From the IMG/VR virus record IMGVR_UViG_3300037189_017134, positions 1-45,262 of that record: a stretch of 45,262 nt of DNA. One strand, 5' to 3'. The notes under the pieces were generated by a model. That model did not search any database. It was not told the DNA's origin and worked only from the letters and a program-made list of their open reading frames with translations. Below are positions 1-45,262 of the stretch, piece after piece. The position numbers and the translations under genes were made by a program. Numbering within the stretch: position 1 is the stretch's first letter; each line of letters begins with the position of its first letter. Origin of the DNA: a virus.

Positions 1-101
1 ATTTCATAATCTGGTAATAATTGTACCAATACGCCGTGCCAATGTTCCACAAATGGATTTTTTGGAATAATTTGTTTCAGATGACCTAATGATAACTCCA
101 T
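1..101 (-). CDS. Endolysin, GH19 chitinase-like (N-terminal part, runs off the window)
   Basis: Only the first 33 codons are inside the window. The start MELSLGHLKQIIPKNPF, followed by VEHW and LLPDYE, matches from memory the opening of GH19-type chitinase/lysozyme endolysins of T4-like marine phages, which cut peptidoglycan at lysis. The ATG overlaps the stop codon of the upstream lipoprotein gene (TAATG), so the two are probably translationally coupled. The two genes before it look like a spanin pair, which supports a lysis role. The catalytic residues lie outside the window, so the family call rests on the leader and the context. Confidence 0.55.
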   Translation of the reverse strand, partial: MELSLGHLKQIIPKNPFVEHWHGVLVQLLPDYE

Positions 102-361
102 TATTTTATTCCTTCAAATATTGTTTTCTGTTTACTATACCAATCGATCCAAGTATCATTTTTCAATGAGCATTCATGATATGACATATAATTCTCAGTT
201 ACAGTTTTTGCTATAGAACTTAATACGGCCGGGTCTTCTAATTTTTTTAGAGTATTACATTTTTCTAGAAGTGTTGCGGGTGCTTCCGGAAATTTAACGG
301 TAACCGGAACAGTTGTTGATGCACAACCCGTAAGCAATAAAACAATTAATGTATATCTCAT
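101..361 (-). CDS. Outer-membrane spanin-like lipoprotein
   Basis: An 86-aa protein with a short hydrophobic leader ending in a lipobox (LLLTGC, Cys13), so it should be lipidated and sit in the outer membrane facing the periplasm. Size, lipobox and position fit an o-spanin (Rz1-like), which with an inner-membrane partner disrupts the outer membrane after the endolysin has acted. It overlaps the upstream i-spanin candidate by 4 bases (ATGA) and the endolysin start by 1 base, giving a compact three-gene lysis cassette. It lacks the proline-rich stretch of classic Rz1, so another lipoprotein role is possible. Confidence 0.6.
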   Translation of the reverse strand: MRYTLIVLLLTGCASTTVPVTVKFPEAPATLLEKCNTLKKLEDPAVLSSIAKTVTENYMSYHECSLKNDTWIDWYSKQKTIFEGIK

Positions 362-774
362 TCAAGTTCTCCAACTGCCTTATTATGAACATACACAAAT
401 TCTTTTGGTACCACACACGAATTGTCATATTTAATTATTTCTTTATCTACATATTTAATTACTTCTTCACCTCTCTGTTGTATTAATCGTTTCTGTACAA
501 CCACTTTTTCAACAATCTTAATATTTTCTTTTGAAGACTCAGCCTCAGCAATTGCAATTTTTTTCTGCATTTCCGAGACACGTAATTGCCATTGATCATT
601 GTCGTAGATTGCACCAATCATAAATGTACATGCAATTAATACTCCAAGTGAAGTGCCTTGTATTAAACTTCCATAGGGAATGAATTTGAGTACTAAGGGA
701 ACAAATAAGCCGGTGAGACCAGCGAAGAATAGTGAATAGAAAAACCAGCTAGGCAACCAATTCAATATGAACAT
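358..774 (-). CDS. Inner-membrane spanin-like protein
   Basis: A 138-aa protein with hydrophobic segments at about residues 8-28 and 38-55. A charged, coiled-coil-prone stretch follows at about 62-112, with a short C-terminal tail containing one Cys. This layout (membrane anchor plus periplasmic helix) fits an i-spanin/Rz-like protein. The lipoprotein gene follows at once with a 4-base overlap, as in many Rz/Rz1 pairs. Two membrane segments rather than one are atypical, so a holin-like or mixed role cannot be excluded. No sequence family was recognised; the call is from topology and neighbours. Confidence 0.5.
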   Translation of the reverse strand: MFILNWLPSWFFYSLFFAGLTGLFVPLVLKFIPYGSLIQGTSLGVLIACTFMIGAIYDNDQWQLRVSEMQKKIAIAEAESSKENIKIVEKVVVQKRLIQQRGEEVIKYVDKEIIKYDNSCVVPKEFVYVHNKAVGELE

Positions 775-776
775 AA

Positions 777-1409
777 TTACATCCTTGGAGGTTTCCTAAC
801 AGACATAGGCTGCAGAATCACTTTTCGCTTTTTATTGAGGTTCACTCCAGGTTCTCCACCTTTTCCACCAGTGCCTGCGATTGCGCCACTGCCAACATTA
901 TTTGTCGGTCCTGCTACTGATACGGCACCCACACCATCCTCTTCTATATAATCTTTAAAAGAGAGTAAATTATAACTCTCTTTTTTTGATTTATTTCCCC
1001 AATTTGCAGCGCCGACTTTTCTACATTTAACTAAAGCACCGGATGCATATGCACTAGGCCATATCGAGTATCTAGATTTAACTTTAGTTGTGCAGGCATC
1101 TTCAGCTGTAACATTCTCTGTTGCAACATTTATAGCTTTACCTTTTCTATTAGGATTTGAATCTTTTGCTCTTTTTCTTCTTGCGGCTGCGTTTTCCTCT
1201 TTGTCGGACATTGCTGCTGACATTTTTGAACTTCCGCACTTAGGTTTTGTTTTTTGACCAGGTTGTTTGGCACAGGACTTTCCTGCATATTTACCACCCA
1301 ATTGTACCCAACCAGGTTTACCATCAGAAGATTTACTTTTTGAAAACCAATCATGTAGAGAAGAATCTCCAGATTTATTTTCAGACATGAATTTTTTAAA
1401 AGATTTCAT
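777..1409 (-). CDS. Leader-tagged virion-type protein with DUF5872-like motifs
   Basis: A 210-aa basic protein. It starts MKSFKKFMSEN, the leader type shared by several genes in this block and resembling the T4 capsid-targeting sequence (MKTYQEFIAE). The body has two cysteine- and tryptophan-containing modules: one at about 18-60 (SLHDWFSKS, GKPGWVQLGGKYAG, KPKCG) and one at about 112-140 (RYSIWPSAYASGALVKCRK). These resemble DUF5872-type repeats known from T4-like cyanophages and large DNA viruses; the name is from memory. The tail is glycine-rich. It overlaps the next upstream gene by 4 bases. Biochemical function is unknown; packaging inside the head is inferred from the leader. Confidence 0.55.
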   Translation of the reverse strand: MKSFKKFMSENKSGDSSLHDWFSKSKSSDGKPGWVQLGGKYAGKSCAKQPGQKTKPKCGSSKMSAAMSDKEENAAARRKRAKDSNPNRKGKAINVATENVTAEDACTTKVKSRYSIWPSAYASGALVKCRKVGAANWGNKSKKESYNLLSFKDYIEEDGVGAVSVAGPTNNVGSGAIAGTGGKGGEPGVNLNKKRKVILQPMSVRKPPRM

Positions 1410-1792
1410 AGTCGCCTTAGTATATCTGCTATATGCATATTAATTTGAATATCAGAGGAATTTATATTTTTTCCTTTAATACCTTTAATAATATCAGGCA
1501 TAAGATTTAAGTAAATCAAAAAGGTCTTCAATATATCATAATCTCTCTCATCGACCCTATAAAACAATATTCTAACTGTTGGTTCCGGACCAAAAACATT
1601 ATTCAGTAGTATCAGATGATTTAATATCAATCTCTCTTTGAGAATTTTGGTGACTTTATATCTACGAAATAACCTTTTCAGGTATTTGGTCCTTTTAATG
1701 TCACCCTCAAACTCAGACATTAGACAATTAGGTGATGCATAACATTTTACTGCATACATCACAAAATTGTCATCGCTTAAATCATCAAACAT
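1406..1792 (-). CDS. Conserved T4-like phage protein of unknown function (DUF7207-like)
   Basis: A 128-aa alpha-helical protein with the pattern NFVMYAVKCYASPNC, then KRTKYLKRLFRRY, LKERLILNHLILLNNVFGPE and LKTFLIYLNLMP. I recognise this as a small protein widely conserved beside virion genes in marine T4-like phages and annotated only as a domain of unknown function. No signal peptide or membrane segment is seen. It lies between the structural gene upstream and the leader-tagged gene downstream, with a 4-base overlap, so it is probably a late gene. No activity is proposed. Confidence 0.6.
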   Translation of the reverse strand: MFDDLSDDNFVMYAVKCYASPNCLMSEFEGDIKRTKYLKRLFRRYKVTKILKERLILNHLILLNNVFGPEPTVRILFYRVDERDYDILKTFLIYLNLMPDIIKGIKGKNINSSDIQINMHIADILRRL

Positions 1793-1802
1793 TTAAAATT
1801 AA

Positions 1803-2405
1803 TTAAATGCCTGAATAGTATGTCTGACTATTACTTGTATTACCTGAAGCAGTATTTGATGCGGAAGTATTTGCAAGTGCTACAAGAACTTCAGTCTGTA
1901 CACGACCAGCACGGCCGCCAGTACCTGTTGTGGTATAAACCCATCCGATGTGGGCAACAGAATGCCTAACAGTATTGCCAAAACTTGCATTTGCTAAACG
2001 TCCTGGTGTTACCATAATTGTATCAGCAAAATAAGTATTGGAGGTGTTTGTATTATAACCAATATATGTTCCAAAATCAAGTGTTAAGCCTGATGCAACA
2101 TTACCGTATACTGCATTAGCTAATGTTACGTTATTTCCGCTGACTGATGCAACGCTATTGTTTGAGGTGAAGAATTCTTGTTCACCGGTAATTGCTACGT
2201 TAGCACCATAAATAAACATACCTGCTTTAACACCCAAGCTTTGAGCATTGATTAGGTTTGTTGCGCCGCCATTGAAAACAATAGTTGTTGCGCCGGTTTG
2301 TGTCAAATTGGCTGTCGTTAATTTAAATGAAAACGGACGAACCTGTCTTTCAAATGGAAAGTGTGGTTTGTCGTAAATTGAATCTGTATTACCCCATGAT
2401 GGCAT
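1803..2405 (-). CDS. Virion structural protein (neck/tail or head decoration type)
   Basis: A 200-aa protein rich in Asn, Thr, Ser, Gly and Ala, opening MPSWGNTDSIYDKPHFPFER and ending in a conserved-looking segment HIGWVYTTTGTGGRAGRVQTEVLVAL. This start and the RAGRVQ-E-LVA block recur in proteins annotated as structural in T4-like cyanophages (from memory). Composition and alternating beta-type sequence fit a virion surface or tail-associated protein. A late-promoter-like box lies 33 bases upstream of the start. Its exact place in the virion cannot be told from sequence. Confidence 0.6.
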   Translation of the reverse strand: MPSWGNTDSIYDKPHFPFERQVRPFSFKLTTANLTQTGATTIVFNGGATNLINAQSLGVKAGMFIYGANVAITGEQEFFTSNNSVASVSGNNVTLANAVYGNVASGLTLDFGTYIGYNTNTSNTYFADTIMVTPGRLANASFGNTVRHSVAHIGWVYTTTGTGGRAGRVQTEVLVALANTSASNTASGNTSNSQTYYSGI

Positions 2406-2437
2406 GTTATTCTCCTTTTAACCTTGGGTTATGATAG

Positions 2438-2445
2438 TATTTATC
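2438..2445 (-). promoter_or_regulatory. T4-type late promoter-like box
   Basis: Read on the minus strand the box is GATAAATA, one base from the T4 late consensus TATAAATA. It stands 33 bases upstream of the ATG of the structural gene at 2405, a normal distance for a late promoter. Confidence 0.45.
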
Positions 2446-2450
2446 TTATT

Positions 2451-3992
2451 TTAAATTTTGGTTTTTGTAGATTTTTTCTTGTCATCCATCGGCACAGAGG
2501 GTCGATTTTTCATCATCGGATCAATCTCAACATCATCGCGTGTTTCACCGGTTAGTGTTTTACCACCAGACATTACTGCTCTAGCTATTGGTTTATCTGC
2601 TGCTAAGTTGCTTTTGGAGTTAGGATTTGGTTTACCAAATTTTGGCTTTTTACCATATGTCTTCACAGACTTATCTTCTTTTTCCCAGTCATAGAGTTCC
2701 TCTTTCATGGTACTTTCTTTGCGTAAGGTCTTGAATCTTTTTTTGGATTCTACTTCCATTCCTGTGGTTTGTGTGGCCGCATTTGGATCTTGATATTTAT
2801 CTTCAGTTACTCCAGTTCGTTTCTTGGCAGTCTTTAGAATGCTAAGAATCAATGGTGCCTTTAATTGTCTATGTCTAGGAACAGGAATATGTTCATCTGA
2901 ATTTGGATGAGTAAACACATCATGTCCACCGGTGGAACGAGATAATTTCCATCCACTTTTTTTTAAATGCTGGTGGACTTCTCTGGTGTCCATATTGGCG
3001 CCGGACATTTCATCGAGTTCAGTTTCTTCCTTTTGTATAGTAGCACCTTTGAGTTTATTTGCTACTGCCTGAGCATGACCCTTAGAACCAAATGTTTTCC
3101 ATTTCTTGCCGTTAATATGAACGGCGTGTGGTTCGTCAGCAGGCTTTGATGCTGCAGGAGGTGTCCAGCGTTCATCGTCCTGTCGGTCTCGGCGGCGTGC
3201 TTCACGATCACCTTTCGCAAATGACGGTGAACTTCCAATACCATAAGATACAGCCTCTTTGATATTCGCAACAGTATCATAATCATCCATTGTCAAGACA
3301 CCTTTATTGCGAATGCTTATCAACTTCTCAACAACACGGTGTAAGTCCATATCAGACTTGATATCTTCTCTTGCAAGTTCCAATAGTCGAATCAATAGAG
3401 GAATATCAACAGTAACTGTATCTTTCCTGTCAACTGCTTCAGGTAGATTACCTTTAGGACCAGATAAACCGCCTTTAGCCTTGGTGAATTGCATCAATCT
3501 CTTAGTACGTTCTTGTTGACCGCGCTCGTCAGCACTCAATTTCCCAGATTTCAAACGTCTACCGGGCGGACCAACACGGCGAATACTCAACTCATCGTTG
3601 AAATTTGGATTCTTTACTGTGCTTGAATGACCTGGATATGTTTCTTCTAGGTCCGAGTCTTCACCAAGTCCACCAACAGTATGAATAATTTTATGTTTAT
3701 TCAATTTACTTTGTATTCTTTTTTGACTAATTAATGTAGGCGATTCAACTGCTTCGCCGCGAAGTTTTCGGTCAGCAGCCCACTTTTGGAATTCGAGAGA
3801 TTTTGAATAAGCAATCATTGAATCGCCGGAAAGCATTCTAGGATCGATCCCTTTAGAAAGAATGAATTTCTTTAGAATACTATTACGGCCTTCAGCAAGG
3901 CCAGCCTTAGCTGACCAAGGATCCGAAGGATCAACACCAAATCTTGACTTTGGTGCTGGGTTTTGTTTCACAAGGTCTTTATATCGTTTCAT
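2451..3992 (-). CDS. Lysine-rich virion-type protein with an embedded HicA-like domain
   Basis: A 513-aa, strongly charged, low-complexity protein typical of internal head or prohead-core proteins. Its leader MKRYKDLVKQ resembles that of its neighbours. Residues about 191-243 form a helical, acidic module (VDIPLLIRLLELARED). Residues about 334-394 look like a HicA mRNA-interferase fold: REVHQHLKKSGWKLSRSTGG, then HDVFTHP, HIPVPRH and LILSILKTA. The Gly-His pair at 356-357 matches the catalytic His region of HicA. No HicB partner is encoded nearby. It overlaps the 616-aa gene upstream by 4 bases. Whether the domain still cuts RNA is unknown; it might be a structural or RNA-binding relic. Confidence 0.55.
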   Translation of the reverse strand: MKRYKDLVKQNPAPKSRFGVDPSDPWSAKAGLAEGRNSILKKFILSKGIDPRMLSGDSMIAYSKSLEFQKWAADRKLRGEAVESPTLISQKRIQSKLNKHKIIHTVGGLGEDSDLEETYPGHSSTVKNPNFNDELSIRRVGPPGRRLKSGKLSADERGQQERTKRLMQFTKAKGGLSGPKGNLPEAVDRKDTVTVDIPLLIRLLELAREDIKSDMDLHRVVEKLISIRNKGVLTMDDYDTVANIKEAVSYGIGSSPSFAKGDREARRRDRQDDERWTPPAASKPADEPHAVHINGKKWKTFGSKGHAQAVANKLKGATIQKEETELDEMSGANMDTREVHQHLKKSGWKLSRSTGGHDVFTHPNSDEHIPVPRHRQLKAPLILSILKTAKKRTGVTEDKYQDPNAATQTTGMEVESKKRFKTLRKESTMKEELYDWEKEDKSVKTYGKKPKFGKPNPNSKSNLAADKPIARAVMSGGKTLTGETRDDVEIDPMMKNRPSVPMDDKKKSTKTKI

Positions 3993-5839
3993 TCTTTTTC
4001 CTCAGAAGTTGCACCAGCCTTACCCATCATAGTTTCATTCTTTAATTTCTTGTATGCCGCTTTGGCTAAGTTTGTAGCACGGGACATAGGAGTATTTTCA
4101 CAACCCATTGCTTCAGTCTTCAATTTAACTTTATATGAGGTGTGTTGATTTTCATCACCACCCTTAATACGACCAGCAAGAGTATCTGTAGTTTTAACAT
4201 TCGGATCAATAGCTTCATCCTTCATTGCTTGCTTAGTTGCGGTAGCATACATTACATTCTTTGCACGATTACCGTAACGCTCTTTGAAACCGGCAAGATT
4301 TTTCTTCATTGATTTAACAATACGCTCACGGTCTTTCATTTGGGCATCAGTCATTTCACCCATGTTATTATCGGTGAAAGTACCCAAATCGCTATCACCT
4401 TTCTTTTCATTGAGTGTATGTCCTGCTTTTTCTGCTGTACTCAATACTGCTGCGCGGTCAGCATAATTACCTTTGTATGTACCCTTCTTCAAGAAAGGTT
4501 TGTATGTGCTGTGGAACTCAGGCTTGATATGCTTTAGAACTTTCTCAGCATCTGGATGCATATCACCTTTCAGTTCTTCATCCAAATCTTCTTTACGTAA
4601 TTTTGCAAGAACTGCGCCAGCAACTCTCTCACCACTCTCTTTTGAACCGTATCGCTTTGCAGCAGAGGAAGCAATCTTGGAGAACATTTTTCCTGGTTTA
4701 CCAATATCTTTACCTGCTCTAGCCGACTTAGCGGAATAAGAAACTTCATCAATCTCCTCAACTTCTTCCGGAAGATTTGGCTTCGGATGCTTACCAAGTT
4801 GTCCTTTGATGAGTTGCTTTAGAATAGGCTTGTTTCTGTCTGCAAGCGACTTTTTACCTTTTTCTGTGCTTCTCATGTAACTTGGAATCGACTGAGGATT
4901 TGCAGTATGCAACCCGCGCAGAGTTAGATTATCTCCTTCATCAATTTCAACTTCTTCCGTTTTCTTATCGTATTTGGCATACATTTTGTCTACTGCACGG
5001 TCAAGACCAGCATTACGCTTCAGATACTTAGCATTTGCCTTGTTGGCCTTAGGTTGATCATTACCTTTGTGTGCAGAAAGAATGTCATCAAAATTTTTAC
5101 CTTGCTGTTTCTCACCTTTCTTGACATATGACATGAGTGTACCTTTAGATAACTCATCAATTGACTCAACCGATTCGTTCTTTTCACCACGAAGCATCTT
5201 GAAATCTTGTGCATCAAGTTTGCCGTTATGGTTTTTATCAAGTTTATATTGATTACCTTTTAGTCGGCTCAATAACTTTTTGCCGGGTGATGCTGCATCA
5301 TCTTTCTCCATCTTTTCTTTTTGTTTATTGGCCGCCGCTCTGTACTCAGGGCTATTAATATTTCTATATGGAGTCTTTTGTTTTTCTTTTGAACCAGAAC
5401 CTTCTTCTAGATCAATCGATTCATGGATTGGTCTAGCAAATCCATATTCATGATAACCCGCTTCGTTATTATTTTTTGCAACAATACCAACGTGAGTAGC
5501 GTGTTTTGGGTGGCTCTTTGGTAGAGGTACTGTGTGGGTATCAAATCCTTCAGAATCCATCCAGTCTTTATGTGCAGACAGAAGTTCCTTTGAAACAATG
5601 TGTGTTGGTTTTTCAGTTGCTTCCTTAACATCACCGACATAAGGGCTTGGTTTAGCATACTTTTTATCCAATTTATCTTTATATTCTTTTGGATTGACCG
5701 CATGACCTTTGATGGTCTTTCTCGCAGGACCATCTTCAGGTTTTGTATCACCATAAGAATTTTCCATTTCTTCTGCCTCCAAGATTTTAGCAACCTCTTC
5801 AGCAACAGCATTTGTTTTTAAGTTATTTTTTGTGAACAT
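3989..5839 (-). CDS. Large charged internal virion-type protein with EF-hand loop
   Basis: A 616-aa protein very rich in Lys, Glu, Asp and Ala with no membrane segment. Near the start, ILEAEE (about 19-24) could be a prohead-protease site. Residues 201-212 (DKNHNGKLDAQD) match all ligand positions of an EF-hand calcium loop. Later segments such as YSAKSARAGKDIGKPGKMF and KRYGSKESGERVAGAVLAKL recur in large proteins of marine T4-like phages (from memory). It sits in the run of leader-tagged genes and overlaps the next gene by 4 bases. A prohead-core or packaged, DNA-associated protein is the most likely role, inferred from composition and context. Confidence 0.5.
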   Translation of the reverse strand: MFTKNNLKTNAVAEEVAKILEAEEMENSYGDTKPEDGPARKTIKGHAVNPKEYKDKLDKKYAKPSPYVGDVKEATEKPTHIVSKELLSAHKDWMDSEGFDTHTVPLPKSHPKHATHVGIVAKNNNEAGYHEYGFARPIHESIDLEEGSGSKEKQKTPYRNINSPEYRAAANKQKEKMEKDDAASPGKKLLSRLKGNQYKLDKNHNGKLDAQDFKMLRGEKNESVESIDELSKGTLMSYVKKGEKQQGKNFDDILSAHKGNDQPKANKANAKYLKRNAGLDRAVDKMYAKYDKKTEEVEIDEGDNLTLRGLHTANPQSIPSYMRSTEKGKKSLADRNKPILKQLIKGQLGKHPKPNLPEEVEEIDEVSYSAKSARAGKDIGKPGKMFSKIASSAAKRYGSKESGERVAGAVLAKLRKEDLDEELKGDMHPDAEKVLKHIKPEFHSTYKPFLKKGTYKGNYADRAAVLSTAEKAGHTLNEKKGDSDLGTFTDNNMGEMTDAQMKDRERIVKSMKKNLAGFKERYGNRAKNVMYATATKQAMKDEAIDPNVKTTDTLAGRIKGGDENQHTSYKVKLKTEAMGCENTPMSRATNLAKAAYKKLKNETMMGKAGATSEEKE

Positions 5840-5855
5840 TTTATTTTCCTTTAGA

Positions 5856-6158
5856 TTAGCAATTCCACTTGCGTAGAGATTTATTGATACGTGAATTTGG
5901 ATCGTTTGCAGTCTTTGCTGAAGTCAGGCGTTTCTTCATTCCCGACATTCTAGCGCAAAATGATTTTCTGCGATTCGCCGATTTACTTCCTGGTTTTAAT
6001 TTAGAAGGCTCTGTTGTGACCGCCATAGATAGTTTAGAACCAGGATGCTCCCTTCGGTAAGACGCAATACCCTTTCTATTTAACCCACCTTCCGGATCTT
6101 TTCCAGCGGACCTCTGCCATGCAGCAGTTTCTTCCAAAAATTCTTTAAATCTCATCAT
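5856..6158 (-). CDS. DUF6321-like small basic protein with head-targeting leader
   Basis: A 100-aa very basic protein opening (M)MRFKEFLEET, a leader with an L-x-E site like T4 internal proteins. The rest (AWQRSAGKDPEGGLNRKG, SYRREHPGSKLSMAVTT, RRKSFCARMSGMKKRLTSAK, RINKSLRKWNC) matches from memory the DUF6321 family, found in T4-like phages and other large viruses. Two tandem ATG codons overlap the stop of the upstream kinase gene. Its charge suggests nucleic-acid contact; function is unknown. Confidence 0.65.
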   Translation of the reverse strand: MMRFKEFLEETAAWQRSAGKDPEGGLNRKGIASYRREHPGSKLSMAVTTEPSKLKPGSKSANRRKSFCARMSGMKKRLTSAKTANDPNSRINKSLRKWNC

Positions 6159-7933
6159 TTTGTTTTGGCTTTCTTATTCTTGATTGTTATGCCAGACATG
6201 CCAAATTTATCCATAGGTGTCACTATAGGTTCTTTGTTGGTTGCACCATTCAGTACACCACCAACACCCATAGACACTTCACCCGGACTATCAATTGCTT
6301 CTCTAAATTTTCTAAATTCTTTTTGTTCGCGGTAAGTTACATCACCCATACCAGACATTGGATATACTGTGCCCTGTTGTCTAGTATCAAATTCAGGACT
6401 GACACCAGATGCTTTTATTGCTCCGCTGGGGCTGTTTTTCCAGCCCCGGTTTTTCATTTTTTGGATTTTGTCTTTGTCTTGTTGGAAGTTTGGCTCTTTT
6501 GGTCTTGCGTTGACTTTGACGGTGGGTTGAGACTGTTCACCGTAGGTTCTGAAGGTGTAGGTTCCGTTGGAGGCAACGTCTCCGTCTTTAACACTATCAA
6601 TTGCTCCAGACTTTCGGTTAATTTGGCAATAGGGGCAGTTGTTGTCGGTGAGTACTCTATGTTTACCACATCCTCCGACTTGAGTTTTAGTTTTTCTATT
6701 GCTCTGTTGAATAAATTTGCTATCTTTTTTAACATTTTTTCTTCCTTCTTGTATTTTATTATTTCTAATGAACCAATTTTCTGAGGTTTCATTAACTGTT
6801 ACCGAATCAATGAATGCGGTTGTGTGTTGATACACATAATTAATGTCCTCTTCTTTACTATTTACATTTCCTGTATTGTCAAAGGTAATAAAAGTATCAA
6901 AGGCCTCATTAAAATTTTGAATATTATTACAAGATAGTGTCCACTTATCTTGTCGAATCGATTCTGACATCATTCTAGATAGTAAAGAATTTCTTTCTTT
7001 ACTCGTTTCGTTTGTAGTGGCAACAAATACCATCATAGTTTCATAGCCAAGTTCTTCAAGTTCTTCTTTGATATAACTAATCGATTCGAAATCGTCAGCT
7101 GGTCCATTGATGATTAGCGGACCCCTATTTCTAATTGATTCTCTACGATGATTATTACTTCTCTCAGATAATCTTTGTTTATCGGCTAAACATTCTTTAA
7201 CTTGAATGAAGTTCAATTCACAGATACTGGATTCTGCGATAGCTTCACGGATGATAATGTCTTTGCCTGAACCAGGTCCACCAGTCAAAAATATCGCTTT
7301 AAACTGTCCACGATACATTTCTTCATGTAGTCCCATACCTTTACGCACATCATGCATAAGTTCGTTGGTGTGTGCATCCGAAACATGGTGAGGTACCCCC
7401 TGTCTAAATGAGTGTAAGTCTTTATTTTTAGCATGTTCTCGCATCTTACTAGCCGACATACCCTCAGTTCCTTCCGCATCAGGATCACGATGACCAGCAG
7501 AATGTACAGTTATTTTCTTGAAATTGAATAGAGCACCTTGGTGTGTTCCATTGTATCTGTGTAATGTGTCTTTCATTTCTTTGACGCGATCAGAACCTAC
7601 AACCATATGTAAATGTGTGACACCTTTTTTGTGCAGTTCAGCAGCATGGTGAAGGAAAGAAGGATGCTCTTTTGATGCGGCTTTGAAATTTGTATCAGGT
7701 GAATATCTTTTAAGATGCTTCAATTTCTGTTCAGCGGACAAAGGATTTTTTTTGGAGTCCTGTGTATGGGAAACTATAACTGTATGATCCGCATTATTCT
7801 TTTTTGCTACAGATTTTACCTTGTCGATCAACTTCAAATGACCAGTAGTCGGAGGATTCATCCGACCAAAAGTCATAACATGGTGTTTATCACCAGATGC
7901 TTCTTCTTGTACTAATTCTAGAAATGATTTCAT
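6155..7933 (-). CDS. Bifunctional nucleotidyltransferase / P-loop kinase-like protein with head-targeting leader
   Basis: A 592-aa fusion. Leader MKSFLELVQEE. Residues about 17-205 form a cytidylyltransferase/NMNAT-type domain: FGRMNPPTTGH (21-32) carries the (T/H)xGH nucleotide site, VVGSDRVKEM (111-120) and GMSASKMR (158-165) supply the later motifs. Residues about 212-355 are a P-loop NTPase with Walker A GGPGSGKD (218-225), resembling small-molecule kinases. A Cys/His cluster follows (GGCGKHRV, NNCPYC), then a disordered, glycine-rich tail. The layout recalls NadR-like adenylyltransferase-kinase fusions acting on nicotinamide nucleotides. T4-like cyanophages carry a related N-terminal protein. 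The substrate is not proven. It lies in the leader-tagged virion block. Confidence 0.7.
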   Translation of the reverse strand: MKSFLELVQEEASGDKHHVMTFGRMNPPTTGHLKLIDKVKSVAKKNNADHTVIVSHTQDSKKNPLSAEQKLKHLKRYSPDTNFKAASKEHPSFLHHAAELHKKGVTHLHMVVGSDRVKEMKDTLHRYNGTHQGALFNFKKITVHSAGHRDPDAEGTEGMSASKMREHAKNKDLHSFRQGVPHHVSDAHTNELMHDVRKGMGLHEEMYRGQFKAIFLTGGPGSGKDIIIREAIAESSICELNFIQVKECLADKQRLSERSNNHRRESIRNRGPLIINGPADDFESISYIKEELEELGYETMMVFVATTNETSKERNSLLSRMMSESIRQDKWTLSCNNIQNFNEAFDTFITFDNTGNVNSKEEDINYVYQHTTAFIDSVTVNETSENWFIRNNKIQEGRKNVKKDSKFIQQSNRKTKTQVGGCGKHRVLTDNNCPYCQINRKSGAIDSVKDGDVASNGTYTFRTYGEQSQPTVKVNARPKEPNFQQDKDKIQKMKNRGWKNSPSGAIKASGVSPEFDTRQQGTVYPMSGMGDVTYREQKEFRKFREAIDSPGEVSMGVGGVLNGATNKEPIVTPMDKFGMSGITIKNKKAKTK

Positions 7934-7937
7934 TAAT

Positions 7938-9068
7938 TTAATCTCCGGCAGTTTGGCCGGAACCTTTTACAGAACTAAGCGGATCACTCTGTGAAGAAAA
8001 TTTAATTGAATGTCTCGCAAAGGTTTTACCTTTGTGTTTAAAATGTATCGATGCGCCATGATGTTCTACCGTAATATTATGTGGATCTTTTAAAATGTGT
8101 TCATGGTGTTGACTTGGATCTATTGAGTGATGTTTAAATTCACCACCTGAAGTATATGAGGTGTGTCTAATGTGTCCATGACCTTTCATTTGCATCGGTG
8201 TGGTGTGTGCATGAATGACGTTTCTTATGTGATGCACCAATTCTTCTTTAGGAGCATTACTTAAATGATGGTGTAATCCTGATGCAATTTTATGTAAGGT
8301 TTCTGTATTTTTTTGCTTAACATATTGATGCATTTTTGGATCAGATTTCATCATTTCTTTTCTATGTTTTGCGTTAGTAGCTTCTATTCCAAGTTTTGGA
8401 AATTTTCTGAGTATATCTCTCCTATGTTCATCATGTATAGACTCTGCATGGGGTCCTGCAGATTTTATACCTAAATTTGAGGTCGGTACATGCTTAGAAG
8501 AACTATCAGTAACTTTCAAACTCACTCCATGGTGTATGGTTGTGGATTTTCCATCACTATGTTTTTTCTTTGTGGTGACCACAATATCCGACGGATCTTC
8601 TTTTTGTGTAGATTTAATCCCAGTAGACCTTAGAATGTCATTTGGTTGAGAAGTCCAATGCACATCATGTATTTTATGTCCGTTAGATTCAACCTTTTTT
8701 TTAATATCGGCCGCAGCAGATTTTGCTCTATCGTTTATTTTTTTATATTCGTCTGGGTGAACACTATTCTTTAATTTATCATGAGCTTCTTTTGGACTAT
8801 CTCCGTTTTTATCCGGATGCTTACCCATATGTTTGCCGCCGAGCAAGTGATAACCTGTTAAAATTTCATGAAGTTTACCTTTGGTATCAGAAGATGCTTT
8901 TTCTTTATTAGATTCTGATTCTTCATTTAAACCATAAAAAGATTCGGTGAGATCCATTTTCTCCAGTTCACGTTCATCTTCTGCGCGGAGATGTTTTATA
9001 ATCTTCTCAATCTGGTCCTTGGTTAATTTGGACTCATTCAATTCTGTAAATTTTCTAAATGAAATCAT
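7938..9068 (-). CDS. His/Lys-rich leader-tagged protein, possible PD-(D/E)XK nuclease
   Basis: A 376-aa protein with leader MISFRKFTELNE, whose L-N-E fits a prohead-protease site. The middle has three landmarks in the order seen in PD-(D/E)XK nucleases: Glu68 in KGKLHEILTGYHL, Asp161 in EDPSDIVVTT, and GVSLK (181-185) on a predicted strand. The C-terminal half is full of histidines. Serine in place of the usual acidic residue before x-K is a known variant, but here the assignment is pattern-based only. Four bases separate it from the kinase gene downstream. Role on entry or in the head is inferred from the leader. Confidence 0.4.
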   Translation of the reverse strand: MISFRKFTELNESKLTKDQIEKIIKHLRAEDERELEKMDLTESFYGLNEESESNKEKASSDTKGKLHEILTGYHLLGGKHMGKHPDKNGDSPKEAHDKLKNSVHPDEYKKINDRAKSAAADIKKKVESNGHKIHDVHWTSQPNDILRSTGIKSTQKEDPSDIVVTTKKKHSDGKSTTIHHGVSLKVTDSSSKHVPTSNLGIKSAGPHAESIHDEHRRDILRKFPKLGIEATNAKHRKEMMKSDPKMHQYVKQKNTETLHKIASGLHHHLSNAPKEELVHHIRNVIHAHTTPMQMKGHGHIRHTSYTSGGEFKHHSIDPSQHHEHILKDPHNITVEHHGASIHFKHKGKTFARHSIKFSSQSDPLSSVKGSGQTAGD

Positions 9069-9080
9069 TGGTTCAACCTT

Positions 9081-9836
9081 TTATTTTCTAATTTTTAATC
9101 TATTTTGTTTAGCGAATTCTGCACGATTAACCAATTTTGTGGGTTCAGTTTTACCTGATGCTGGCGTATGGTGAATTACGAAACCTTCAGGCTTAGATTT
9201 TTTACCAGCAATGTGGTGAGTATATCGGCCTTCATGAGATTCCAAACTCTTTACAAGAACATTCTTGGCCTGTGCTAAATGGTGATGCATAGTCAGTAAA
9301 TTTTCATAATGTGATTTATTCTTTTCAATATGACTAATATGGTCTTTTGCTTCAGCCTCTTTCGCGGCCTTAGCCTTATCAGTCTTTACTTTTGCTGCCT
9401 CTTTATCGTATACATTTTTAATATGTTTCTGTAAACCTGCAGCGTGTGGAATTTCTCCAGTGTCTACAGTCTTATTGATGTATGTAGTCATGTGGGAATG
9501 CTCACCTTGGTGCTTCTCTGTAGCAGGATACATTTTACCACCATGAGTATCATGTATGTTTTTCGCCGCTGCCATGTGCTTGTGGAACTCATCCTGAGCA
9601 TGTTCTGGATAGTGAATCTTGCTGGTATCATGTTCTGCACTATGAAGGTGAACATCTGGGTGTTCTTTGAAATTGTGCATATCAACATCATGGTGTGCAG
9701 ACAATGAATTCAAGTCTTTACCATGGTACTTCGTGTGTACAACTACACCAACTTTGGATGCACCAATCTTCTTGGCCTCATCTCCGTGTGCGGTATAGGT
9801 AATAGTATTTGGTGTAAATGATACTTTTTTAGTCAT
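9081..9836 (-). CDS. DUF6267-like protein, C-terminal part (second half of a split gene)
   Basis: A 251-aa His/Lys/Ala-rich protein. Its beginning (KKVSFTPNTITY, then IGASKVGVVVHTKYHG) continues exactly where the preceding gene stops, when compared from memory with single-chain DUF6267 proteins of T4-like phages. The reading frame is shifted +1 relative to the first half. The ATG overlaps the end of the first half by 8 bases, with GAGG about 11-12 bases upstream. It may be made by coupled re-initiation, by a frameshift, or be a fusion broken by an indel. The ending is basic (NRLKIRK). Confidence 0.55.
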   Translation of the reverse strand: MTKKVSFTPNTITYTAHGDEAKKIGASKVGVVVHTKYHGKDLNSLSAHHDVDMHNFKEHPDVHLHSAEHDTSKIHYPEHAQDEFHKHMAAAKNIHDTHGGKMYPATEKHQGEHSHMTTYINKTVDTGEIPHAAGLQKHIKNVYDKEAAKVKTDKAKAAKEAEAKDHISHIEKNKSHYENLLTMHHHLAQAKNVLVKSLESHEGRYTHHIAGKKSKPEGFVIHHTPASGKTEPTKLVNRAEFAKQNRLKIRK

Positions 9837-10269
9837 GATGATGTAAATCCTCGGAGGAGTGCATTAGGTCGCCTTGATAAACACCCTTCTTAGGAGTTAC
9901 CTTAGGTAAATTCTTGAGTGCAACTTTAAGTTTCGCTGCAAGACCAGGAGCATGGCCATGATTCTTGTCAATATCGGCTTCTGTGTGATTGATTTTAGGA
10001 TTCTTATTGAATGCTGACTTACTAGCAACAAAGAATTTACCAGTCTCTGGATGATGTCCGAATACGATTGAAGGTGATCCATCATATTTCATCGACAGAT
10101 TACTGCTTTTTGCCTTGGCTTTCATGTGTTCATGAGCCTGCATTAGTGCGGCATGGGCATGTTCAAAACCTTCGGCTCCATGCATAAGAGGGCGGTCCTC
10201 AGCATGATGTATATGCTTTAGTTTCGCGCCCTCTGCTTCTTCTTTTAAATAGTATACAAATGATTTCAT
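9829..10269 (-). CDS. DUF6267-like protein, N-terminal part with ligase-like KxDG motif and head-targeting leader
   Basis: A 146-aa protein with leader MKSFVYYLKEE. Residues 60-66 (MKYDGSP) resemble motif I (K-x-D-G) of ATP-dependent nucleic-acid ligases and other covalent nucleotidyltransferases. GKFFVASKSAFNKNPK and GVYQGDLMHS follow as in DUF6267 proteins of T4-like phages, which normally continue for a few hundred residues in the same frame. Here the frame closes with LHHHD-stop, and the remainder lies in the +1 frame of the next gene. It is preceded by a perfect TATAAATA late promoter. Ligase chemistry is an inference from one motif. Confidence 0.55.
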   Translation of the reverse strand: MKSFVYYLKEEAEGAKLKHIHHAEDRPLMHGAEGFEHAHAALMQAHEHMKAKAKSSNLSMKYDGSPSIVFGHHPETGKFFVASKSAFNKNPKINHTEADIDKNHGHAPGLAAKLKVALKNLPKVTPKKGVYQGDLMHSSEDLHHHD

Positions 10270-10323
10270 ATTTTCCCTTAGACTTGCAACACACTGCGGT
10301 TGCCAAAAATGAGACTTGTATAT

Positions 10324-10331
10324 TATTTATA
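10324..10331 (-). promoter_or_regulatory. T4-type late promoter TATAAATA
   Basis: A perfect TATAAATA on the minus strand, 55 bases upstream of the ATG at 10269, in the 129-base gap between the sugar cassette and the virion-protein block. It should start late transcription of the leader-tagged genes. No clear terminator is seen in the same gap. Confidence 0.75.
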
Positions 10332-10398
10332 TAACTTTTATGTTAATGGTGTACTTATGTGGAATTGTTCGATTAGATATATACGACCCAAAATCAAA

Positions 10399-11100
10399 TT
10401 ATTGGATTCTCAATCCGTGTTTTTTTAGGCAATATTGAACTTCCGGATCCTTCAGTTGGTAGAAAGTAGGATTATCGACAGCGGAAACTGGATGGTGTCT
10501 CGCACATACCAGAATGTCTTTAACTACATTAGGCAGTCCGAGTTTCTGTTTCGTGCGATAATAAAACTCACAATCAACAACATAAAGTATGGATTCATCC
10601 ATATATAAACGTTCTGATGCAAGAATAGCAAAATTTGATGGATTACCAATAGAATTTTCACCAATTATGACAGCATCCTGATAAAAGGGTATTCTCGTAT
10701 TGAAGAAACTCTTTTTATCTTCGCTGTGAGTAAATCCATTAACTACCCACTTTGCACCATTACGGAATTCATTATAAATTTTACTAAGTGCGTCAAGATC
10801 AACAAAGAAATCATCCTGATACAGAATCTTTATAATTTCACCTGATGCATATTCCATTGCACGGTTAATATTAGCAGCAGCTTTACCTCTATTGTAGAAA
10901 TATTTAAAATATTTAATATCAAGTAATGAGGAATGCTTTTGACAAACTTCTAGAACCTTATTATCCGAACTCTGGTCTGAGATAACAACTTCAAAGTCTT
11001 GCAGACTCTGCATCTTCAGTTCTGTCAGTAATTGATCCAGGAAGGTGAAACCGTATCCACCCATTTCATATGTTGCAATACAAATCGAAAATCTTTTCAT
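10399..11100 (-). CDS. Family 2 glycosyltransferase
   Basis: A 233-aa GT-A fold protein. It opens with the typical FSICIATYEMGGYGFTFLDQ strand-helix, has VVISDQSSDN for nucleotide binding and a DxD-like metal site LYQDDFF at about residue 94-98. The protein ends shortly after a YRTKQKLGL segment, so it is a short single-domain enzyme without a membrane anchor. It is the last gene of the sugar cassette and overlaps the preceding gene by 4 bases. Donor and acceptor are unknown. Confidence 0.8.
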   Translation of the reverse strand: MKRFSICIATYEMGGYGFTFLDQLLTELKMQSLQDFEVVISDQSSDNKVLEVCQKHSSLLDIKYFKYFYNRGKAAANINRAMEYASGEIIKILYQDDFFVDLDALSKIYNEFRNGAKWVVNGFTHSEDKKSFFNTRIPFYQDAVIIGENSIGNPSNFAILASERLYMDESILYVVDCEFYYRTKQKLGLPNVVKDILVCARHHPVSAVDNPTFYQLKDPEVQYCLKKHGLRIQ

Positions 11101-11840
11101 GATGAATACCTTGTCATATTTTTATATTGTTCTAAATCTTTAGATAAATCTCTGGAAAGAGCAATATATTGATTATAATAAAAATTGAACTTTTCCGCGT
11201 CCAATAAATGTCCTGTTCCTAGACCCTTTTGTTTATCCGATTCAGGCATTTTATTCTGTATCTGCATCTTACGTTTAATAACTTGTTCAGTAAGAGGTGA
11301 CCAACCATACCATAAAACCAATAATTTGTTAGTAGAAAAAGATTCAAAATGTCTACCTAAAGGATAAACAATATCAGTTTTTCTGTGTATTGCTCTAGCC
11401 CGTCTAATTGAGAATGCACCCTCATCATAATGAATTCCATGCATCTTTTGATCGAATAGAGGAATATCACTATCGACTGGCACATTAGGCTCATTATCAA
11501 CCATAACAACACATGGCATAGTGTGAATATCCGGACCAGATTCTAATATAGAAAGATCACCCAATAAAAATTCAGTTGTATTCAGACACATCTTCCAGCC
11601 AGGAATATTCTTCTCGATATCTTCAACTTCCGAATCAATATCCCTCGCACCAAAAAATTCATTACGAGATTTGACAACCTCCCAATGTGGGCAAATATCT
11701 TTTATGATTTCAACGGACCGATCAGTAGAATTATAGTCTATTAGTACGGCTTTGTCAAATATTTTTTTATGATGATTAAGCCACCAAGGAAGCAAATATT
11801 CTTCGTTGTAAAAATGTGAAATTAGAGTTTTTGAAATCAT
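11097..11840 (-). CDS. Glycosyltransferase (family 2-like, Glyco_tranf_2_4 type)
   Basis: A 247-aa protein starting with ISHFYNEEYLLPWWLNHHKK and then VLIDYNSTDRSVEIIK. This is the hallmark of the Glyco_tranf_2_4 type of GT-A enzymes often found in phage and capsule clusters. A downstream H-x-E/R-rich segment (GIHYDEGAFSIRRARAIHRK) is also typical. It overlaps both neighbours by 4 bases, indicating one transcription unit. Substrate unknown. Confidence 0.7.
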   Translation of the reverse strand: MISKTLISHFYNEEYLLPWWLNHHKKIFDKAVLIDYNSTDRSVEIIKDICPHWEVVKSRNEFFGARDIDSEVEDIEKNIPGWKMCLNTTEFLLGDLSILESGPDIHTMPCVVMVDNEPNVPVDSDIPLFDQKMHGIHYDEGAFSIRRARAIHRKTDIVYPLGRHFESFSTNKLLVLWYGWSPLTEQVIKRKMQIQNKMPESDKQKGLGTGHLLDAEKFNFYYNQYIALSRDLSKDLEQYKNMTRYSS

Positions 11841-13012
11841 ACAACCTTAACTTCTGGAAAATATTTCAAAAAGATAACGTTGTCTTTTTTCCTCGATAGA
11901 ACTTTTTGTTTAATTTCATCAAAGAAATTCCATGCAAGTGGCACAATACATATTGTATCGGTTTCACTCAGCAACTTATCAGGAGAATAGATTGGAATTT
12001 TTGAACCAGGACTATATAAACCTTGCTTCAATTCATTATCATCGACAATATAATCCAATTTAAACTTAGCAAAATTCAAAAATGTGTTACCCTTTGCAGC
12101 GGCACCATAACCAATAATTTTATATCCTTGTGATTGCAACTCTTCAACTTTTGCAAATGTTTCTTTTGTAATTCTTTTGCAATTGGCGACATATGAATCC
12201 ATAATCGATTCGGTTAATTGAAGTTCTTTTGCAATTAGTGATTCTGATCGATCTTTCATTTTTTTGGATAATACAAAGACGAAACTTGTTCCATGGATAG
12301 ATGGCTTAATAACATCTATCACATTTAATCCAGCACGTTTCGCTAAGGTGCAAAATGATTTAACACTAAAGAATGAAATATGCTCATGATAAATTGTATC
12401 GAATTGATTATTCTTTACCATATCTGCCTGAGAGGTCTGTATGAAAATACAGCCGCTATCATTTAGTGATGACTTGGCCTGTTCCAAAAATTCTTTCGGA
12501 TAGGTATTATGTGCAAAAACATTCTGTGCGATGATAATATCAAATTTTGTATTGAGTTTCTGTAGACTAGATTCATTAAAATAGTCGCAAACAATAGTAT
12601 GATTTTTCGAACTCAGCGGATAAAGATTTTCTGCAGGATCAATACCATAGGTTTTGAAACCTCTAGATTTGTAAGCATCTAATTGTGTGCCGTCATTACA
12701 TGCAATATCCAAAACACTTCTACCGTCAGTATATTGCTTCGTCAATGTGACAAACCAATCAAAGTAGTCCTTTAGTGTCTTTGTTGTTCCACTAACATAC
12801 AAATAGTTTTTAAATAGTAGATCAGGATCAACTGCATCCGTCAATTGAATATGTGTGCAATCTATACAATAATTAATGCCTAAAGGAAAAACATCCTCAG
12901 CAGCATCAACATTCACCAGATAACTATTTGCTAAGGGTTGAGAATTTAAATCTAAAACAAATTTAAGCTTAGTACCACCACAACATAAACAAGTTTCAAG
13001 TTTTTTATACAT
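11837..13012 (-). CDS. SAM-dependent sugar C-methyltransferase-like protein
   Basis: A 391-aa protein. The N-terminus has a four-Cys zinc site (CLCCGG and, about 50 residues on, CIDC). A Rossmann methyltransferase domain follows (VLDIACNDGTQLDAYK, then GIDPAEN). A C-terminal domain contains IIGYGAAAKGNTFLN. This three-part layout is that of NDP-deoxysugar C-methyltransferases (TylC3/methyltransferase_14 group). The ATG at 13012 was chosen because it gives an 8-base overlap with the previous gene and starts just before the Cys cluster (MYKKLETCLCC). It suggests that the cassette makes a methylated deoxysugar. Confidence 0.75.
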   Translation of the reverse strand: MYKKLETCLCCGGTKLKFVLDLNSQPLANSYLVNVDAAEDVFPLGINYCIDCTHIQLTDAVDPDLLFKNYLYVSGTTKTLKDYFDWFVTLTKQYTDGRSVLDIACNDGTQLDAYKSRGFKTYGIDPAENLYPLSSKNHTIVCDYFNESSLQKLNTKFDIIIAQNVFAHNTYPKEFLEQAKSSLNDSGCIFIQTSQADMVKNNQFDTIYHEHISFFSVKSFCTLAKRAGLNVIDVIKPSIHGTSFVFVLSKKMKDRSESLIAKELQLTESIMDSYVANCKRITKETFAKVEELQSQGYKIIGYGAAAKGNTFLNFAKFKLDYIVDDNELKQGLYSPGSKIPIYSPDKLLSETDTICIVPLAWNFFDEIKQKVLSRKKDNVIFLKYFPEVKVV

Positions 13013-13733
13013 AATCACCACACAATCTTTTAAATTCGGATTTAATATTTTCATTCAATCTGAAATGTGAACCTGCAAAATAATGCATACCCACAACCTG
13101 ATTAAATTCATTACGGTAAATCTGTTTAGTGTTTTGTTCAATATTGTCAATTTTCCAACCCAGAGTTTTTGTATTGTTATTCAATACATGTTCTCTAAAT
13201 CTCCATCCAGTTTCAATGAATGAATTTGAAAAGTTGACCTCGTTTCGGGATACGGTCCATGTATACATCTTTGCAAATTCTGCCCTAGTAAAATAACAAA
13301 AACATATTGGTATATTTGCAAACTTATCTGGGAATTTCGCTCGGAATGTCTCATCACCAAATTCCGCACCAACCGCCTCATATCCTTGGTTCATTAGATT
13401 CATTATATATTGGCGTATATTTCTATCAAGAATGAAAAAGTCGGAGTCTAGTATGCATACAATATCAGACTCAACAAAATTCAATCCGTAGTCAATAGCA
13501 GAGCCGTGTGAAACTCCATCAAATTCATTGTTGCTATTACGCAACACAACCAACTCATTTGGTCTTTGCTCAATAGGTCTTTTCTCATTATCTGGAGTAT
13601 TATCAACAATTATGAGCCTATATTCTGAACTATCATATCTATTAAATAATTCTCGTTGAATATCCAGAAGGTCATAATTTCTAAAGATGACAATAATATA
13701 ATCAATTTTACCCATCATAATTGTAGTATTCAT
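13005..13733 (-). CDS. Family 2 glycosyltransferase
   Basis: A 242-aa GT-A protein: IDYIIVIFRNYDLL, then LIIVDNTPDN, SHGSAIDYGLNFVESDIVCILDSDFFIL. The DSDF at about residue 97-100 is the metal-binding DxD. The C-terminal GMHYFAGSHFR may belong to the acceptor site. A second possible start (MMGKID) lies 15-18 bases inside. It overlaps the SDR gene upstream by 26 bases and the methyltransferase downstream by 8. Confidence 0.75.
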   Translation of the reverse strand: MNTTIMMGKIDYIIVIFRNYDLLDIQRELFNRYDSSEYRLIIVDNTPDNEKRPIEQRPNELVVLRNSNNEFDGVSHGSAIDYGLNFVESDIVCILDSDFFILDRNIRQYIMNLMNQGYEAVGAEFGDETFRAKFPDKFANIPICFCYFTRAEFAKMYTWTVSRNEVNFSNSFIETGWRFREHVLNNNTKTLGWKIDNIEQNTKQIYRNEFNQVVGMHYFAGSHFRLNENIKSEFKRLCGDYV

Positions 13734-14601
13734 TTCTAGTCACAATTTTAGGATTTTTATTGTAGTAGCAATCAATAACATTATCAATTATTGTTTCTAC
13801 TGTATCTTCATATTCAAAATTATATGAAATTTTAAATCTATTGGTATTAGTTTCAAAGTCATAAATGCCGGCAAAATCACCCCTGTCGATAATCTCAACT
13901 CCAGTTTTTTCCTTAACTAGTTTTGATATCTCTGCGACCGTGGAATTAAATGATGCAAGATTGTACACACCACATTGAAATTGATATCGTCTATTAACAA
14001 TAGAATATACTGCACGAACCAAATCGCGTATAGAAAGTATAGGCCGAGTTATGTTTTTATTATTAACATTTATTACTCCGGTAGTTTTTGCTGAATAAAC
14101 CATAGAATTGATCATCAAATCTCTACGAATAATAGATGATCCACCATTTACTGTGCCGAATCTAAGACCAATAATATTTTTCCCGGCAGAAATATATTTT
14201 TTAGCCAATAAGTCTAAGGAAATTTTAGTTAGGTCATAATTATTCACGAAACTCAATGATAAGTCATTCTCGGTAAAGACTTTACCGCCCTTATTTCCAT
14301 AAACAGAAGAACTACTTGCGTAAATTATTTTCTGTGAGTGGTTAGTTTTTTCAACTAAATTTGCAAAATTTCTAACGTTGTTATTCCATGGAGATTTCAA
14401 TTCTCCATTACAACAAGCAACACTAGAATGACCTGCTAGTAGAATGATATATTCATAACGTTGAATGAACTCTGAAGATAAAGTATTATAGTCAGTCTGT
14501 CGGTTACCGTAAGTATCAACCAAAAGACCTTTACTCCTCAGATATGTCGTTAGGTGAGAGCCGATATAACCCTCACCACCAAGAATCAATATATTAGACA
14601 T
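13708..14601 (-). CDS. NAD-dependent epimerase/dehydratase (extended SDR)
   Basis: A 297-aa short-chain dehydrogenase of the nucleotide-sugar epimerase/dehydratase type. It has the nucleotide-binding GGEGYIGSHL (8-17), an active-site serine stretch YASSSSVYG and the catalytic YDLTK (Y-x-x-x-K). It then shows the LRFGTVNGG and RPILSIRDLVRAV segments usual in this family. It would reshape an NDP-sugar precursor for the cassette. The stop codon lies 3 bases from the next gene upstream. The exact sugar product cannot be read from sequence. Confidence 0.85.
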   Translation of the reverse strand: MSNILILGGEGYIGSHLTTYLRSKGLLVDTYGNRQTDYNTLSSEFIQRYEYIILLAGHSSVACCNGELKSPWNNNVRNFANLVEKTNHSQKIIYASSSSVYGNKGGKVFTENDLSLSFVNNYDLTKISLDLLAKKYISAGKNIIGLRFGTVNGGSSIIRRDLMINSMVYSAKTTGVINVNNKNITRPILSIRDLVRAVYSIVNRRYQFQCGVYNLASFNSTVAEISKLVKEKTGVEIIDRGDFAGIYDFETNTNRFKISYNFEYEDTVETIIDNVIDCYYNKNPKIVTRNEYYNYDG

Positions 14602-14603
14602 TT

Positions 14604-15329
14604 TTAGGGGATAATAGGTACAATATTATAAGGTTTGGTCGTATCACCGAATATTCTAATGTCATTAATATTACAATTCAAATTATGTGGAGTGCAATAC
14701 TTGTCTAGAATATCCCGCATACCATACCCCGAATCAACAAATAGATTTAAGAATTTCATTTGTGTATCCCAAGCATCCTGCAACCTTGTTGAATTATTGA
14801 CAAGGAACAATTCACCATATTTTGCAAGGATTTTCTTGCAGATGTCCGCTCGAATAATTGAATTAGGACACGATGAGCAGAACTTGCCTGGCTCATACTC
14901 ATCTACAAAAGTGGAGATGAATGGATATTCTGGTGTGCAACGTTCGACAAAATGTTCATAAAATGTTGTCTCAAGCGGAATGGAATCATCCTCAATCAAA
15001 AAGAAATAATCAAATTCATTGAGATTCTTTTTAATCATATCGTTCCATGCACCATATGAATAACCACTATTCCGTCTAAAAATAACCTCAACGTCCATTG
15101 TTGTAATTTGAGATGCTACATCTTGAGCAAGAACTTTTAATTCATCACTAATATCATCATTAAAAACAAATGTTGCCTTTTTGATTGGTGTATCAATGCA
15201 TCGATTTAAAAAATCAACATGTTTTTTAGCAAAGAACATCGGATCTGTTCTAAACTTCTCCTGATAACTGGCATAGTCTCTATTCGGCCCAATATAAAAT
15301 ACAGGTATATAATTAATTGTATAACTCAC
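14604..15329 (-). CDS. Glycosyltransferase-like protein (GTG start)
   Basis: A 241-aa protein that begins VSYTINYIPVFYIGPNRDY and contains FDYFFLIEDDSIPLETTFYE, an acidic metal-site pattern like the DxD of GT-A enzymes. A Cys pair (CSSC) follows. The GTG at 15329 is preferred because a strong ribosome site (GAGGAG) lies 6 bases upstream and the gene then starts 10 bases after the previous stop. An upstream ATG would make it overlap the preceding gene. I do not recognise the exact family. Confidence 0.6.
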   Translation of the reverse strand: MSYTINYIPVFYIGPNRDYASYQEKFRTDPMFFAKKHVDFLNRCIDTPIKKATFVFNDDISDELKVLAQDVASQITTMDVEVIFRRNSGYSYGAWNDMIKKNLNEFDYFFLIEDDSIPLETTFYEHFVERCTPEYPFISTFVDEYEPGKFCSSCPNSIIRADICKKILAKYGELFLVNNSTRLQDAWDTQMKFLNLFVDSGYGMRDILDKYCTPHNLNCNINDIRIFGDTTKPYNIVPIIP

Positions 15330-15339
15330 AAAATTCTCC

Positions 15340-16005
15340 TCAGTCTTTTTGATAACGCCCATGTAGAGCAACTTTTCCTTCAACCCAAATATTGTCAAAT
15401 TCTTTAACGTCTTTCTTATCTAGGAACTTATAATATGCATGTTCAATGTCATATCTTCCATCACAGGATTCAAAAATTTGTTGAAATTTACTTAGGTAAT
15501 TATCCAAATTCAATTTATGCATAGACCATAATCGAGTCTCATAAATTCTCAATTCAGGTAAAATCCAAGATTGAACAGAATTTTTAAATACGTATTTACC
15601 AACAGTTGAATCGTCATATTCACTAATATTAAATTCTTCAGTAATATTGTGTCTTCCAGATAACTTGAAGATTCTATCATACTCCGTCAAATCAATATTT
15701 TGCTTGATGTAGTCCAACGCAACACGGAATAACAGAAGTTCACCATGGCTTTTATAACCACGGCGACTCAATTCTAAAATTGTACTATTGTTTGAAGAGT
15801 CAATAAAAACATCAACCAATTCTGTAATTTCCTCTTTCCATTCATCACAAGGATATACAGAAATATCATTCAATATAATTGTACAGTTCGGAATCTTATC
15901 ACGTACAGTTCGTATTGAATGTATGGTTTGTGTAAACCTATCTTCGAGTGGGATAACACCAACTGCGGGTGATAGTGCAGAGGTGATAATACAAATTTGT
16001 TTCAT
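15340..16005 (-). CDS. Cassette protein of unknown function, glycosyltransferase-like
   Basis: A 221-aa protein opening MKQICIITSALSP. LLLFRVALDYIKQNI is followed by YDRIFKLSGRHNITEEF, a pattern seen in uncharacterised sugar-transfer proteins of phage and surface-polysaccharide clusters. No signal peptide or membrane span is visible. It overlaps the methyltransferase gene upstream by 4 bases. The assignment leans on position inside the sugar cassette. Confidence 0.45.
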   Translation of the reverse strand: MKQICIITSALSPAVGVIPLEDRFTQTIHSIRTVRDKIPNCTIILNDISVYPCDEWKEEITELVDVFIDSSNNSTILELSRRGYKSHGELLLFRVALDYIKQNIDLTEYDRIFKLSGRHNITEEFNISEYDDSTVGKYVFKNSVQSWILPELRIYETRLWSMHKLNLDNYLSKFQQIFESCDGRYDIEHAYYKFLDKKDVKEFDNIWVEGKVALHGRYQKD

Positions 16006-16550
16006 TCTTTAAAAAGCATCCATGAATCATTCTGTAAAAGCTTTAAATTTTCAAAAGGAATGTTATTCACTTCTAAAAATGCTTTCAATACTGAAGAAAC
16101 ACTCGACATAGAATAGTCATGTCCTGCAAATATTCCACCAACTTTCACTTTAGCGTAATAATTATTAACATCTCGATCTACATACTCATATCTATGATTT
16201 CCATCGATAAAAATGAAATCAAGTGATACATCGTCAATCGTGGATACAGCATCATCGGAGGTCATGATTCTTATTTCTGCTCTATCACCGGCATTAATTT
16301 TCTGTAGATTTTCAAAAGTGACATCTTTAAAATTTTGAACTTGTTCACCACCGACATAACCGTTGAGATCGTCGTATTCGATATATGGATCGATACCAAT
16401 TAGTTTTTTGATGTTTTCACAAGCTTCCAACATATGACAGAAGTTTTCAGCATGACATACACCAATCTCACACCCAGTAATATCATTTCCTAGTGCGACA
16501 ATATATTGATTAAGTTCATACGAAGGCAAAGTTGGTTTATTAAATAACAT
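16002..16550 (-). CDS. Class I SAM-dependent methyltransferase (Methyltransf_24 type)
   Basis: A 182-aa enzyme: ITGCEIGVCHAENFCHML is motif I of the Rossmann fold, IGIDPY motif II, and LDFIFIDGNHRYEYVDRDV the conserved acidic block of Methyltransf_24 proteins. AGHDYSMSSVSSVLKAF completes the domain. Small stand-alone enzymes of this type methylate sugar hydroxyls or amines in surface-glycan clusters. It sits 3 bases from the aminotransferase gene upstream and overlaps the next gene by 4 bases. Confidence 0.75.
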   Translation of the reverse strand: MLFNKPTLPSYELNQYIVALGNDITGCEIGVCHAENFCHMLEACENIKKLIGIDPYIEYDDLNGYVGGEQVQNFKDVTFENLQKINAGDRAEIRIMTSDDAVSTIDDVSLDFIFIDGNHRYEYVDRDVNNYYAKVKVGGIFAGHDYSMSSVSSVLKAFLEVNNIPFENLKLLQNDSWMLFKE

Positions 16551-16553
16551 TTT

Positions 16554-17630
16554 TTATCCTTTATAACAATTTAAAGTATTAACAATATGTTCTAGATCAG
16601 ATTGTTTGAGCCACCATCCATTTGGAATACAAATTTGAGTTTTATCAAATCTGGTTACACCGGGCAAATCATTTTCAGCAAACTTCAAAGTACAATCATA
16701 CATATCATTTCTAAAATGCACAGGACTAGAAACAATTCCATTTTCTTGCAAGTATTCTACAAATTCTGATTTGTTATCCAATACATGCATACTGAATAAC
16801 CAAAAAGAACAAGTTTCATCATAAGATGGTAGAATCAAATTCTCATTCTTAACATTCTCAATTATATATTTTGAATTTTTTCTATGTGCAAGAACGGAGT
16901 CATTAGCGAGTTCAATATTACACAAACCAATAGTAGCATTAATATCGTTCATGTGATATTTAAAGCCTGCACTTGTGATATTCTGTGTGCATCTAAAAGA
17001 TTGACCCTTGGTTCGATCCAATCCAAACCAACGAAGAATTCTCGCCTCATCTTCCTTTTCTTTGTTTGGACAAACTAGAATACCACCATCGCCGCTCGTC
17101 AGAAGTTTAATCGCTTGAAAACTATAACAGATATAATCGCCTCGGGCAATCGGCTGGTCAAAGAAAGTGTCCCATGTATGTGCAGCATCTTCAATCACAG
17201 GAATACCAAAAGATTTCAATTTACCAAAATCACAAATTCTTCCTGCCCAATTAACAGCAAGAATTGCCTTGGTCTTTTTAGTAATTAAACTTTTTACCGA
17301 ATCAACATCAATAAGTCCAGTAATCGGATCAATATCAGCCCACCTAATAACTGCACCGCGGTGAATCGCACCGACCTGTGAAGCAAAGCAAGTTTGCGGA
17401 GTAGATATCACCTCATCACCAGGACCAACTCCACATAGATGTAAAGCCAAATCAATAGCGGATGTACATGAATTAACAGTAACGGGTCGGGTAGAGGTTT
17501 GCAAATGAGCATGAAGTGCATCCTCAAATTCTTCAACTTTGGGACCTTGACCAATGAACCCAGACTGCAATACTGAACCAACGGCTTCGGAGGCATTCTC
17601 CGACATTCTAACTTTAAATAACTGAATCAT
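16554..17630 (-). CDS. DegT/DnrJ/EryC1/StrS-family sugar aminotransferase
   Basis: A 358-aa PLP enzyme. It shows SGFIGQGPKVEEFE at the start, VNSCTSAIDLALHL for PLP phosphate binding, VIEDAAHTWDT (Asp for the pyridine nitrogen) and the lysine in CYSFQAIKLLTSGDGG. It converts an NDP-keto-sugar to an amino sugar. With the SDR before it and the GNAT acetyltransferase next to it, the expected product is an N-acylated amino-deoxysugar. It is close to full family length (about 370-400). It overlaps the acetyltransferase reading frame by 17 bases. Confidence 0.9.
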   Translation of the reverse strand: MIQLFKVRMSENASEAVGSVLQSGFIGQGPKVEEFEDALHAHLQTSTRPVTVNSCTSAIDLALHLCGVGPGDEVISTPQTCFASQVGAIHRGAVIRWADIDPITGLIDVDSVKSLITKKTKAILAVNWAGRICDFGKLKSFGIPVIEDAAHTWDTFFDQPIARGDYICYSFQAIKLLTSGDGGILVCPNKEKEDEARILRWFGLDRTKGQSFRCTQNITSAGFKYHMNDINATIGLCNIELANDSVLAHRKNSKYIIENVKNENLILPSYDETCSFWLFSMHVLDNKSEFVEYLQENGIVSSPVHFRNDMYDCTLKFAENDLPGVTRFDKTQICIPNGWWLKQSDLEHIVNTLNCYKG

Positions 17631-18087
17631 AATGATACTCCATCTTTATAATTTTACCATCATCACCAATAACTCTGAAGCCGATTTTATTGTATACAGA
17701 GAAAGCGACCATGTTAGATTTCAGAACTTCCAATTTAATAGGCAAATTAAAAGATTTGGAATTTTGAACTAGGTAATTAAAAAGCGTTGAACCATACCCC
17801 TTACCGCGTTCGGCTTCAACTAAACCACCAGTCAATAAAACAAATCCATCTTCTACTCGGATATATCCATATCCGACAGGTTCTACTGCAACACCATGAT
17901 GAATTTTATGAAGAAGATAAAGTTTGTTATTGTCTTTATCTAATGTAGAATACCATTTCTTCTGCTGTTCTTCCGAAATTGTAGAGGTATTTCGAGTCAT
18001 GAAATCCTTACACAAATTACGAATTCTCCGAAGTTCTTCAACCTCAGATTCAGTGCGAATTATAGTCATAACTAAACAATCAGACAT
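17614..18087 (-). CDS. GNAT-family N-acetyltransferase
   Basis: A 157-aa acetyltransferase. VEAERGKGYGSTLFNYLV carries the acetyl-CoA pyrophosphate loop (R/Q-x-x-G-x-G/A), and SVYNKIGFRVIGDDG is the C-terminal GNAT block. The ATG at 18087 is preferred: GAGGT lies 5 bases upstream and the gene then begins 8 bases after the preceding stop. It probably acetylates the amino group installed by the DegT enzyme next door. Confidence 0.8.
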   Translation of the reverse strand: MSDCLVMTIIRTESEVEELRRIRNLCKDFMTRNTSTISEEQQKKWYSTLDKDNNKLYLLHKIHHGVAVEPVGYGYIRVEDGFVLLTGGLVEAERGKGYGSTLFNYLVQNSKSFNLPIKLEVLKSNMVAFSVYNKIGFRVIGDDGKIIKMEYHYDSVI

Positions 18088-18094
18088 ATTTACC

Positions 18095-18946
18095 TCACGT
18101 TTTATAAGAAAAGAATTGAGACTCATCTTCTTGATTGTATGACTCTCTCACAAATTTCTTCCATTCAGGAACTCGATCATATTGATGCACAATACAAAAC
18201 GGCTCACACTTAGAAGTATAGACTAAACCATTAGCAAATGAAGGTTCTTTTTCTAGAAGATTAGGTCTAAATGAATTAATTTTGCTAGGATCAACAGTAG
18301 TTCCGGCTTGGCAAGCCCAACCATCTTTTTGTTGAGCAAATTTGACAATATCTTTGTATGGTTGAGTTTGAATCAAAACATTAAAGACCGCCTGATCGAC
18401 GATAGGTATAGGCCTATTGATAGCAGATAAGAAAATGTTCAGTATCAAATCTTTGACATATTCAGATTTTCCACCGATAGTACCGACATTATAAATTTCA
18501 TTGTCTTTAAAATTATCATATACAAATTCACCAAAAGTCTGCATGAGATTTTGATTGCCCCATGGCTCATCTATGTACTTCAAACTTTCCGATCCAGCAA
18601 CAAGTTTCTTATCACCAAGATTTTTTTCTAACCATTCGACAGGATTAGTTTGAAAATAAACATCTTTAACATCAGTAGTTATGACATAATCATATTCCTG
18701 CCAATGTTCTTTTAGATATGCATAAATGAATAGAAATCGACTAACATGAATAGGTAGATTTACCTTATTCATTGCAACAATATGAAAATTCTGATTGATT
18801 AATTCTTCAATCGTTTCTTTTGTAGACTCATCGACAACCATCACTTTATCACCGGTAAAACCACAACGATCAATTGATTCAGCCCAAGGTTTTAATTGAT
18901 TGTAGTTGTAATTCGTGAACGCACCAATAATTAAACTTTTCGCCAT
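18095..18946 (-). CDS. Glycosyltransferase-like protein
   Basis: A 283-aa protein with LIIGAFTNYNYNQLKPW at the start, DYVITTDVKDVYFQTNP (an acidic DxxD-type metal site after a hydrophobic strand) and CIVHQYDRVPEWKKFV near the end. The His of HQYDR is a likely ligand. The layout is that of small GT-A transferases in phage and capsule clusters. It overlaps the GT2 gene upstream by 16 bases. Donor unknown. Confidence 0.6.
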   Translation of the reverse strand: MAKSLIIGAFTNYNYNQLKPWAESIDRCGFTGDKVMVVDESTKETIEELINQNFHIVAMNKVNLPIHVSRFLFIYAYLKEHWQEYDYVITTDVKDVYFQTNPVEWLEKNLGDKKLVAGSESLKYIDEPWGNQNLMQTFGEFVYDNFKDNEIYNVGTIGGKSEYVKDLILNIFLSAINRPIPIVDQAVFNVLIQTQPYKDIVKFAQQKDGWACQAGTTVDPSKINSFRPNLLEKEPSFANGLVYTSKCEPFCIVHQYDRVPEWKKFVRESYNQEDESQFFSYKT

Positions 18947-19641
18947 GGAAATTCACCTTTATATTTCTGATCCATAATTTTATTGCCATTTATAAAAAAT
19001 TCTTTGTTGACAGATCCGGCACCACCATCAACACGATAATTCACAGTATAATTACCTGTACAATCAAACTTATTAAAATGTTGTGCAATTGTACCTAAGA
19101 AAACTCTATCTTGACCCCACCCGCCATGCCAAACAGATGCTAATTTTATAGCAATTTCAGTTTTAATGCAATAGGAATTAGTGTCAACATGATTAACTCC
19201 ATGATAAGTTTGCCATTTACCTAACGATTCACAATCATCATTGCACACATAATTACCTTGTTTGTCATATACTTTTCTAAGAGAATATGACCATTGTAAA
19301 TTATTTTTAGTAATAGTATCTATGCAGGTACTCACATGGTCATTGTCGAACCAATTGTCTTGGTCCAAATATAGTACATATTCCGTGTCAATCAGGTGAG
19401 TGAAGGCGGCATAAATTCTATGTCCATAAAAACCTTTTGCACCGACATTGATTGGTAGATATGAAATTTTTAAATTATTTGCGCCTAGGTATTCATCAGT
19501 AATGACTTTCACTTTTCCATAATTATCAATACCGTCACATACAACATAACAGGTTGTGGGATATGTCTGTTGAAGTACACTTTCTATTGCTTTCCTCAAC
19601 TCAGGTGCGCCTGTAGTTGGTATAATCACTGTTGCTGTCAT
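18931..19641 (-). CDS. Family 2 glycosyltransferase
   Basis: A 236-aa GT-A enzyme: TVIIPTTGAPELRKAIESVL, VVCDGIDNYGKV, and the metal site YVLYLDQDNWFD at about residues 89-100. NTNSYCIKTE-like and GGWGQDRVFL segments match acceptor-side motifs of GT2 proteins. It is the first gene of the 12-gene sugar cassette and follows the preceding virion-type gene after 14 bases. No separate promoter was found in front of it. Confidence 0.8.
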   Translation of the reverse strand: MTATVIIPTTGAPELRKAIESVLQQTYPTTCYVVCDGIDNYGKVKVITDEYLGANNLKISYLPINVGAKGFYGHRIYAAFTHLIDTEYVLYLDQDNWFDNDHVSTCIDTITKNNLQWSYSLRKVYDKQGNYVCNDDCESLGKWQTYHGVNHVDTNSYCIKTEIAIKLASVWHGGWGQDRVFLGTIAQHFNKFDCTGNYTVNYRVDGGAGSVNKEFFINGNKIMDQKYKGEFPWRKV

Positions 19642-19655
19642 AATATAAACACCTA

Positions 19656-20393
19656 TTAAATTTGTACAATAACTGCCGTACTTGGTACTGAATCGGTAAC
19701 AACTATTCGTCCGGCTGAATCTCCTTTAGACGGCGACTTTCCATATATTTTAGGAACACCCTTAGTATCTTTTGCATCTGGATCAAATCTTTGGTCTTCT
19801 CGTCTAGCCCTCAACCGGAAATATAACTGATGCGTTTTTGCATATTTGGTGGCCTCCGTCAATTGGCCATTCAATATAACTTCATTATTTTTCACATTAT
19901 ATGGTCCAGAAACATTCATTGGACCAATATACATGTAATCTATTGGACCACCCATTTTAGTATTACCTACAACAATTTTAACTTTATCACTATCTCCAAT
20001 TTTACCATAAACATCAGGAACTTTATCACCTATTGCAAGTTTTTCTTTTTGTAATAGGTGTTTATGTGCAGTTTTCATAAACTTTGTTGCAATTCCAGGA
20101 GAAGCAAGTTCCAATCCCTTTAATCCGCCTCCAGCTAACGAAGGAGCAGATTCTCCCTTCAATGAAAGATTAATTGTAGTCTCTTTACCTTTCACCAACA
20201 CAACAAGTTCAACGTCTGTGTAAGGTTCAGAGCCGCCGGCTTGCCTTCCTTTATATTTCCTAGCATCAATTACGCCGTGTATTTTCACTTTTCCGGCAAC
20301 AACAGTTACCGGATTATTCTTATTTTTATTGATTGCAGCCCGTATAAAATTAATAACACCGTTCTCTTGTCGTTCGGCGGAAACTCCTGCCAT
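19656..20393 (-). CDS. Conserved T4-like phage protein, possible nuclease-like fold
   Basis: A 245-aa protein starting MAGVSAERQENGVINFIRAA. This start was chosen because the MAGVSA opening is conserved in relatives that I recall from T4-like phages, and because it is preceded 20 bases upstream by a late-promoter-like box. Residues about 49-82 (GSEPYTDVELVVLV, then TINLSLKGESAPSL) show the spacing of a PD-(D/E)XK core with Ser before L-K. This is a pattern match only. It lies between gp41 and the sugar cassette. Function unknown. Confidence 0.5.
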   Translation of the reverse strand: MAGVSAERQENGVINFIRAAINKNKNNPVTVVAGKVKIHGVIDARKYKGRQAGGSEPYTDVELVVLVKGKETTINLSLKGESAPSLAGGGLKGLELASPGIATKFMKTAHKHLLQKEKLAIGDKVPDVYGKIGDSDKVKIVVGNTKMGGPIDYMYIGPMNVSGPYNVKNNEVILNGQLTEATKYAKTHQLYFRLRARREDQRFDPDAKDTKGVPKIYGKSPSKGDSAGRIVVTDSVPSTAVIVQI

Positions 20394-20413
20394 AATAATC
20401 CCCCAAATGAGGA

Positions 20414-20421
20414 TATTTATG
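20414..20421 (-). promoter_or_regulatory. T4-type late promoter-like box
   Basis: CATAAATA on the minus strand, one base from TATAAATA, between the stop of gp41 and the ATG at 20393 (20 bases away). It would separate a late-expressed gene, and perhaps the sugar cassette, from early replication genes. Confidence 0.4.
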
Positions 20422-21813
20422 TCACACTTTAAATCCCTCAAATCCTTTTTTGCGTGGCTGATCTCTAGTGCCAAATGTATTAAGTGGTTTATCTTGTCCC
20501 GAATCGGTAATACCAGATTGTGCAGACTGCTCAATATCATACAACTTCATTTTTGCACGGTCGATGCCGAGGGTGAATCTCTTATAGTGAGTTGGATCAT
20601 TATACCGATTCTTCAATTGTTTCACCATAATCTGATTCATACTCTCCAATTCCTCTGAAGATATAAGTGCAAACATGAAGTCGGCGGTAGCCGGCAAGCC
20701 AAAAGATTCTGAAGTATCCTCCAAACCAGGATCGCTGGAGGTAAATCCTGATCGAGTTGTCTGTGTGGCACTAACGATTGGAACACCAGCCTCCACAGCC
20801 AATCCACGAAGTTCCTCAGCAATTGCCTTGACGTAAGTATAAGAGTTGATATTCGCTCCAGCCTTAATTCTCGCTGAACAGCAAATATTCAGATAATCGA
20901 CAAAAATTATATCTGGAACAAATGACCTCTTCAGATTCAATTCGTTCAATAGAGTTTTGAAGTGTGTAGTTGATGCTGATGCGGTTGGGTATTCTTTGAT
21001 AATCAATTTACCTGTAGTTTTACTGCGGACCCGTGCGACCTTCTTATCATACATTTCTTTAGATAATTCGACCAACTCATCAGTAGTCACATTGAGTAGA
21101 TTTGCATCAATTCGTTCAGCAATCTTTTCTTCCGCCATTTCAAGTGTAATATACAATACATTCTTACCTTGAACCATGCAACTAGCCGCAACGTGACACA
21201 TGAATAGAGATTTACCTACGCCCGTACCCGCGAGAGCGATATTGAGTGTCTTGTTAGGCAATCCACCCTTGGTAATCTTATTCATATATTCCAAGTCAAA
21301 AGGAATTCTTTCTTCTTTCTTGTGGTAGAATTCATATCGCTCATCAGAATTTTCAAGATAATCATGTCCGACGGAAGTATCAAAACTAATCGCCAGAGCA
21401 TCAGACAAGATTTTAGGAATTGCTCCTTTTTCTTGCTGTCTGTCTTTACCTTCAAGAATAGAAATGGAACCCAATACTGCATTATATACAGCCTTCTCTT
21501 GACAGAACTTTTCAGTCTTATCAATTAGCCAATCCAGTTTAGAATCGGAATCTTTATTGGCTACAATTTCCTGTAAGTATGATTCACACTTTTGAACATC
21601 GTCTGTTGTGAGCGAATTCTTTTCTCTGACCGAGATACTAAGTGACTCAATAGATGCAGCAGAATTATACTTTACTGTAAACGATTCAATTTCAGTAAAT
21701 AAAGTCCTCTCTGTTCTGTCGGTGAAATATTCGGGTTTGAGAAAGGGTAAAACCTTCCTCAAATATTCCTCTTTATAGATCAGATTCTTTAGAATCGTTT
21801 GTTCCAGTTTCAT
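20422..21813 (-). CDS. 41: Replicative DNA helicase (gp41/DnaB-like)
   Basis: A 463-aa DnaB-type helicase that unwinds the phage replication fork. The N-terminal helical part (1-150) precedes a RecA-like motor with Walker A LAGTGVGKS and Walker B-like DIIFVDYLNI. GVPIVSATQTTRSGF (motif III region) and KQLKNRYNDP follow. Length is close to T4 gp41 (475). The ATG at 21813 overlaps the preceding small gene by about 40 bases. UvsX and the polymerase genes lie just upstream on the same strand, as in T4. Confidence 0.92.
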   Translation of the reverse strand: MKLEQTILKNLIYKEEYLRKVLPFLKPEYFTDRTERTLFTEIESFTVKYNSAASIESLSISVREKNSLTTDDVQKCESYLQEIVANKDSDSKLDWLIDKTEKFCQEKAVYNAVLGSISILEGKDRQQEKGAIPKILSDALAISFDTSVGHDYLENSDERYEFYHKKEERIPFDLEYMNKITKGGLPNKTLNIALAGTGVGKSLFMCHVAASCMVQGKNVLYITLEMAEEKIAERIDANLLNVTTDELVELSKEMYDKKVARVRSKTTGKLIIKEYPTASASTTHFKTLLNELNLKRSFVPDIIFVDYLNICCSARIKAGANINSYTYVKAIAEELRGLAVEAGVPIVSATQTTRSGFTSSDPGLEDTSESFGLPATADFMFALISSEELESMNQIMVKQLKNRYNDPTHYKRFTLGIDRAKMKLYDIEQSAQSGITDSGQDKPLNTFGTRDQPRKKGFEGFKV

Positions 21814-22093
21814 CAATTATTTCCTGTTCAATGTTAGAACTCATTATCTCTACCAAAAGACCACCAATGTAATCCTTAAAATCTTGGTCTTTTTCCATGA
21901 CCTTTGGCTTGTCGAATGTCGATTCTAACACATCATAGTTGAAAAGTAAATACATTTGATCATCTTTTTCTTCAAATTTGACTTTGCCATATTTGAATAC
22001 AGTATCCTTGTATTTGCTTGTAAGCAACCTAACGTGTACCGAATTCGCATCATCCTTAGGATAAATGAAACAGTAGTCAATACCTTCATTCAT
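21773..22093 (-). CDS. Conserved small protein between uvsX and 41
   Basis: A 106-aa acidic protein: YCFIYPKDDANSVHVRLLTS, KYGKVKFEEKDDQMYLLFNYD, FKDYIGGLLVEIMSSN. Proteins with this VHV-(K/R)-L and KF-y-Y pattern occur at the same place in T4-like marine phages (from memory), without assigned function. It starts 3 bases after uvsX and runs into gp41 with an overlap of about 40 bases, so it is probably co-translated with the helicase. Confidence 0.55.
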   Translation of the reverse strand: MNEGIDYCFIYPKDDANSVHVRLLTSKYKDTVFKYGKVKFEEKDDQMYLLFNYDVLESTFDKPKVMEKDQDFKDYIGGLLVEIMSSNIEQEIIDETGTNDSKESDL

Positions 22094-22096
22094 TTT

Positions 22097-23167
22097 TTAT
22101 TCCTCCATCTCGGCAGTTTCGGTAAACAACTCATCGTCCCGTTCATGAATAATTTCTGAAGTAGAAACTTTATATTTGTTTTCTACAAATTCTCTAAACG
22201 ACTTTGAAGTTATGATAGGCAACCAGAAAGATTTAGTATCAGTCTCTTTGATTCTGAATTTCTTTTCTTCGATTTCACCAGTTTCTTTATTAACTTTACT
22301 GTACCAACCATTGGAAGGTTTAATTACATGTCCAGATTCAAGGGCAATGTCAAGTAAGCCAGACCACTTGCTAATACCACCATCAAAAGATACAGTAACA
22401 GGGATTTTAGATTTTTCTTTGACATATCGACTCTTCTCAACATTAATGATGAAATTATAACCGATAACTTCGGTGCCTTCTTTTTCTTGTTGCCGACCAA
22501 TGATGAAAATATTATCAGCCGAGTAATAAGAACCAGTGCCGCCACCAACAATATCTTTGGGAAACATTCCAATTTCTTTGTATGTGTGATTAACCACAAT
22601 CATAGGAATATCTTTCATCGTCAGGTGAGGAGTAACCATTCTAAACAATGATTTGATCTGTTTTGCACGGGACATATCAGCAACAGATTTACCATCAAGT
22701 GCATCATCAACTTCTTTCTTTGAAGCAAGATTACCAATTGAATCAATAATGATAATCAGTTTCTCACCGCGTTCAAGTTGAGTGAGTTGATTCATAACAT
22801 CGAATTTTAGTTGTTCAATGTCCGTAAGTGGAGTATGCAACACACGCTCAGTATCAATACCAAATGAAGTGAAATATGATTGTGGAGTACCAAACTCCGA
22901 ATCATAAAAGAGTAACGCAGCATCAGGATATTTTTCCAAATATGACTTAGCCATCAGCAAACTAAATGCAGTCTTGAAATGCTTTGATGGTCCCGCCCAC
23001 ATTGTAAGTCCTGGCGTCAAACCTCCATCCAAAGAGCCAGATAATGCAACATTAACAATTGGTACCGCAGTAGAAATTATATCCTTAGCCATAAAGAATT
23101 TAGACTTCGAAAGAATGGCCGAATCTTTAATGCTGGTGTTTTTTTTAATTTTATCAAGTATGCTCAT
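22097..23167 (-). CDS. uvsX: UvsX-like recombinase
   Basis: A 356-aa RecA-family strand-exchange protein for recombination-dependent replication. Walker A is GPSKHFKTA, the UvsX form of the loop. LIIIIDSIGNLASKKE is Walker B and the following loop, PMIVVNHTYKEIGMF the L2-side region, and KSRYVKEKSKIPVTVSF the C-terminal core. The C-terminus is acidic as in T4 UvsX. It lies between the polymerase C-terminal gene and gp41, the T4-like order. Confidence 0.92.
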   Translation of the reverse strand: MSILDKIKKNTSIKDSAILSKSKFFMAKDIISTAVPIVNVALSGSLDGGLTPGLTMWAGPSKHFKTAFSLLMAKSYLEKYPDAALLFYDSEFGTPQSYFTSFGIDTERVLHTPLTDIEQLKFDVMNQLTQLERGEKLIIIIDSIGNLASKKEVDDALDGKSVADMSRAKQIKSLFRMVTPHLTMKDIPMIVVNHTYKEIGMFPKDIVGGGTGSYYSADNIFIIGRQQEKEGTEVIGYNFIINVEKSRYVKEKSKIPVTVSFDGGISKWSGLLDIALESGHVIKPSNGWYSKVNKETGEIEEKKFRIKETDTKSFWLPIITSKSFREFVENKYKVSTSEIIHERDDELFTETAEMEE

Positions 23168-23182
23168 ATTTTACCTTATTGT

Positions 23183-24538
23183 TTAACTAAAGAAGGAATC
23201 AAGTGTGCTTGTTTTTTCTATTTCCCATTTCATACAATCCAAAATAATTTTAATTGGATCGATAAAAGACTTTTCAAATTGCATATCATAATCAATATAA
23301 TTATCCAAACCAAATTCGGTCGGCAATCTAGAAGGATAAGAAATCACAGTATCTTTGAAATGATTGGGCATTTTTAGATACGCAAATTTGAGTTTCTCGC
23401 CTTCTTGAATGAGTGGATATTTCTTGGTCAGATTTTTCTCTTTAAGATGGTGATTATAGAGAATTGCACCCTTAACGTGAATTGGCGTTCCTGATTTATA
23501 TAGTTTAACGGAATCAGAATATTTGGCAAGCCCATTCAAACCTCTTGGAAAAGAAATCTCTTCTGGAGGTAACTTTCGAAAGTCTTCTCTGAATTTATTA
23601 ATGAATTCATGAATGTCGGTTTCGGTGCCAGACAACATAATCTTAATAGCCTCAGACATTTTCTCACGAATCGCCGATGGGGTCGAAGACTTTACCATCT
23701 CTAAACCCATCACCTTCATCTGAGGCTCATTGTATTGTACGCCCTCATTATTATACACATTCATAATATAACGCTTCTTGGCAGTCCAGATACCCTTATC
23801 GGCCAATGCTTCGCGCTTCATCTGCATCTTCTGGTCGTATGCATGAACATAATCAGCCAATTCTTTATAAGACTTATCAATGAATGGTTGAATCTTGTCT
23901 TCACATACCGTATCCATGAACTGTATCGTTTTTAGAATAGGTTGAGTAGTATCACAAACTTTATTGATTAGTGGACCAAGTTTCAGATAAATTGAATCTG
24001 TGTCGGATGCAATTACATAATCTTCATTAGTCTTCAACAAACCATTCATGTACTGATTCAGTTTAGACTCAATCCAACGAATGGATAACTGTCCTGCGAG
24101 TGTAACCGCAAGAGCCATACGCAGATCATAGAATCTAAAGTATTGCGATCCTAGAGCACCATAAGCAGAGTTTAGTGATACTTTCTTGGCCAATTGCAGA
24201 TTATCATAACGAGCAATTCGATTTGAAATTTCTTCCTTCTTTCGGGAGTCCTTTTCGTTTTCATATTCCTGTTTAGCTTGAAGCATCAGTTTCTTAAACT
24301 TTTTTCTGTCAACATACATTTCATCCATCATTTGTGGAAGAAACCCACGAATATCTGTACGGAATAATTGACCATTGGGAGTTAATGTGCATTGCATGAC
24401 TTCGAGAAATGAAGTATCAACACTCTTAGATAACATCGAATTTACATTAACTTTATTAATTTCTTTTTCAAACAATTCAATTGCATGAAGTTCTTTTTCA
24501 AGTTCCTCGGCCGACATATCTTTTATATTACGAAACAT
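23183..24538 (-). CDS. 43B: DNA polymerase gp43, C-terminal part (gp43B)
   Basis: A 451-aa polypeptide holding the B-family polymerase motifs after motif A: KKVSLNSAYGALGSQYFRFYD (motif B, about 119-138), ASDTDSIYLKL (motif C with the catalytic DTDS, about 178-188), and the thumb. It ends TLDSFFS, which resembles the clamp-binding tail of T4 gp43. The ATG directly follows the stop of the HNH gene (TAA-ATG). With the 430-aa N-terminal half the total is 881 aa, close to one T4 gp43 (898), so the enzyme must assemble from two chains. Confidence 0.9.
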   Translation of the reverse strand: MFRNIKDMSAEELEKELHAIELFEKEINKVNVNSMLSKSVDTSFLEVMQCTLTPNGQLFRTDIRGFLPQMMDEMYVDRKKFKKLMLQAKQEYENEKDSRKKEEISNRIARYDNLQLAKKVSLNSAYGALGSQYFRFYDLRMALAVTLAGQLSIRWIESKLNQYMNGLLKTNEDYVIASDTDSIYLKLGPLINKVCDTTQPILKTIQFMDTVCEDKIQPFIDKSYKELADYVHAYDQKMQMKREALADKGIWTAKKRYIMNVYNNEGVQYNEPQMKVMGLEMVKSSTPSAIREKMSEAIKIMLSGTETDIHEFINKFREDFRKLPPEEISFPRGLNGLAKYSDSVKLYKSGTPIHVKGAILYNHHLKEKNLTKKYPLIQEGEKLKFAYLKMPNHFKDTVISYPSRLPTEFGLDNYIDYDMQFEKSFIDPIKIILDCMKWEIEKTSTLDSFFS

Positions 24539-25072
24539 TTATTTGCACCACTTTTTTCTATTTTCCGTTTTAGTCAATATCTGTAAATTATCAGGATGAT
24601 GTAAACCACCCTTCGCAATAGGATGAATATGGTCTACTTCATGATCCTTTGGACAAATCAAATAATATTCTTTCAACTCGCTTTTTTCTTGTTTAGACAA
24701 TTCAGGAGTTTGATTTTTTATTCTTGCCCGGCGTCTGGCAGCAATCTCGTTCCGGATTCTACGCTTGTGGTCTTCACCCAAATACCTGCTTTTTTGGGCA
24801 CAAGAATAACTACAATATTTTGAATCATATTTTTCACTTTCAGTTCGAAACTTCTGTGTTTCATATTCTTTATCACAATGAAGACACTCCAATAAGGCCT
24901 TACGCTCTTTGTTTTTACATTCTAACATAAAAGGTTTCTTTATGTCAAATTTTTGTAGGTGTTTTTTAATGTTAGCATCCGAACAACCGAAATATTCCGC
25001 AACTTCATTTCTCCTCATATTTTTGGTGATAAACAATTCGTAGAGTTTGTCCTTGGTAATATTGTATTTCAC
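24539..25072 (-). CDS. HNH homing endonuclease inserted between the two polymerase halves
   Basis: A 177-aa protein. The N-terminus is a helix-turn-helix-like region (LYELFITKNMRRNEVAEYFG, then SDANIKKHLQKF). A Cys-rich zinc module follows (CLHCDKEY and KYCSYSCAQK), then the HNH core KDHEVDHIHPIAKGG with LHHPDNLQIL and a closing Asn/Lys. The start codon is GTG, with GGAG 5 bases upstream; a 9-bp hairpin lies just before it. It stands free between 43A and 43B, as in other T4-like phages with split gp43, and presumably spreads by cutting uninterrupted 43 genes. Confidence 0.88.
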   Translation of the reverse strand: MKYNITKDKLYELFITKNMRRNEVAEYFGCSDANIKKHLQKFDIKKPFMLECKNKERKALLECLHCDKEYETQKFRTESEKYDSKYCSYSCAQKSRYLGEDHKRRIRNEIAARRRARIKNQTPELSKQEKSELKEYYLICPKDHEVDHIHPIAKGGLHHPDNLQILTKTENRKKWCK

Positions 25073-25081
25073 TAATTCTCC

Positions 25082-25107
25082 AAATAAGTAACCACATATA
25101 CTTATTT
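25082..25107 (-). promoter_or_regulatory. Hairpin between 43A stop and HNH ribosome site
   Basis: A perfect 9-bp stem (AAATAAGTA / TACTTATTT) with an 8-base loop. It includes the stop of 43A and ends right before the GGAG ribosome site of the HNH gene. Hairpins at this place reduce translation of T4 homing endonucleases; a similar role is an inference. Confidence 0.45.
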
Positions 25108-26394
25108 AGTATTCCTGAGTTTTAACTCCTGAATTAGTTTTTCTTTTCGGTTTTCAATATAACTTCGTTCTACTAAAGTTTCCGGAGAAATTGAATACTG
25201 CATCATCAAGTGAGGATACAGACTATTCAAGTCAAATGATGCAACCCAATCATGTTTTCCAACCTGCACTTCTTTAACATATGCACCCTCGAAGGCCGAA
25301 TCTTTATCCTTAATAATGCGAGGAGGAACAATAATATTCTTCTCAAGCAAATAGGAATATGTCATCGAGTCCCACATACGAGTTTGTGCAAACACATCCT
25401 CATAATTAGACTTTGTATCATATGCAAGGGTCAAGGCCAACTCAACGAGTTTCAACTTGTTTTCAAGTTTGAGAATAAGTTCAACGTCTTTAATGTTGTA
25501 TTCGATAAACTTCTGGAAGTTCAGTCGATACAGGTCATTCAGATTGTCATACTCATCGAACGAGATTTTACTTTCACCAATTTCAACATTGGCGATACTA
25601 TTGAGTTTGTAAGACTCTTGTGACTTTCCACCAGGAGCATACCACTTATACAGTTCAATGTAATCAAGTGAAGAAACACCCATCATCTCGTATACGGTTT
25701 GCTGCCGACCCATAACAACAGTCTTTCGCTCCGAAATATAATTCCAAGGCGACAATTTCTTCGCATCATCTTCACCAAGAATTTTACGAAAACGATTAAT
25801 CAAATATGGGATGTCGAAGAATTTTGTATTCCAGCCAGTGAGTACATCTGGACATTTTTTGGTCCAGAGTTCAATGAATTTCTTACAAAGAGTCCACTCA
25901 TCCCTACACTTGATATAGGTTTCATCACCTTGTGTTTCATAAATGCCACAGCCGAAGACGAATGTTTCTCCGCTGAAATACTTAATACAGATGGCAGTAA
26001 TTGGCTCGTTCGCCTCATATGGATCAGGGAATCCATTTTCAGATCCAACCTCAATGTCGATTACAGCAATCGAGATTTTATCTTGCTCCCAATCGACCAT
26101 ACCTTTATGTTGGTCTGCAATAAAAGCATACTCAAATCTTGAATTGCCATAAATCTTTGGACCATTATCGACGCCATCAAATTGTTTGATGAAATCTCTG
26201 GCTTCACGAATATCACCAAAGATTTTCTGGTCGAGGTATTGACCCTCAAGAGTAGTAAATGTAGTTACCTTTTTTGAGGGAACGAATAATGAAGGAGAAT
26301 AGTCAATCCTCTGCTTAACTCGTTTACCCTCAACAATCCCACGATAAAGAATATTGTTTCCAAAAGATTGTACATTTGTATAGAAAGTTGACAT
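25102..26394 (-). CDS. 43A: DNA polymerase gp43, N-terminal part with exonuclease (gp43A)
   Basis: A 430-aa polypeptide with the proofreading exonuclease and the first polymerase motif. It contains Exo I ISIAVIDIEVGS (Asp113, Glu115), Exo II DVLTGWNTKFFDIPYL, Exo III YNIKDVELI, and motif A FDLNSLYPHLMMQYSISPET, after which it stops within about 25 residues (LRNTK-stop). The missing palm, fingers and thumb are encoded by 43B beyond the HNH gene. The start ATG overlaps the preceding small gene. The split falls between motif A and motif B, so neither half is a complete polymerase. Confidence 0.92.
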   Translation of the reverse strand: MSTFYTNVQSFGNNILYRGIVEGKRVKQRIDYSPSLFVPSKKVTTFTTLEGQYLDQKIFGDIREARDFIKQFDGVDNGPKIYGNSRFEYAFIADQHKGMVDWEQDKISIAVIDIEVGSENGFPDPYEANEPITAICIKYFSGETFVFGCGIYETQGDETYIKCRDEWTLCKKFIELWTKKCPDVLTGWNTKFFDIPYLINRFRKILGEDDAKKLSPWNYISERKTVVMGRQQTVYEMMGVSSLDYIELYKWYAPGGKSQESYKLNSIANVEIGESKISFDEYDNLNDLYRLNFQKFIEYNIKDVELILKLENKLKLVELALTLAYDTKSNYEDVFAQTRMWDSMTYSYLLEKNIIVPPRIIKDKDSAFEGAYVKEVQVGKHDWVASFDLNSLYPHLMMQYSISPETLVERSYIENRKEKLIQELKLRNTK

Positions 26395-26702
26395 TAAGAT
26401 TTCAGTAATTGACTCGATGGAAGAATGATGCCGGAACCAAAAATTTGGTCATAATTTTTAGTAAAGTCTTCAGCAGGTTTATAGTAATACACAACATGCT
26501 TTTTGGCAATGGAAATCGTGGTTCCAGTTTTCTGTTCGGCGTGGAGAGGGAATGGAGAAAATCCAACATTAGGTTGACCATTTTGTCCGCGGACAATTGC
26601 AATACCGACAGGATTGCAAAGTACAAATTCGGTTTCGGTTTGAGACTCAACTTCGCTGAGAACATCTTCACCGGTAACTAATTTAAATGCTAAAATATTC
26701 AT
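26394..26702 (-). CDS. Conserved small phage protein, possibly Sm-like barrel
   Basis: A 102-aa protein: MNILAFKLVTGEDVLSEVES, then FVLCNPVGIAIVRGQ and KKHVVYYYKPAEDFTKNYDQ, FGSGIILP. This pattern (K-TGE--I/L-EV, NPVGI, YYxPxExFxxNY) is common in small proteins of T4-like marine phages; the beta-rich start looks like an Sm/SH3-type barrel. It overlaps the polymerase start. Function unknown. Confidence 0.55.
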   Translation of the reverse strand: MNILAFKLVTGEDVLSEVESQTETEFVLCNPVGIAIVRGQNGQPNVGFSPFPLHAEQKTGTTISIAKKHVVYYYKPAEDFTKNYDQIFGSGIILPSSQLLKS

Positions 26703-26720
26703 AATGACTCCAAGTTAAAG

Positions 26721-26794
26721 TGGAGCGGGATATCGGAATCGAACCGATGACGAAAGATTGGAAATCTTTAGTTTTGCCCCTAAACTAATCCCGC
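26721..26794 (-). tRNA. tRNA-Gly (UCC)
   Basis: 74 nt including an encoded CCA. The acceptor GCGGGAT pairs with ATCCCGC; the anticodon stem AAAGA/TCTTT has loop TTTCCAA with anticodon TCC. It is followed on the minus strand by the small gene at 26702 and preceded by its own sigma70-like promoter. Confidence 0.92.
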
Positions 26795-26804
26795 AAGAGA
26801 AGTC

Positions 26805-26833
26805 ATTATATATGAATCTAATACACATGTAAA
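26805..26833 (-). promoter_or_regulatory. Sigma70-type promoter for tRNA-Gly
   Basis: On the minus strand: -35 TTTACA (26828-26833), 17-base spacer, -10 TATAAT (26805-26810), 10 bases upstream of the tRNA. An 11-bp inverted repeat (TACACATGTAA, 26822-26832 with 26842-26852) overlaps the -35 box and could be an operator or a transcript hairpin. Confidence 0.6.
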
Positions 26834-26858
26834 GCATTAAGTTACATGTGTACCATAT

Positions 26859-26932
26859 TGGTTGCGGTGCCTCTGAATCGAACAGGTCCTATAGGTTATG
26901 AGCCTACCGTGCTTCCATCACACTCGCCCGCA
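26859..26932 (-). tRNA. tRNA-Met (CAU)
   Basis: 74 nt with encoded CCA. The anticodon loop CTCATAA has anticodon CAT on a GTAGG/CCTAT stem. The acceptor stem has two mismatches at its inner end. It lacks the three G-C pairs of initiator tRNA, so elongator Met, or Ile if the C is modified to lysidine, is more likely. Confidence 0.8.
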
Positions 26933-26941
26933 ATTTATTTA

Positions 26942-27196
26942 TTAAGTGTAATCTTCAAATACGCCGATAACATCATCGATGTGAATTTTATAAATTTCAT
27001 GCTCAAGTTTTGCTGATCCGTTCCAATTAACGAGCAATTTATCGCCAATTTTTACTTCATCAACATCTTCCGAAACAGCAAGAACTAATGTAGTATCGGG
27101 TTCTTGTGATGATTTCAGTAGAATTCCTGAGGCGGTAACTTTCTCACCTTCAATACGTTGAACAATAATATTTCGATTCAATGGAATGTAATTCAT
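26942..27196 (-). CDS. 31: GroES-like co-chaperonin (gp31-like)
   Basis: An 84-aa protein: MNYIPLNRNIIVQRIEGEKV, then ASGILLKSSQEPDT, VGDKLLV-type VKIGDKLLVNWNGS, and DVIGVFEDYT at the end. This is the co-chaperonin 10 fold with the mobile loop in the ASGILL region, which caps GroEL; T4 gp31 does this to fold the major capsid protein. The ATG at 27196 is used because GAGG lies just upstream and the first residues match the family start. A sigma70-like promoter lies 35 bases upstream. Confidence 0.8.
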   Translation of the reverse strand: MNYIPLNRNIIVQRIEGEKVTASGILLKSSQEPDTTLVLAVSEDVDEVKIGDKLLVNWNGSAKLEHEIYKIHIDDVIGVFEDYT

Positions 27197-27230
27197 AATA
27201 ATCCTCAATAAAAAAGTTGTACAAGTATAT

Positions 27231-27259
27231 ATTATACTAAATATACCATAAGGAGACAA
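27231..27259 (-). promoter_or_regulatory. Sigma70-type promoter for the gp31-like gene
   Basis: Minus strand: -35-like TTGTCT (27254-27259), 17-base spacer, perfect -10 TATAAT (27231-27236). It lies in the 67-base divergent gap between gp31 and the plus-strand island. No equally good promoter for the plus-strand genes was found there; ACTAAATA at about 27237 is only a poor late-box match. Confidence 0.55.
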
Positions 27260-27263
27260 AATA

Positions 27264-27542
27264 ATGGACTTTTTCAAGCTTGTTGCTGAAGTTGGTTTCC
27301 CAATTACTGCAGCCATGGCAGCAGGCTATTTTGTTTTTCTTACGTTAAAGTTCATTTTAGCAGGTGTTACAGGTTCTGTCAAGAGTCTAACTGGAATAAT
27401 TTCAGCATTGGACAACAGAGTCAAAACAATGAACCATGACGTTATTCGTATTGATACCTTGGTGTCAAATGCGTTAGGAATAAAACCGGATGTGGACAGA
27501 ATTGCTAGGGCTGACGGTAAAAATGATGCAAGAAAAGATTGA
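27264..27542 (+). CDS. Small membrane protein, holin-like, first gene of the plus-strand island
   Basis: A 92-aa protein with one hydrophobic segment at about residues 10-35 (GFPITAAMAAGYFVFLTLKF), then an amphipathic helix with repeated V/I and N and a charged tail. AGGAG lies 8 bases upstream of the ATG. It looks like a paralogue of the 93-aa protein two genes on (shared GFPI-AA---GY and RVKTM/RVRML-ND-IR patterns). Size and topology suit a small holin-like or scaffold membrane protein, but no family was recognised. Confidence 0.6.
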   Translation: MDFFKLVAEVGFPITAAMAAGYFVFLTLKFILAGVTGSVKSLTGIISALDNRVKTMNHDVIRIDTLVSNALGIKPDVDRIARADGKNDARKD

Positions 27543-27651
27543 TATAACTCGTATACTTGAAAAATGTGCAAGTAATCTTGACACACAAGAAGTAATTATT
27601 GAGTTGTATCACCTCTCTGAATATCTAAAACAACAAAATAAAAATGGGTGA
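27523..27651 (+). CDS. 42-aa protein of unknown function
   Basis: An acidic helical peptide (MMQEKIDITRILEKCASNLD, then TQEVIIELYHLSEYLKQQNK). It starts inside the end of the preceding gene and overlaps the next start by 8 bases, so it fills the gap between the two paralogous membrane-protein genes. Tight coupling on both sides argues for translation. No family recognised. Confidence 0.5.
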   Translation: MMQEKIDITRILEKCASNLDTQEVIIELYHLSEYLKQQNKNG

Positions 27652-27925
27652 TATAGGCGAATTAATTAATAAATATGGGTTTCCAATTGTTGCTGCTGGC
27701 GGTATGGGTTACCTCATTTATTATGTTTGGCAATGGACAACTCAAGAAATTAAACCTGTGTTGAGTGAAGCAAGTTCGGTTTTAATTGCTATGATTGATC
27801 GTGTTAGAATGTTAGATAATGATTTAATTAGATTAAACCAGAAAATAAACATTGTACAAATGATGCGAGAAATCAAAAATGAAAAAAATATTACTAATAA
27901 TCACAGTAATACTGCTGACAAATAA
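27644..27925 (+). CDS. Small membrane protein, holin-like, paralogue of the first island gene
   Basis: A 93-aa protein with a hydrophobic segment at about residues 11-33 (YGFPIVAAGGMGYLIYYVWQ), followed by a helix and polar tail ending NITNNHSNTADK. It shares the layout and the GFPI motif with the protein starting at 27264, which suggests duplication. The end overlaps the csgF-like start by 47 bases. Possible roles are holin-like pore former or inner-membrane partner of the secretion channel; neither is proven. Confidence 0.6.
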   Translation: MGDIGELINKYGFPIVAAGGMGYLIYYVWQWTTQEIKPVLSEASSVLIAMIDRVRMLDNDLIRLNQKINIVQMMREIKNEKNITNNHSNTADK

Positions 27926-28319
27926 TGTATATGCAGAACAGACATTTCAATTCAAATCTCCTCAATTCAACGGTATTGGATATTCATCTCATGTGCAAAC
28001 TATTGAGAACACAGAATATACGAGAAACCAAGCATTAAATGCAGCAAAAAAACAAGCAGTAATTGATGCGGCGACCGCAAAGGGTAATACAAACCTTGCA
28101 AAATTCTTAAATAACTTTGAGAGCCGAGTATACGCTCAACTTTCAACTCAACTGGTCAACAATCTTTTTGGTGAAAATCCACAGAATAGTGGAACTTTAC
28201 ACCTTGAAGGTAATACGATTCAATATACAAGAAATTCAGATCAGATTTCTTTAACAGTTACAGACAAAAACGGAAATGTGACACAGGTGATTATACCTGT
28301 TGGAACATTTGGACTGTAA
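27879..28319 (+). CDS. csgF: CsgF-like curli assembly protein
   Basis: A 146-aa secreted protein with a clear signal peptide (MKKILLIITVILLTNNVYA, cut before EQ). The mature start QTFQFKSPQFNGIG matches the N-terminal region of CsgF that plugs into the CsgG pore, and the N-Q-x-x-x-A-A stretch after it also fits. In bacteria CsgF sits at the outer face of the CsgG channel and links it to the curlin nucleator. The csgG-like gene follows with no gap, as in curli operons. Confidence 0.82.
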   Translation: MKKILLIITVILLTNNVYAEQTFQFKSPQFNGIGYSSHVQTIENTEYTRNQALNAAKKQAVIDAATAKGNTNLAKFLNNFESRVYAQLSTQLVNNLFGENPQNSGTLHLEGNTIQYTRNSDQISLTVTDKNGNVTQVIIPVGTFGL

Positions 28320-29093
28320 ATGTTAAAATGTATATTTTTAATTCTGATAATGTCTTTACTTGTAGGCTGCACAAATTTACCAGTCATGCAGAATAATAAA
28401 CAGGCGGAATTAATGCAACCAACTCAATTCAAAAGACCATTTCCTGAACCTGCGAGCGGTCAACCAATTGTTATTGCAGTATATTCATTTACGGATAAGA
28501 CTGGACAAAAAAAAGATTCACCTACAATCGCTAAGTTTTCGTCAGCGGTAACGCAAGGTGGTGAAGCTTTACTTTTAAAAGCATTAGCAGATGTTGGTGA
28601 CGGCAAATGGTTCAGAATTGTTGAGCGAGTCAACTTAGACAATTTATTAAAAGAACGTCAATTGATCAGGAATGCAAGAGATGAAGCCAAAGAAGAAAAC
28701 ATACTTCGTCCAATACTCTATGCGGGTATGATTGTTGAAGGTAGTATTGTATCTTACGATTCAAATCAAAAAACTGGCGGATTTGGTATAGCATACTTGG
28801 GAATTGGTCCACAAACAAATTATCAAGAAGATATTGTAACAGTTTCATTACGTGCAATTAATGTTCAAACTGGTGAAGTTATGTTAACTGTAAATACACA
28901 GAAAACTGTTTTGAGTGTTGCCAATTCAATTTCAACATTCAAATTTTTCAAGAAAGGTACGGAAGCATTCGAGAACGAGATTGGTATAACTTCAACTGAA
29001 CCTGGAGTATTCGCAGTTAAATCTGCAATTGAATTGGCAGTTGAGGAGTTGGTTTATGAAGGACGCAGAAAATCACTATGGGTTTTTAAATAA
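28320..29093 (+). CDS. csgG: CsgG-like outer-membrane curli secretion channel lipoprotein
   Basis: A 257-aa lipoprotein with signal peptide and lipobox LLVGC (Cys17). The mature part has IVIAVYSFTDKTGQKK, WFRIVERVNLDNLLKERQLI, LYAGMIVEGSIVSYDS and IVTVSLRAINVQTGEVMLTV, the family signature of CsgG. The length matches E. coli CsgG (277 with leader). CsgG forms a nonameric outer-membrane pore that exports curlin subunits. It follows csgF directly and is followed after 22 bases by a curlin-repeat gene, so a whole export-plus-substrate set is present. Confidence 0.9.
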   Translation: MLKCIFLILIMSLLVGCTNLPVMQNNKQAELMQPTQFKRPFPEPASGQPIVIAVYSFTDKTGQKKDSPTIAKFSSAVTQGGEALLLKALADVGDGKWFRIVERVNLDNLLKERQLIRNARDEAKEENILRPILYAGMIVEGSIVSYDSNQKTGGFGIAYLGIGPQTNYQEDIVTVSLRAINVQTGEVMLTVNTQKTVLSVANSISTFKFFKKGTEAFENEIGITSTEPGVFAVKSAIELAVEELVYEGRRKSLWVFK

Positions 29094-29115
29094 AACAACA
29101 AGGAAATAAACCAAA

Positions 29116-29832
29116 ATGAAAAAATTCACTCGCAATATTGTTATGATGGCAGTATCTTTGATATTTGCCAACTTGACTATGGCGGCAGATTCTGGCGGTA
29201 ATTCAGTTTACATCGATCAAACAAATGCGGATAACTCCACTGTAAGTATCACACAAACTGGAGCAAATAATAGTGTAGGCGACAAAACTAGTCTGTTGAC
29301 TCCACAATTTTCAATTGATGGAAATGCAATGTTTCTTACAATATTACAGACAGGAATGAACAACTCTATCGTTGGTAATTTCATAGGTGGAGATTCTACA
29401 GCAAACATCACGCAACTAGGTAATGGAAACAGTTTGTTCCTCACTCAAGGAAACTTCGGTACAAGTTCTGGTTTATTGAATCTAACATATACCGGAGACA
29501 ATAACACACATAACTTGAATATGGGTGTTTTATCAAATGCTAGTAATTATAATTATTCATTAACGTCTACAGGCACTTCGAATTTAATTACAAGCAAAAT
29601 CAACAGTACCTATACTTTTAATAATATAAACATTATAGGCAATTTTAATGAATTGAACACAACGCAAATTGGAGCAAGTGGAAATCAAACAACGACCGGT
29701 CACTATATCAATACTAATATCATCGGTAGTAACAATAGTGCATCTATAACACAAGATGGAAAAACTAATCCTAACCAGGTCACATTGAATGTTACAGGTT
29801 CTGGCACTTCTATTTCTATCGTTCAGCATTAA
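29116..29832 (+). CDS. Curlin-repeat (CsgA/CsgB-like) secreted protein
   Basis: A 238-aa protein with a signal peptide (to about residue 24, MAA) and then Asn/Thr/Ser/Gly/Gln-rich repeats of the curlin type: VYIDQTNADNSTVSITQTGA, LTILQTGMNNSIVGNF, ANITQLGNGNSLFLTQ, ASITQDGKTNPNQVTL, ending GSGTSISIVQH. The S/T-I-x-Q-x-G-x-x-N spacing is that of curlin strands that stack into amyloid. Repeats are less regular in the middle (about 115-180). It is the likely substrate of the CsgG-CsgF channel. Its last 44 bases overlap the FecR gene. Confidence 0.78.
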   Translation: MKKFTRNIVMMAVSLIFANLTMAADSGGNSVYIDQTNADNSTVSITQTGANNSVGDKTSLLTPQFSIDGNAMFLTILQTGMNNSIVGNFIGGDSTANITQLGNGNSLFLTQGNFGTSSGLLNLTYTGDNNTHNLNMGVLSNASNYNYSLTSTGTSNLITSKINSTYTFNNINIIGNFNELNTTQIGASGNQTTTGHYINTNIIGSNNSASITQDGKTNPNQVTLNVTGSGTSISIVQH

Positions 29833-30814
29833 TTGTTTTGCTGGTATTGGAACAATTACTGAGGAAAAAGGTAGTAGTGAGATAGAGAGAAATAAATCCA
29901 AAATTGATGCCAAAATGAATGGCGGCATCGAATCTATGGATAAAGTGGAAACGGTGAATGGAATTATTGGTATAACTTTTGATGACAATACCAAGGTCAG
30001 AGTCATCGAACATTCAAAATTAGTAATTGATGATTTTGTCTATGATCCAAAATCCAAAGGTGCTGGTAAATTAGCCATGAGAGTGACTTTAGGTACTGTT
30101 CGTTATGCATCAGGTGCAGTTGCTCATGAAAATAATAAAAATGTAGCAATAAGTACCCCAACTGCATCGATTGCGGTTCGGGGTACTGCTTTTACCATGA
30201 CCGTTGATGAGATTGGATCTTCAACCATAATACTTCTACCGAATGTGGATGGAACTGTTGGCGAAATTGAAGTAAAAACTGTTGCAGGAACAGTAGTGCT
30301 GAATCAGGCATTTCAAGCAACAGTAACAAGATTGCCTGAAATTAAACCATTAAAACCAATAATCTTGGCTTTATCGGAATCTGTTATTGATAATATGATG
30401 ATAGTATCTCCACCAAAAGAAATAATGGAGAAGATTGTGCAAGAAACATCAACAAAAGCGGACGCACTTTCATTTAATGGATTAGATGTTAATGCATTAG
30501 ATATTAAACCGTTTGTGAATCCATTGGAATTCAATTCATTGAATATCAATGCTCTAGATGGAAATTATCTATCAAATGTACTAGACAATTTTGATATGAA
30601 TATTTTTGCAGTAGGATTTAATTCAACAAATAATGTTTATATTTTCGATAAAAATTATTATTGGCAAATTGAACGACATATGGGTCAAGATGTCGTAATT
30701 TTAATTTCTAAAGACCGTGGCTATAATATTAATTTGACACAAGATAATAAGTCGATAAATATCAAGAATCAAGATTTTACAACCAATAATATTATTATTA
30801 AACAGTCTAAATGA
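29789..30814 (+). CDS. Secreted FecR-domain protein
   Basis: A 341-aa protein with a signal peptide (MLQVLALLFLSFSINCFA). The region about 55-165 matches a FecR domain: VNGIIGITFDDNTKVRVIEH, LVIDDFVYDP, LGTVRYASGAVAHEN, STPTASIAVRGTAFTMTV. FecR domains act in the periplasm as sensor or scaffold modules. The C-terminal 150 residues show short N-A/S-L-D/N repeats (FNGLDVNALDIKPF, FNSLNINALDG) and a polar end. The start lies within the curlin gene in another frame, and the end overlaps the cyclase start by 4 bases, so the two proteins are probably coupled. Confidence 0.8.
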   Translation: MLQVLALLFLSFSINCFAGIGTITEEKGSSEIERNKSKIDAKMNGGIESMDKVETVNGIIGITFDDNTKVRVIEHSKLVIDDFVYDPKSKGAGKLAMRVTLGTVRYASGAVAHENNKNVAISTPTASIAVRGTAFTMTVDEIGSSTIILLPNVDGTVGEIEVKTVAGTVVLNQAFQATVTRLPEIKPLKPIILALSESVIDNMMIVSPPKEIMEKIVQETSTKADALSFNGLDVNALDIKPFVNPLEFNSLNINALDGNYLSNVLDNFDMNIFAVGFNSTNNVYIFDKNYYWQIERHMGQDVVILISKDRGYNINLTQDNKSINIKNQDFTTNNIIIKQSK

Positions 30815-32871
30815 AAAAATATATTTTATCACCATGGACAGCATTGTTTACAATGATTTTGATGATCGCTATTCGAATATTTGATCCGGGTTTTGTAGAA
30901 TCAGTAAGACTGCGTTATTTCGATCAACTACTAACACAGGATACCACCATCTCTGAACAAGTGCATGTGGTAAATATTGACGATGAGTTTATTCGGCAAA
31001 AAGGTCAGTTCCCGTTCCCAAGAAATGAATATGCAAAGATCATACAAGATTTGTATAGTCGTAATGCTGGGTTGGTTGTGTTTAATGTCTACCTGCCAGA
31101 TGCTGATCGCTTTGGTCAAGATGTTCAACTAGGTAAAACATTAAAAGAAAATCCAACAGTATTTCCTCATGTTGCAGTAAATGATCAAATAACTGATTCT
31201 GTTACACAGGCATTCCGTCCAGGTGTGTCAGTTATCGGAGAAGGTGATGTTGGCGTACACTATAATGCAATTCAACCAAATATACAATCGGTAAATGAAA
31301 ACGCCACAGGTATTGGTGTCGTCAATACTTTGCCCGAAATTGATGGCGTTACACGTAGAATGCCAATGGTTGTTTCAGTTGCAGATCAAATATATCCAAG
31401 CATCAGTCTCGAAACATTGAGAGTTGCTTCTGGCGATCCATCATTTCAGGTAAAAGTAAATCCAACAGGTATTGAAGCAGTAAGAATTCCACAATTCAGA
31501 AAGATTGAGACAGATGAACTTGGTAGAATCTGGGTTAGTTGGAAACACAAACCAATAGAACACTCTCTGGCAAAATTACCAGAAGACTTTGGTGGTGGTA
31601 TTGTAATTGTGGGTCTCACCGCAAAAGGACTTAATAATCCAGTTGCCACCGCAGCAGGAGCAGTCTTTCCGCACTATCTGCAGGGTGCAGTACTGGATAC
31701 ACTAATCAACGGTGAAAACATCACCAGACCCGATTGGTCCACTGGAGCGGAATTACTATACATTGTAATAGCAGTATTACTTTCACTCTATCTTACGAGG
31801 TTCAAACATGGATACATCTTCGCAATCATCTTTGCCGCAGGGACCCACTATGGAGGTAAAGAACTCTTTGTTCGATCAGGCTATTTGGTTGATGCTGTGT
31901 ACCCGATACTTACCCTTACCATTGTGTCTTTCCATGGGTACATTGTTAAATTCCTTGTCGAACTTAACGCCAAACTCCAAATCAAGAAACAATTCGGAAC
32001 CTACCTCTCCCCAGCACTTGTTGAAAAGTTGCAACGAAATCCTGAGTTACTTACGCTTGGTGGTGAGTCGAGAGAGTTATCCATTATGTTCACCGATGTT
32101 CGAGGCTTTACAGCAATATCTGAGCACTATGGAAAAGATGTACAAGGACTAACTAAAATTATGAATCGCTATATGACAGCGATGACTGCAAAGATTATTG
32201 AAAACAACGGAACATTGGACAAGTATATCGGTGATGCCCAGATGGCTTTCTGGAATGCACCATTGGATGAGCCAAACCATGCAAAGATGGCATTGAAAAC
32301 AGCACTACAAATGATGGAGAGTTTAGATGAATTTAATAGAGAAATTGAACCAGAAGGTATCCCTGCCTTTGGTATGGGTTTGGGCATCAATACTGGCATC
32401 GTTGTGGTTGGGAATATGGGGAGCAATCAGCGTTTTGATTATACTTGCCTTGGTGACGCTGTTAACCTAGCATCACGGCTGGAAGGTCAGAGTAAGGGCT
32501 ACGGAGTAAGAATTATTCTTGGCACTTTGACTGCTCAACAAACTGAAGATGAATACGCACTACTAGAACTAGATTGTATTGCAGTTAAAGGAAAAACGGA
32601 AGGAATTAAGATTTTCACTGTTGTCGGAAGGCATGACTGGATGATGCAAAATTCCGGATATGTGTTTGAGACACTTCAACATAATAAGATGTTAGAACTT
32701 TACCGTATGCAGAAATTTGATGAAGCAATACGTTACTGTAAAGAACTAAAGGGCGCATTCTTAGGTCAGATGGATCATTACTACGAACTGTGGATAGATC
32801 GGTGCAATGAAATGAAAACGGCTGGATTGCCAACCGATTGGGATGGAGTTTTTAGGGCGACAAGTAAATAA
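30811..32871 (+). CDS. CHASE2-domain class III adenylate/guanylate cyclase
   Basis: A 686-aa membrane enzyme. A short N-terminal membrane helix (about 9-22) is followed by a CHASE2 sensor domain in the periplasm (about 25-305; VHVVNIDDEF, FPFPRNEYA, GVVNTLPEIDGVTRR). Next come membrane helices at about 313-345 and 362-382, then a cytosolic class III cyclase domain (about 420-605). Both metal Asp residues are present (FTDVRGF, Asp429; DKYIGD, Asp475), as are Lys471 and Thr545 of the ATP-type pair and the transition-state Asn552 and Arg556 (GDAVNLASRLE). The catalytic site looks complete, so it may make cAMP. It is coupled to the FecR gene. Confidence 0.92.
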   Translation: MKKYILSPWTALFTMILMIAIRIFDPGFVESVRLRYFDQLLTQDTTISEQVHVVNIDDEFIRQKGQFPFPRNEYAKIIQDLYSRNAGLVVFNVYLPDADRFGQDVQLGKTLKENPTVFPHVAVNDQITDSVTQAFRPGVSVIGEGDVGVHYNAIQPNIQSVNENATGIGVVNTLPEIDGVTRRMPMVVSVADQIYPSISLETLRVASGDPSFQVKVNPTGIEAVRIPQFRKIETDELGRIWVSWKHKPIEHSLAKLPEDFGGGIVIVGLTAKGLNNPVATAAGAVFPHYLQGAVLDTLINGENITRPDWSTGAELLYIVIAVLLSLYLTRFKHGYIFAIIFAAGTHYGGKELFVRSGYLVDAVYPILTLTIVSFHGYIVKFLVELNAKLQIKKQFGTYLSPALVEKLQRNPELLTLGGESRELSIMFTDVRGFTAISEHYGKDVQGLTKIMNRYMTAMTAKIIENNGTLDKYIGDAQMAFWNAPLDEPNHAKMALKTALQMMESLDEFNREIEPEGIPAFGMGLGINTGIVVVGNMGSNQRFDYTCLGDAVNLASRLEGQSKGYGVRIILGTLTAQQTEDEYALLELDCIAVKGKTEGIKIFTVVGRHDWMMQNSGYVFETLQHNKMLELYRMQKFDEAIRYCKELKGAFLGQMDHYYELWIDRCNEMKTAGLPTDWDGVFRATSK

Positions 32872-32874
32872 ATG

Positions 32875-32950
32875 TGGTGGGTACTGAGGGGCTCGAACCC
32901 CCGACCTACGCCTTGTAAGGGCGCCGCTCTACCAACTGAGCTAAGCACCC
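32875..32950 (-). tRNA. tRNA-Val (UAC)
   Basis: 76 nt with encoded CCA; acceptor GGGTGCT pairs with AGTACCC, anticodon loop CTTACAA (TAC), T-arm GGGGGTTCGAGCCCC. It begins 4 bases after the plus-strand cyclase gene, tail to tail. Confidence 0.95.
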
Positions 32951-32957
32951 ACATTTT

Positions 32958-33428
32958 TTAAGCAGCTAAAACTTCTTTCAATCTATCGGCAGCATAACTT
33001 GCAGCAAACGCTTTAGGTTTAATCATAGGAGTTACATTACATGTACCCTTGATATAACCAATTGCTTGTTGAACAACACAAGAAGAACCGTACATTTGAT
33101 TTGGATTAATATCTAAATGTACTTCCACATGCCGATCTTCCAAAACATCAGCAAGTCTTTGAAATAATTCTGAAACTTTATACACCTCATTCATGAGGCG
33201 CATTGATGGTTTACTTTTTCTCTGATCGAAATCTTTTTCTCTTTGGACTTCACCAAAAATTTTACATCCATGGCAACCATCAATATGAATGACAACGGCT
33301 AAAGTGTAATCTGCATACCAAACACCATTAATCAAAAGTCTCTCTGAATCTGCACCAAGGTAAACTTTGGTGTCTGGACCTTGTGCATCAATGAATTTCT
33401 TCACTTCAGCAATGTTCAATTTTCTCAT
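32958..33428 (-). CDS. DUF458-like, RNase H-fold protein
   Basis: A 156-aa protein: TKVYLGADSERLLINGVWYA, YTLAVVIHIDGCHGCKIFGE, MRLMNEVYKVSELFQRLADV, VEVHLDINPNQMYGSSCVVQ, and IGYIKG with KPKAFAASYAADR. This is the DUF458/YkuK-type family with a predicted RNase H-like fold; the acidic residues in GADSE, E of the MNEVY stretch and DINPN are candidate ligands. GGAG lies just upstream of the ATG. It sits between tRNA-Val and the gene that contains tRNA-Trp. Substrate unknown. Confidence 0.7.
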   Translation of the reverse strand: MRKLNIAEVKKFIDAQGPDTKVYLGADSERLLINGVWYADYTLAVVIHIDGCHGCKIFGEVQREKDFDQRKSKPSMRLMNEVYKVSELFQRLADVLEDRHVEVHLDINPNQMYGSSCVVQQAIGYIKGTCNVTPMIKPKAFAASYAADRLKEVLAA

Positions 33429-33439
33429 ATCGACTCCAA

Positions 33440-33643
33440 TTAATTATTTTTTGGCCTCCCGCCAGGGAATCGAACCCCGTCCAAGACGTTTGGAGTGTCT
33501 TGTGCTACCGGAACACTTGCGAGAGTTTCTGTGACTTCTTTCTTTTTAAGATCACGCGAGAATATTGCATCCCAACGAGCGGCATATTCTGCATTACTAA
33601 CACTAAATGGTCTTGGTGAAGAACCTTTGCCTCCGTCAGACAT
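33440..33643 (-). CDS. Small conserved phage protein (SDGGKGS type) whose 3' end contains a tRNA gene
   Basis: A 67-aa protein starting MSDGGKGSSPRPFSVSNAEY, then AARWDAIFSRD. This opening is common to small proteins of many tailed phages (from memory; M-s/t-D/N-GGKGS-x-R-P). AAGGAG lies upstream of the ATG. The last 25 or so codons are the tRNA-Trp gene read as protein, so the original C-terminus was probably shorter and the current tail is accidental. Function unknown. Confidence 0.6.
   Translation of the reverse strand: MSDGGKGSSPRPFSVSNAEYAARWDAIFSRDLKKKEVTETLASVPVAQDTPNVLDGVRFPGGRPKNN
33452..33525 (-). tRNA. tRNA-Trp (CCA)
   Basis: 74 nt with encoded CCA; acceptor CTCTCGC pairs with GCGGGAG, D-stem GTGT/GCAC, T-arm CGGGGTTCGATTCCCTG, anticodon loop CTCCAAA. 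One A-C mismatch closes the anticodon stem. The tRNA lies wholly inside the 3' end of the small gene 33440-33643 on the same strand. Confidence 0.85.
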
Positions 33644-33665
33644 AACAAACTCCTTTATTAAATTA

Positions 33666-33740
33666 TGGTGGAAATAACTAGATTCGAACTAGTGACCTTC
33701 TCCGTATGAAGGAGATGCACTACCGCTGTGCTATACTTCC
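33666..33740 (-). tRNA. tRNA-Met (CAU), second copy
   Basis: 75 nt with encoded CCA; acceptor GGAAGTA pairs with TATTTCC, anticodon stem TCTCC/GGAGA with loop TTCATAC, T-arm CTAGTTCGAATCTAG. One of three CAT tRNAs in the window; which are Met and which are lysidine-type Ile cannot be told from the sequence alone. Confidence 0.9.
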
Positions 33741-33749
33741 TCTATATAT

Positions 33750-33828
33750 TGGCTCCACATCAGGGAATCGAACCCTACTAACCAGTGATTAACAGTCACG
33801 CCCATGCACCTTGCTCGGGTTCTGTGGA
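33750..33828 (-). tRNA. tRNA-Asn (GUU)
   Basis: 79 nt with encoded CCA; acceptor TCCACA pairs with TGTGGA, anticodon loop CTGTTAA, T-arm AGGGTTCGATTCCCT. The D-arm is a few bases longer than usual. Confidence 0.85.
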
Positions 33829-33829
33829 A

Positions 33830-33894
33830 TGGAGCGGGAACCTAGATTCTCACTAGGATTGCAGGTGGACCCCGCAATTATTAAAAACTCCCGC
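33830..33894 (-). tRNA. D-armless tRNA-like gene, anticodon uncertain
   Basis: 65 nt with a good acceptor (GCGGGAG with TTCCCGC), discriminator and CCA, and a T-stem CCTAG/CTAGG with an unusual loop TGAGAAT. The middle hairpin TTGCG/TGCAA has an oversized loop GGGTCCACC, and the place of the D-arm is only TTTTTAATAA. It may be a degenerate Gly (TCC) tRNA or a tRNA mimic. Confidence 0.4.
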
Positions 33895-33902
33895 ATAAAC
33901 TT

Positions 33903-33977
33903 TGGTGCCCCTATCCGGACTTGCGCCGAAATCTATCGCTTACAAGGCGATTGCATCTCTTTCTATGCTTTAGGGGC
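33903..33977 (-). tRNA. tRNA-Thr (UGU)
   Basis: 75 nt with encoded CCA; acceptor GCCCCTA pairs with ATAGGGGC, anticodon stem ATCGC/GCGAT with loop CTTGTAA. Confidence 0.9.
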
Positions 33978-33984
33978 GAAAAAC

Positions 33985-34058
33985 TGGTGGACCTGGGGAG
34001 AATCGAACTCCCATAAACAGCTTGCAAAGCTGCCGTAATCCCATTATACTACAAGCCC
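33985..34058 (-). tRNA. tRNA-Ala (UGC)
   Basis: 74 nt with encoded CCA; anticodon stem GCAGC/GCTGT with loop TTTGCAA, T-arm GGGAGTTCGATTCTCCC, acceptor GGGCTTG/CAGGTCC. Confidence 0.92.
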
Positions 34059-34095
34059 AAAAAAATATTCTAACACAATCTATATAGCATGTCAA

Positions 34096-34188
34096 TGGTG
34101 GGTGTTCTTGGATTCGAACCAAGAATGTTTACTCGAAGAGACAGGATTTACAGTCCTGGGATGCACACGCCATAGCATCAAAACACCC
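34096..34188 (-). tRNA. tRNA-Tyr (GUA)
   Basis: 93 nt class II tRNA with encoded CCA; acceptor GGGTGTT pairs with AACACCC, anticodon stem CAGGA/TCCTG with loop CTGTAAA, long variable arm, T-arm CTTGGTTCGAATCCAAG. Confidence 0.93.
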
Positions 34189-34198
34189 GTTATTCTTT

Positions 34199-34273
34199 TG
34201 GTACCCGATGTAAGAATTGAACTTACGACCAATGCCTTATCAAGACACTGCTCTACCACTGAGCTAATCGGGC
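34199..34273 (-). tRNA. tRNA-Ile (GAU)
   Basis: 75 nt with encoded CCA; acceptor GCCCGAT pairs with ATCGGGT, anticodon loop TTGATAA, T-arm GTAAGTTCAATTCTTAC. Confidence 0.9.
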
Positions 34274-34324
34274 AAAACAAACATACAACTTATCACATTG
34301 TACTCCGTATGTCAGGGAGAATTT

Positions 34325-34399
34325 TGGCGGATCTAAGGAGTAACGATCTCCTTCTTCCTCTTAGACAGAGAGGTGTGCGTCCATGAACACTTTAGATCC
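34325..34399 (-). tRNA. tRNA-Asp (GUC)
   Basis: 75 nt with encoded CCA; acceptor GGATCTA pairs with TAGATCC, D-stem GTGT/GCAC, anticodon stem CCTCT/AGAGG with loop CTGTCTA, T-stem AGGAG/CTCCT with an unusual loop ATCGTTA. Confidence 0.75.
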
Positions 34400-34436
34400 A
34401 AAATAAGGTGACAGTATATGGGTTCTTTCCTGTCAG

Positions 34437-34503
34437 TCACGGAATTACATAGAATTGCCACGTGCATACTTCTCCGTGAAAGGGAGGTGCAACGTATCCG
34501 TGT
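34437..34503 (-). pseudogene. Degenerate tRNA-Glu-like sequence
   Basis: The minus strand has CTCC-CTTTCAC-GGAG, an anticodon arm like tRNA-Glu (TTC), enclosed by CACGGA/TTCCGTG. No normal D-arm, T-loop or CCA follows. The adjacent stretch 34406-34437 forms another hairpin (TGACAG/CTGTCA). It is probably a decayed tRNA gene; a good tRNA-Glu exists at 35966. Confidence 0.35.
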
Positions 34504-34512
34504 CTTAAAACT

Positions 34513-34588
34513 TGGTGCAACCTACAAGAATCGAACTTGTTTCCATGGTTCTTCAAACCACCGCTATGACCACATCAGCTAAAGTTGC
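34513..34588 (-). tRNA. tRNA-Phe (GAA)
   Basis: 76 nt with encoded CCA; acceptor GCAACTT pairs with AGGTTGC, anticodon stem GTGGT/ACCAT with loop TTGAAGA, T-arm ACAAGTTCGATTCTTGT. Confidence 0.92.
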
Positions 34589-34597
34589 ATTATTATT

Positions 34598-34674
34598 TGG
34601 TGCGGCTGGAGGGATTCGAACCCCCGACAGTTCGGGTAGAAGCCGAATACTCTATCCATCTGAGTTACAGCCGC
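34598..34674 (-). tRNA. tRNA-Arg (UCU)
   Basis: 77 nt with encoded CCA; acceptor GCGGCTG/CAGCCGC, anticodon loop CTTCTAC, T-arm GGGGGTTCGAATCCCTC. Confidence 0.94.
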
Positions 34675-34679
34675 ATATT

Positions 34680-34780
34680 TGGTAGGAGCGGTGGGAATCG
34701 AACCCACATTCGCCGCCTTATCTAGACGGTGCTTAGAAGTTTATAAGGCTTCCCCATAGGCCAATATTAGCAACGCTCCC
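34680..34780 (-). tRNA. Unusual 101-nt tRNA gene, isotype uncertain
   Basis: Acceptor GGGAGCG pairs with CGCTCCT, T-arm GTGGGTTCGATTCCCAC and CCA are normal, and the variable loop is 5 nt. The arm CCGTC-TAGATAA-GGCGG sits exactly where the anticodon arm should be, but lacks the usual U33; the triplet read would be GAT. The D-stem GCT/AGC encloses about 35 nt, which form a second hairpin around CCTTATAAA. Either the D-loop has an insertion or this is an odd class II tRNA. Confidence 0.5.
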
Positions 34781-34913
34781 ATTAACTTTGGTGCGGGTAG
34801 CCGGACTCGAACCGGCACGCACTAGGCGAGGGATTTTCGTACCACTATAGTTTTCACTACCTGCATTTTGGTAAACGCAGTTTGATGGTCTGGACTTTAT
34901 CTTTACCATATTA

Positions 34914-34921
34914 TATAAATA
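34914..34921 (+). promoter_or_regulatory. T4-type late promoter inside the intron, for the antisense HNH gene
   Basis: A perfect TATAAATA on the plus strand, 47 bases upstream of the ATG of the HNH gene and located between the R and S elements of the intron. The only other plus-strand block is the curli island, so this promoter appears dedicated to the endonuclease. Confidence 0.75.
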
Positions 34922-34967
34922 AGTTAGGTAGTGCCTGTTAAGTCTCTACACTTCCAAAGGAATCTTT

Positions 34968-35456
34968 ATGAAATTAAAAAAATACACTCTACAAGAATTG
35001 AAAGATGCAATTGCAACTTCAGTATCCGTACGTCAAGCATTAATGAAATTAAATGTTAAACCGATGGGTGGGAATTATTACATTTTCCACAAATCAGTAA
35101 AACATTTTAATTTAGATACTTCTCATTTTACTGGAATGAACATCACGGGTAGAAAATTACCACCTAGACGCAAAACAATAAATGAATATCTAAAAAAAGA
35201 TTCTGATATACAATCAAGTAAATTGAAAAAATATTTACTAGATGAACACATTTTTGAACCTGTATGTTCATCTTGCAATTTACGAGATTGGCTATTAAAA
35301 CCAATTCCACTAGAACTAGATCACATAGATGGTATTAATTCAAACAACGAACTAACCAATCTACGTCTTCTTTGTCCCAACTGTCACGCACAAACATCAA
35401 CTTATAGAGGTAAAAACATAAAGAAACCTAAGTTTAGCTCGGTATTGGCATTTTAA
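34968..35456 (+). CDS. HNH endonuclease encoded antisense within the tRNA-Leu intron
   Basis: A 162-aa protein. The N-terminal third (YTLQELKDAIATSVSVRQAL) looks like a helix-turn-helix DNA-binding part. The HNH domain has zinc cysteines (VCSSCNLRD and LCPNCHAQ) and the catalytic LELDHIDGINSNNELTNLRL. AGGAAT precedes the ATG. The gene runs opposite to the intron and tRNA, so it cannot be made from the spliced transcript; a late promoter of its own lies upstream. It is likely the homing enzyme of the intron. It is not closely similar to the other HNH protein at 24539. Confidence 0.88.
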   Translation: MKLKKYTLQELKDAIATSVSVRQALMKLNVKPMGGNYYIFHKSVKHFNLDTSHFTGMNITGRKLPPRRKTINEYLKKDSDIQSSKLKKYLLDEHIFEPVCSSCNLRDWLLKPIPLELDHIDGINSNNELTNLRLLCPNCHAQTSTYRGKNIKKPKFSSVLAF

Positions 35457-35583
35457 AGCTTTCACCGAATTTAAGCACATTCACACTAGAAGTTTCCTAC
35501 CTAGGTGCTCAATTTTTGTCTAAGTCCCTTGTGTCTACCATTTCACCATACCCGCATTAAAACTACTATATATCACACTAACT

Positions 35584-35667
35584 TGGTGCCCCAGAGGAGA
35601 CTCGAACTCCTACGCCTTTCGACACGGACTTCTAAGGACCGCATGGCTACCATTACATCACCGGGGC
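35584..35667 (-). tRNA. tRNA-Leu (UAG)
   Basis: 84 nt class II tRNA with encoded CCA; acceptor GCCCCGG with CTGGGGC, anticodon loop CTTAGAA, variable arm around GTCGAAAGGC, T-arm AGGAGTTCGAGTCTCCT. It has no intron, unlike its UAA neighbour 29 bases downstream. Confidence 0.9.
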
Positions 35668-35673
35668 AATATT

Positions 35674-35749
35674 TGGTGGGACGTGCGGGGTTCGAACCCA
35701 CGACCAATAGATTAAAAGTCTACTGCTCTACCGGCTGAGCTAACGTCCC
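35674..35749 (-). tRNA. tRNA-Lys (UUU)
   Basis: 76 nt with encoded CCA; acceptor GGGACGT/ACGTCCC, D-arm AGCTCAGCCGGTAGAGC, anticodon loop CTTTTAA, T-arm GTGGGTTCGAACCCCGC. Confidence 0.95.
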
Positions 35750-35755
35750 GTTGTC

Positions 35756-35883
35756 TACCATATTGAAACACACTATACTATCTAGATGACTCAGTAGCTG
35801 TATCAGGCCTGACTTATCTACTATCCTCATCCTACGCTCCCGTGGGCCTTTGGGAATGGCTTACAATGTGCTTCAATATGGTA
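35756..35883 (-). repeat. Long hairpin spacer H1 between tRNA-Lys and hairpin H2
   Basis: Arms TACCATATTGAA (35756-35767) and TTCAATATGGTA (35872-35883) are perfect complements and extend by CACA/TGTG across one mismatch. About 104 bases lie between them with no tRNA or gene recognised. It adjoins the 5' side of tRNA-Lys and shares its arm sequence with hairpin H3. Confidence 0.6.
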
Positions 35884-35971
35884 CCATAATATGTGTGCCC
35901 TTGACCGACAAGCTCTCAAAGTTACGATACTGGCAATTACGCACTGTCTTATCGCACACATATTATGGTAC
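35881..35971 (-). repeat. Long hairpin spacer H2, arm includes the 3' end of tRNA-Glu
   Basis: An 18-bp perfect inverted repeat, GTACCATAATATGTGTGC (35881-35898) with its complement at 35954-35971, enclosing 55 bases. On the minus strand the first arm contains the discriminator and CCA of tRNA-Glu, so the unprocessed transcript could pair the tRNA 3' end with downstream RNA. Confidence 0.65.
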
Positions 35972-36040
35972 TCGGTAGGAGAATCGAACTCCTATTACCA
36001 GGATGAAAACCTAGCGTCCTAACCATTAGACGAACCGAGC
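35966..36040 (-). tRNA. tRNA-Glu (UUC)
   Basis: 75 nt with encoded CCA; acceptor GCTCGGT pairs with ACCGAGT, anticodon stem CTAGG/CCTGG with loop TTTTCAT, T-arm AGGAGTTCGATTCTCCT. It is the first tRNA after a strong promoter and boxA-like leader. Confidence 0.93.
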
Positions 36041-36044
36041 AAAG

Positions 36045-36067
36045 ATTACACTTAATTTTTAAAGAAC
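36045..36067 (-). promoter_or_regulatory. boxA-like leader upstream of tRNA-Glu
   Basis: The minus strand reads GTTCTTTAAAAATTAAGTG just before tRNA-Glu. It resembles boxA (TGCTCTTTAACA) and more closely the pre-16S leader of Betaproteobacteria. The same 23 bases recur before tRNA-Gln (36964-36986). Confidence 0.6.
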
Positions 36068-36093
36068 TCGTTGATTTCTCAACGCATGAATGC

Positions 36094-36121
36094 ATTGTAC
36101 ATCAATCAAAGCATTTGTCAA
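36094..36121 (-). promoter_or_regulatory. Sigma70-type promoter for tRNA-Glu and following tRNAs
   Basis: Minus strand: perfect -35 TTGACA (36116-36121), 16-base spacer, -10 TACAAT (36094-36099). A GTTGT/ACAAC palindrome lies just upstream. Transcription would pass the boxA-like element and enter the tRNA block. Confidence 0.75.
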
Positions 36122-36163
36122 GAACTTTGTTGTTGTATTTTAACAACGTAGGTTTCTTGCAAC

Positions 36164-36239
36164 TGGAGTACGGGACAGGATTCGAACCTGCATAAAACGG
36201 ATTTGCAATCCGTTCCCTAGCCTTTCGGGTCACCCGTAC
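36164..36239 (-). tRNA. tRNA-Cys (GCA)
   Basis: 76 nt with encoded CCA; acceptor GTACGGG/CCCGTAC, anticodon stem ACGGA/TCCGT with loop TTGCAAA, T-arm GCAGGTTCGAATCCTGT. Confidence 0.93.
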
Positions 36240-36244
36240 ATAGA

Positions 36245-36403
36245 TTACCAATGTCTTATGACACCAGCAATAATAAAAATATTAGTTACAATGTAAGACA
36301 AAACAATCAGTGTACGAATAGAAGCAATTCTATCTGCATCAGCATCTGTTTTGCCATGTTTTTCGCCTAATGCCTTTGCCCAAAGATACCAAAATTTTTT
36401 CAT
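36245..36403 (-). CDS. 52-aa small membrane protein within the tRNA block
   Basis: A short protein, MKKFWYLWAKALGEKHGKTD, then ADADRIASIRTLIVLSYIVTN and a hydrophobic end (IFIIAGVIRHW). AAGGAAG lies 4 bases upstream of the ATG. One C-terminal membrane helix (about 31-48) is predicted. Very similar short proteins with (K/R)xADxxAxIRTxI occur in T4-like marine phages (from memory). It fills the space between tRNA-Cys and tRNA-Ser. Function unknown. Confidence 0.65.
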   Translation of the reverse strand: MKKFWYLWAKALGEKHGKTDADADRIASIRTLIVLSYIVTNIFIIAGVIRHW

Positions 36404-36415
36404 ATACTTCCTTAA

Positions 36416-36507
36416 TGGTAGAGAGTGTGGGATTCGAACCCACGGTACTTATTTCTAAGTACAACACCTTAGCAGGGTGCCGATTTAAGCCACTCATCCA
36501 ACTCTCC
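36416..36507 (-). tRNA. tRNA-Ser (GCU)
   Basis: 92 nt class II tRNA with encoded CCA; acceptor GGAGAGT/ACTCTCT, anticodon stem GCACC/GGTGT with loop CTGCTAA, variable arm GTACTTAGAAATAAGTAC, T-arm GTGGGTTCGAATCCCAC. Confidence 0.93.
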
Positions 36508-36508
36508 A

Positions 36509-36598
36509 TTACTTAATTTTTCTACCTTTATGCCAACCTACAGGAATAACATCAGACTTTAATATTTTTTTATTTCCACTATCATTAGTAATCCACAT
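36509..36598 (-). CDS. 29-aa mini-protein or gene remnant
   Basis: MWITNDSGNKKILKSDVIPV followed by GWHKGRKIK. The pattern W-I-T/N-N-G/D-x-x-N-K-x-I, then IP-GW-KGR, is known from the C-termini of many phage proteins, including homing endonucleases, so this could be a leftover of such a gene or a true mini-gene. The stop codon lies directly at the 5' end of tRNA-Ser. There is no good ribosome site. Confidence 0.45.
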   Translation of the reverse strand: MWITNDSGNKKILKSDVIPVGWHKGRKIK

Positions 36599-36615
36599 AG
36601 TACCAAATTGGGAAT

Positions 36616-36690
36616 GTCTCCATACTAGGATTCGAACCTAGACCACACGACCCCAAATCGCGGATGCAACCAGATAACACTTTACGGAGA
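36616..36690 (-). tRNA. tRNA-Pro (UGG)
   Basis: 75 nt up to the discriminator plus partial tail; acceptor TCTCCGT pairs with ATGGAGA, anticodon stem CGCGA/TCGTG with loop TTTGGGG, T-arm CTAGGTTCGAATCCTAG. Unlike almost all other tRNAs here it does not encode CCA (the discriminator position is followed by ATT). Confidence 0.8.
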
Positions 36691-36697
36691 AAACTTT

Positions 36698-36789
36698 TGG
36701 AGGAGAGCAGAGGAGTCGAACCCCATCCCTGTTAAGAGAACCTGGTTTTCAAGGCCAGTCGCAGGACCATCCCCGCTGCATTACTCTCC
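36698..36789 (-). tRNA. tRNA-Ser (UGA)
   Basis: 92 nt class II tRNA with encoded CCA; acceptor GGAGAGT with GCTCTCC, anticodon loop CTTGAAA, long variable arm, T-arm GGGGTTCGACTCCTC. Confidence 0.88.
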
Positions 36790-36794
36790 ATTTA

Positions 36795-36884
36795 CCATAT
36801 TGAAATGCACTCTCCAACTCATCCACATATGTTCGGATGTTAAACCAGTGTTACTGGACAGTTACTGAATACACTTCAATATGG
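36795..36884 (-). repeat. Long hairpin spacer H3 between tRNA-Gln and tRNA-Ser
   Basis: Arms CCATATTGAA (36795-36804) and TTCAATATGG (36875-36884) are perfect complements around 70 bases that contain two inner hairpins (CATCC/GGATG and CCAG/CTGG). As in H2, the first arm in the transcript includes the CCA of a tRNA (tRNA-Gln). The arms equal those of H1. Confidence 0.6.
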
Positions 36885-36959
36885 CAGGGGCAACTGGATT
36901 CGAACCAGTGATAACGGTTTCAAAGACCGCCACATTAGACCGGACTATGTTATACCCCA
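36882..36959 (-). tRNA. tRNA-Gln (UUG)
   Basis: 78 nt with encoded CCA; acceptor TGGGGTA with TGCCCCT (weak first pair, common in tRNA-Gln), anticodon stem GCGGT/ACCGT with loop CTTTGAA, T-arm ACTGGTTCGAATCCAGT. First tRNA after the second boxA-like leader. Confidence 0.9.
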
Positions 36960-36963
36960 ACAA

Positions 36964-36986
36964 ATTACACTTAATTTTTAAAGAAC
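36964..36986 (-). promoter_or_regulatory. boxA-like leader upstream of tRNA-Gln
   Basis: Identical 23-base copy of the element at 36045-36067 (minus strand GTTCTTTAAAAATTAAGTG and so on), located between the promoter at 36997-37024 and tRNA-Gln. Confidence 0.6.
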
Positions 36987-36996
36987 GTATGAACGT

Positions 36997-37024
36997 ATCA
37001 TACAACAACCTGCAATTTTGTCAA
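36997..37024 (-). promoter_or_regulatory. Sigma70-type promoter for tRNA-Gln and the tRNA block
   Basis: Minus strand: perfect -35 TTGACA (37019-37024), 16-base spacer, -10 TATGAT (36997-37002). A GTTGT-ATTTTA-ACAAC palindrome lies just upstream, the reverse complement of the one at the tRNA-Glu promoter. A strong terminator precedes it, isolating the tRNA unit. Confidence 0.75.
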
Positions 37025-37044
37025 CATTCAGTTGTTAAAATACA

Positions 37045-37080
37045 ACAAAAAACCCCTAGTCTTTCGATCTAGGGGTTTAT
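37045..37080 (-). terminator. Rho-independent terminator upstream of the tRNA block
   Basis: A 9-bp perfect stem AACCCCTAG/CTAGGGGTT (37051-37059 with 37069-37077) followed on the minus strand by TTTTTTG. It ends transcripts from the small-gene cluster at 37.1-39 kb before the tRNA promoter. Confidence 0.85.
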
Positions 37081-37099
37081 GTTTAAGCAGTAACAACTC

Positions 37100-37216
37100 T
37101 TACACTACACAAACCCCATTTTCATTATCCCACAGCGCAATCTCGCATACGTCTGTTGACGGGCGATAATTGCTCTGCGGAAAATGTTTGGATATGTGTA
37201 ACAAGTATAACTCCAT
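37100..37216 (-). CDS. 38-aa small protein
   Basis: MELYLLHISKHFPQSNYRPS, then TDVCEIALWDNENGVCVV. It reads as a sensible compact protein, lies just upstream of a strong terminator and 28 bases after the preceding stop, but has no clear ribosome site. No family recognised with certainty. Confidence 0.45.
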   Translation of the reverse strand: MELYLLHISKHFPQSNYRPSTDVCEIALWDNENGVCVV

Positions 37217-37244
37217 TTTTTGTATTCGTGATGTATATATGCTT

Positions 37245-37493
37245 TTATTTTTCTAATTTAATGCTTTTTGCATCTTTTTCTAAAATTTTTATAACATTTA
37301 TTTTTTTACCATCAATTTCTAGAGGATCATCAGAAAGTATAATATGAATTGGACCCTCTTCTTCTGAAACAAGTGTGTAATTGTAAAAAGTTCCAGTGAA
37401 TTTAATTTTGTTAAATGTTGCAGTAACTTTATCGCCAAAGTTGAACTTACACTTTGTCGGTCTATTCAGTATGAAATATTCAGATTGGTTCAT
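37245..37493 (-). CDS. Small hypothetical protein, beta-barrel-like
   Basis: An 82-aa protein from the ATG at 37493 (MNQSEYFILNRPTKCKFNFG). The alternation DKVTATFNKIKFTGTFYNYT and the acidic IHIILSDDPLEIDG suggest a small SH3-like barrel. The inner ATG is preferred over an upstream codon because it gives only a 14-base overlap with the preceding gene. Function unknown. Confidence 0.5.
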   Translation of the reverse strand: MNQSEYFILNRPTKCKFNFGDKVTATFNKIKFTGTFYNYTLVSEEEGPIHIILSDDPLEIDGKKINVIKILEKDAKSIKLEK

Positions 37494-37809
37494 GATCTCG
37501 ATCAGGTGTTGGATAACCGCCAGTTTCATCATGTTGTTCGATCCACATATCTACTAGTTCAGGCTGTTCGAACGACTTTTCCTGAATAGTCTTCTCACCA
37601 AAGAACTTTCGTGGATTACCACACATCACACAATTCGAATTGCCGCAATTCATGCAAGAATACTTATTCAAACGATGTGGTTGTTTTTCAATAACGTTAT
37701 CATCAAAATACACAGATTTCTCTTTAATCAATTTCTTTCGACGTTCAATATGAACTGTATCATCATATAAACGCCGACTATGTTTTTCTTTATCTTCTGG
37801 AGTACTCAT
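37480..37809 (-). CDS. Conserved phage protein with a four-Cys zinc site
   Basis: A 109-aa protein with a charged N-terminus and a zinc knuckle-like motif YSCMNCGNSNCVMCGNPRKF (C-x2-C-x4-C-x2-C), then FGEKTIQEKSFE. This SCGNSNCVMCGNPRK-type motif recurs in T4-like marine phages (from memory). It overlaps its upstream neighbour by 4 bases. Function unknown. Confidence 0.6.
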   Translation of the reverse strand: MSTPEDKEKHSRRLYDDTVHIERRKKLIKEKSVYFDDNVIEKQPHRLNKYSCMNCGNSNCVMCGNPRKFFGEKTIQEKSFEQPELVDMWIEQHDETGGYPTPDRDHEPI

Positions 37810-37988
37810 ACTGTTGATCCTTTAATCAAGTAAAGACTGTAGCCATAATATGCGGCTAAAATAATGAAATATACACAGGCACACATCAAAGCTCTCCACC
37901 TATGCACCAATGCACCAAAAAACACACCAAGTATTACAGAAAATAAATTCAATGTTGTGAATGTAATATCAAAAAAATTAATATGCAT
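37806..37988 (-). CDS. 60-aa small membrane protein
   Basis: Two hydrophobic segments, about residues 10-28 (TTLNLFSVILGVFFGALVH) and 33-54 (ALMCACVYFIILAAYYGYSL), with HRWR between them. It overlaps the zinc-site gene downstream by 4 bases, supporting translation. No family recognised. Confidence 0.5.
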   Translation of the reverse strand: MHINFFDITFTTLNLFSVILGVFFGALVHRWRALMCACVYFIILAAYYGYSLYLIKGSTV

Positions 37989-38003
37989 AGTATAAATCGA
38001 TCT

Positions 38004-38510
38004 TCAAATTTTCCAGGCTATAGGTCTATGCACAATTGGAGCGTCTAAATTGTTTATGCCCTCGAATACATCCCACAATTTTTCAGCAATAGCAAATTTC
38101 GACATCATACCAACTTCATAACCGTGCGCTTCTAATTCCCAAGGAAGTGAATAATAATCCATTAAAGTGTAATCTATTTTTCTATCTTTCCACCTATTCA
38201 AATCTTCATTCATTTCATTATATACAAACTGCTTCATATGCACCATCTCATGAGCAAGAGTGGATAAGATTTCTCTTGCTCCTATACCCGGATGAATTTG
38301 TATCAAGAAATTTCTAGGACTATTTGAATTGTTATACTCAATGATTGAAGATGTTCCATAAACATCTAATTTTTTGTTAAATTTGACAGTAAGGGAAAGA
38401 TTCTTATAAATTCTTTTGTTGGGGATCAAATATTTACCATAATAATCTATTGCACGGGACACATAAGGTTTAAATCTTTTGTCTGTACATCCTAGGATTT
38501 TAGTATGCAT
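38004..38510 (-). CDS. Zinc metallopeptidase-like protein (SprT-like HExxH)
   Basis: A 168-aa protein with REILSTLAHEMVHMKQFVYN; HEMVH is a zinc-peptidase HExxH site and the E of LPWELEAHGYE downstream is a likely third ligand. Size and layout recall SprT-like proteins. The ATG at 38510 is chosen because GGAGGTC lies 4 bases upstream; an earlier ATG would overlap this site. Peptidase activity and target are not known. Related phage proteins are often annotated only as hypothetical. Confidence 0.65.
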   Translation of the reverse strand: MHTKILGCTDKRFKPYVSRAIDYYGKYLIPNKRIYKNLSLTVKFNKKLDVYGTSSIIEYNNSNSPRNFLIQIHPGIGAREILSTLAHEMVHMKQFVYNEMNEDLNRWKDRKIDYTLMDYYSLPWELEAHGYEVGMMSKFAIAEKLWDVFEGINNLDAPIVHRPIAWKI

Positions 38511-38560
38511 TTTGACCTCCATTATTTAATATCCATTGGATATTTAGAATAAAAGAGATG

Positions 38561-39016
38561 CTAGATTTTCAATACATCAATTCCACAATCATTCAAAAAT
38601 TTAATACCACCATCTGTCCTATAAGAATTGCGATAATAGACCTTTTTTATTCCTGCAGTATATATTTGTTTAGCGCAATGGATACAAGGTGAATGTGTAA
38701 TAAACATTACTGAATTATTACCAGATTCCGTACACTTTGCAAGTTTAGCAATAGCATTTGCTTCTGCATGTATTACTTCATCTTTGGTGACCCATTCTCG
38801 ATTTCCTGGAACGTCCATCATCGGAGTACCATCAAGCCAAATCACATCCTCATATTCACACTCATTTGTCCAGCCCGATGGCATACCATTGTAACCGATA
38901 GAAATGATTCTATCTTCTTTAACAATAATAGAACCAACTTTTAAACGTCTTGCAGTAGACAATTGCGAGAATCTCTCAGCAACATCCATATAAGCATCAA
39001 TAAATTTTTGTTTCAT
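38561..39016 (-). CDS. cd: dCMP deaminase
   Basis: A 151-aa deaminase. The zinc site is VIHAEANAI (H-A-E) and THSPCIHCAKQIY (P-C-x-x-C), and the N-terminal MDVAERFSQLSTARRLKVGS with IISIGYNGMPSGWTNECE matches T4-type dCMP deaminase. It converts dCMP to dUMP, the precursor of dTMP, fitting an AT-rich phage genome. It is preceded by tRNA-Met and followed by the metallopeptidase-like gene. Confidence 0.9.
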   Translation of the reverse strand: MKQKFIDAYMDVAERFSQLSTARRLKVGSIIVKEDRIISIGYNGMPSGWTNECEYEDVIWLDGTPMMDVPGNREWVTKDEVIHAEANAIAKLAKCTESGNNSVMFITHSPCIHCAKQIYTAGIKKVYYRNSYRTDGGIKFLNDCGIDVLKI

Positions 39017-39026
39017 ATTAAGTAAT

Positions 39027-39102
39027 TGGTAGGCCCTCAGGGAATCGAACCCTGCCCTAACGATTATGAGTCGTTTGCTATCACCGCATTAGCTTAGGGC
39101 CC
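39027..39102 (-). tRNA. tRNA-Met (CAU), third copy
   Basis: 76 nt with encoded CCA; acceptor GGGCCCT pairs with AGGGCCT, anticodon stem AACGA/TCGTT with loop CTCATAA, T-arm CAGGGTTCGATTCCCTG. It lies outside the main tRNA block, between a small gene and dCMP deaminase, and shares their promoter. Confidence 0.9.
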
Positions 39103-39107
39103 ATTTA

Positions 39108-39338
39108 TTATTTCCTAAAAATGTCTTCAACCACAGGTTCAAGGCTGTCTTTACGCATATAATGAATAGTTTGGTGCTTTTCTTCTGGTTGCGATCTCAA
39201 TACCGGAACAAAAATAACATCTTCGATTATACGCACGTCCAAATCTGGATGTGTATAAAAGATTTCTTCGATATTGAATTTATTGCGGACCTTTTTCCAA
39301 GGACGCATCATTTTTTCTTGAGTATTTTTGTGTTTCAT
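39108..39338 (-). CDS. Small conserved phage protein
   Basis: A 76-aa protein from the ATG at 39338: MKHKNTQEKMMRPWKKVRNK, then FNIEEIFYTHPDLDVRIIED. Proteins with MMRPWKKVRNKFN occur in T4-like phages (from memory). No ribosome site is obvious, but a strong promoter lies 29 bases upstream. An in-frame upstream codon would run through that promoter. Function unknown. Confidence 0.5.
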   Translation of the reverse strand: MKHKNTQEKMMRPWKKVRNKFNIEEIFYTHPDLDVRIIEDVIFVPVLRSQPEEKHQTIHYMRKDSLEPVVEDIFRK

Positions 39339-39366
39339 AATATAAAAATTCTGATTTATTGAATGT

Positions 39367-39395
39367 AGTATATCACGTATCAGATCACTTGTCAA
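39367..39395 (-). promoter_or_regulatory. Strong sigma70-type promoter
   Basis: Minus strand: perfect -35 TTGACA (39390-39395), 17-base spacer, -10 TATACT (39367-39372). It should drive the 76-aa gene, tRNA-Met, dCMP deaminase and the genes down to the terminator at 37045. The -35 box touches the hairpin at 39395-39421. Confidence 0.75.
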
Positions 39396-39425
39396 GTGGT
39401 GGAGCATTGCACTCCACCACTTTTT
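39395..39425. terminator. Hairpin terminator after the small heat-shock gene
   Basis: A 10-bp perfect stem AGTGGTGGAG/CTCCACCACT with a 7-base loop between the hsp20 stop and the next promoter. On the plus strand it is followed by TTTT. On the minus strand, the direction of hsp20, no U-run follows, so it may end transcription poorly there. Confidence 0.55.
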
Positions 39426-39430
39426 ACCTA

Positions 39431-39877
39431 TCAGTCTTTTTCTTTGATTTGGATTTTCTTAATAGCATCTTGAGTTTTGACGATGCTTTCCAACCAAACT
39501 TTAAGCATACCGTTAACCAACTCGGCATCCTTAATCTCCACCTTATCAGCTAAAGTGAAAGAACGCTCAAAATTGCGGTTTGCAATACCCTTGTAGACAT
39601 ATTCCGAATCTGGATCATCTTTGCTTGCGCCCTTGATTACCAGTTTGTTGCCATCCAACGTCATCTCAATATCAGTTTTAGCAAAGCCAGCAACTGCCAT
39701 CTCGATGACATACTTGTTGTCTTTCACTTGTCTGATGTTGTATGGGGGATAACCAACAGATTTTGCAGACTGTTCAGCTATCTTGCGAATAGTTGATAGG
39801 GTGTCATCAAAACCAACCGTAAATGGTTGGAGTTTTCCAAATAGATCATTACCAAAAACATCTTTAATATAAGTCAT
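39431..39877 (-). CDS. Small heat-shock protein (Hsp20 / IbpA-like)
   Basis: A 148-aa alpha-crystallin-type chaperone: FTVGFDDTLSTIRKI and YPPYNIRQVKDNKYVIEMAV open the domain, MTLDGNKLVIKG and FERSFTLADKVEIKDAELVN with GMLKVWLE close it, as in IbpA-type Hsp20s of T4-like phages. It holds unfolding proteins, here probably during virion assembly or stress. AGGAG lies 8 bases upstream. A late promoter sits 208 bases upstream, giving the gene a long structured leader. Confidence 0.9.
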   Translation of the reverse strand: MTYIKDVFGNDLFGKLQPFTVGFDDTLSTIRKIAEQSAKSVGYPPYNIRQVKDNKYVIEMAVAGFAKTDIEMTLDGNKLVIKGASKDDPDSEYVYKGIANRNFERSFTLADKVEIKDAELVNGMLKVWLESIVKTQDAIKKIQIKEKD

Positions 39878-39899
39878 ATAATTCTCCTAATATAGCGAG

Positions 39900-40084
39900 T
39901 TTAAAATTATTACCCCGAAGGCGTAACGGTTAAATCCAGCTTACTTTATACTGGGTCAACTAACGAGTGACAGTGAAATTTCTCGGACGCCTTTTACCGT
40001 TAGCATCAAAACGGCCCTAAGGTGGGCAAATTGGTGCAGTTTTATACTGGGCTGCAACCAGTTTCCCATCCCGATGGGACTTTT
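39900..40084. other. Structured 185-base leader or candidate small RNA
   Basis: No gene is seen. AAGGCGT-AACGGT (39918-39930) is complementary piecewise to ACGCCTT (39987-39993) and ACCGTT (39996-40001), in an order that gives alternative or pseudoknotted stems. TTTATACTGGG occurs twice (39945-39955, 40041-40051). A hairpin TGCAG/CTGCA surrounds the second copy. On the minus strand it would be the 5' leader of hsp20; on the plus strand it ends in a terminator. Confidence 0.45.
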
Positions 40085-40090
40085 TATTTA
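40064..40090 (+). terminator. Plus-strand hairpin terminator
   Basis: Stem TCCCAT/ATGGGA with loop CCCG, followed on the plus strand by CTTTTTATTT. No plus-strand gene precedes it, so it may end a small RNA or antisense transcript of the 39.9-40.06 kb region. On the minus strand it lies at the start of the hsp20 leader. Confidence 0.5.
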
Positions 40091-40092
40091 TA
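40085..40092 (-). promoter_or_regulatory. T4-type late promoter TATAAATA for hsp20
   Basis: A perfect TATAAATA on the minus strand, just after the stop of regA and 208 bases before the hsp20 ATG. Confidence 0.65.
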
Positions 40093-40497
40093 TCAGTTTC
40101 TAGATTTTTTACCAATATTATATTTTGGAATTAATTCCCAATCACGTTTTTCTTTATGTGAGATAATCTTGATTTGAGAAATTGGAATCGGTGGAGGATT
40201 TTCAATCTGTTCAAGATTTACGATAGTGACCAGTTCCCAATCATCTAAAAGCTTAGCAATTGCATTCCTACGAGAAAGATCGTTCTCAGTAATATCCGTA
40301 GGTTTGCCGTCTAACGCAAATAATTCTTTAAAATGTACAATATAATACTTACCCTGTTTATGTAATATATGACAGGATTGGTATAAGATATTATCTTTTT
40401 TGGAAGCTACACCTATGCGTGTTAGAGTTTCTCGGACTTTCAGAAAATCATCTTGTTCAATAAGTGTTACTTCAATTAAACTATTAATTGAAATCAT
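40093..40497 (-). CDS. regA: RegA translational repressor of early genes
   Basis: A 134-aa protein clearly like T4 RegA (122 aa): IEVTLIEQDDFLKVRETLTR, IGVASKKDNILYQSCHILHK, GKYYIVHFKELFALDGK, RRNAIAKLLDDWELVTIV and DWELIPKYNIG. RegA binds the start regions of early phage mRNAs and blocks their translation. The gene follows 62 with a 1-base overlap, as in the T4 order 45-44-62-regA. In T4 gene 43 lies close by; here it is about 13.7 kb away. Confidence 0.95.
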   Translation of the reverse strand: MISINSLIEVTLIEQDDFLKVRETLTRIGVASKKDNILYQSCHILHKQGKYYIVHFKELFALDGKPTDITENDLSRRNAIAKLLDDWELVTIVNLEQIENPPPIPISQIKIISHKEKRDWELIPKYNIGKKSRN

Positions 40498-40874
40498 TAC
40501 TTTGCCACTCCGCCTTTGTTTGTTTTTGCTTTTATTTCAGCGATTTGTTCATCGTTTAAAATGCGTAATGCTTCTTTTGCTTTTTCATTCGAATAACCAA
40601 AATACGTCTTAACACATTCTATATCCTTATCAATTTCAGACTTTTGCCACGGTTGATATTTCCGTTTCATAGGCCTAATTGTATTTAGAAGATATTGGAA
40701 CTGTTGGTCCTTATCAATATTAGGACGAAGATTCATCTCATTCGCATAAAGCACACAATCAATGTGATATGACAATGCTCGATTTACAATAAACGGTGCA
40801 TACTCCTTATAATCTAGTTCCTCATCTTCCTTCTTCTTCTGTAAAATCAAATTAACATAATCAAAAGGACTCAT
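40497..40874 (-). CDS. 62: Clamp-loader small subunit (gp62-like)
   Basis: A 125-aa protein from ATG 40874: MSPFDYVNLILQKKKEDEEL, YAPFIVNRALSYHIDCVLYA, PMKRKYQPWQKSEIDKDIEC. The FIVNRALS and K-R-K/R-x-x-W patterns are typical of T4-like gp62, the non-ATPase clamp-loader subunit. The T4 protein is longer (187), so this is a short version as in cyanophages. It starts 1 base after the stop of 44 and overlaps regA by 1 base. Confidence 0.88.
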   Translation of the reverse strand: MSPFDYVNLILQKKKEDEELDYKEYAPFIVNRALSYHIDCVLYANEMNLRPNIDKDQQFQYLLNTIRPMKRKYQPWQKSEIDKDIECVKTYFGYSNEKAKEALRILNDEQIAEIKAKTNKGGVAK

Positions 40875-40875
40875 T

Positions 40876-41811
40876 TTACTTAAACTCTGCGTCAACCATA
40901 ATTTCTGTCAAACAAGCAATAGTATTAATTTCTTGGTCTGCAACAAATGCAGCCTGATATTGATACTTAGCAAGAATCAGTACCATTTGAGGTACTGAAT
41001 TAGGCTTCAGCAATTCATACAATGAATCATAGAGTTTACGATACATCTTAACCGGATCATTATCCAGGTTGTTTGTAACCCATTTACGAGCAGAACCGAA
41101 GTCTTTCTCTTTGAGTGCTTTGATCAGAGAATCAATTTGAATATCAGAAACACTGGCCAAAATACCTTTGTCGATGACTCCAGAAACTGAATATCGCTGA
41201 AGTTCATTTAGAACTCTACGATTATCAGGAAAGTGCTTGGTGATAATCGAAGCAACAACTTCCTTATCATACTTCACATTTTCTTGCTCAAGAATCCACT
41301 CAACTCTCTTAAAGAACTGTGTTGCAAGTTTAGCACGGCTGCCATTGATTTTGAAGTCAACAACAGAACACCGTGAGTGAATAGGATCAATAATCCGGTT
41401 CTTATAATTACAAGTGAAGATGAAAGAACAATTTGACGCATACTCCTCAATGGCTCCACGCAGAGCAGGTTGCGTGGAGTTTGGATTGAGATAATCGGCC
41501 TCGTCGATGATAATAACTTTGCGACCACCGGAAAGACTCACGGATGAGGCATAATTTTTAATCTTGTTTCGAAGAACATCAATACCGGACTCATCAGAAC
41601 CATTGATAACAATAAAGTCACAACCAACCTCATTACAGAGTGCCTTTGCAATTGTCGTTTTACCGACGCCAGCAGAACCAGACAGTAACAGATTTGGAAT
41701 CTCTTTACGGGCAACATAATCCATAAAGGTGGACTTGATAGAGTCCGGCAAAATGCAATCTTCAACTTTACGTGGGCGATACTTCTCCACCCACAAAACA
41801 TGCTCGTTCAT
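40876..41811 (-). CDS. 44: Clamp-loader large subunit, AAA+ ATPase (gp44)
   Basis: A 311-aa AAA+ protein with HVLWVEKYRPRKVEDCILPD, Walker A LLSGSAGVGKTTIAKAL, Walker B KVIIIDEADYLNP, and sensor 1/arginine region SFIFTCNYKNRIIDPIHSRC. Length is near T4 gp44 (319). With gp62 it opens the gp45 ring and loads it on DNA. It lies between the clamp gene (32 bases upstream) and 62. Confidence 0.95.
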   Translation of the reverse strand: MNEHVLWVEKYRPRKVEDCILPDSIKSTFMDYVARKEIPNLLLSGSAGVGKTTIAKALCNEVGCDFIVINGSDESGIDVLRNKIKNYASSVSLSGGRKVIIIDEADYLNPNSTQPALRGAIEEYASNCSFIFTCNYKNRIIDPIHSRCSVVDFKINGSRAKLATQFFKRVEWILEQENVKYDKEVVASIITKHFPDNRRVLNELQRYSVSGVIDKGILASVSDIQIDSLIKALKEKDFGSARKWVTNNLDNDPVKMYRKLYDSLYELLKPNSVPQMVLILAKYQYQAAFVADQEINTIACLTEIMVDAEFK

Positions 41812-41843
41812 TCAAAATCTCCATAATATAATAAAAAAATCAA

Positions 41844-42518
41844 TTAGCCAATTTTGCTGTCTTTGGCTTCAAATGCAATCCAATATTGAATGTCGTCTTT
41901 AACATTCTTGAAATGACCAATACCTTTGAATGAAATAGTAACTTTATACGATCCAGGAATCATTTTCAAGTTATCAGTCTTAAAAACAATCTTATAGACC
42001 TTGCCGTCATTAACTTCGGCAATTGTAATGGAGTTTGTGTGTGCCGAATCATTTGCGGCATCAAAAGTACCCAGAGTGATAGTAGTTCCATCAGACTGAA
42101 TGGCAATGTGTGGAGAAGAAAGAACACTAGAAGTCTTCAGAATTTCTTCATAAACTTCTGCATCCATTTCAAACGTACAATCCTCCGAAGGAAGAGTGAT
42201 AGTCTTATCAGGTGGAGTAACAATCATTTCCTTTGCAGCCATACGATACTTGATCTTGCTGCGACCACTACGGAAAATGATATTCGACTCATCAAACTCC
42301 AGTTCTGTCTTATCTTTGTACAAAGAATATACCGACAGGAATTGATTCAAATCGTACACACAAAAATCTTGAGGAAAAGAATCCTTCAAGGTGGCTTCTG
42401 CCAACACAGTCTTGCTAGACGAAACTGTAGTAAGTTTATTACCTTCACGGAAAAGAAGACTCTCATTGATACTGGAGAAATTCTTCAATACCGTCAATGT
42501 TTCATTTGACAATTTCAT
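41844..42518 (-). CDS. 45: Sliding clamp (gp45)
   Basis: A 224-aa protein from ATG 42518: MKLSNETLTVLKNFSSINES, FREGNKLTTVSSSKTVLAEA, FPQDFCVYDLNQFLSVYSLY, and TVSFKG-like VTISFKGIGHFKNVK near the end. This is the T4-type processivity clamp (228 aa), a trimeric ring that tethers the polymerase and is also needed for late transcription. An upstream in-frame codon would overlap the previous gene and is not used. Confidence 0.93.
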   Translation of the reverse strand: MKLSNETLTVLKNFSSINESLLFREGNKLTTVSSSKTVLAEATLKDSFPQDFCVYDLNQFLSVYSLYKDKTELEFDESNIIFRSGRSKIKYRMAAKEMIVTPPDKTITLPSEDCTFEMDAEVYEEILKTSSVLSSPHIAIQSDGTTITLGTFDAANDSAHTNSITIAEVNDGKVYKIVFKTDNLKMIPGSYKVTISFKGIGHFKNVKDDIQYWIAFEAKDSKIG

Positions 42519-42702
42519 TATTAACCTCACACTTAATGCGTTCAATATAAACAGCAGCATCCAGAAGTTCTTCCTGGAGATGCTGCAACCATCCCAAAAG
42601 ATCAATGTCAGTTCGTTCAGTTGTGACACCGTACTTAGTATAACCTACTTCCATACGGTTTGTCAACTGTTTTGTGACATTGATTACATTTTTATCAATC
42701 AT
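42502..42702 (-). CDS. Small helical protein, MazG-like fragment
   Basis: A 66-aa protein: MIDKNVINVTKQLTNRMEVG, then YTKYGVTTERTDIDLLGWLQ and HLQEELLDAAVYIERI. KYGVT-ER-D plus WLQH-QEEL-DAA-YIE is a pattern of small all-alpha NTP-pyrophosphohydrolase-like proteins in phages (MazG/DUF5664-type, from memory). It is too short for a full catalytic set. It overlaps the clamp gene by 17 bases and the preceding gene by 1 base. Confidence 0.55.
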   Translation of the reverse strand: MIDKNVINVTKQLTNRMEVGYTKYGVTTERTDIDLLGWLQHLQEELLDAAVYIERIKCEVNNEIVK

Positions 42703-43499
42703 TACATTTCACCAACAAAATTAGCAATAGCTGGCATATCTCCCTTGAAGTGATATGTGCCAATGTGTTCTGTTCGCATCCATGGGCAAAGATGAATCTT
42801 GCCACCAATGTTGCGCCACCATTGACAAAACATATAATCCTCCGACAAATAACGCTCGGAATCCTTATCAATCGTAGTATCGAAGTAAGCGTGAATATAA
42901 CGAGTACCGTCGAAATTGGCTTGTCCTAGATGGTCTGGACGATACTTCAGGTGTGGATATGCTGCTGCAAATTTAGGAAATACTTCTCGCTTCACCATCA
43001 TAAATCCAGTACCAATCTCCAGAACTTCAAGAGGTTCGGTAACCTGGAATTGTGCAGTACCCTTAACAGGATTAAACACAAAATCACCAGCAACCTTTTC
43101 AAGGTCGCCTGCTTCAATATCAGGATTCTTATTAACTGCCGTTTTAATAGACTTCCACTTGATAGCCTTCTTGGGATAAGGTCCGCCAATAACGTCCTTG
43201 TCCAATGCCAACATAGCAATAACATCTTGTGGATTGAAACACACATCAGAATCGATAAACAATAGATGTGAACAGTCTGAGCGGTCAAGGAATTCATCAA
43301 CAAGATAATTTCTAGCGCGTGTAATCAGGGACTCATTAAACAAGAATGAGAATTTAACAGGAACACCATATTGCATACAAACGGATTGCAAGTCTAGACA
43401 AGCCTTCATGTACATTCCGTGATTTTGTCCACCATACATTGGAGTGGCGACAAATAAACTTTTTTTCCTCAACTCATCGGTTGAAATTTTAATTTCCAT
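42702..43499 (-). CDS. Glycosyltransferase (GT-A type)
   Basis: A 265-aa enzyme: SLFVATPMYGGQNHGMYMKA, then HLLFIDSDVCFNPQDVIAML with the DSDV metal site, VIGGPYPKK, EIGTGFMMVKREVF, and YLSEDYMFCQWWRNIGGKIH. This family of stand-alone transferases is common in T4-like phages near replication genes. The ATG at 43499 is preferred: GGAG lies 7 bases upstream. Its place beside the clamp, away from the sugar cassette, leaves open whether it acts on DNA, protein or surface sugar. Confidence 0.75.
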   Translation of the reverse strand: MEIKISTDELRKKSLFVATPMYGGQNHGMYMKACLDLQSVCMQYGVPVKFSFLFNESLITRARNYLVDEFLDRSDCSHLLFIDSDVCFNPQDVIAMLALDKDVIGGPYPKKAIKWKSIKTAVNKNPDIEAGDLEKVAGDFVFNPVKGTAQFQVTEPLEVLEIGTGFMMVKREVFPKFAAAYPHLKYRPDHLGQANFDGTRYIHAYFDTTIDKDSERYLSEDYMFCQWWRNIGGKIHLCPWMRTEHIGTYHFKGDMPAIANFVGEM

Positions 43500-43518
43500 T
43501 TTAACTCCATTCAATCAT

Positions 43519-43555
43519 AAAAAAAGAGGAAGCCACTATTAAGTGACATCCTCTC
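43519..43555 (-). terminator. Rho-independent terminator after the HTH gene
   Basis: Minus strand: stem AGAGGA/TCCTCT with an inner CACTT/AGTG stem, followed by TTTTTTT. It ends the short, strongly promoted HTH transcript. Confidence 0.8.
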
Positions 43556-43570
43556 CATATCGGTTAGGTA

Positions 43571-43843
43571 TTAAGCAGTGAACGAGTATCCAGCACTCAA
43601 AGCAGCCTTAACCATAGCCTTGGTTGGTGTGCCAAGACGATAGAAATTGATCTTACGACCATCCTTCAAGTGCTTGGTATTAGTGTAAATGCAATGACCT
43701 TCCTTGCGAAGTTCGTCAATTCGTGCTGAAACGTTCTTAACACCAAAACGCTTTTGTGCCTGAGCAACAGTAAAAGTGTTATAGCCGCTGGTCTTCTTGA
43801 GAGTTTCCAACATACGTTCTTTAGCAGACAATTTAGTATTCAT
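43571..43843 (-). CDS. Winged-helix/HTH DNA-binding protein
   Basis: A 90-aa basic protein: LSAKERMLETLKKTSGYNTF, then TVAQAQKRFGVKNVSARIDE (helix-turn-helix) and HCIYTNTKHLKDGRKINFYR (wing). Near-identical small HTH proteins are widespread in T4-like marine phages (from memory). It is transcribed alone: strong promoter and hairpin upstream, terminator downstream. This suggests an abundant, early regulator or nucleoid-like protein. Confidence 0.75.
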   Translation of the reverse strand: MNTKLSAKERMLETLKKTSGYNTFTVAQAQKRFGVKNVSARIDELRKEGHCIYTNTKHLKDGRKINFYRLGTPTKAMVKAALSAGYSFTA

Positions 43844-43894
43844 TATAAAATTCCTTATTAAAAATTAAACATTCTCGTTTCAGCGAGAAATCAC

Positions 43895-43923
43895 ATCATA
43901 CACTTATATAGTGTAGTTGTCAA
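43895..43923 (-). promoter_or_regulatory. Strong sigma70-type promoter for the HTH gene
   Basis: Minus strand: perfect -35 TTGACA (43918-43923), 17-base spacer, -10 TATGAT (43895-43900). A hairpin TCTCG/CGAGA follows in the leader (about 43872-43889), which may protect the mRNA. ATG is 52 bases downstream of the -10. Confidence 0.75.
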
Positions 43924-43946
43924 GCATAAATGCGGTATACTTGAAT

Positions 43947-45212
43947 TTATCTGCCCACTTGTGTGAGATATTTCGCCTTAGTTTCTTCCCACGAAAGAAA
44001 AATCAAGTCATCATAGAACAAAGATTCTGTCGAAACATTTTTTTTCTTTTTTAACATTGAAATACGACCTTTGGCATATTTGGTTTTCCAAATATTTGAT
44101 AAACCTTCTTCACTTGTATCGAACGATTTAATTAGACTCGATTCACCAATTTCTTTCCGTAGAAATTCATTGGTATTATCATACAGAGGAGAAAAATAGA
44201 TTCCCCTCTGATGTTCTGTACGAATCAGTTCCTTGGGAATGCCAAGTTTAGAATAAGCAAAGTTCAATGAACGATTCTTATGATCCCGCTTTAGTGGCAG
44301 ACCTTGGCCATTCTTCGCTTCCCACCATTCGAAATATTTTCTAGTATGATTCTCTTTGATCCATTCATAAACCATTTTTGATGTTGATCGTTTAGGTTCA
44401 AATGCAACGGAACCAGATGAGAAACCCATCTTGTTCCAATGTTCAAGTCCATCATACTGTGAAAGCCCACCAGATTTGGTATTTCCATACAAAGAAGTTG
44501 TTGTTACACCGACCAAAACGTCCTTATATTTGGTTTTCCAATCACGTTGCACCGTATCGGAAAGACACATCAATGCAAGCAATTTTCCGCCCATGTAATT
44601 AAAACCCAAAGGCTGCAAAGGAACAATAGTTGAACCAATTGCAGTATGATTAATCATACCTTGTTGTGTTTTAACGTCCCTAGACCATCCAATTGCATTA
44701 TCTCTTGGAGTCAAGTCAAGAAAATCCGAAGAGATGCAAATCACACCAAGATACTTCTTCGTAACATCATCTTTTACTGTGTAGAACAAGTTTCTACCAA
44801 TATTAGAATTATTCTTCATAGTAGAAGAAAAAGTACGAATAGCATTCCAAGTTTCGGCTAAATCGCCGTTATACAACTCCATCACTGGTCGAAGTTTATC
44901 ATAATCGTCAGGTTCGGTAGGCATCCAGAAATTGGACTTAACCCTATCGACAATTTCTTTCTGTTCAGGATTAATCATCTGAACTTCATCACCCCACAAA
45001 GTATTAACTGTTTGTGTGGGGTAACGCTCTTTCACTTCACACCATTTTTGGTATAAAGTGTATTCTTTAACATCCATATTGGATGCATAAGTCAAATCTC
45101 CAATTAAAGTAGATTTAAGTTTTTCAGTATCAATATGACTGAAGGTCGATGGAGGATTTTCTTCTTGCCATTCCAACCATTGTTTATCTACCAACTCAAT
45201 TGGTGTTGCCAT
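43947..45212 (-). CDS. DUF4338/DruA-like protein
   Basis: A 421-aa protein. The middle has KKYLGVICISSDFLDLTPRD, IGWSRDVKTQQGMINHTAIG, STIVPLQPLGFNYMGGKLLA and LLALMCLSD, closely resembling the DUF4338 core found in DruA of the Druantia anti-phage system (family named from memory). WEAKNGQGLP and RSLNFAYSKLGIP follow. Its start overlaps the previous stop by one base (TAATG). Relatives occur in T4-like phages; whether the protein interferes with host defence, acts against other phages or does something else is unknown. Confidence 0.6.
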   Translation of the reverse strand: MATPIELVDKQWLEWQEENPPSTFSHIDTEKLKSTLIGDLTYASNMDVKEYTLYQKWCEVKERYPTQTVNTLWGDEVQMINPEQKEIVDRVKSNFWMPTEPDDYDKLRPVMELYNGDLAETWNAIRTFSSTMKNNSNIGRNLFYTVKDDVTKKYLGVICISSDFLDLTPRDNAIGWSRDVKTQQGMINHTAIGSTIVPLQPLGFNYMGGKLLALMCLSDTVQRDWKTKYKDVLVGVTTTSLYGNTKSGGLSQYDGLEHWNKMGFSSGSVAFEPKRSTSKMVYEWIKENHTRKYFEWWEAKNGQGLPLKRDHKNRSLNFAYSKLGIPKELIRTEHQRGIYFSPLYDNTNEFLRKEIGESSLIKSFDTSEEGLSNIWKTKYAKGRISMLKKKKNVSTESLFYDDLIFLSWEETKAKYLTQVGR

Positions 45213-45262
45213 TATTTTAATCTCATTTTTTTCATCATTTTATTACGGCGCTCAGTACCAAA
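45212..45262 (-). CDS. C-terminal end of an unidentified gene (partial)
   Basis: The last 16 codons of an upstream gene (FGTERRNKMMKKMRLK-stop). The stop overlaps the ATG of the DruA-like gene. Too short to identify. Confidence 0.5.
   Translation of the reverse strand, partial: FGTERRNKMMKKMRLK

Follow-up and report, generated by a model that had tools for sequence, protein, structure and literature searches.

The window, by which we mean the entire 45,262-base linear IMG/VR virus record analyzed here, carries a tRNA-Leu(UAA) gene that is split within its anticodon by a group I intron, and a gene for an HNH endonuclease lies antisense in the L6 loop of this intron. We estimate a probability of roughly 0.8 that intron and gene together represent a self-splicing homing element of a T4-like phage. 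At the sequence level, the analysis demonstrates that the gene is split, that the intron fold is conserved, that the protein belongs to an HNH family constantly linked to tRNA-Leu(UAA), and that one clade of antisense HNH genes comprises bacterial and phage members. Splicing, expression, cutting, homing, and the direction of transfer are what we infer from these findings.

A split tRNA-Leu(UAA) gene in a T4-like phage

Open reading frames of the window include T4-like genes for a polymerase, a recombinase, a helicase, a clamp, and a clamp loader. The closest match to the clamp loader is found in Methylophilales phage Melnitz (62%), and any guess about the host therefore rests on one protein. 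An array of tRNA genes was detected by ARAGORN between 32.9 and 37 kb. When introns were allowed, ARAGORN reported a tRNA-Leu(UAA) of 83 bases at 35555-34789 (minus strand) that is interrupted by an intron ("Intron Length: 684, insertion position 34-35, gactt-Intron-aaaat"), while the same gene was missed in the run without introns. The split gene consists of the following parts:

34789..34837, minus strand: 3' exon of tRNA-Leu(UAA), starting with AAAATCCC (A35), CCA encoded (ARAGORN)
34838..35521, minus strand: group I intron of 684 nt, AGACAAAAATTGAG...GGTACG, last base G (ARAGORN, alignment, pair counts)
35522..35555, minus strand: 5' exon of tRNA-Leu(UAA), ending ...GGGACTT (U34) (ARAGORN with introns; relatives)

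Once joined, the exons form a perfect class II tRNA-Leu(UAA) of 83 bases with an encoded CCA. The initial annotation had proposed precisely these two halves, and its coordinates as well as the length and site of the 684-base insert between U34 and A35 are identical to those from ARAGORN; the scoring of the exons as one tRNA had been named beforehand as a test, and ARAGORN does report a single split gene. Furthermore, the exons resemble unsplit phage tRNA-Leu genes, with Aeromonas phage ZPAH34 reaching 89.7% within one 86-nt stretch. As a tRNA finder run at default (here ARAGORN) skips the split tRNA-Leu(UAA), genomes of phages and bacteria are annotated as lacking a tRNA that they have.

Elsewhere in the window, a curli-type module (27879-32871, plus strand) encodes CsgF, CsgG, a curlin-repeat protein, a FecR protein, and a CHASE2 adenylate/guanylate cyclase. 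The module was rejected as a new feature, since phage Melnitz has the same gene order. The GenBank record of Melnitz names two curlin-repeat proteins, which is at odds with the corresponding paper, where csgA and csgB are described as lacking (PMC9004378). In addition, the DNA polymerase gene is present in two pieces (25102-26394 and 23183-24538, minus strand) with an HNH gene (24539-25072) between them, so that the phage contains another homing-type interruption in this region (23183-26394, minus strand).

Fold and classification of the insert

The elements of the intron core that were located in the window are given below.

34893..34897, minus strand: P7 3' strand in S (AAGUC) (pair counts)
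34931..34936, minus strand: P3 3' strand AGGCAC (pair counts)
34940..34944, minus strand: P7 5' strand in R (GACUU), partner 34893-34897 (pair counts)
35439..35444, minus strand: P4 3' strand (Q element), whose complement codes for the end of the HNH protein (pair counts)
35463..35468, minus strand: P4 5' strand (P element), partner 35439-35444 (pair counts)
35473..35478, minus strand: P3 5' strand GUGCUU (intron 44-49), partner 34931-34936 (alignment, pair counts)
35508..35510, minus strand: internal guide GAG of P1, opposite exon CTT (direct reading; TTGAG common to nearly all relatives)

For the fold, the HNH gene was clipped from eight introns (that of the window and those of seven relatives), the clipped sequences were aligned with 23 ORF-less introns from the same site, a consensus fold was taken from this alignment, P7 was added by hand, and pairs were then counted. 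Since the structure was derived from the same sequences, the pairing measures are biased towards it, but the slide and shuffle controls lie far off: 97.0% of 1359 cells (44 pairs) are paired, compared to 74.6% in column shuffles and 31.7-44.6% with partners slid, and 328 cells show double changes, distributed over 32 pairs, compared to 101 in the shuffles. P3 is paired in 100% and P7 in 99.4% of cells, with changes on both sides in all 6 P3 pairs and in 3 of the 5 P7 pairs. Gammaproteobacterial relatives have GGAGUC/GGCUCC in P3, which differs on both sides from the GUGCUU/AGGCAC of the window. The clipped window intron itself keeps all tested pairs in P2, P3, P4, P5, P6, P7, P8, and P9, the only mismatches being two pairs of the P6 extension. 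Thus, the P, Q, R, and S core elements that had been noted from the sequence are indeed present, with P3-P8 including P7 paired, and the same is true for the P1 with CTT/GAG and the terminal G. The splice sites show the expected hallmarks, namely the U before the 5' site, the U-G pair to the guide GAG, and the intron-terminal G (...GGTACG).

A comparison with a group I model, which the initial annotation had suggested as a check, gave a divided result. While P3-P8 are paired in the alignment, the generic Rfam model RF00028 yields only a weak local match on the intact window (18.8 bits, E 0.028, gathering score 50), which is interrupted by the inserted gene, and a search of the window's own record with RF00028 gave no match. 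The weak score is explained by the 489-nt gene that sits inside the intron; ORF-less relatives at the same site reach the RF00028 threshold with 54-57 bits (56.6 in phage LR756501). Judged by its sequence, the insert is a group I intron, and it would belong to the IC3 type, which is assigned by insertion site and homology only.

An HNH endonuclease gene antisense to the intron

On the opposite strand, the following features were identified:

34914..34921, plus strand: TATAAATA in L8, a box of the T4 late type located 46 nt upstream of the ATG; possible promoter (motif count)
34956..34961, plus strand: AAAGGA, a Shine-Dalgarno-like box for the HNH gene, complementary to the P6-extension 3' arm (sequence reading)
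34968..35456, plus strand (antisense to the intron): HNH endonuclease, 162 aa, in L6 between Q and R (PF01844, phrog_10822, alignment)

The placement of an HNH gene in the Q-R region of the opposite strand, as originally described, is therefore correct. The protein encoded by this 489-nt gene matches Pfam PF01844 (7.8e-5) and phrog_10822 (1.9e-45), and the alignment shows that its ELDHIDG...N...NL...CPNCH and CxxC motifs are intact; the metal-binding and HNH residues are intact in all aligned copies. Among solved structures, no sequence match of the window protein was found.

The reading frame extends into the ribozyme. The final HNH codons of the window complement the P6 5', P4 3', and P5 3' strands. 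Bacterial antisense copies terminate with a TAG complementary to the CUA of the conserved GAGCUAAG; the frame of the window continues beyond this position and terminates within the P4-P5 complement, and its last codons are thus dictated by the ribozyme. At the other end, boxes resembling GGAG or AAGGA are found at the same place, on the complement of the P6 3' arm, in most antisense relatives. The proposal that the gene has its own TATAAATA promoter did not hold: although one copy lies 46 nt from the ATG, the motif is not above chance (3 in the window versus 4.5 expected), and it was rejected as a T4-late promoter. That intron splicing and endonuclease expression are uncoupled, as had also been suggested, may still reasonably be inferred from the strand of the gene.

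Of the eleven differences between the window and the near-identical contig L171, one is in the ribozyme part and the other ten are in the gene stretch. The resulting codon changes, 4 silent and 4 replacing, give no sign of strong constraint on the HNH protein.

The HNH family is tied to tRNA-Leu(UAA)

The closest relatives of the window protein (51-59% identity) are encoded antisense in L6 of at least 8 bacterial introns at the same site. These chromosomal introns measure 688-698 nt and comprise L196, L199, L206, L227, L236, L272, and L315 (gammaproteobacterial) as well as L359. Most bacterial antisense loci were found through the intron, and only L315, from a gammaproteobacterial sample, and L359, from an alphaproteobacterial sample (the class of a Caulobacter), are unbiased for this arrangement, which also occurs in the viral contigs L167 and L059. 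In the HNH tree, the window, its near-copy L171, and seven bacterial antisense copies form one clade (100/96). Beside this clade are L167, L059, and HNH genes located just downstream of an intron-bearing tRNA-Leu in convergent orientation; the gene thus opposes the tRNA in the whole group, be it inside or outside the intron. Elsewhere, members of the same family are found in sense orientation inside the intron or free-standing beside a tRNA-Leu(UAA) with or without intron. A peptide-pattern search of viral contigs, a method limited to close kin, returned only the near-identical L128/L171 contig.

The tie to tRNA-Leu(UAA) was also evaluated in genomes that had been sampled irrespective of the intron (399 from the order of G374, 289 from the class of G376, 295 from the class of G375, and 369 from the class of G002). 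Four already known loci were left out of the homologue count, and eight new matches were obtained, 7 of which are in or within about 200 bp of a tRNA-Leu(UAA):

L353, L354: upstream of an intron-less tRNA-Leu(UAA)
L355, L356: upstream of an intron-bearing tRNA-Leu(UAA)
L360: abuts an intron-less tRNA-Leu(UAA)
L359, L315: antisense inside the intron
L357: HNH match running to the end of its locus, at a contig end

Because there are only one or a few such genes per several million bases, this tie is not a matter of chance. Free-standing HNH genes are known to us beside intron-less (L353, L354, L360, L310, L311, L318) and intron-bearing tRNA-Leu(UAA) genes (L355, L356, L010, L054, L096), and such neighbors in bacterial chromosomes and phages are natural material for tests of collaborative homing. 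Phage members of the family also occur beside tRNAs Gln, Glu, Phe, and Leu-UAG; the wider family may therefore aim at several tRNA genes. Synechococcus phage S-CRM01 was rejected as a carrier of the split gene, as its tRNAs are Leu(CAA) and Ile; at this locus (L309), an HNH gene is squeezed between, and overlaps, the tRNA-Leu(CAA) and tRNA-Ile genes.

These data bear on the view that, within a genuine intron, the HNH gene is a passenger or decaying, having landed antisense in L6 by chance and being unexpressed, with movement brought about by recombination in the tRNA region. We regard this as unlikely: while the balance of replacing and silent changes between the window and L171, the C-terminus extending past the stop of the relatives into the complement of the core, and the lack of an enriched promoter motif would fit, the same strand, loop, and similar frame limits in at least 8 bacterial introns and phage L167, the intact metal-binding and HNH residues in every aligned copy, and the Shine-Dalgarno-like boxes preceding most start codons speak against it.

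Distribution and phylogeny of the same-site intron

A search with the 3' splice-site motif matched at least 119 IMG/VR contigs, and among the 119 matches listed, more than 100 have a matching 5' tRNA half with a UAA anticodon upstream. The IMG/VR introns at this site are mostly 190-215 nt long and devoid of a gene. Two named huge phages carry the intron as well, the 735-kb LR756501 (205 nt) and Agrobacterium phage Atu_ph07 (278 nt). A further viral motif scan gave 58 matches, many of which are plain intron-less tRNA-Leu genes. With the 5'-half motif and one genome per species, the matches listed include Alpha-, Beta-, and Gammaproteobacteria, Bacteroidota, an Acidobacteriota genome, and one cyanobacterium, with matching 3' exons; the strict motif was present in 22 of 339 sampled genomes of the gammaproteobacterial class of G002. 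The intron, along with the HNH family linked to this tRNA gene, therefore looks like a widespread, largely unnoticed mobile element rather than a one-off.

Several related observations were made. The chromosomal loci L185-L303 include split tRNA-Leu(UAA) genes in species of Achromobacter, Variovorax, Caulobacter, Bradyrhizobium, and Pseudomonas. Phage tRNAs with a UAA anticodon and a short (class I) variable loop also carry the intron, e.g., GGGAGCATAGCCCAATTAGGCAGAGGCAATGGACTT/AAAATCCATCAAGTGAGGG... (L011, L012, L015, L023, L025, L042, L045, L054, and others). Moreover, LR756501.1 718159-718390 (L125) is a second group I intron of the 735-kb phage, with 96.1 bits to RF00028.

Across well supported branches of the 158-intron tree, at least 5 changes of the virus label are seen, so that introns would have passed between phages and bacteria more than once, or would often have been lost. 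The window falls into an 8-row set (99/82) together with the cyanobacterial intron L274, four more viruses, and two Thiotrichaceae. Trees of 150-210 columns are weak, and L274 is the sole cyanobacterial intron included. The window intron is most similar to the gammaproteobacterial L236, with 75% identity. The HNH tree groups the window with the gammaproteobacterial antisense introns, a placement that is not recovered in the intron tree (212 columns); intron and HNH gene may differ in their history, or the short RNA may be misleading.

The initial annotation had described a cyanobacterial/plastid intron in a phage and had suggested a phylogeny of the intron core. Site and core are indeed shared, but the frame is too narrow, as the intron is widespread in phages, Pseudomonadota, and Bacteroidota, and the closest HNH kin come from bacteria, chiefly Gammaproteobacteria; in the phylogeny, the window falls into the mixed set described above. 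Its further suggestion, horizontal spread of an intron regarded as ancient and vertical, has a precedent, since horizontal movement of the tRNA-Leu(UAA) intron had already been proposed in cyanobacteria (title of Rudi et al. 2002, cited in PMC3984707), and the vertical view had thus never been complete. Direct capture of a cyanobacterial tRNA-Leu intron by the phage, the route that the annotation implied, appears quite improbable to us from a tree that includes a single cyanobacterium. It would account for the identical insertion site and for L274, the only cyanobacterial intron in the tree, sharing the set of the window; the same set, however, holds the other viruses and the Thiotrichaceae, the most similar intron is gammaproteobacterial, and the nearest HNH kin are bacterial, mainly gammaproteobacterial, antisense introns and not cyanobacterial ones.

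Proposed mechanism and comparison with known systems

That the tRNA gene is a pseudogene whose insert no longer splices, leaving the phage to rely on the tRNA-Leu(UAA) of its host, is very unlikely: a 489-nt insertion in L6 could slow folding, and the RF00028 score of the intact window is low, but the exons form a perfect tRNA, the family shows compensatory changes in P3 and P7, the window core is fully paired, and 10 of the 11 changes relative to the sister contig are in the gene stretch, with one in the ribozyme part.

According to our preferred reading of a self-splicing homing element, the intron RNA would excise itself in a guanosine-initiated reaction, with P1 formed by exon CUU and GAG, and a normal tRNA would remain. 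Translated from an antisense transcript, the HNH protein would cleave tRNA-Leu(UAA) genes that lack the intron, in or close to the anticodon; intron and gene would spread when the break is repaired with the intron-bearing copy as template, during phage co-infection or phage/host exchange. The antisense strand may allow the HNH gene to be transcribed independently of the tRNA, at the cost of two converging transcription units. The family occurs free-standing, with or without the intron, as well as intronic in both orientations, which fits collaborative homing: an ORF-less intron would have been joined, more than once, by a free-standing enzyme that was already directed against the tRNA gene. 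More broadly, and here our confidence is evenly divided, one HNH lineage may have followed the anticodon loop of a single tRNA across phages and several phyla of bacteria in free-standing, sense, and antisense (L6) form, with phages carrying the composite between hosts and the antisense form taking its ribosome-binding site and stop from the ribozyme complement.

Among bacterial tRNA genes, group I introns occur in those for Leu(UAA) and fMet in cyanobacteria and in Ile and Arg genes elsewhere. Cases in fMet and Ile2 tRNAs are noted in the tRNAscan-SE 2.0 paper (PMC8450103), and in 2017 an interrupted phage tRNA was described as, to the knowledge of its authors, the first in a phage and possibly an artefact (PMC5746245). 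In the open-access literature, we found no paper on tRNA-Leu introns of phages or proteobacteria, nor any that deals with HNH genes lying antisense to group I introns in prokaryotes.

The element can be compared with several known systems. The group IC3 introns in cyanobacterial and plastid tRNA-Leu(UAA) share the host gene, the U34/A35 site, the internal guide sequence GAG, and the P3-P8 core, but the window intron resides in a phage and harbors an antisense HNH gene in L6, while most tRNA-Leu introns of cyanobacteria lack an ORF. Chromosomal antisense-HNH introns of Gammaproteobacteria correspond in site, length class, antisense HNH gene in L6, and, at 51-59% identity, the protein; they differ in that their HNH frame stops at the complement of the core GAGCTAAG, while that of the window goes further into P4-P5. 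Other phage tRNA-Leu(UAA) introns (LR756501, Atu_ph07, IMG/VR contigs) have the same site, core, and 3' splice motif TATAGTRGTANG, but are mostly ORF-less with 190-280 nt, or have the HNH gene in sense orientation or just outside the tRNA. Free-standing endonucleases are known from T4, where mobE is aimed at the site of the endonuclease-lacking nrdB intron in collaborative, or trans, homing (reviewed in PMC2988022) and segB lies in the phage tRNA array; these belong to other endonuclease families with other targets and involve no intron in a tRNA anticodon loop. Finally, the nuclear rDNA introns Dsq.L2066 and Dir.S956-2 of myxomycetes (PMC9548176) likewise carry an endonuclease gene in a peripheral loop opposite to the ribozyme strand, but they encode His-Cys box proteins, interrupt rDNA in a eukaryotic nucleus, and, in Dsq.L2066, have the insertion in P9.
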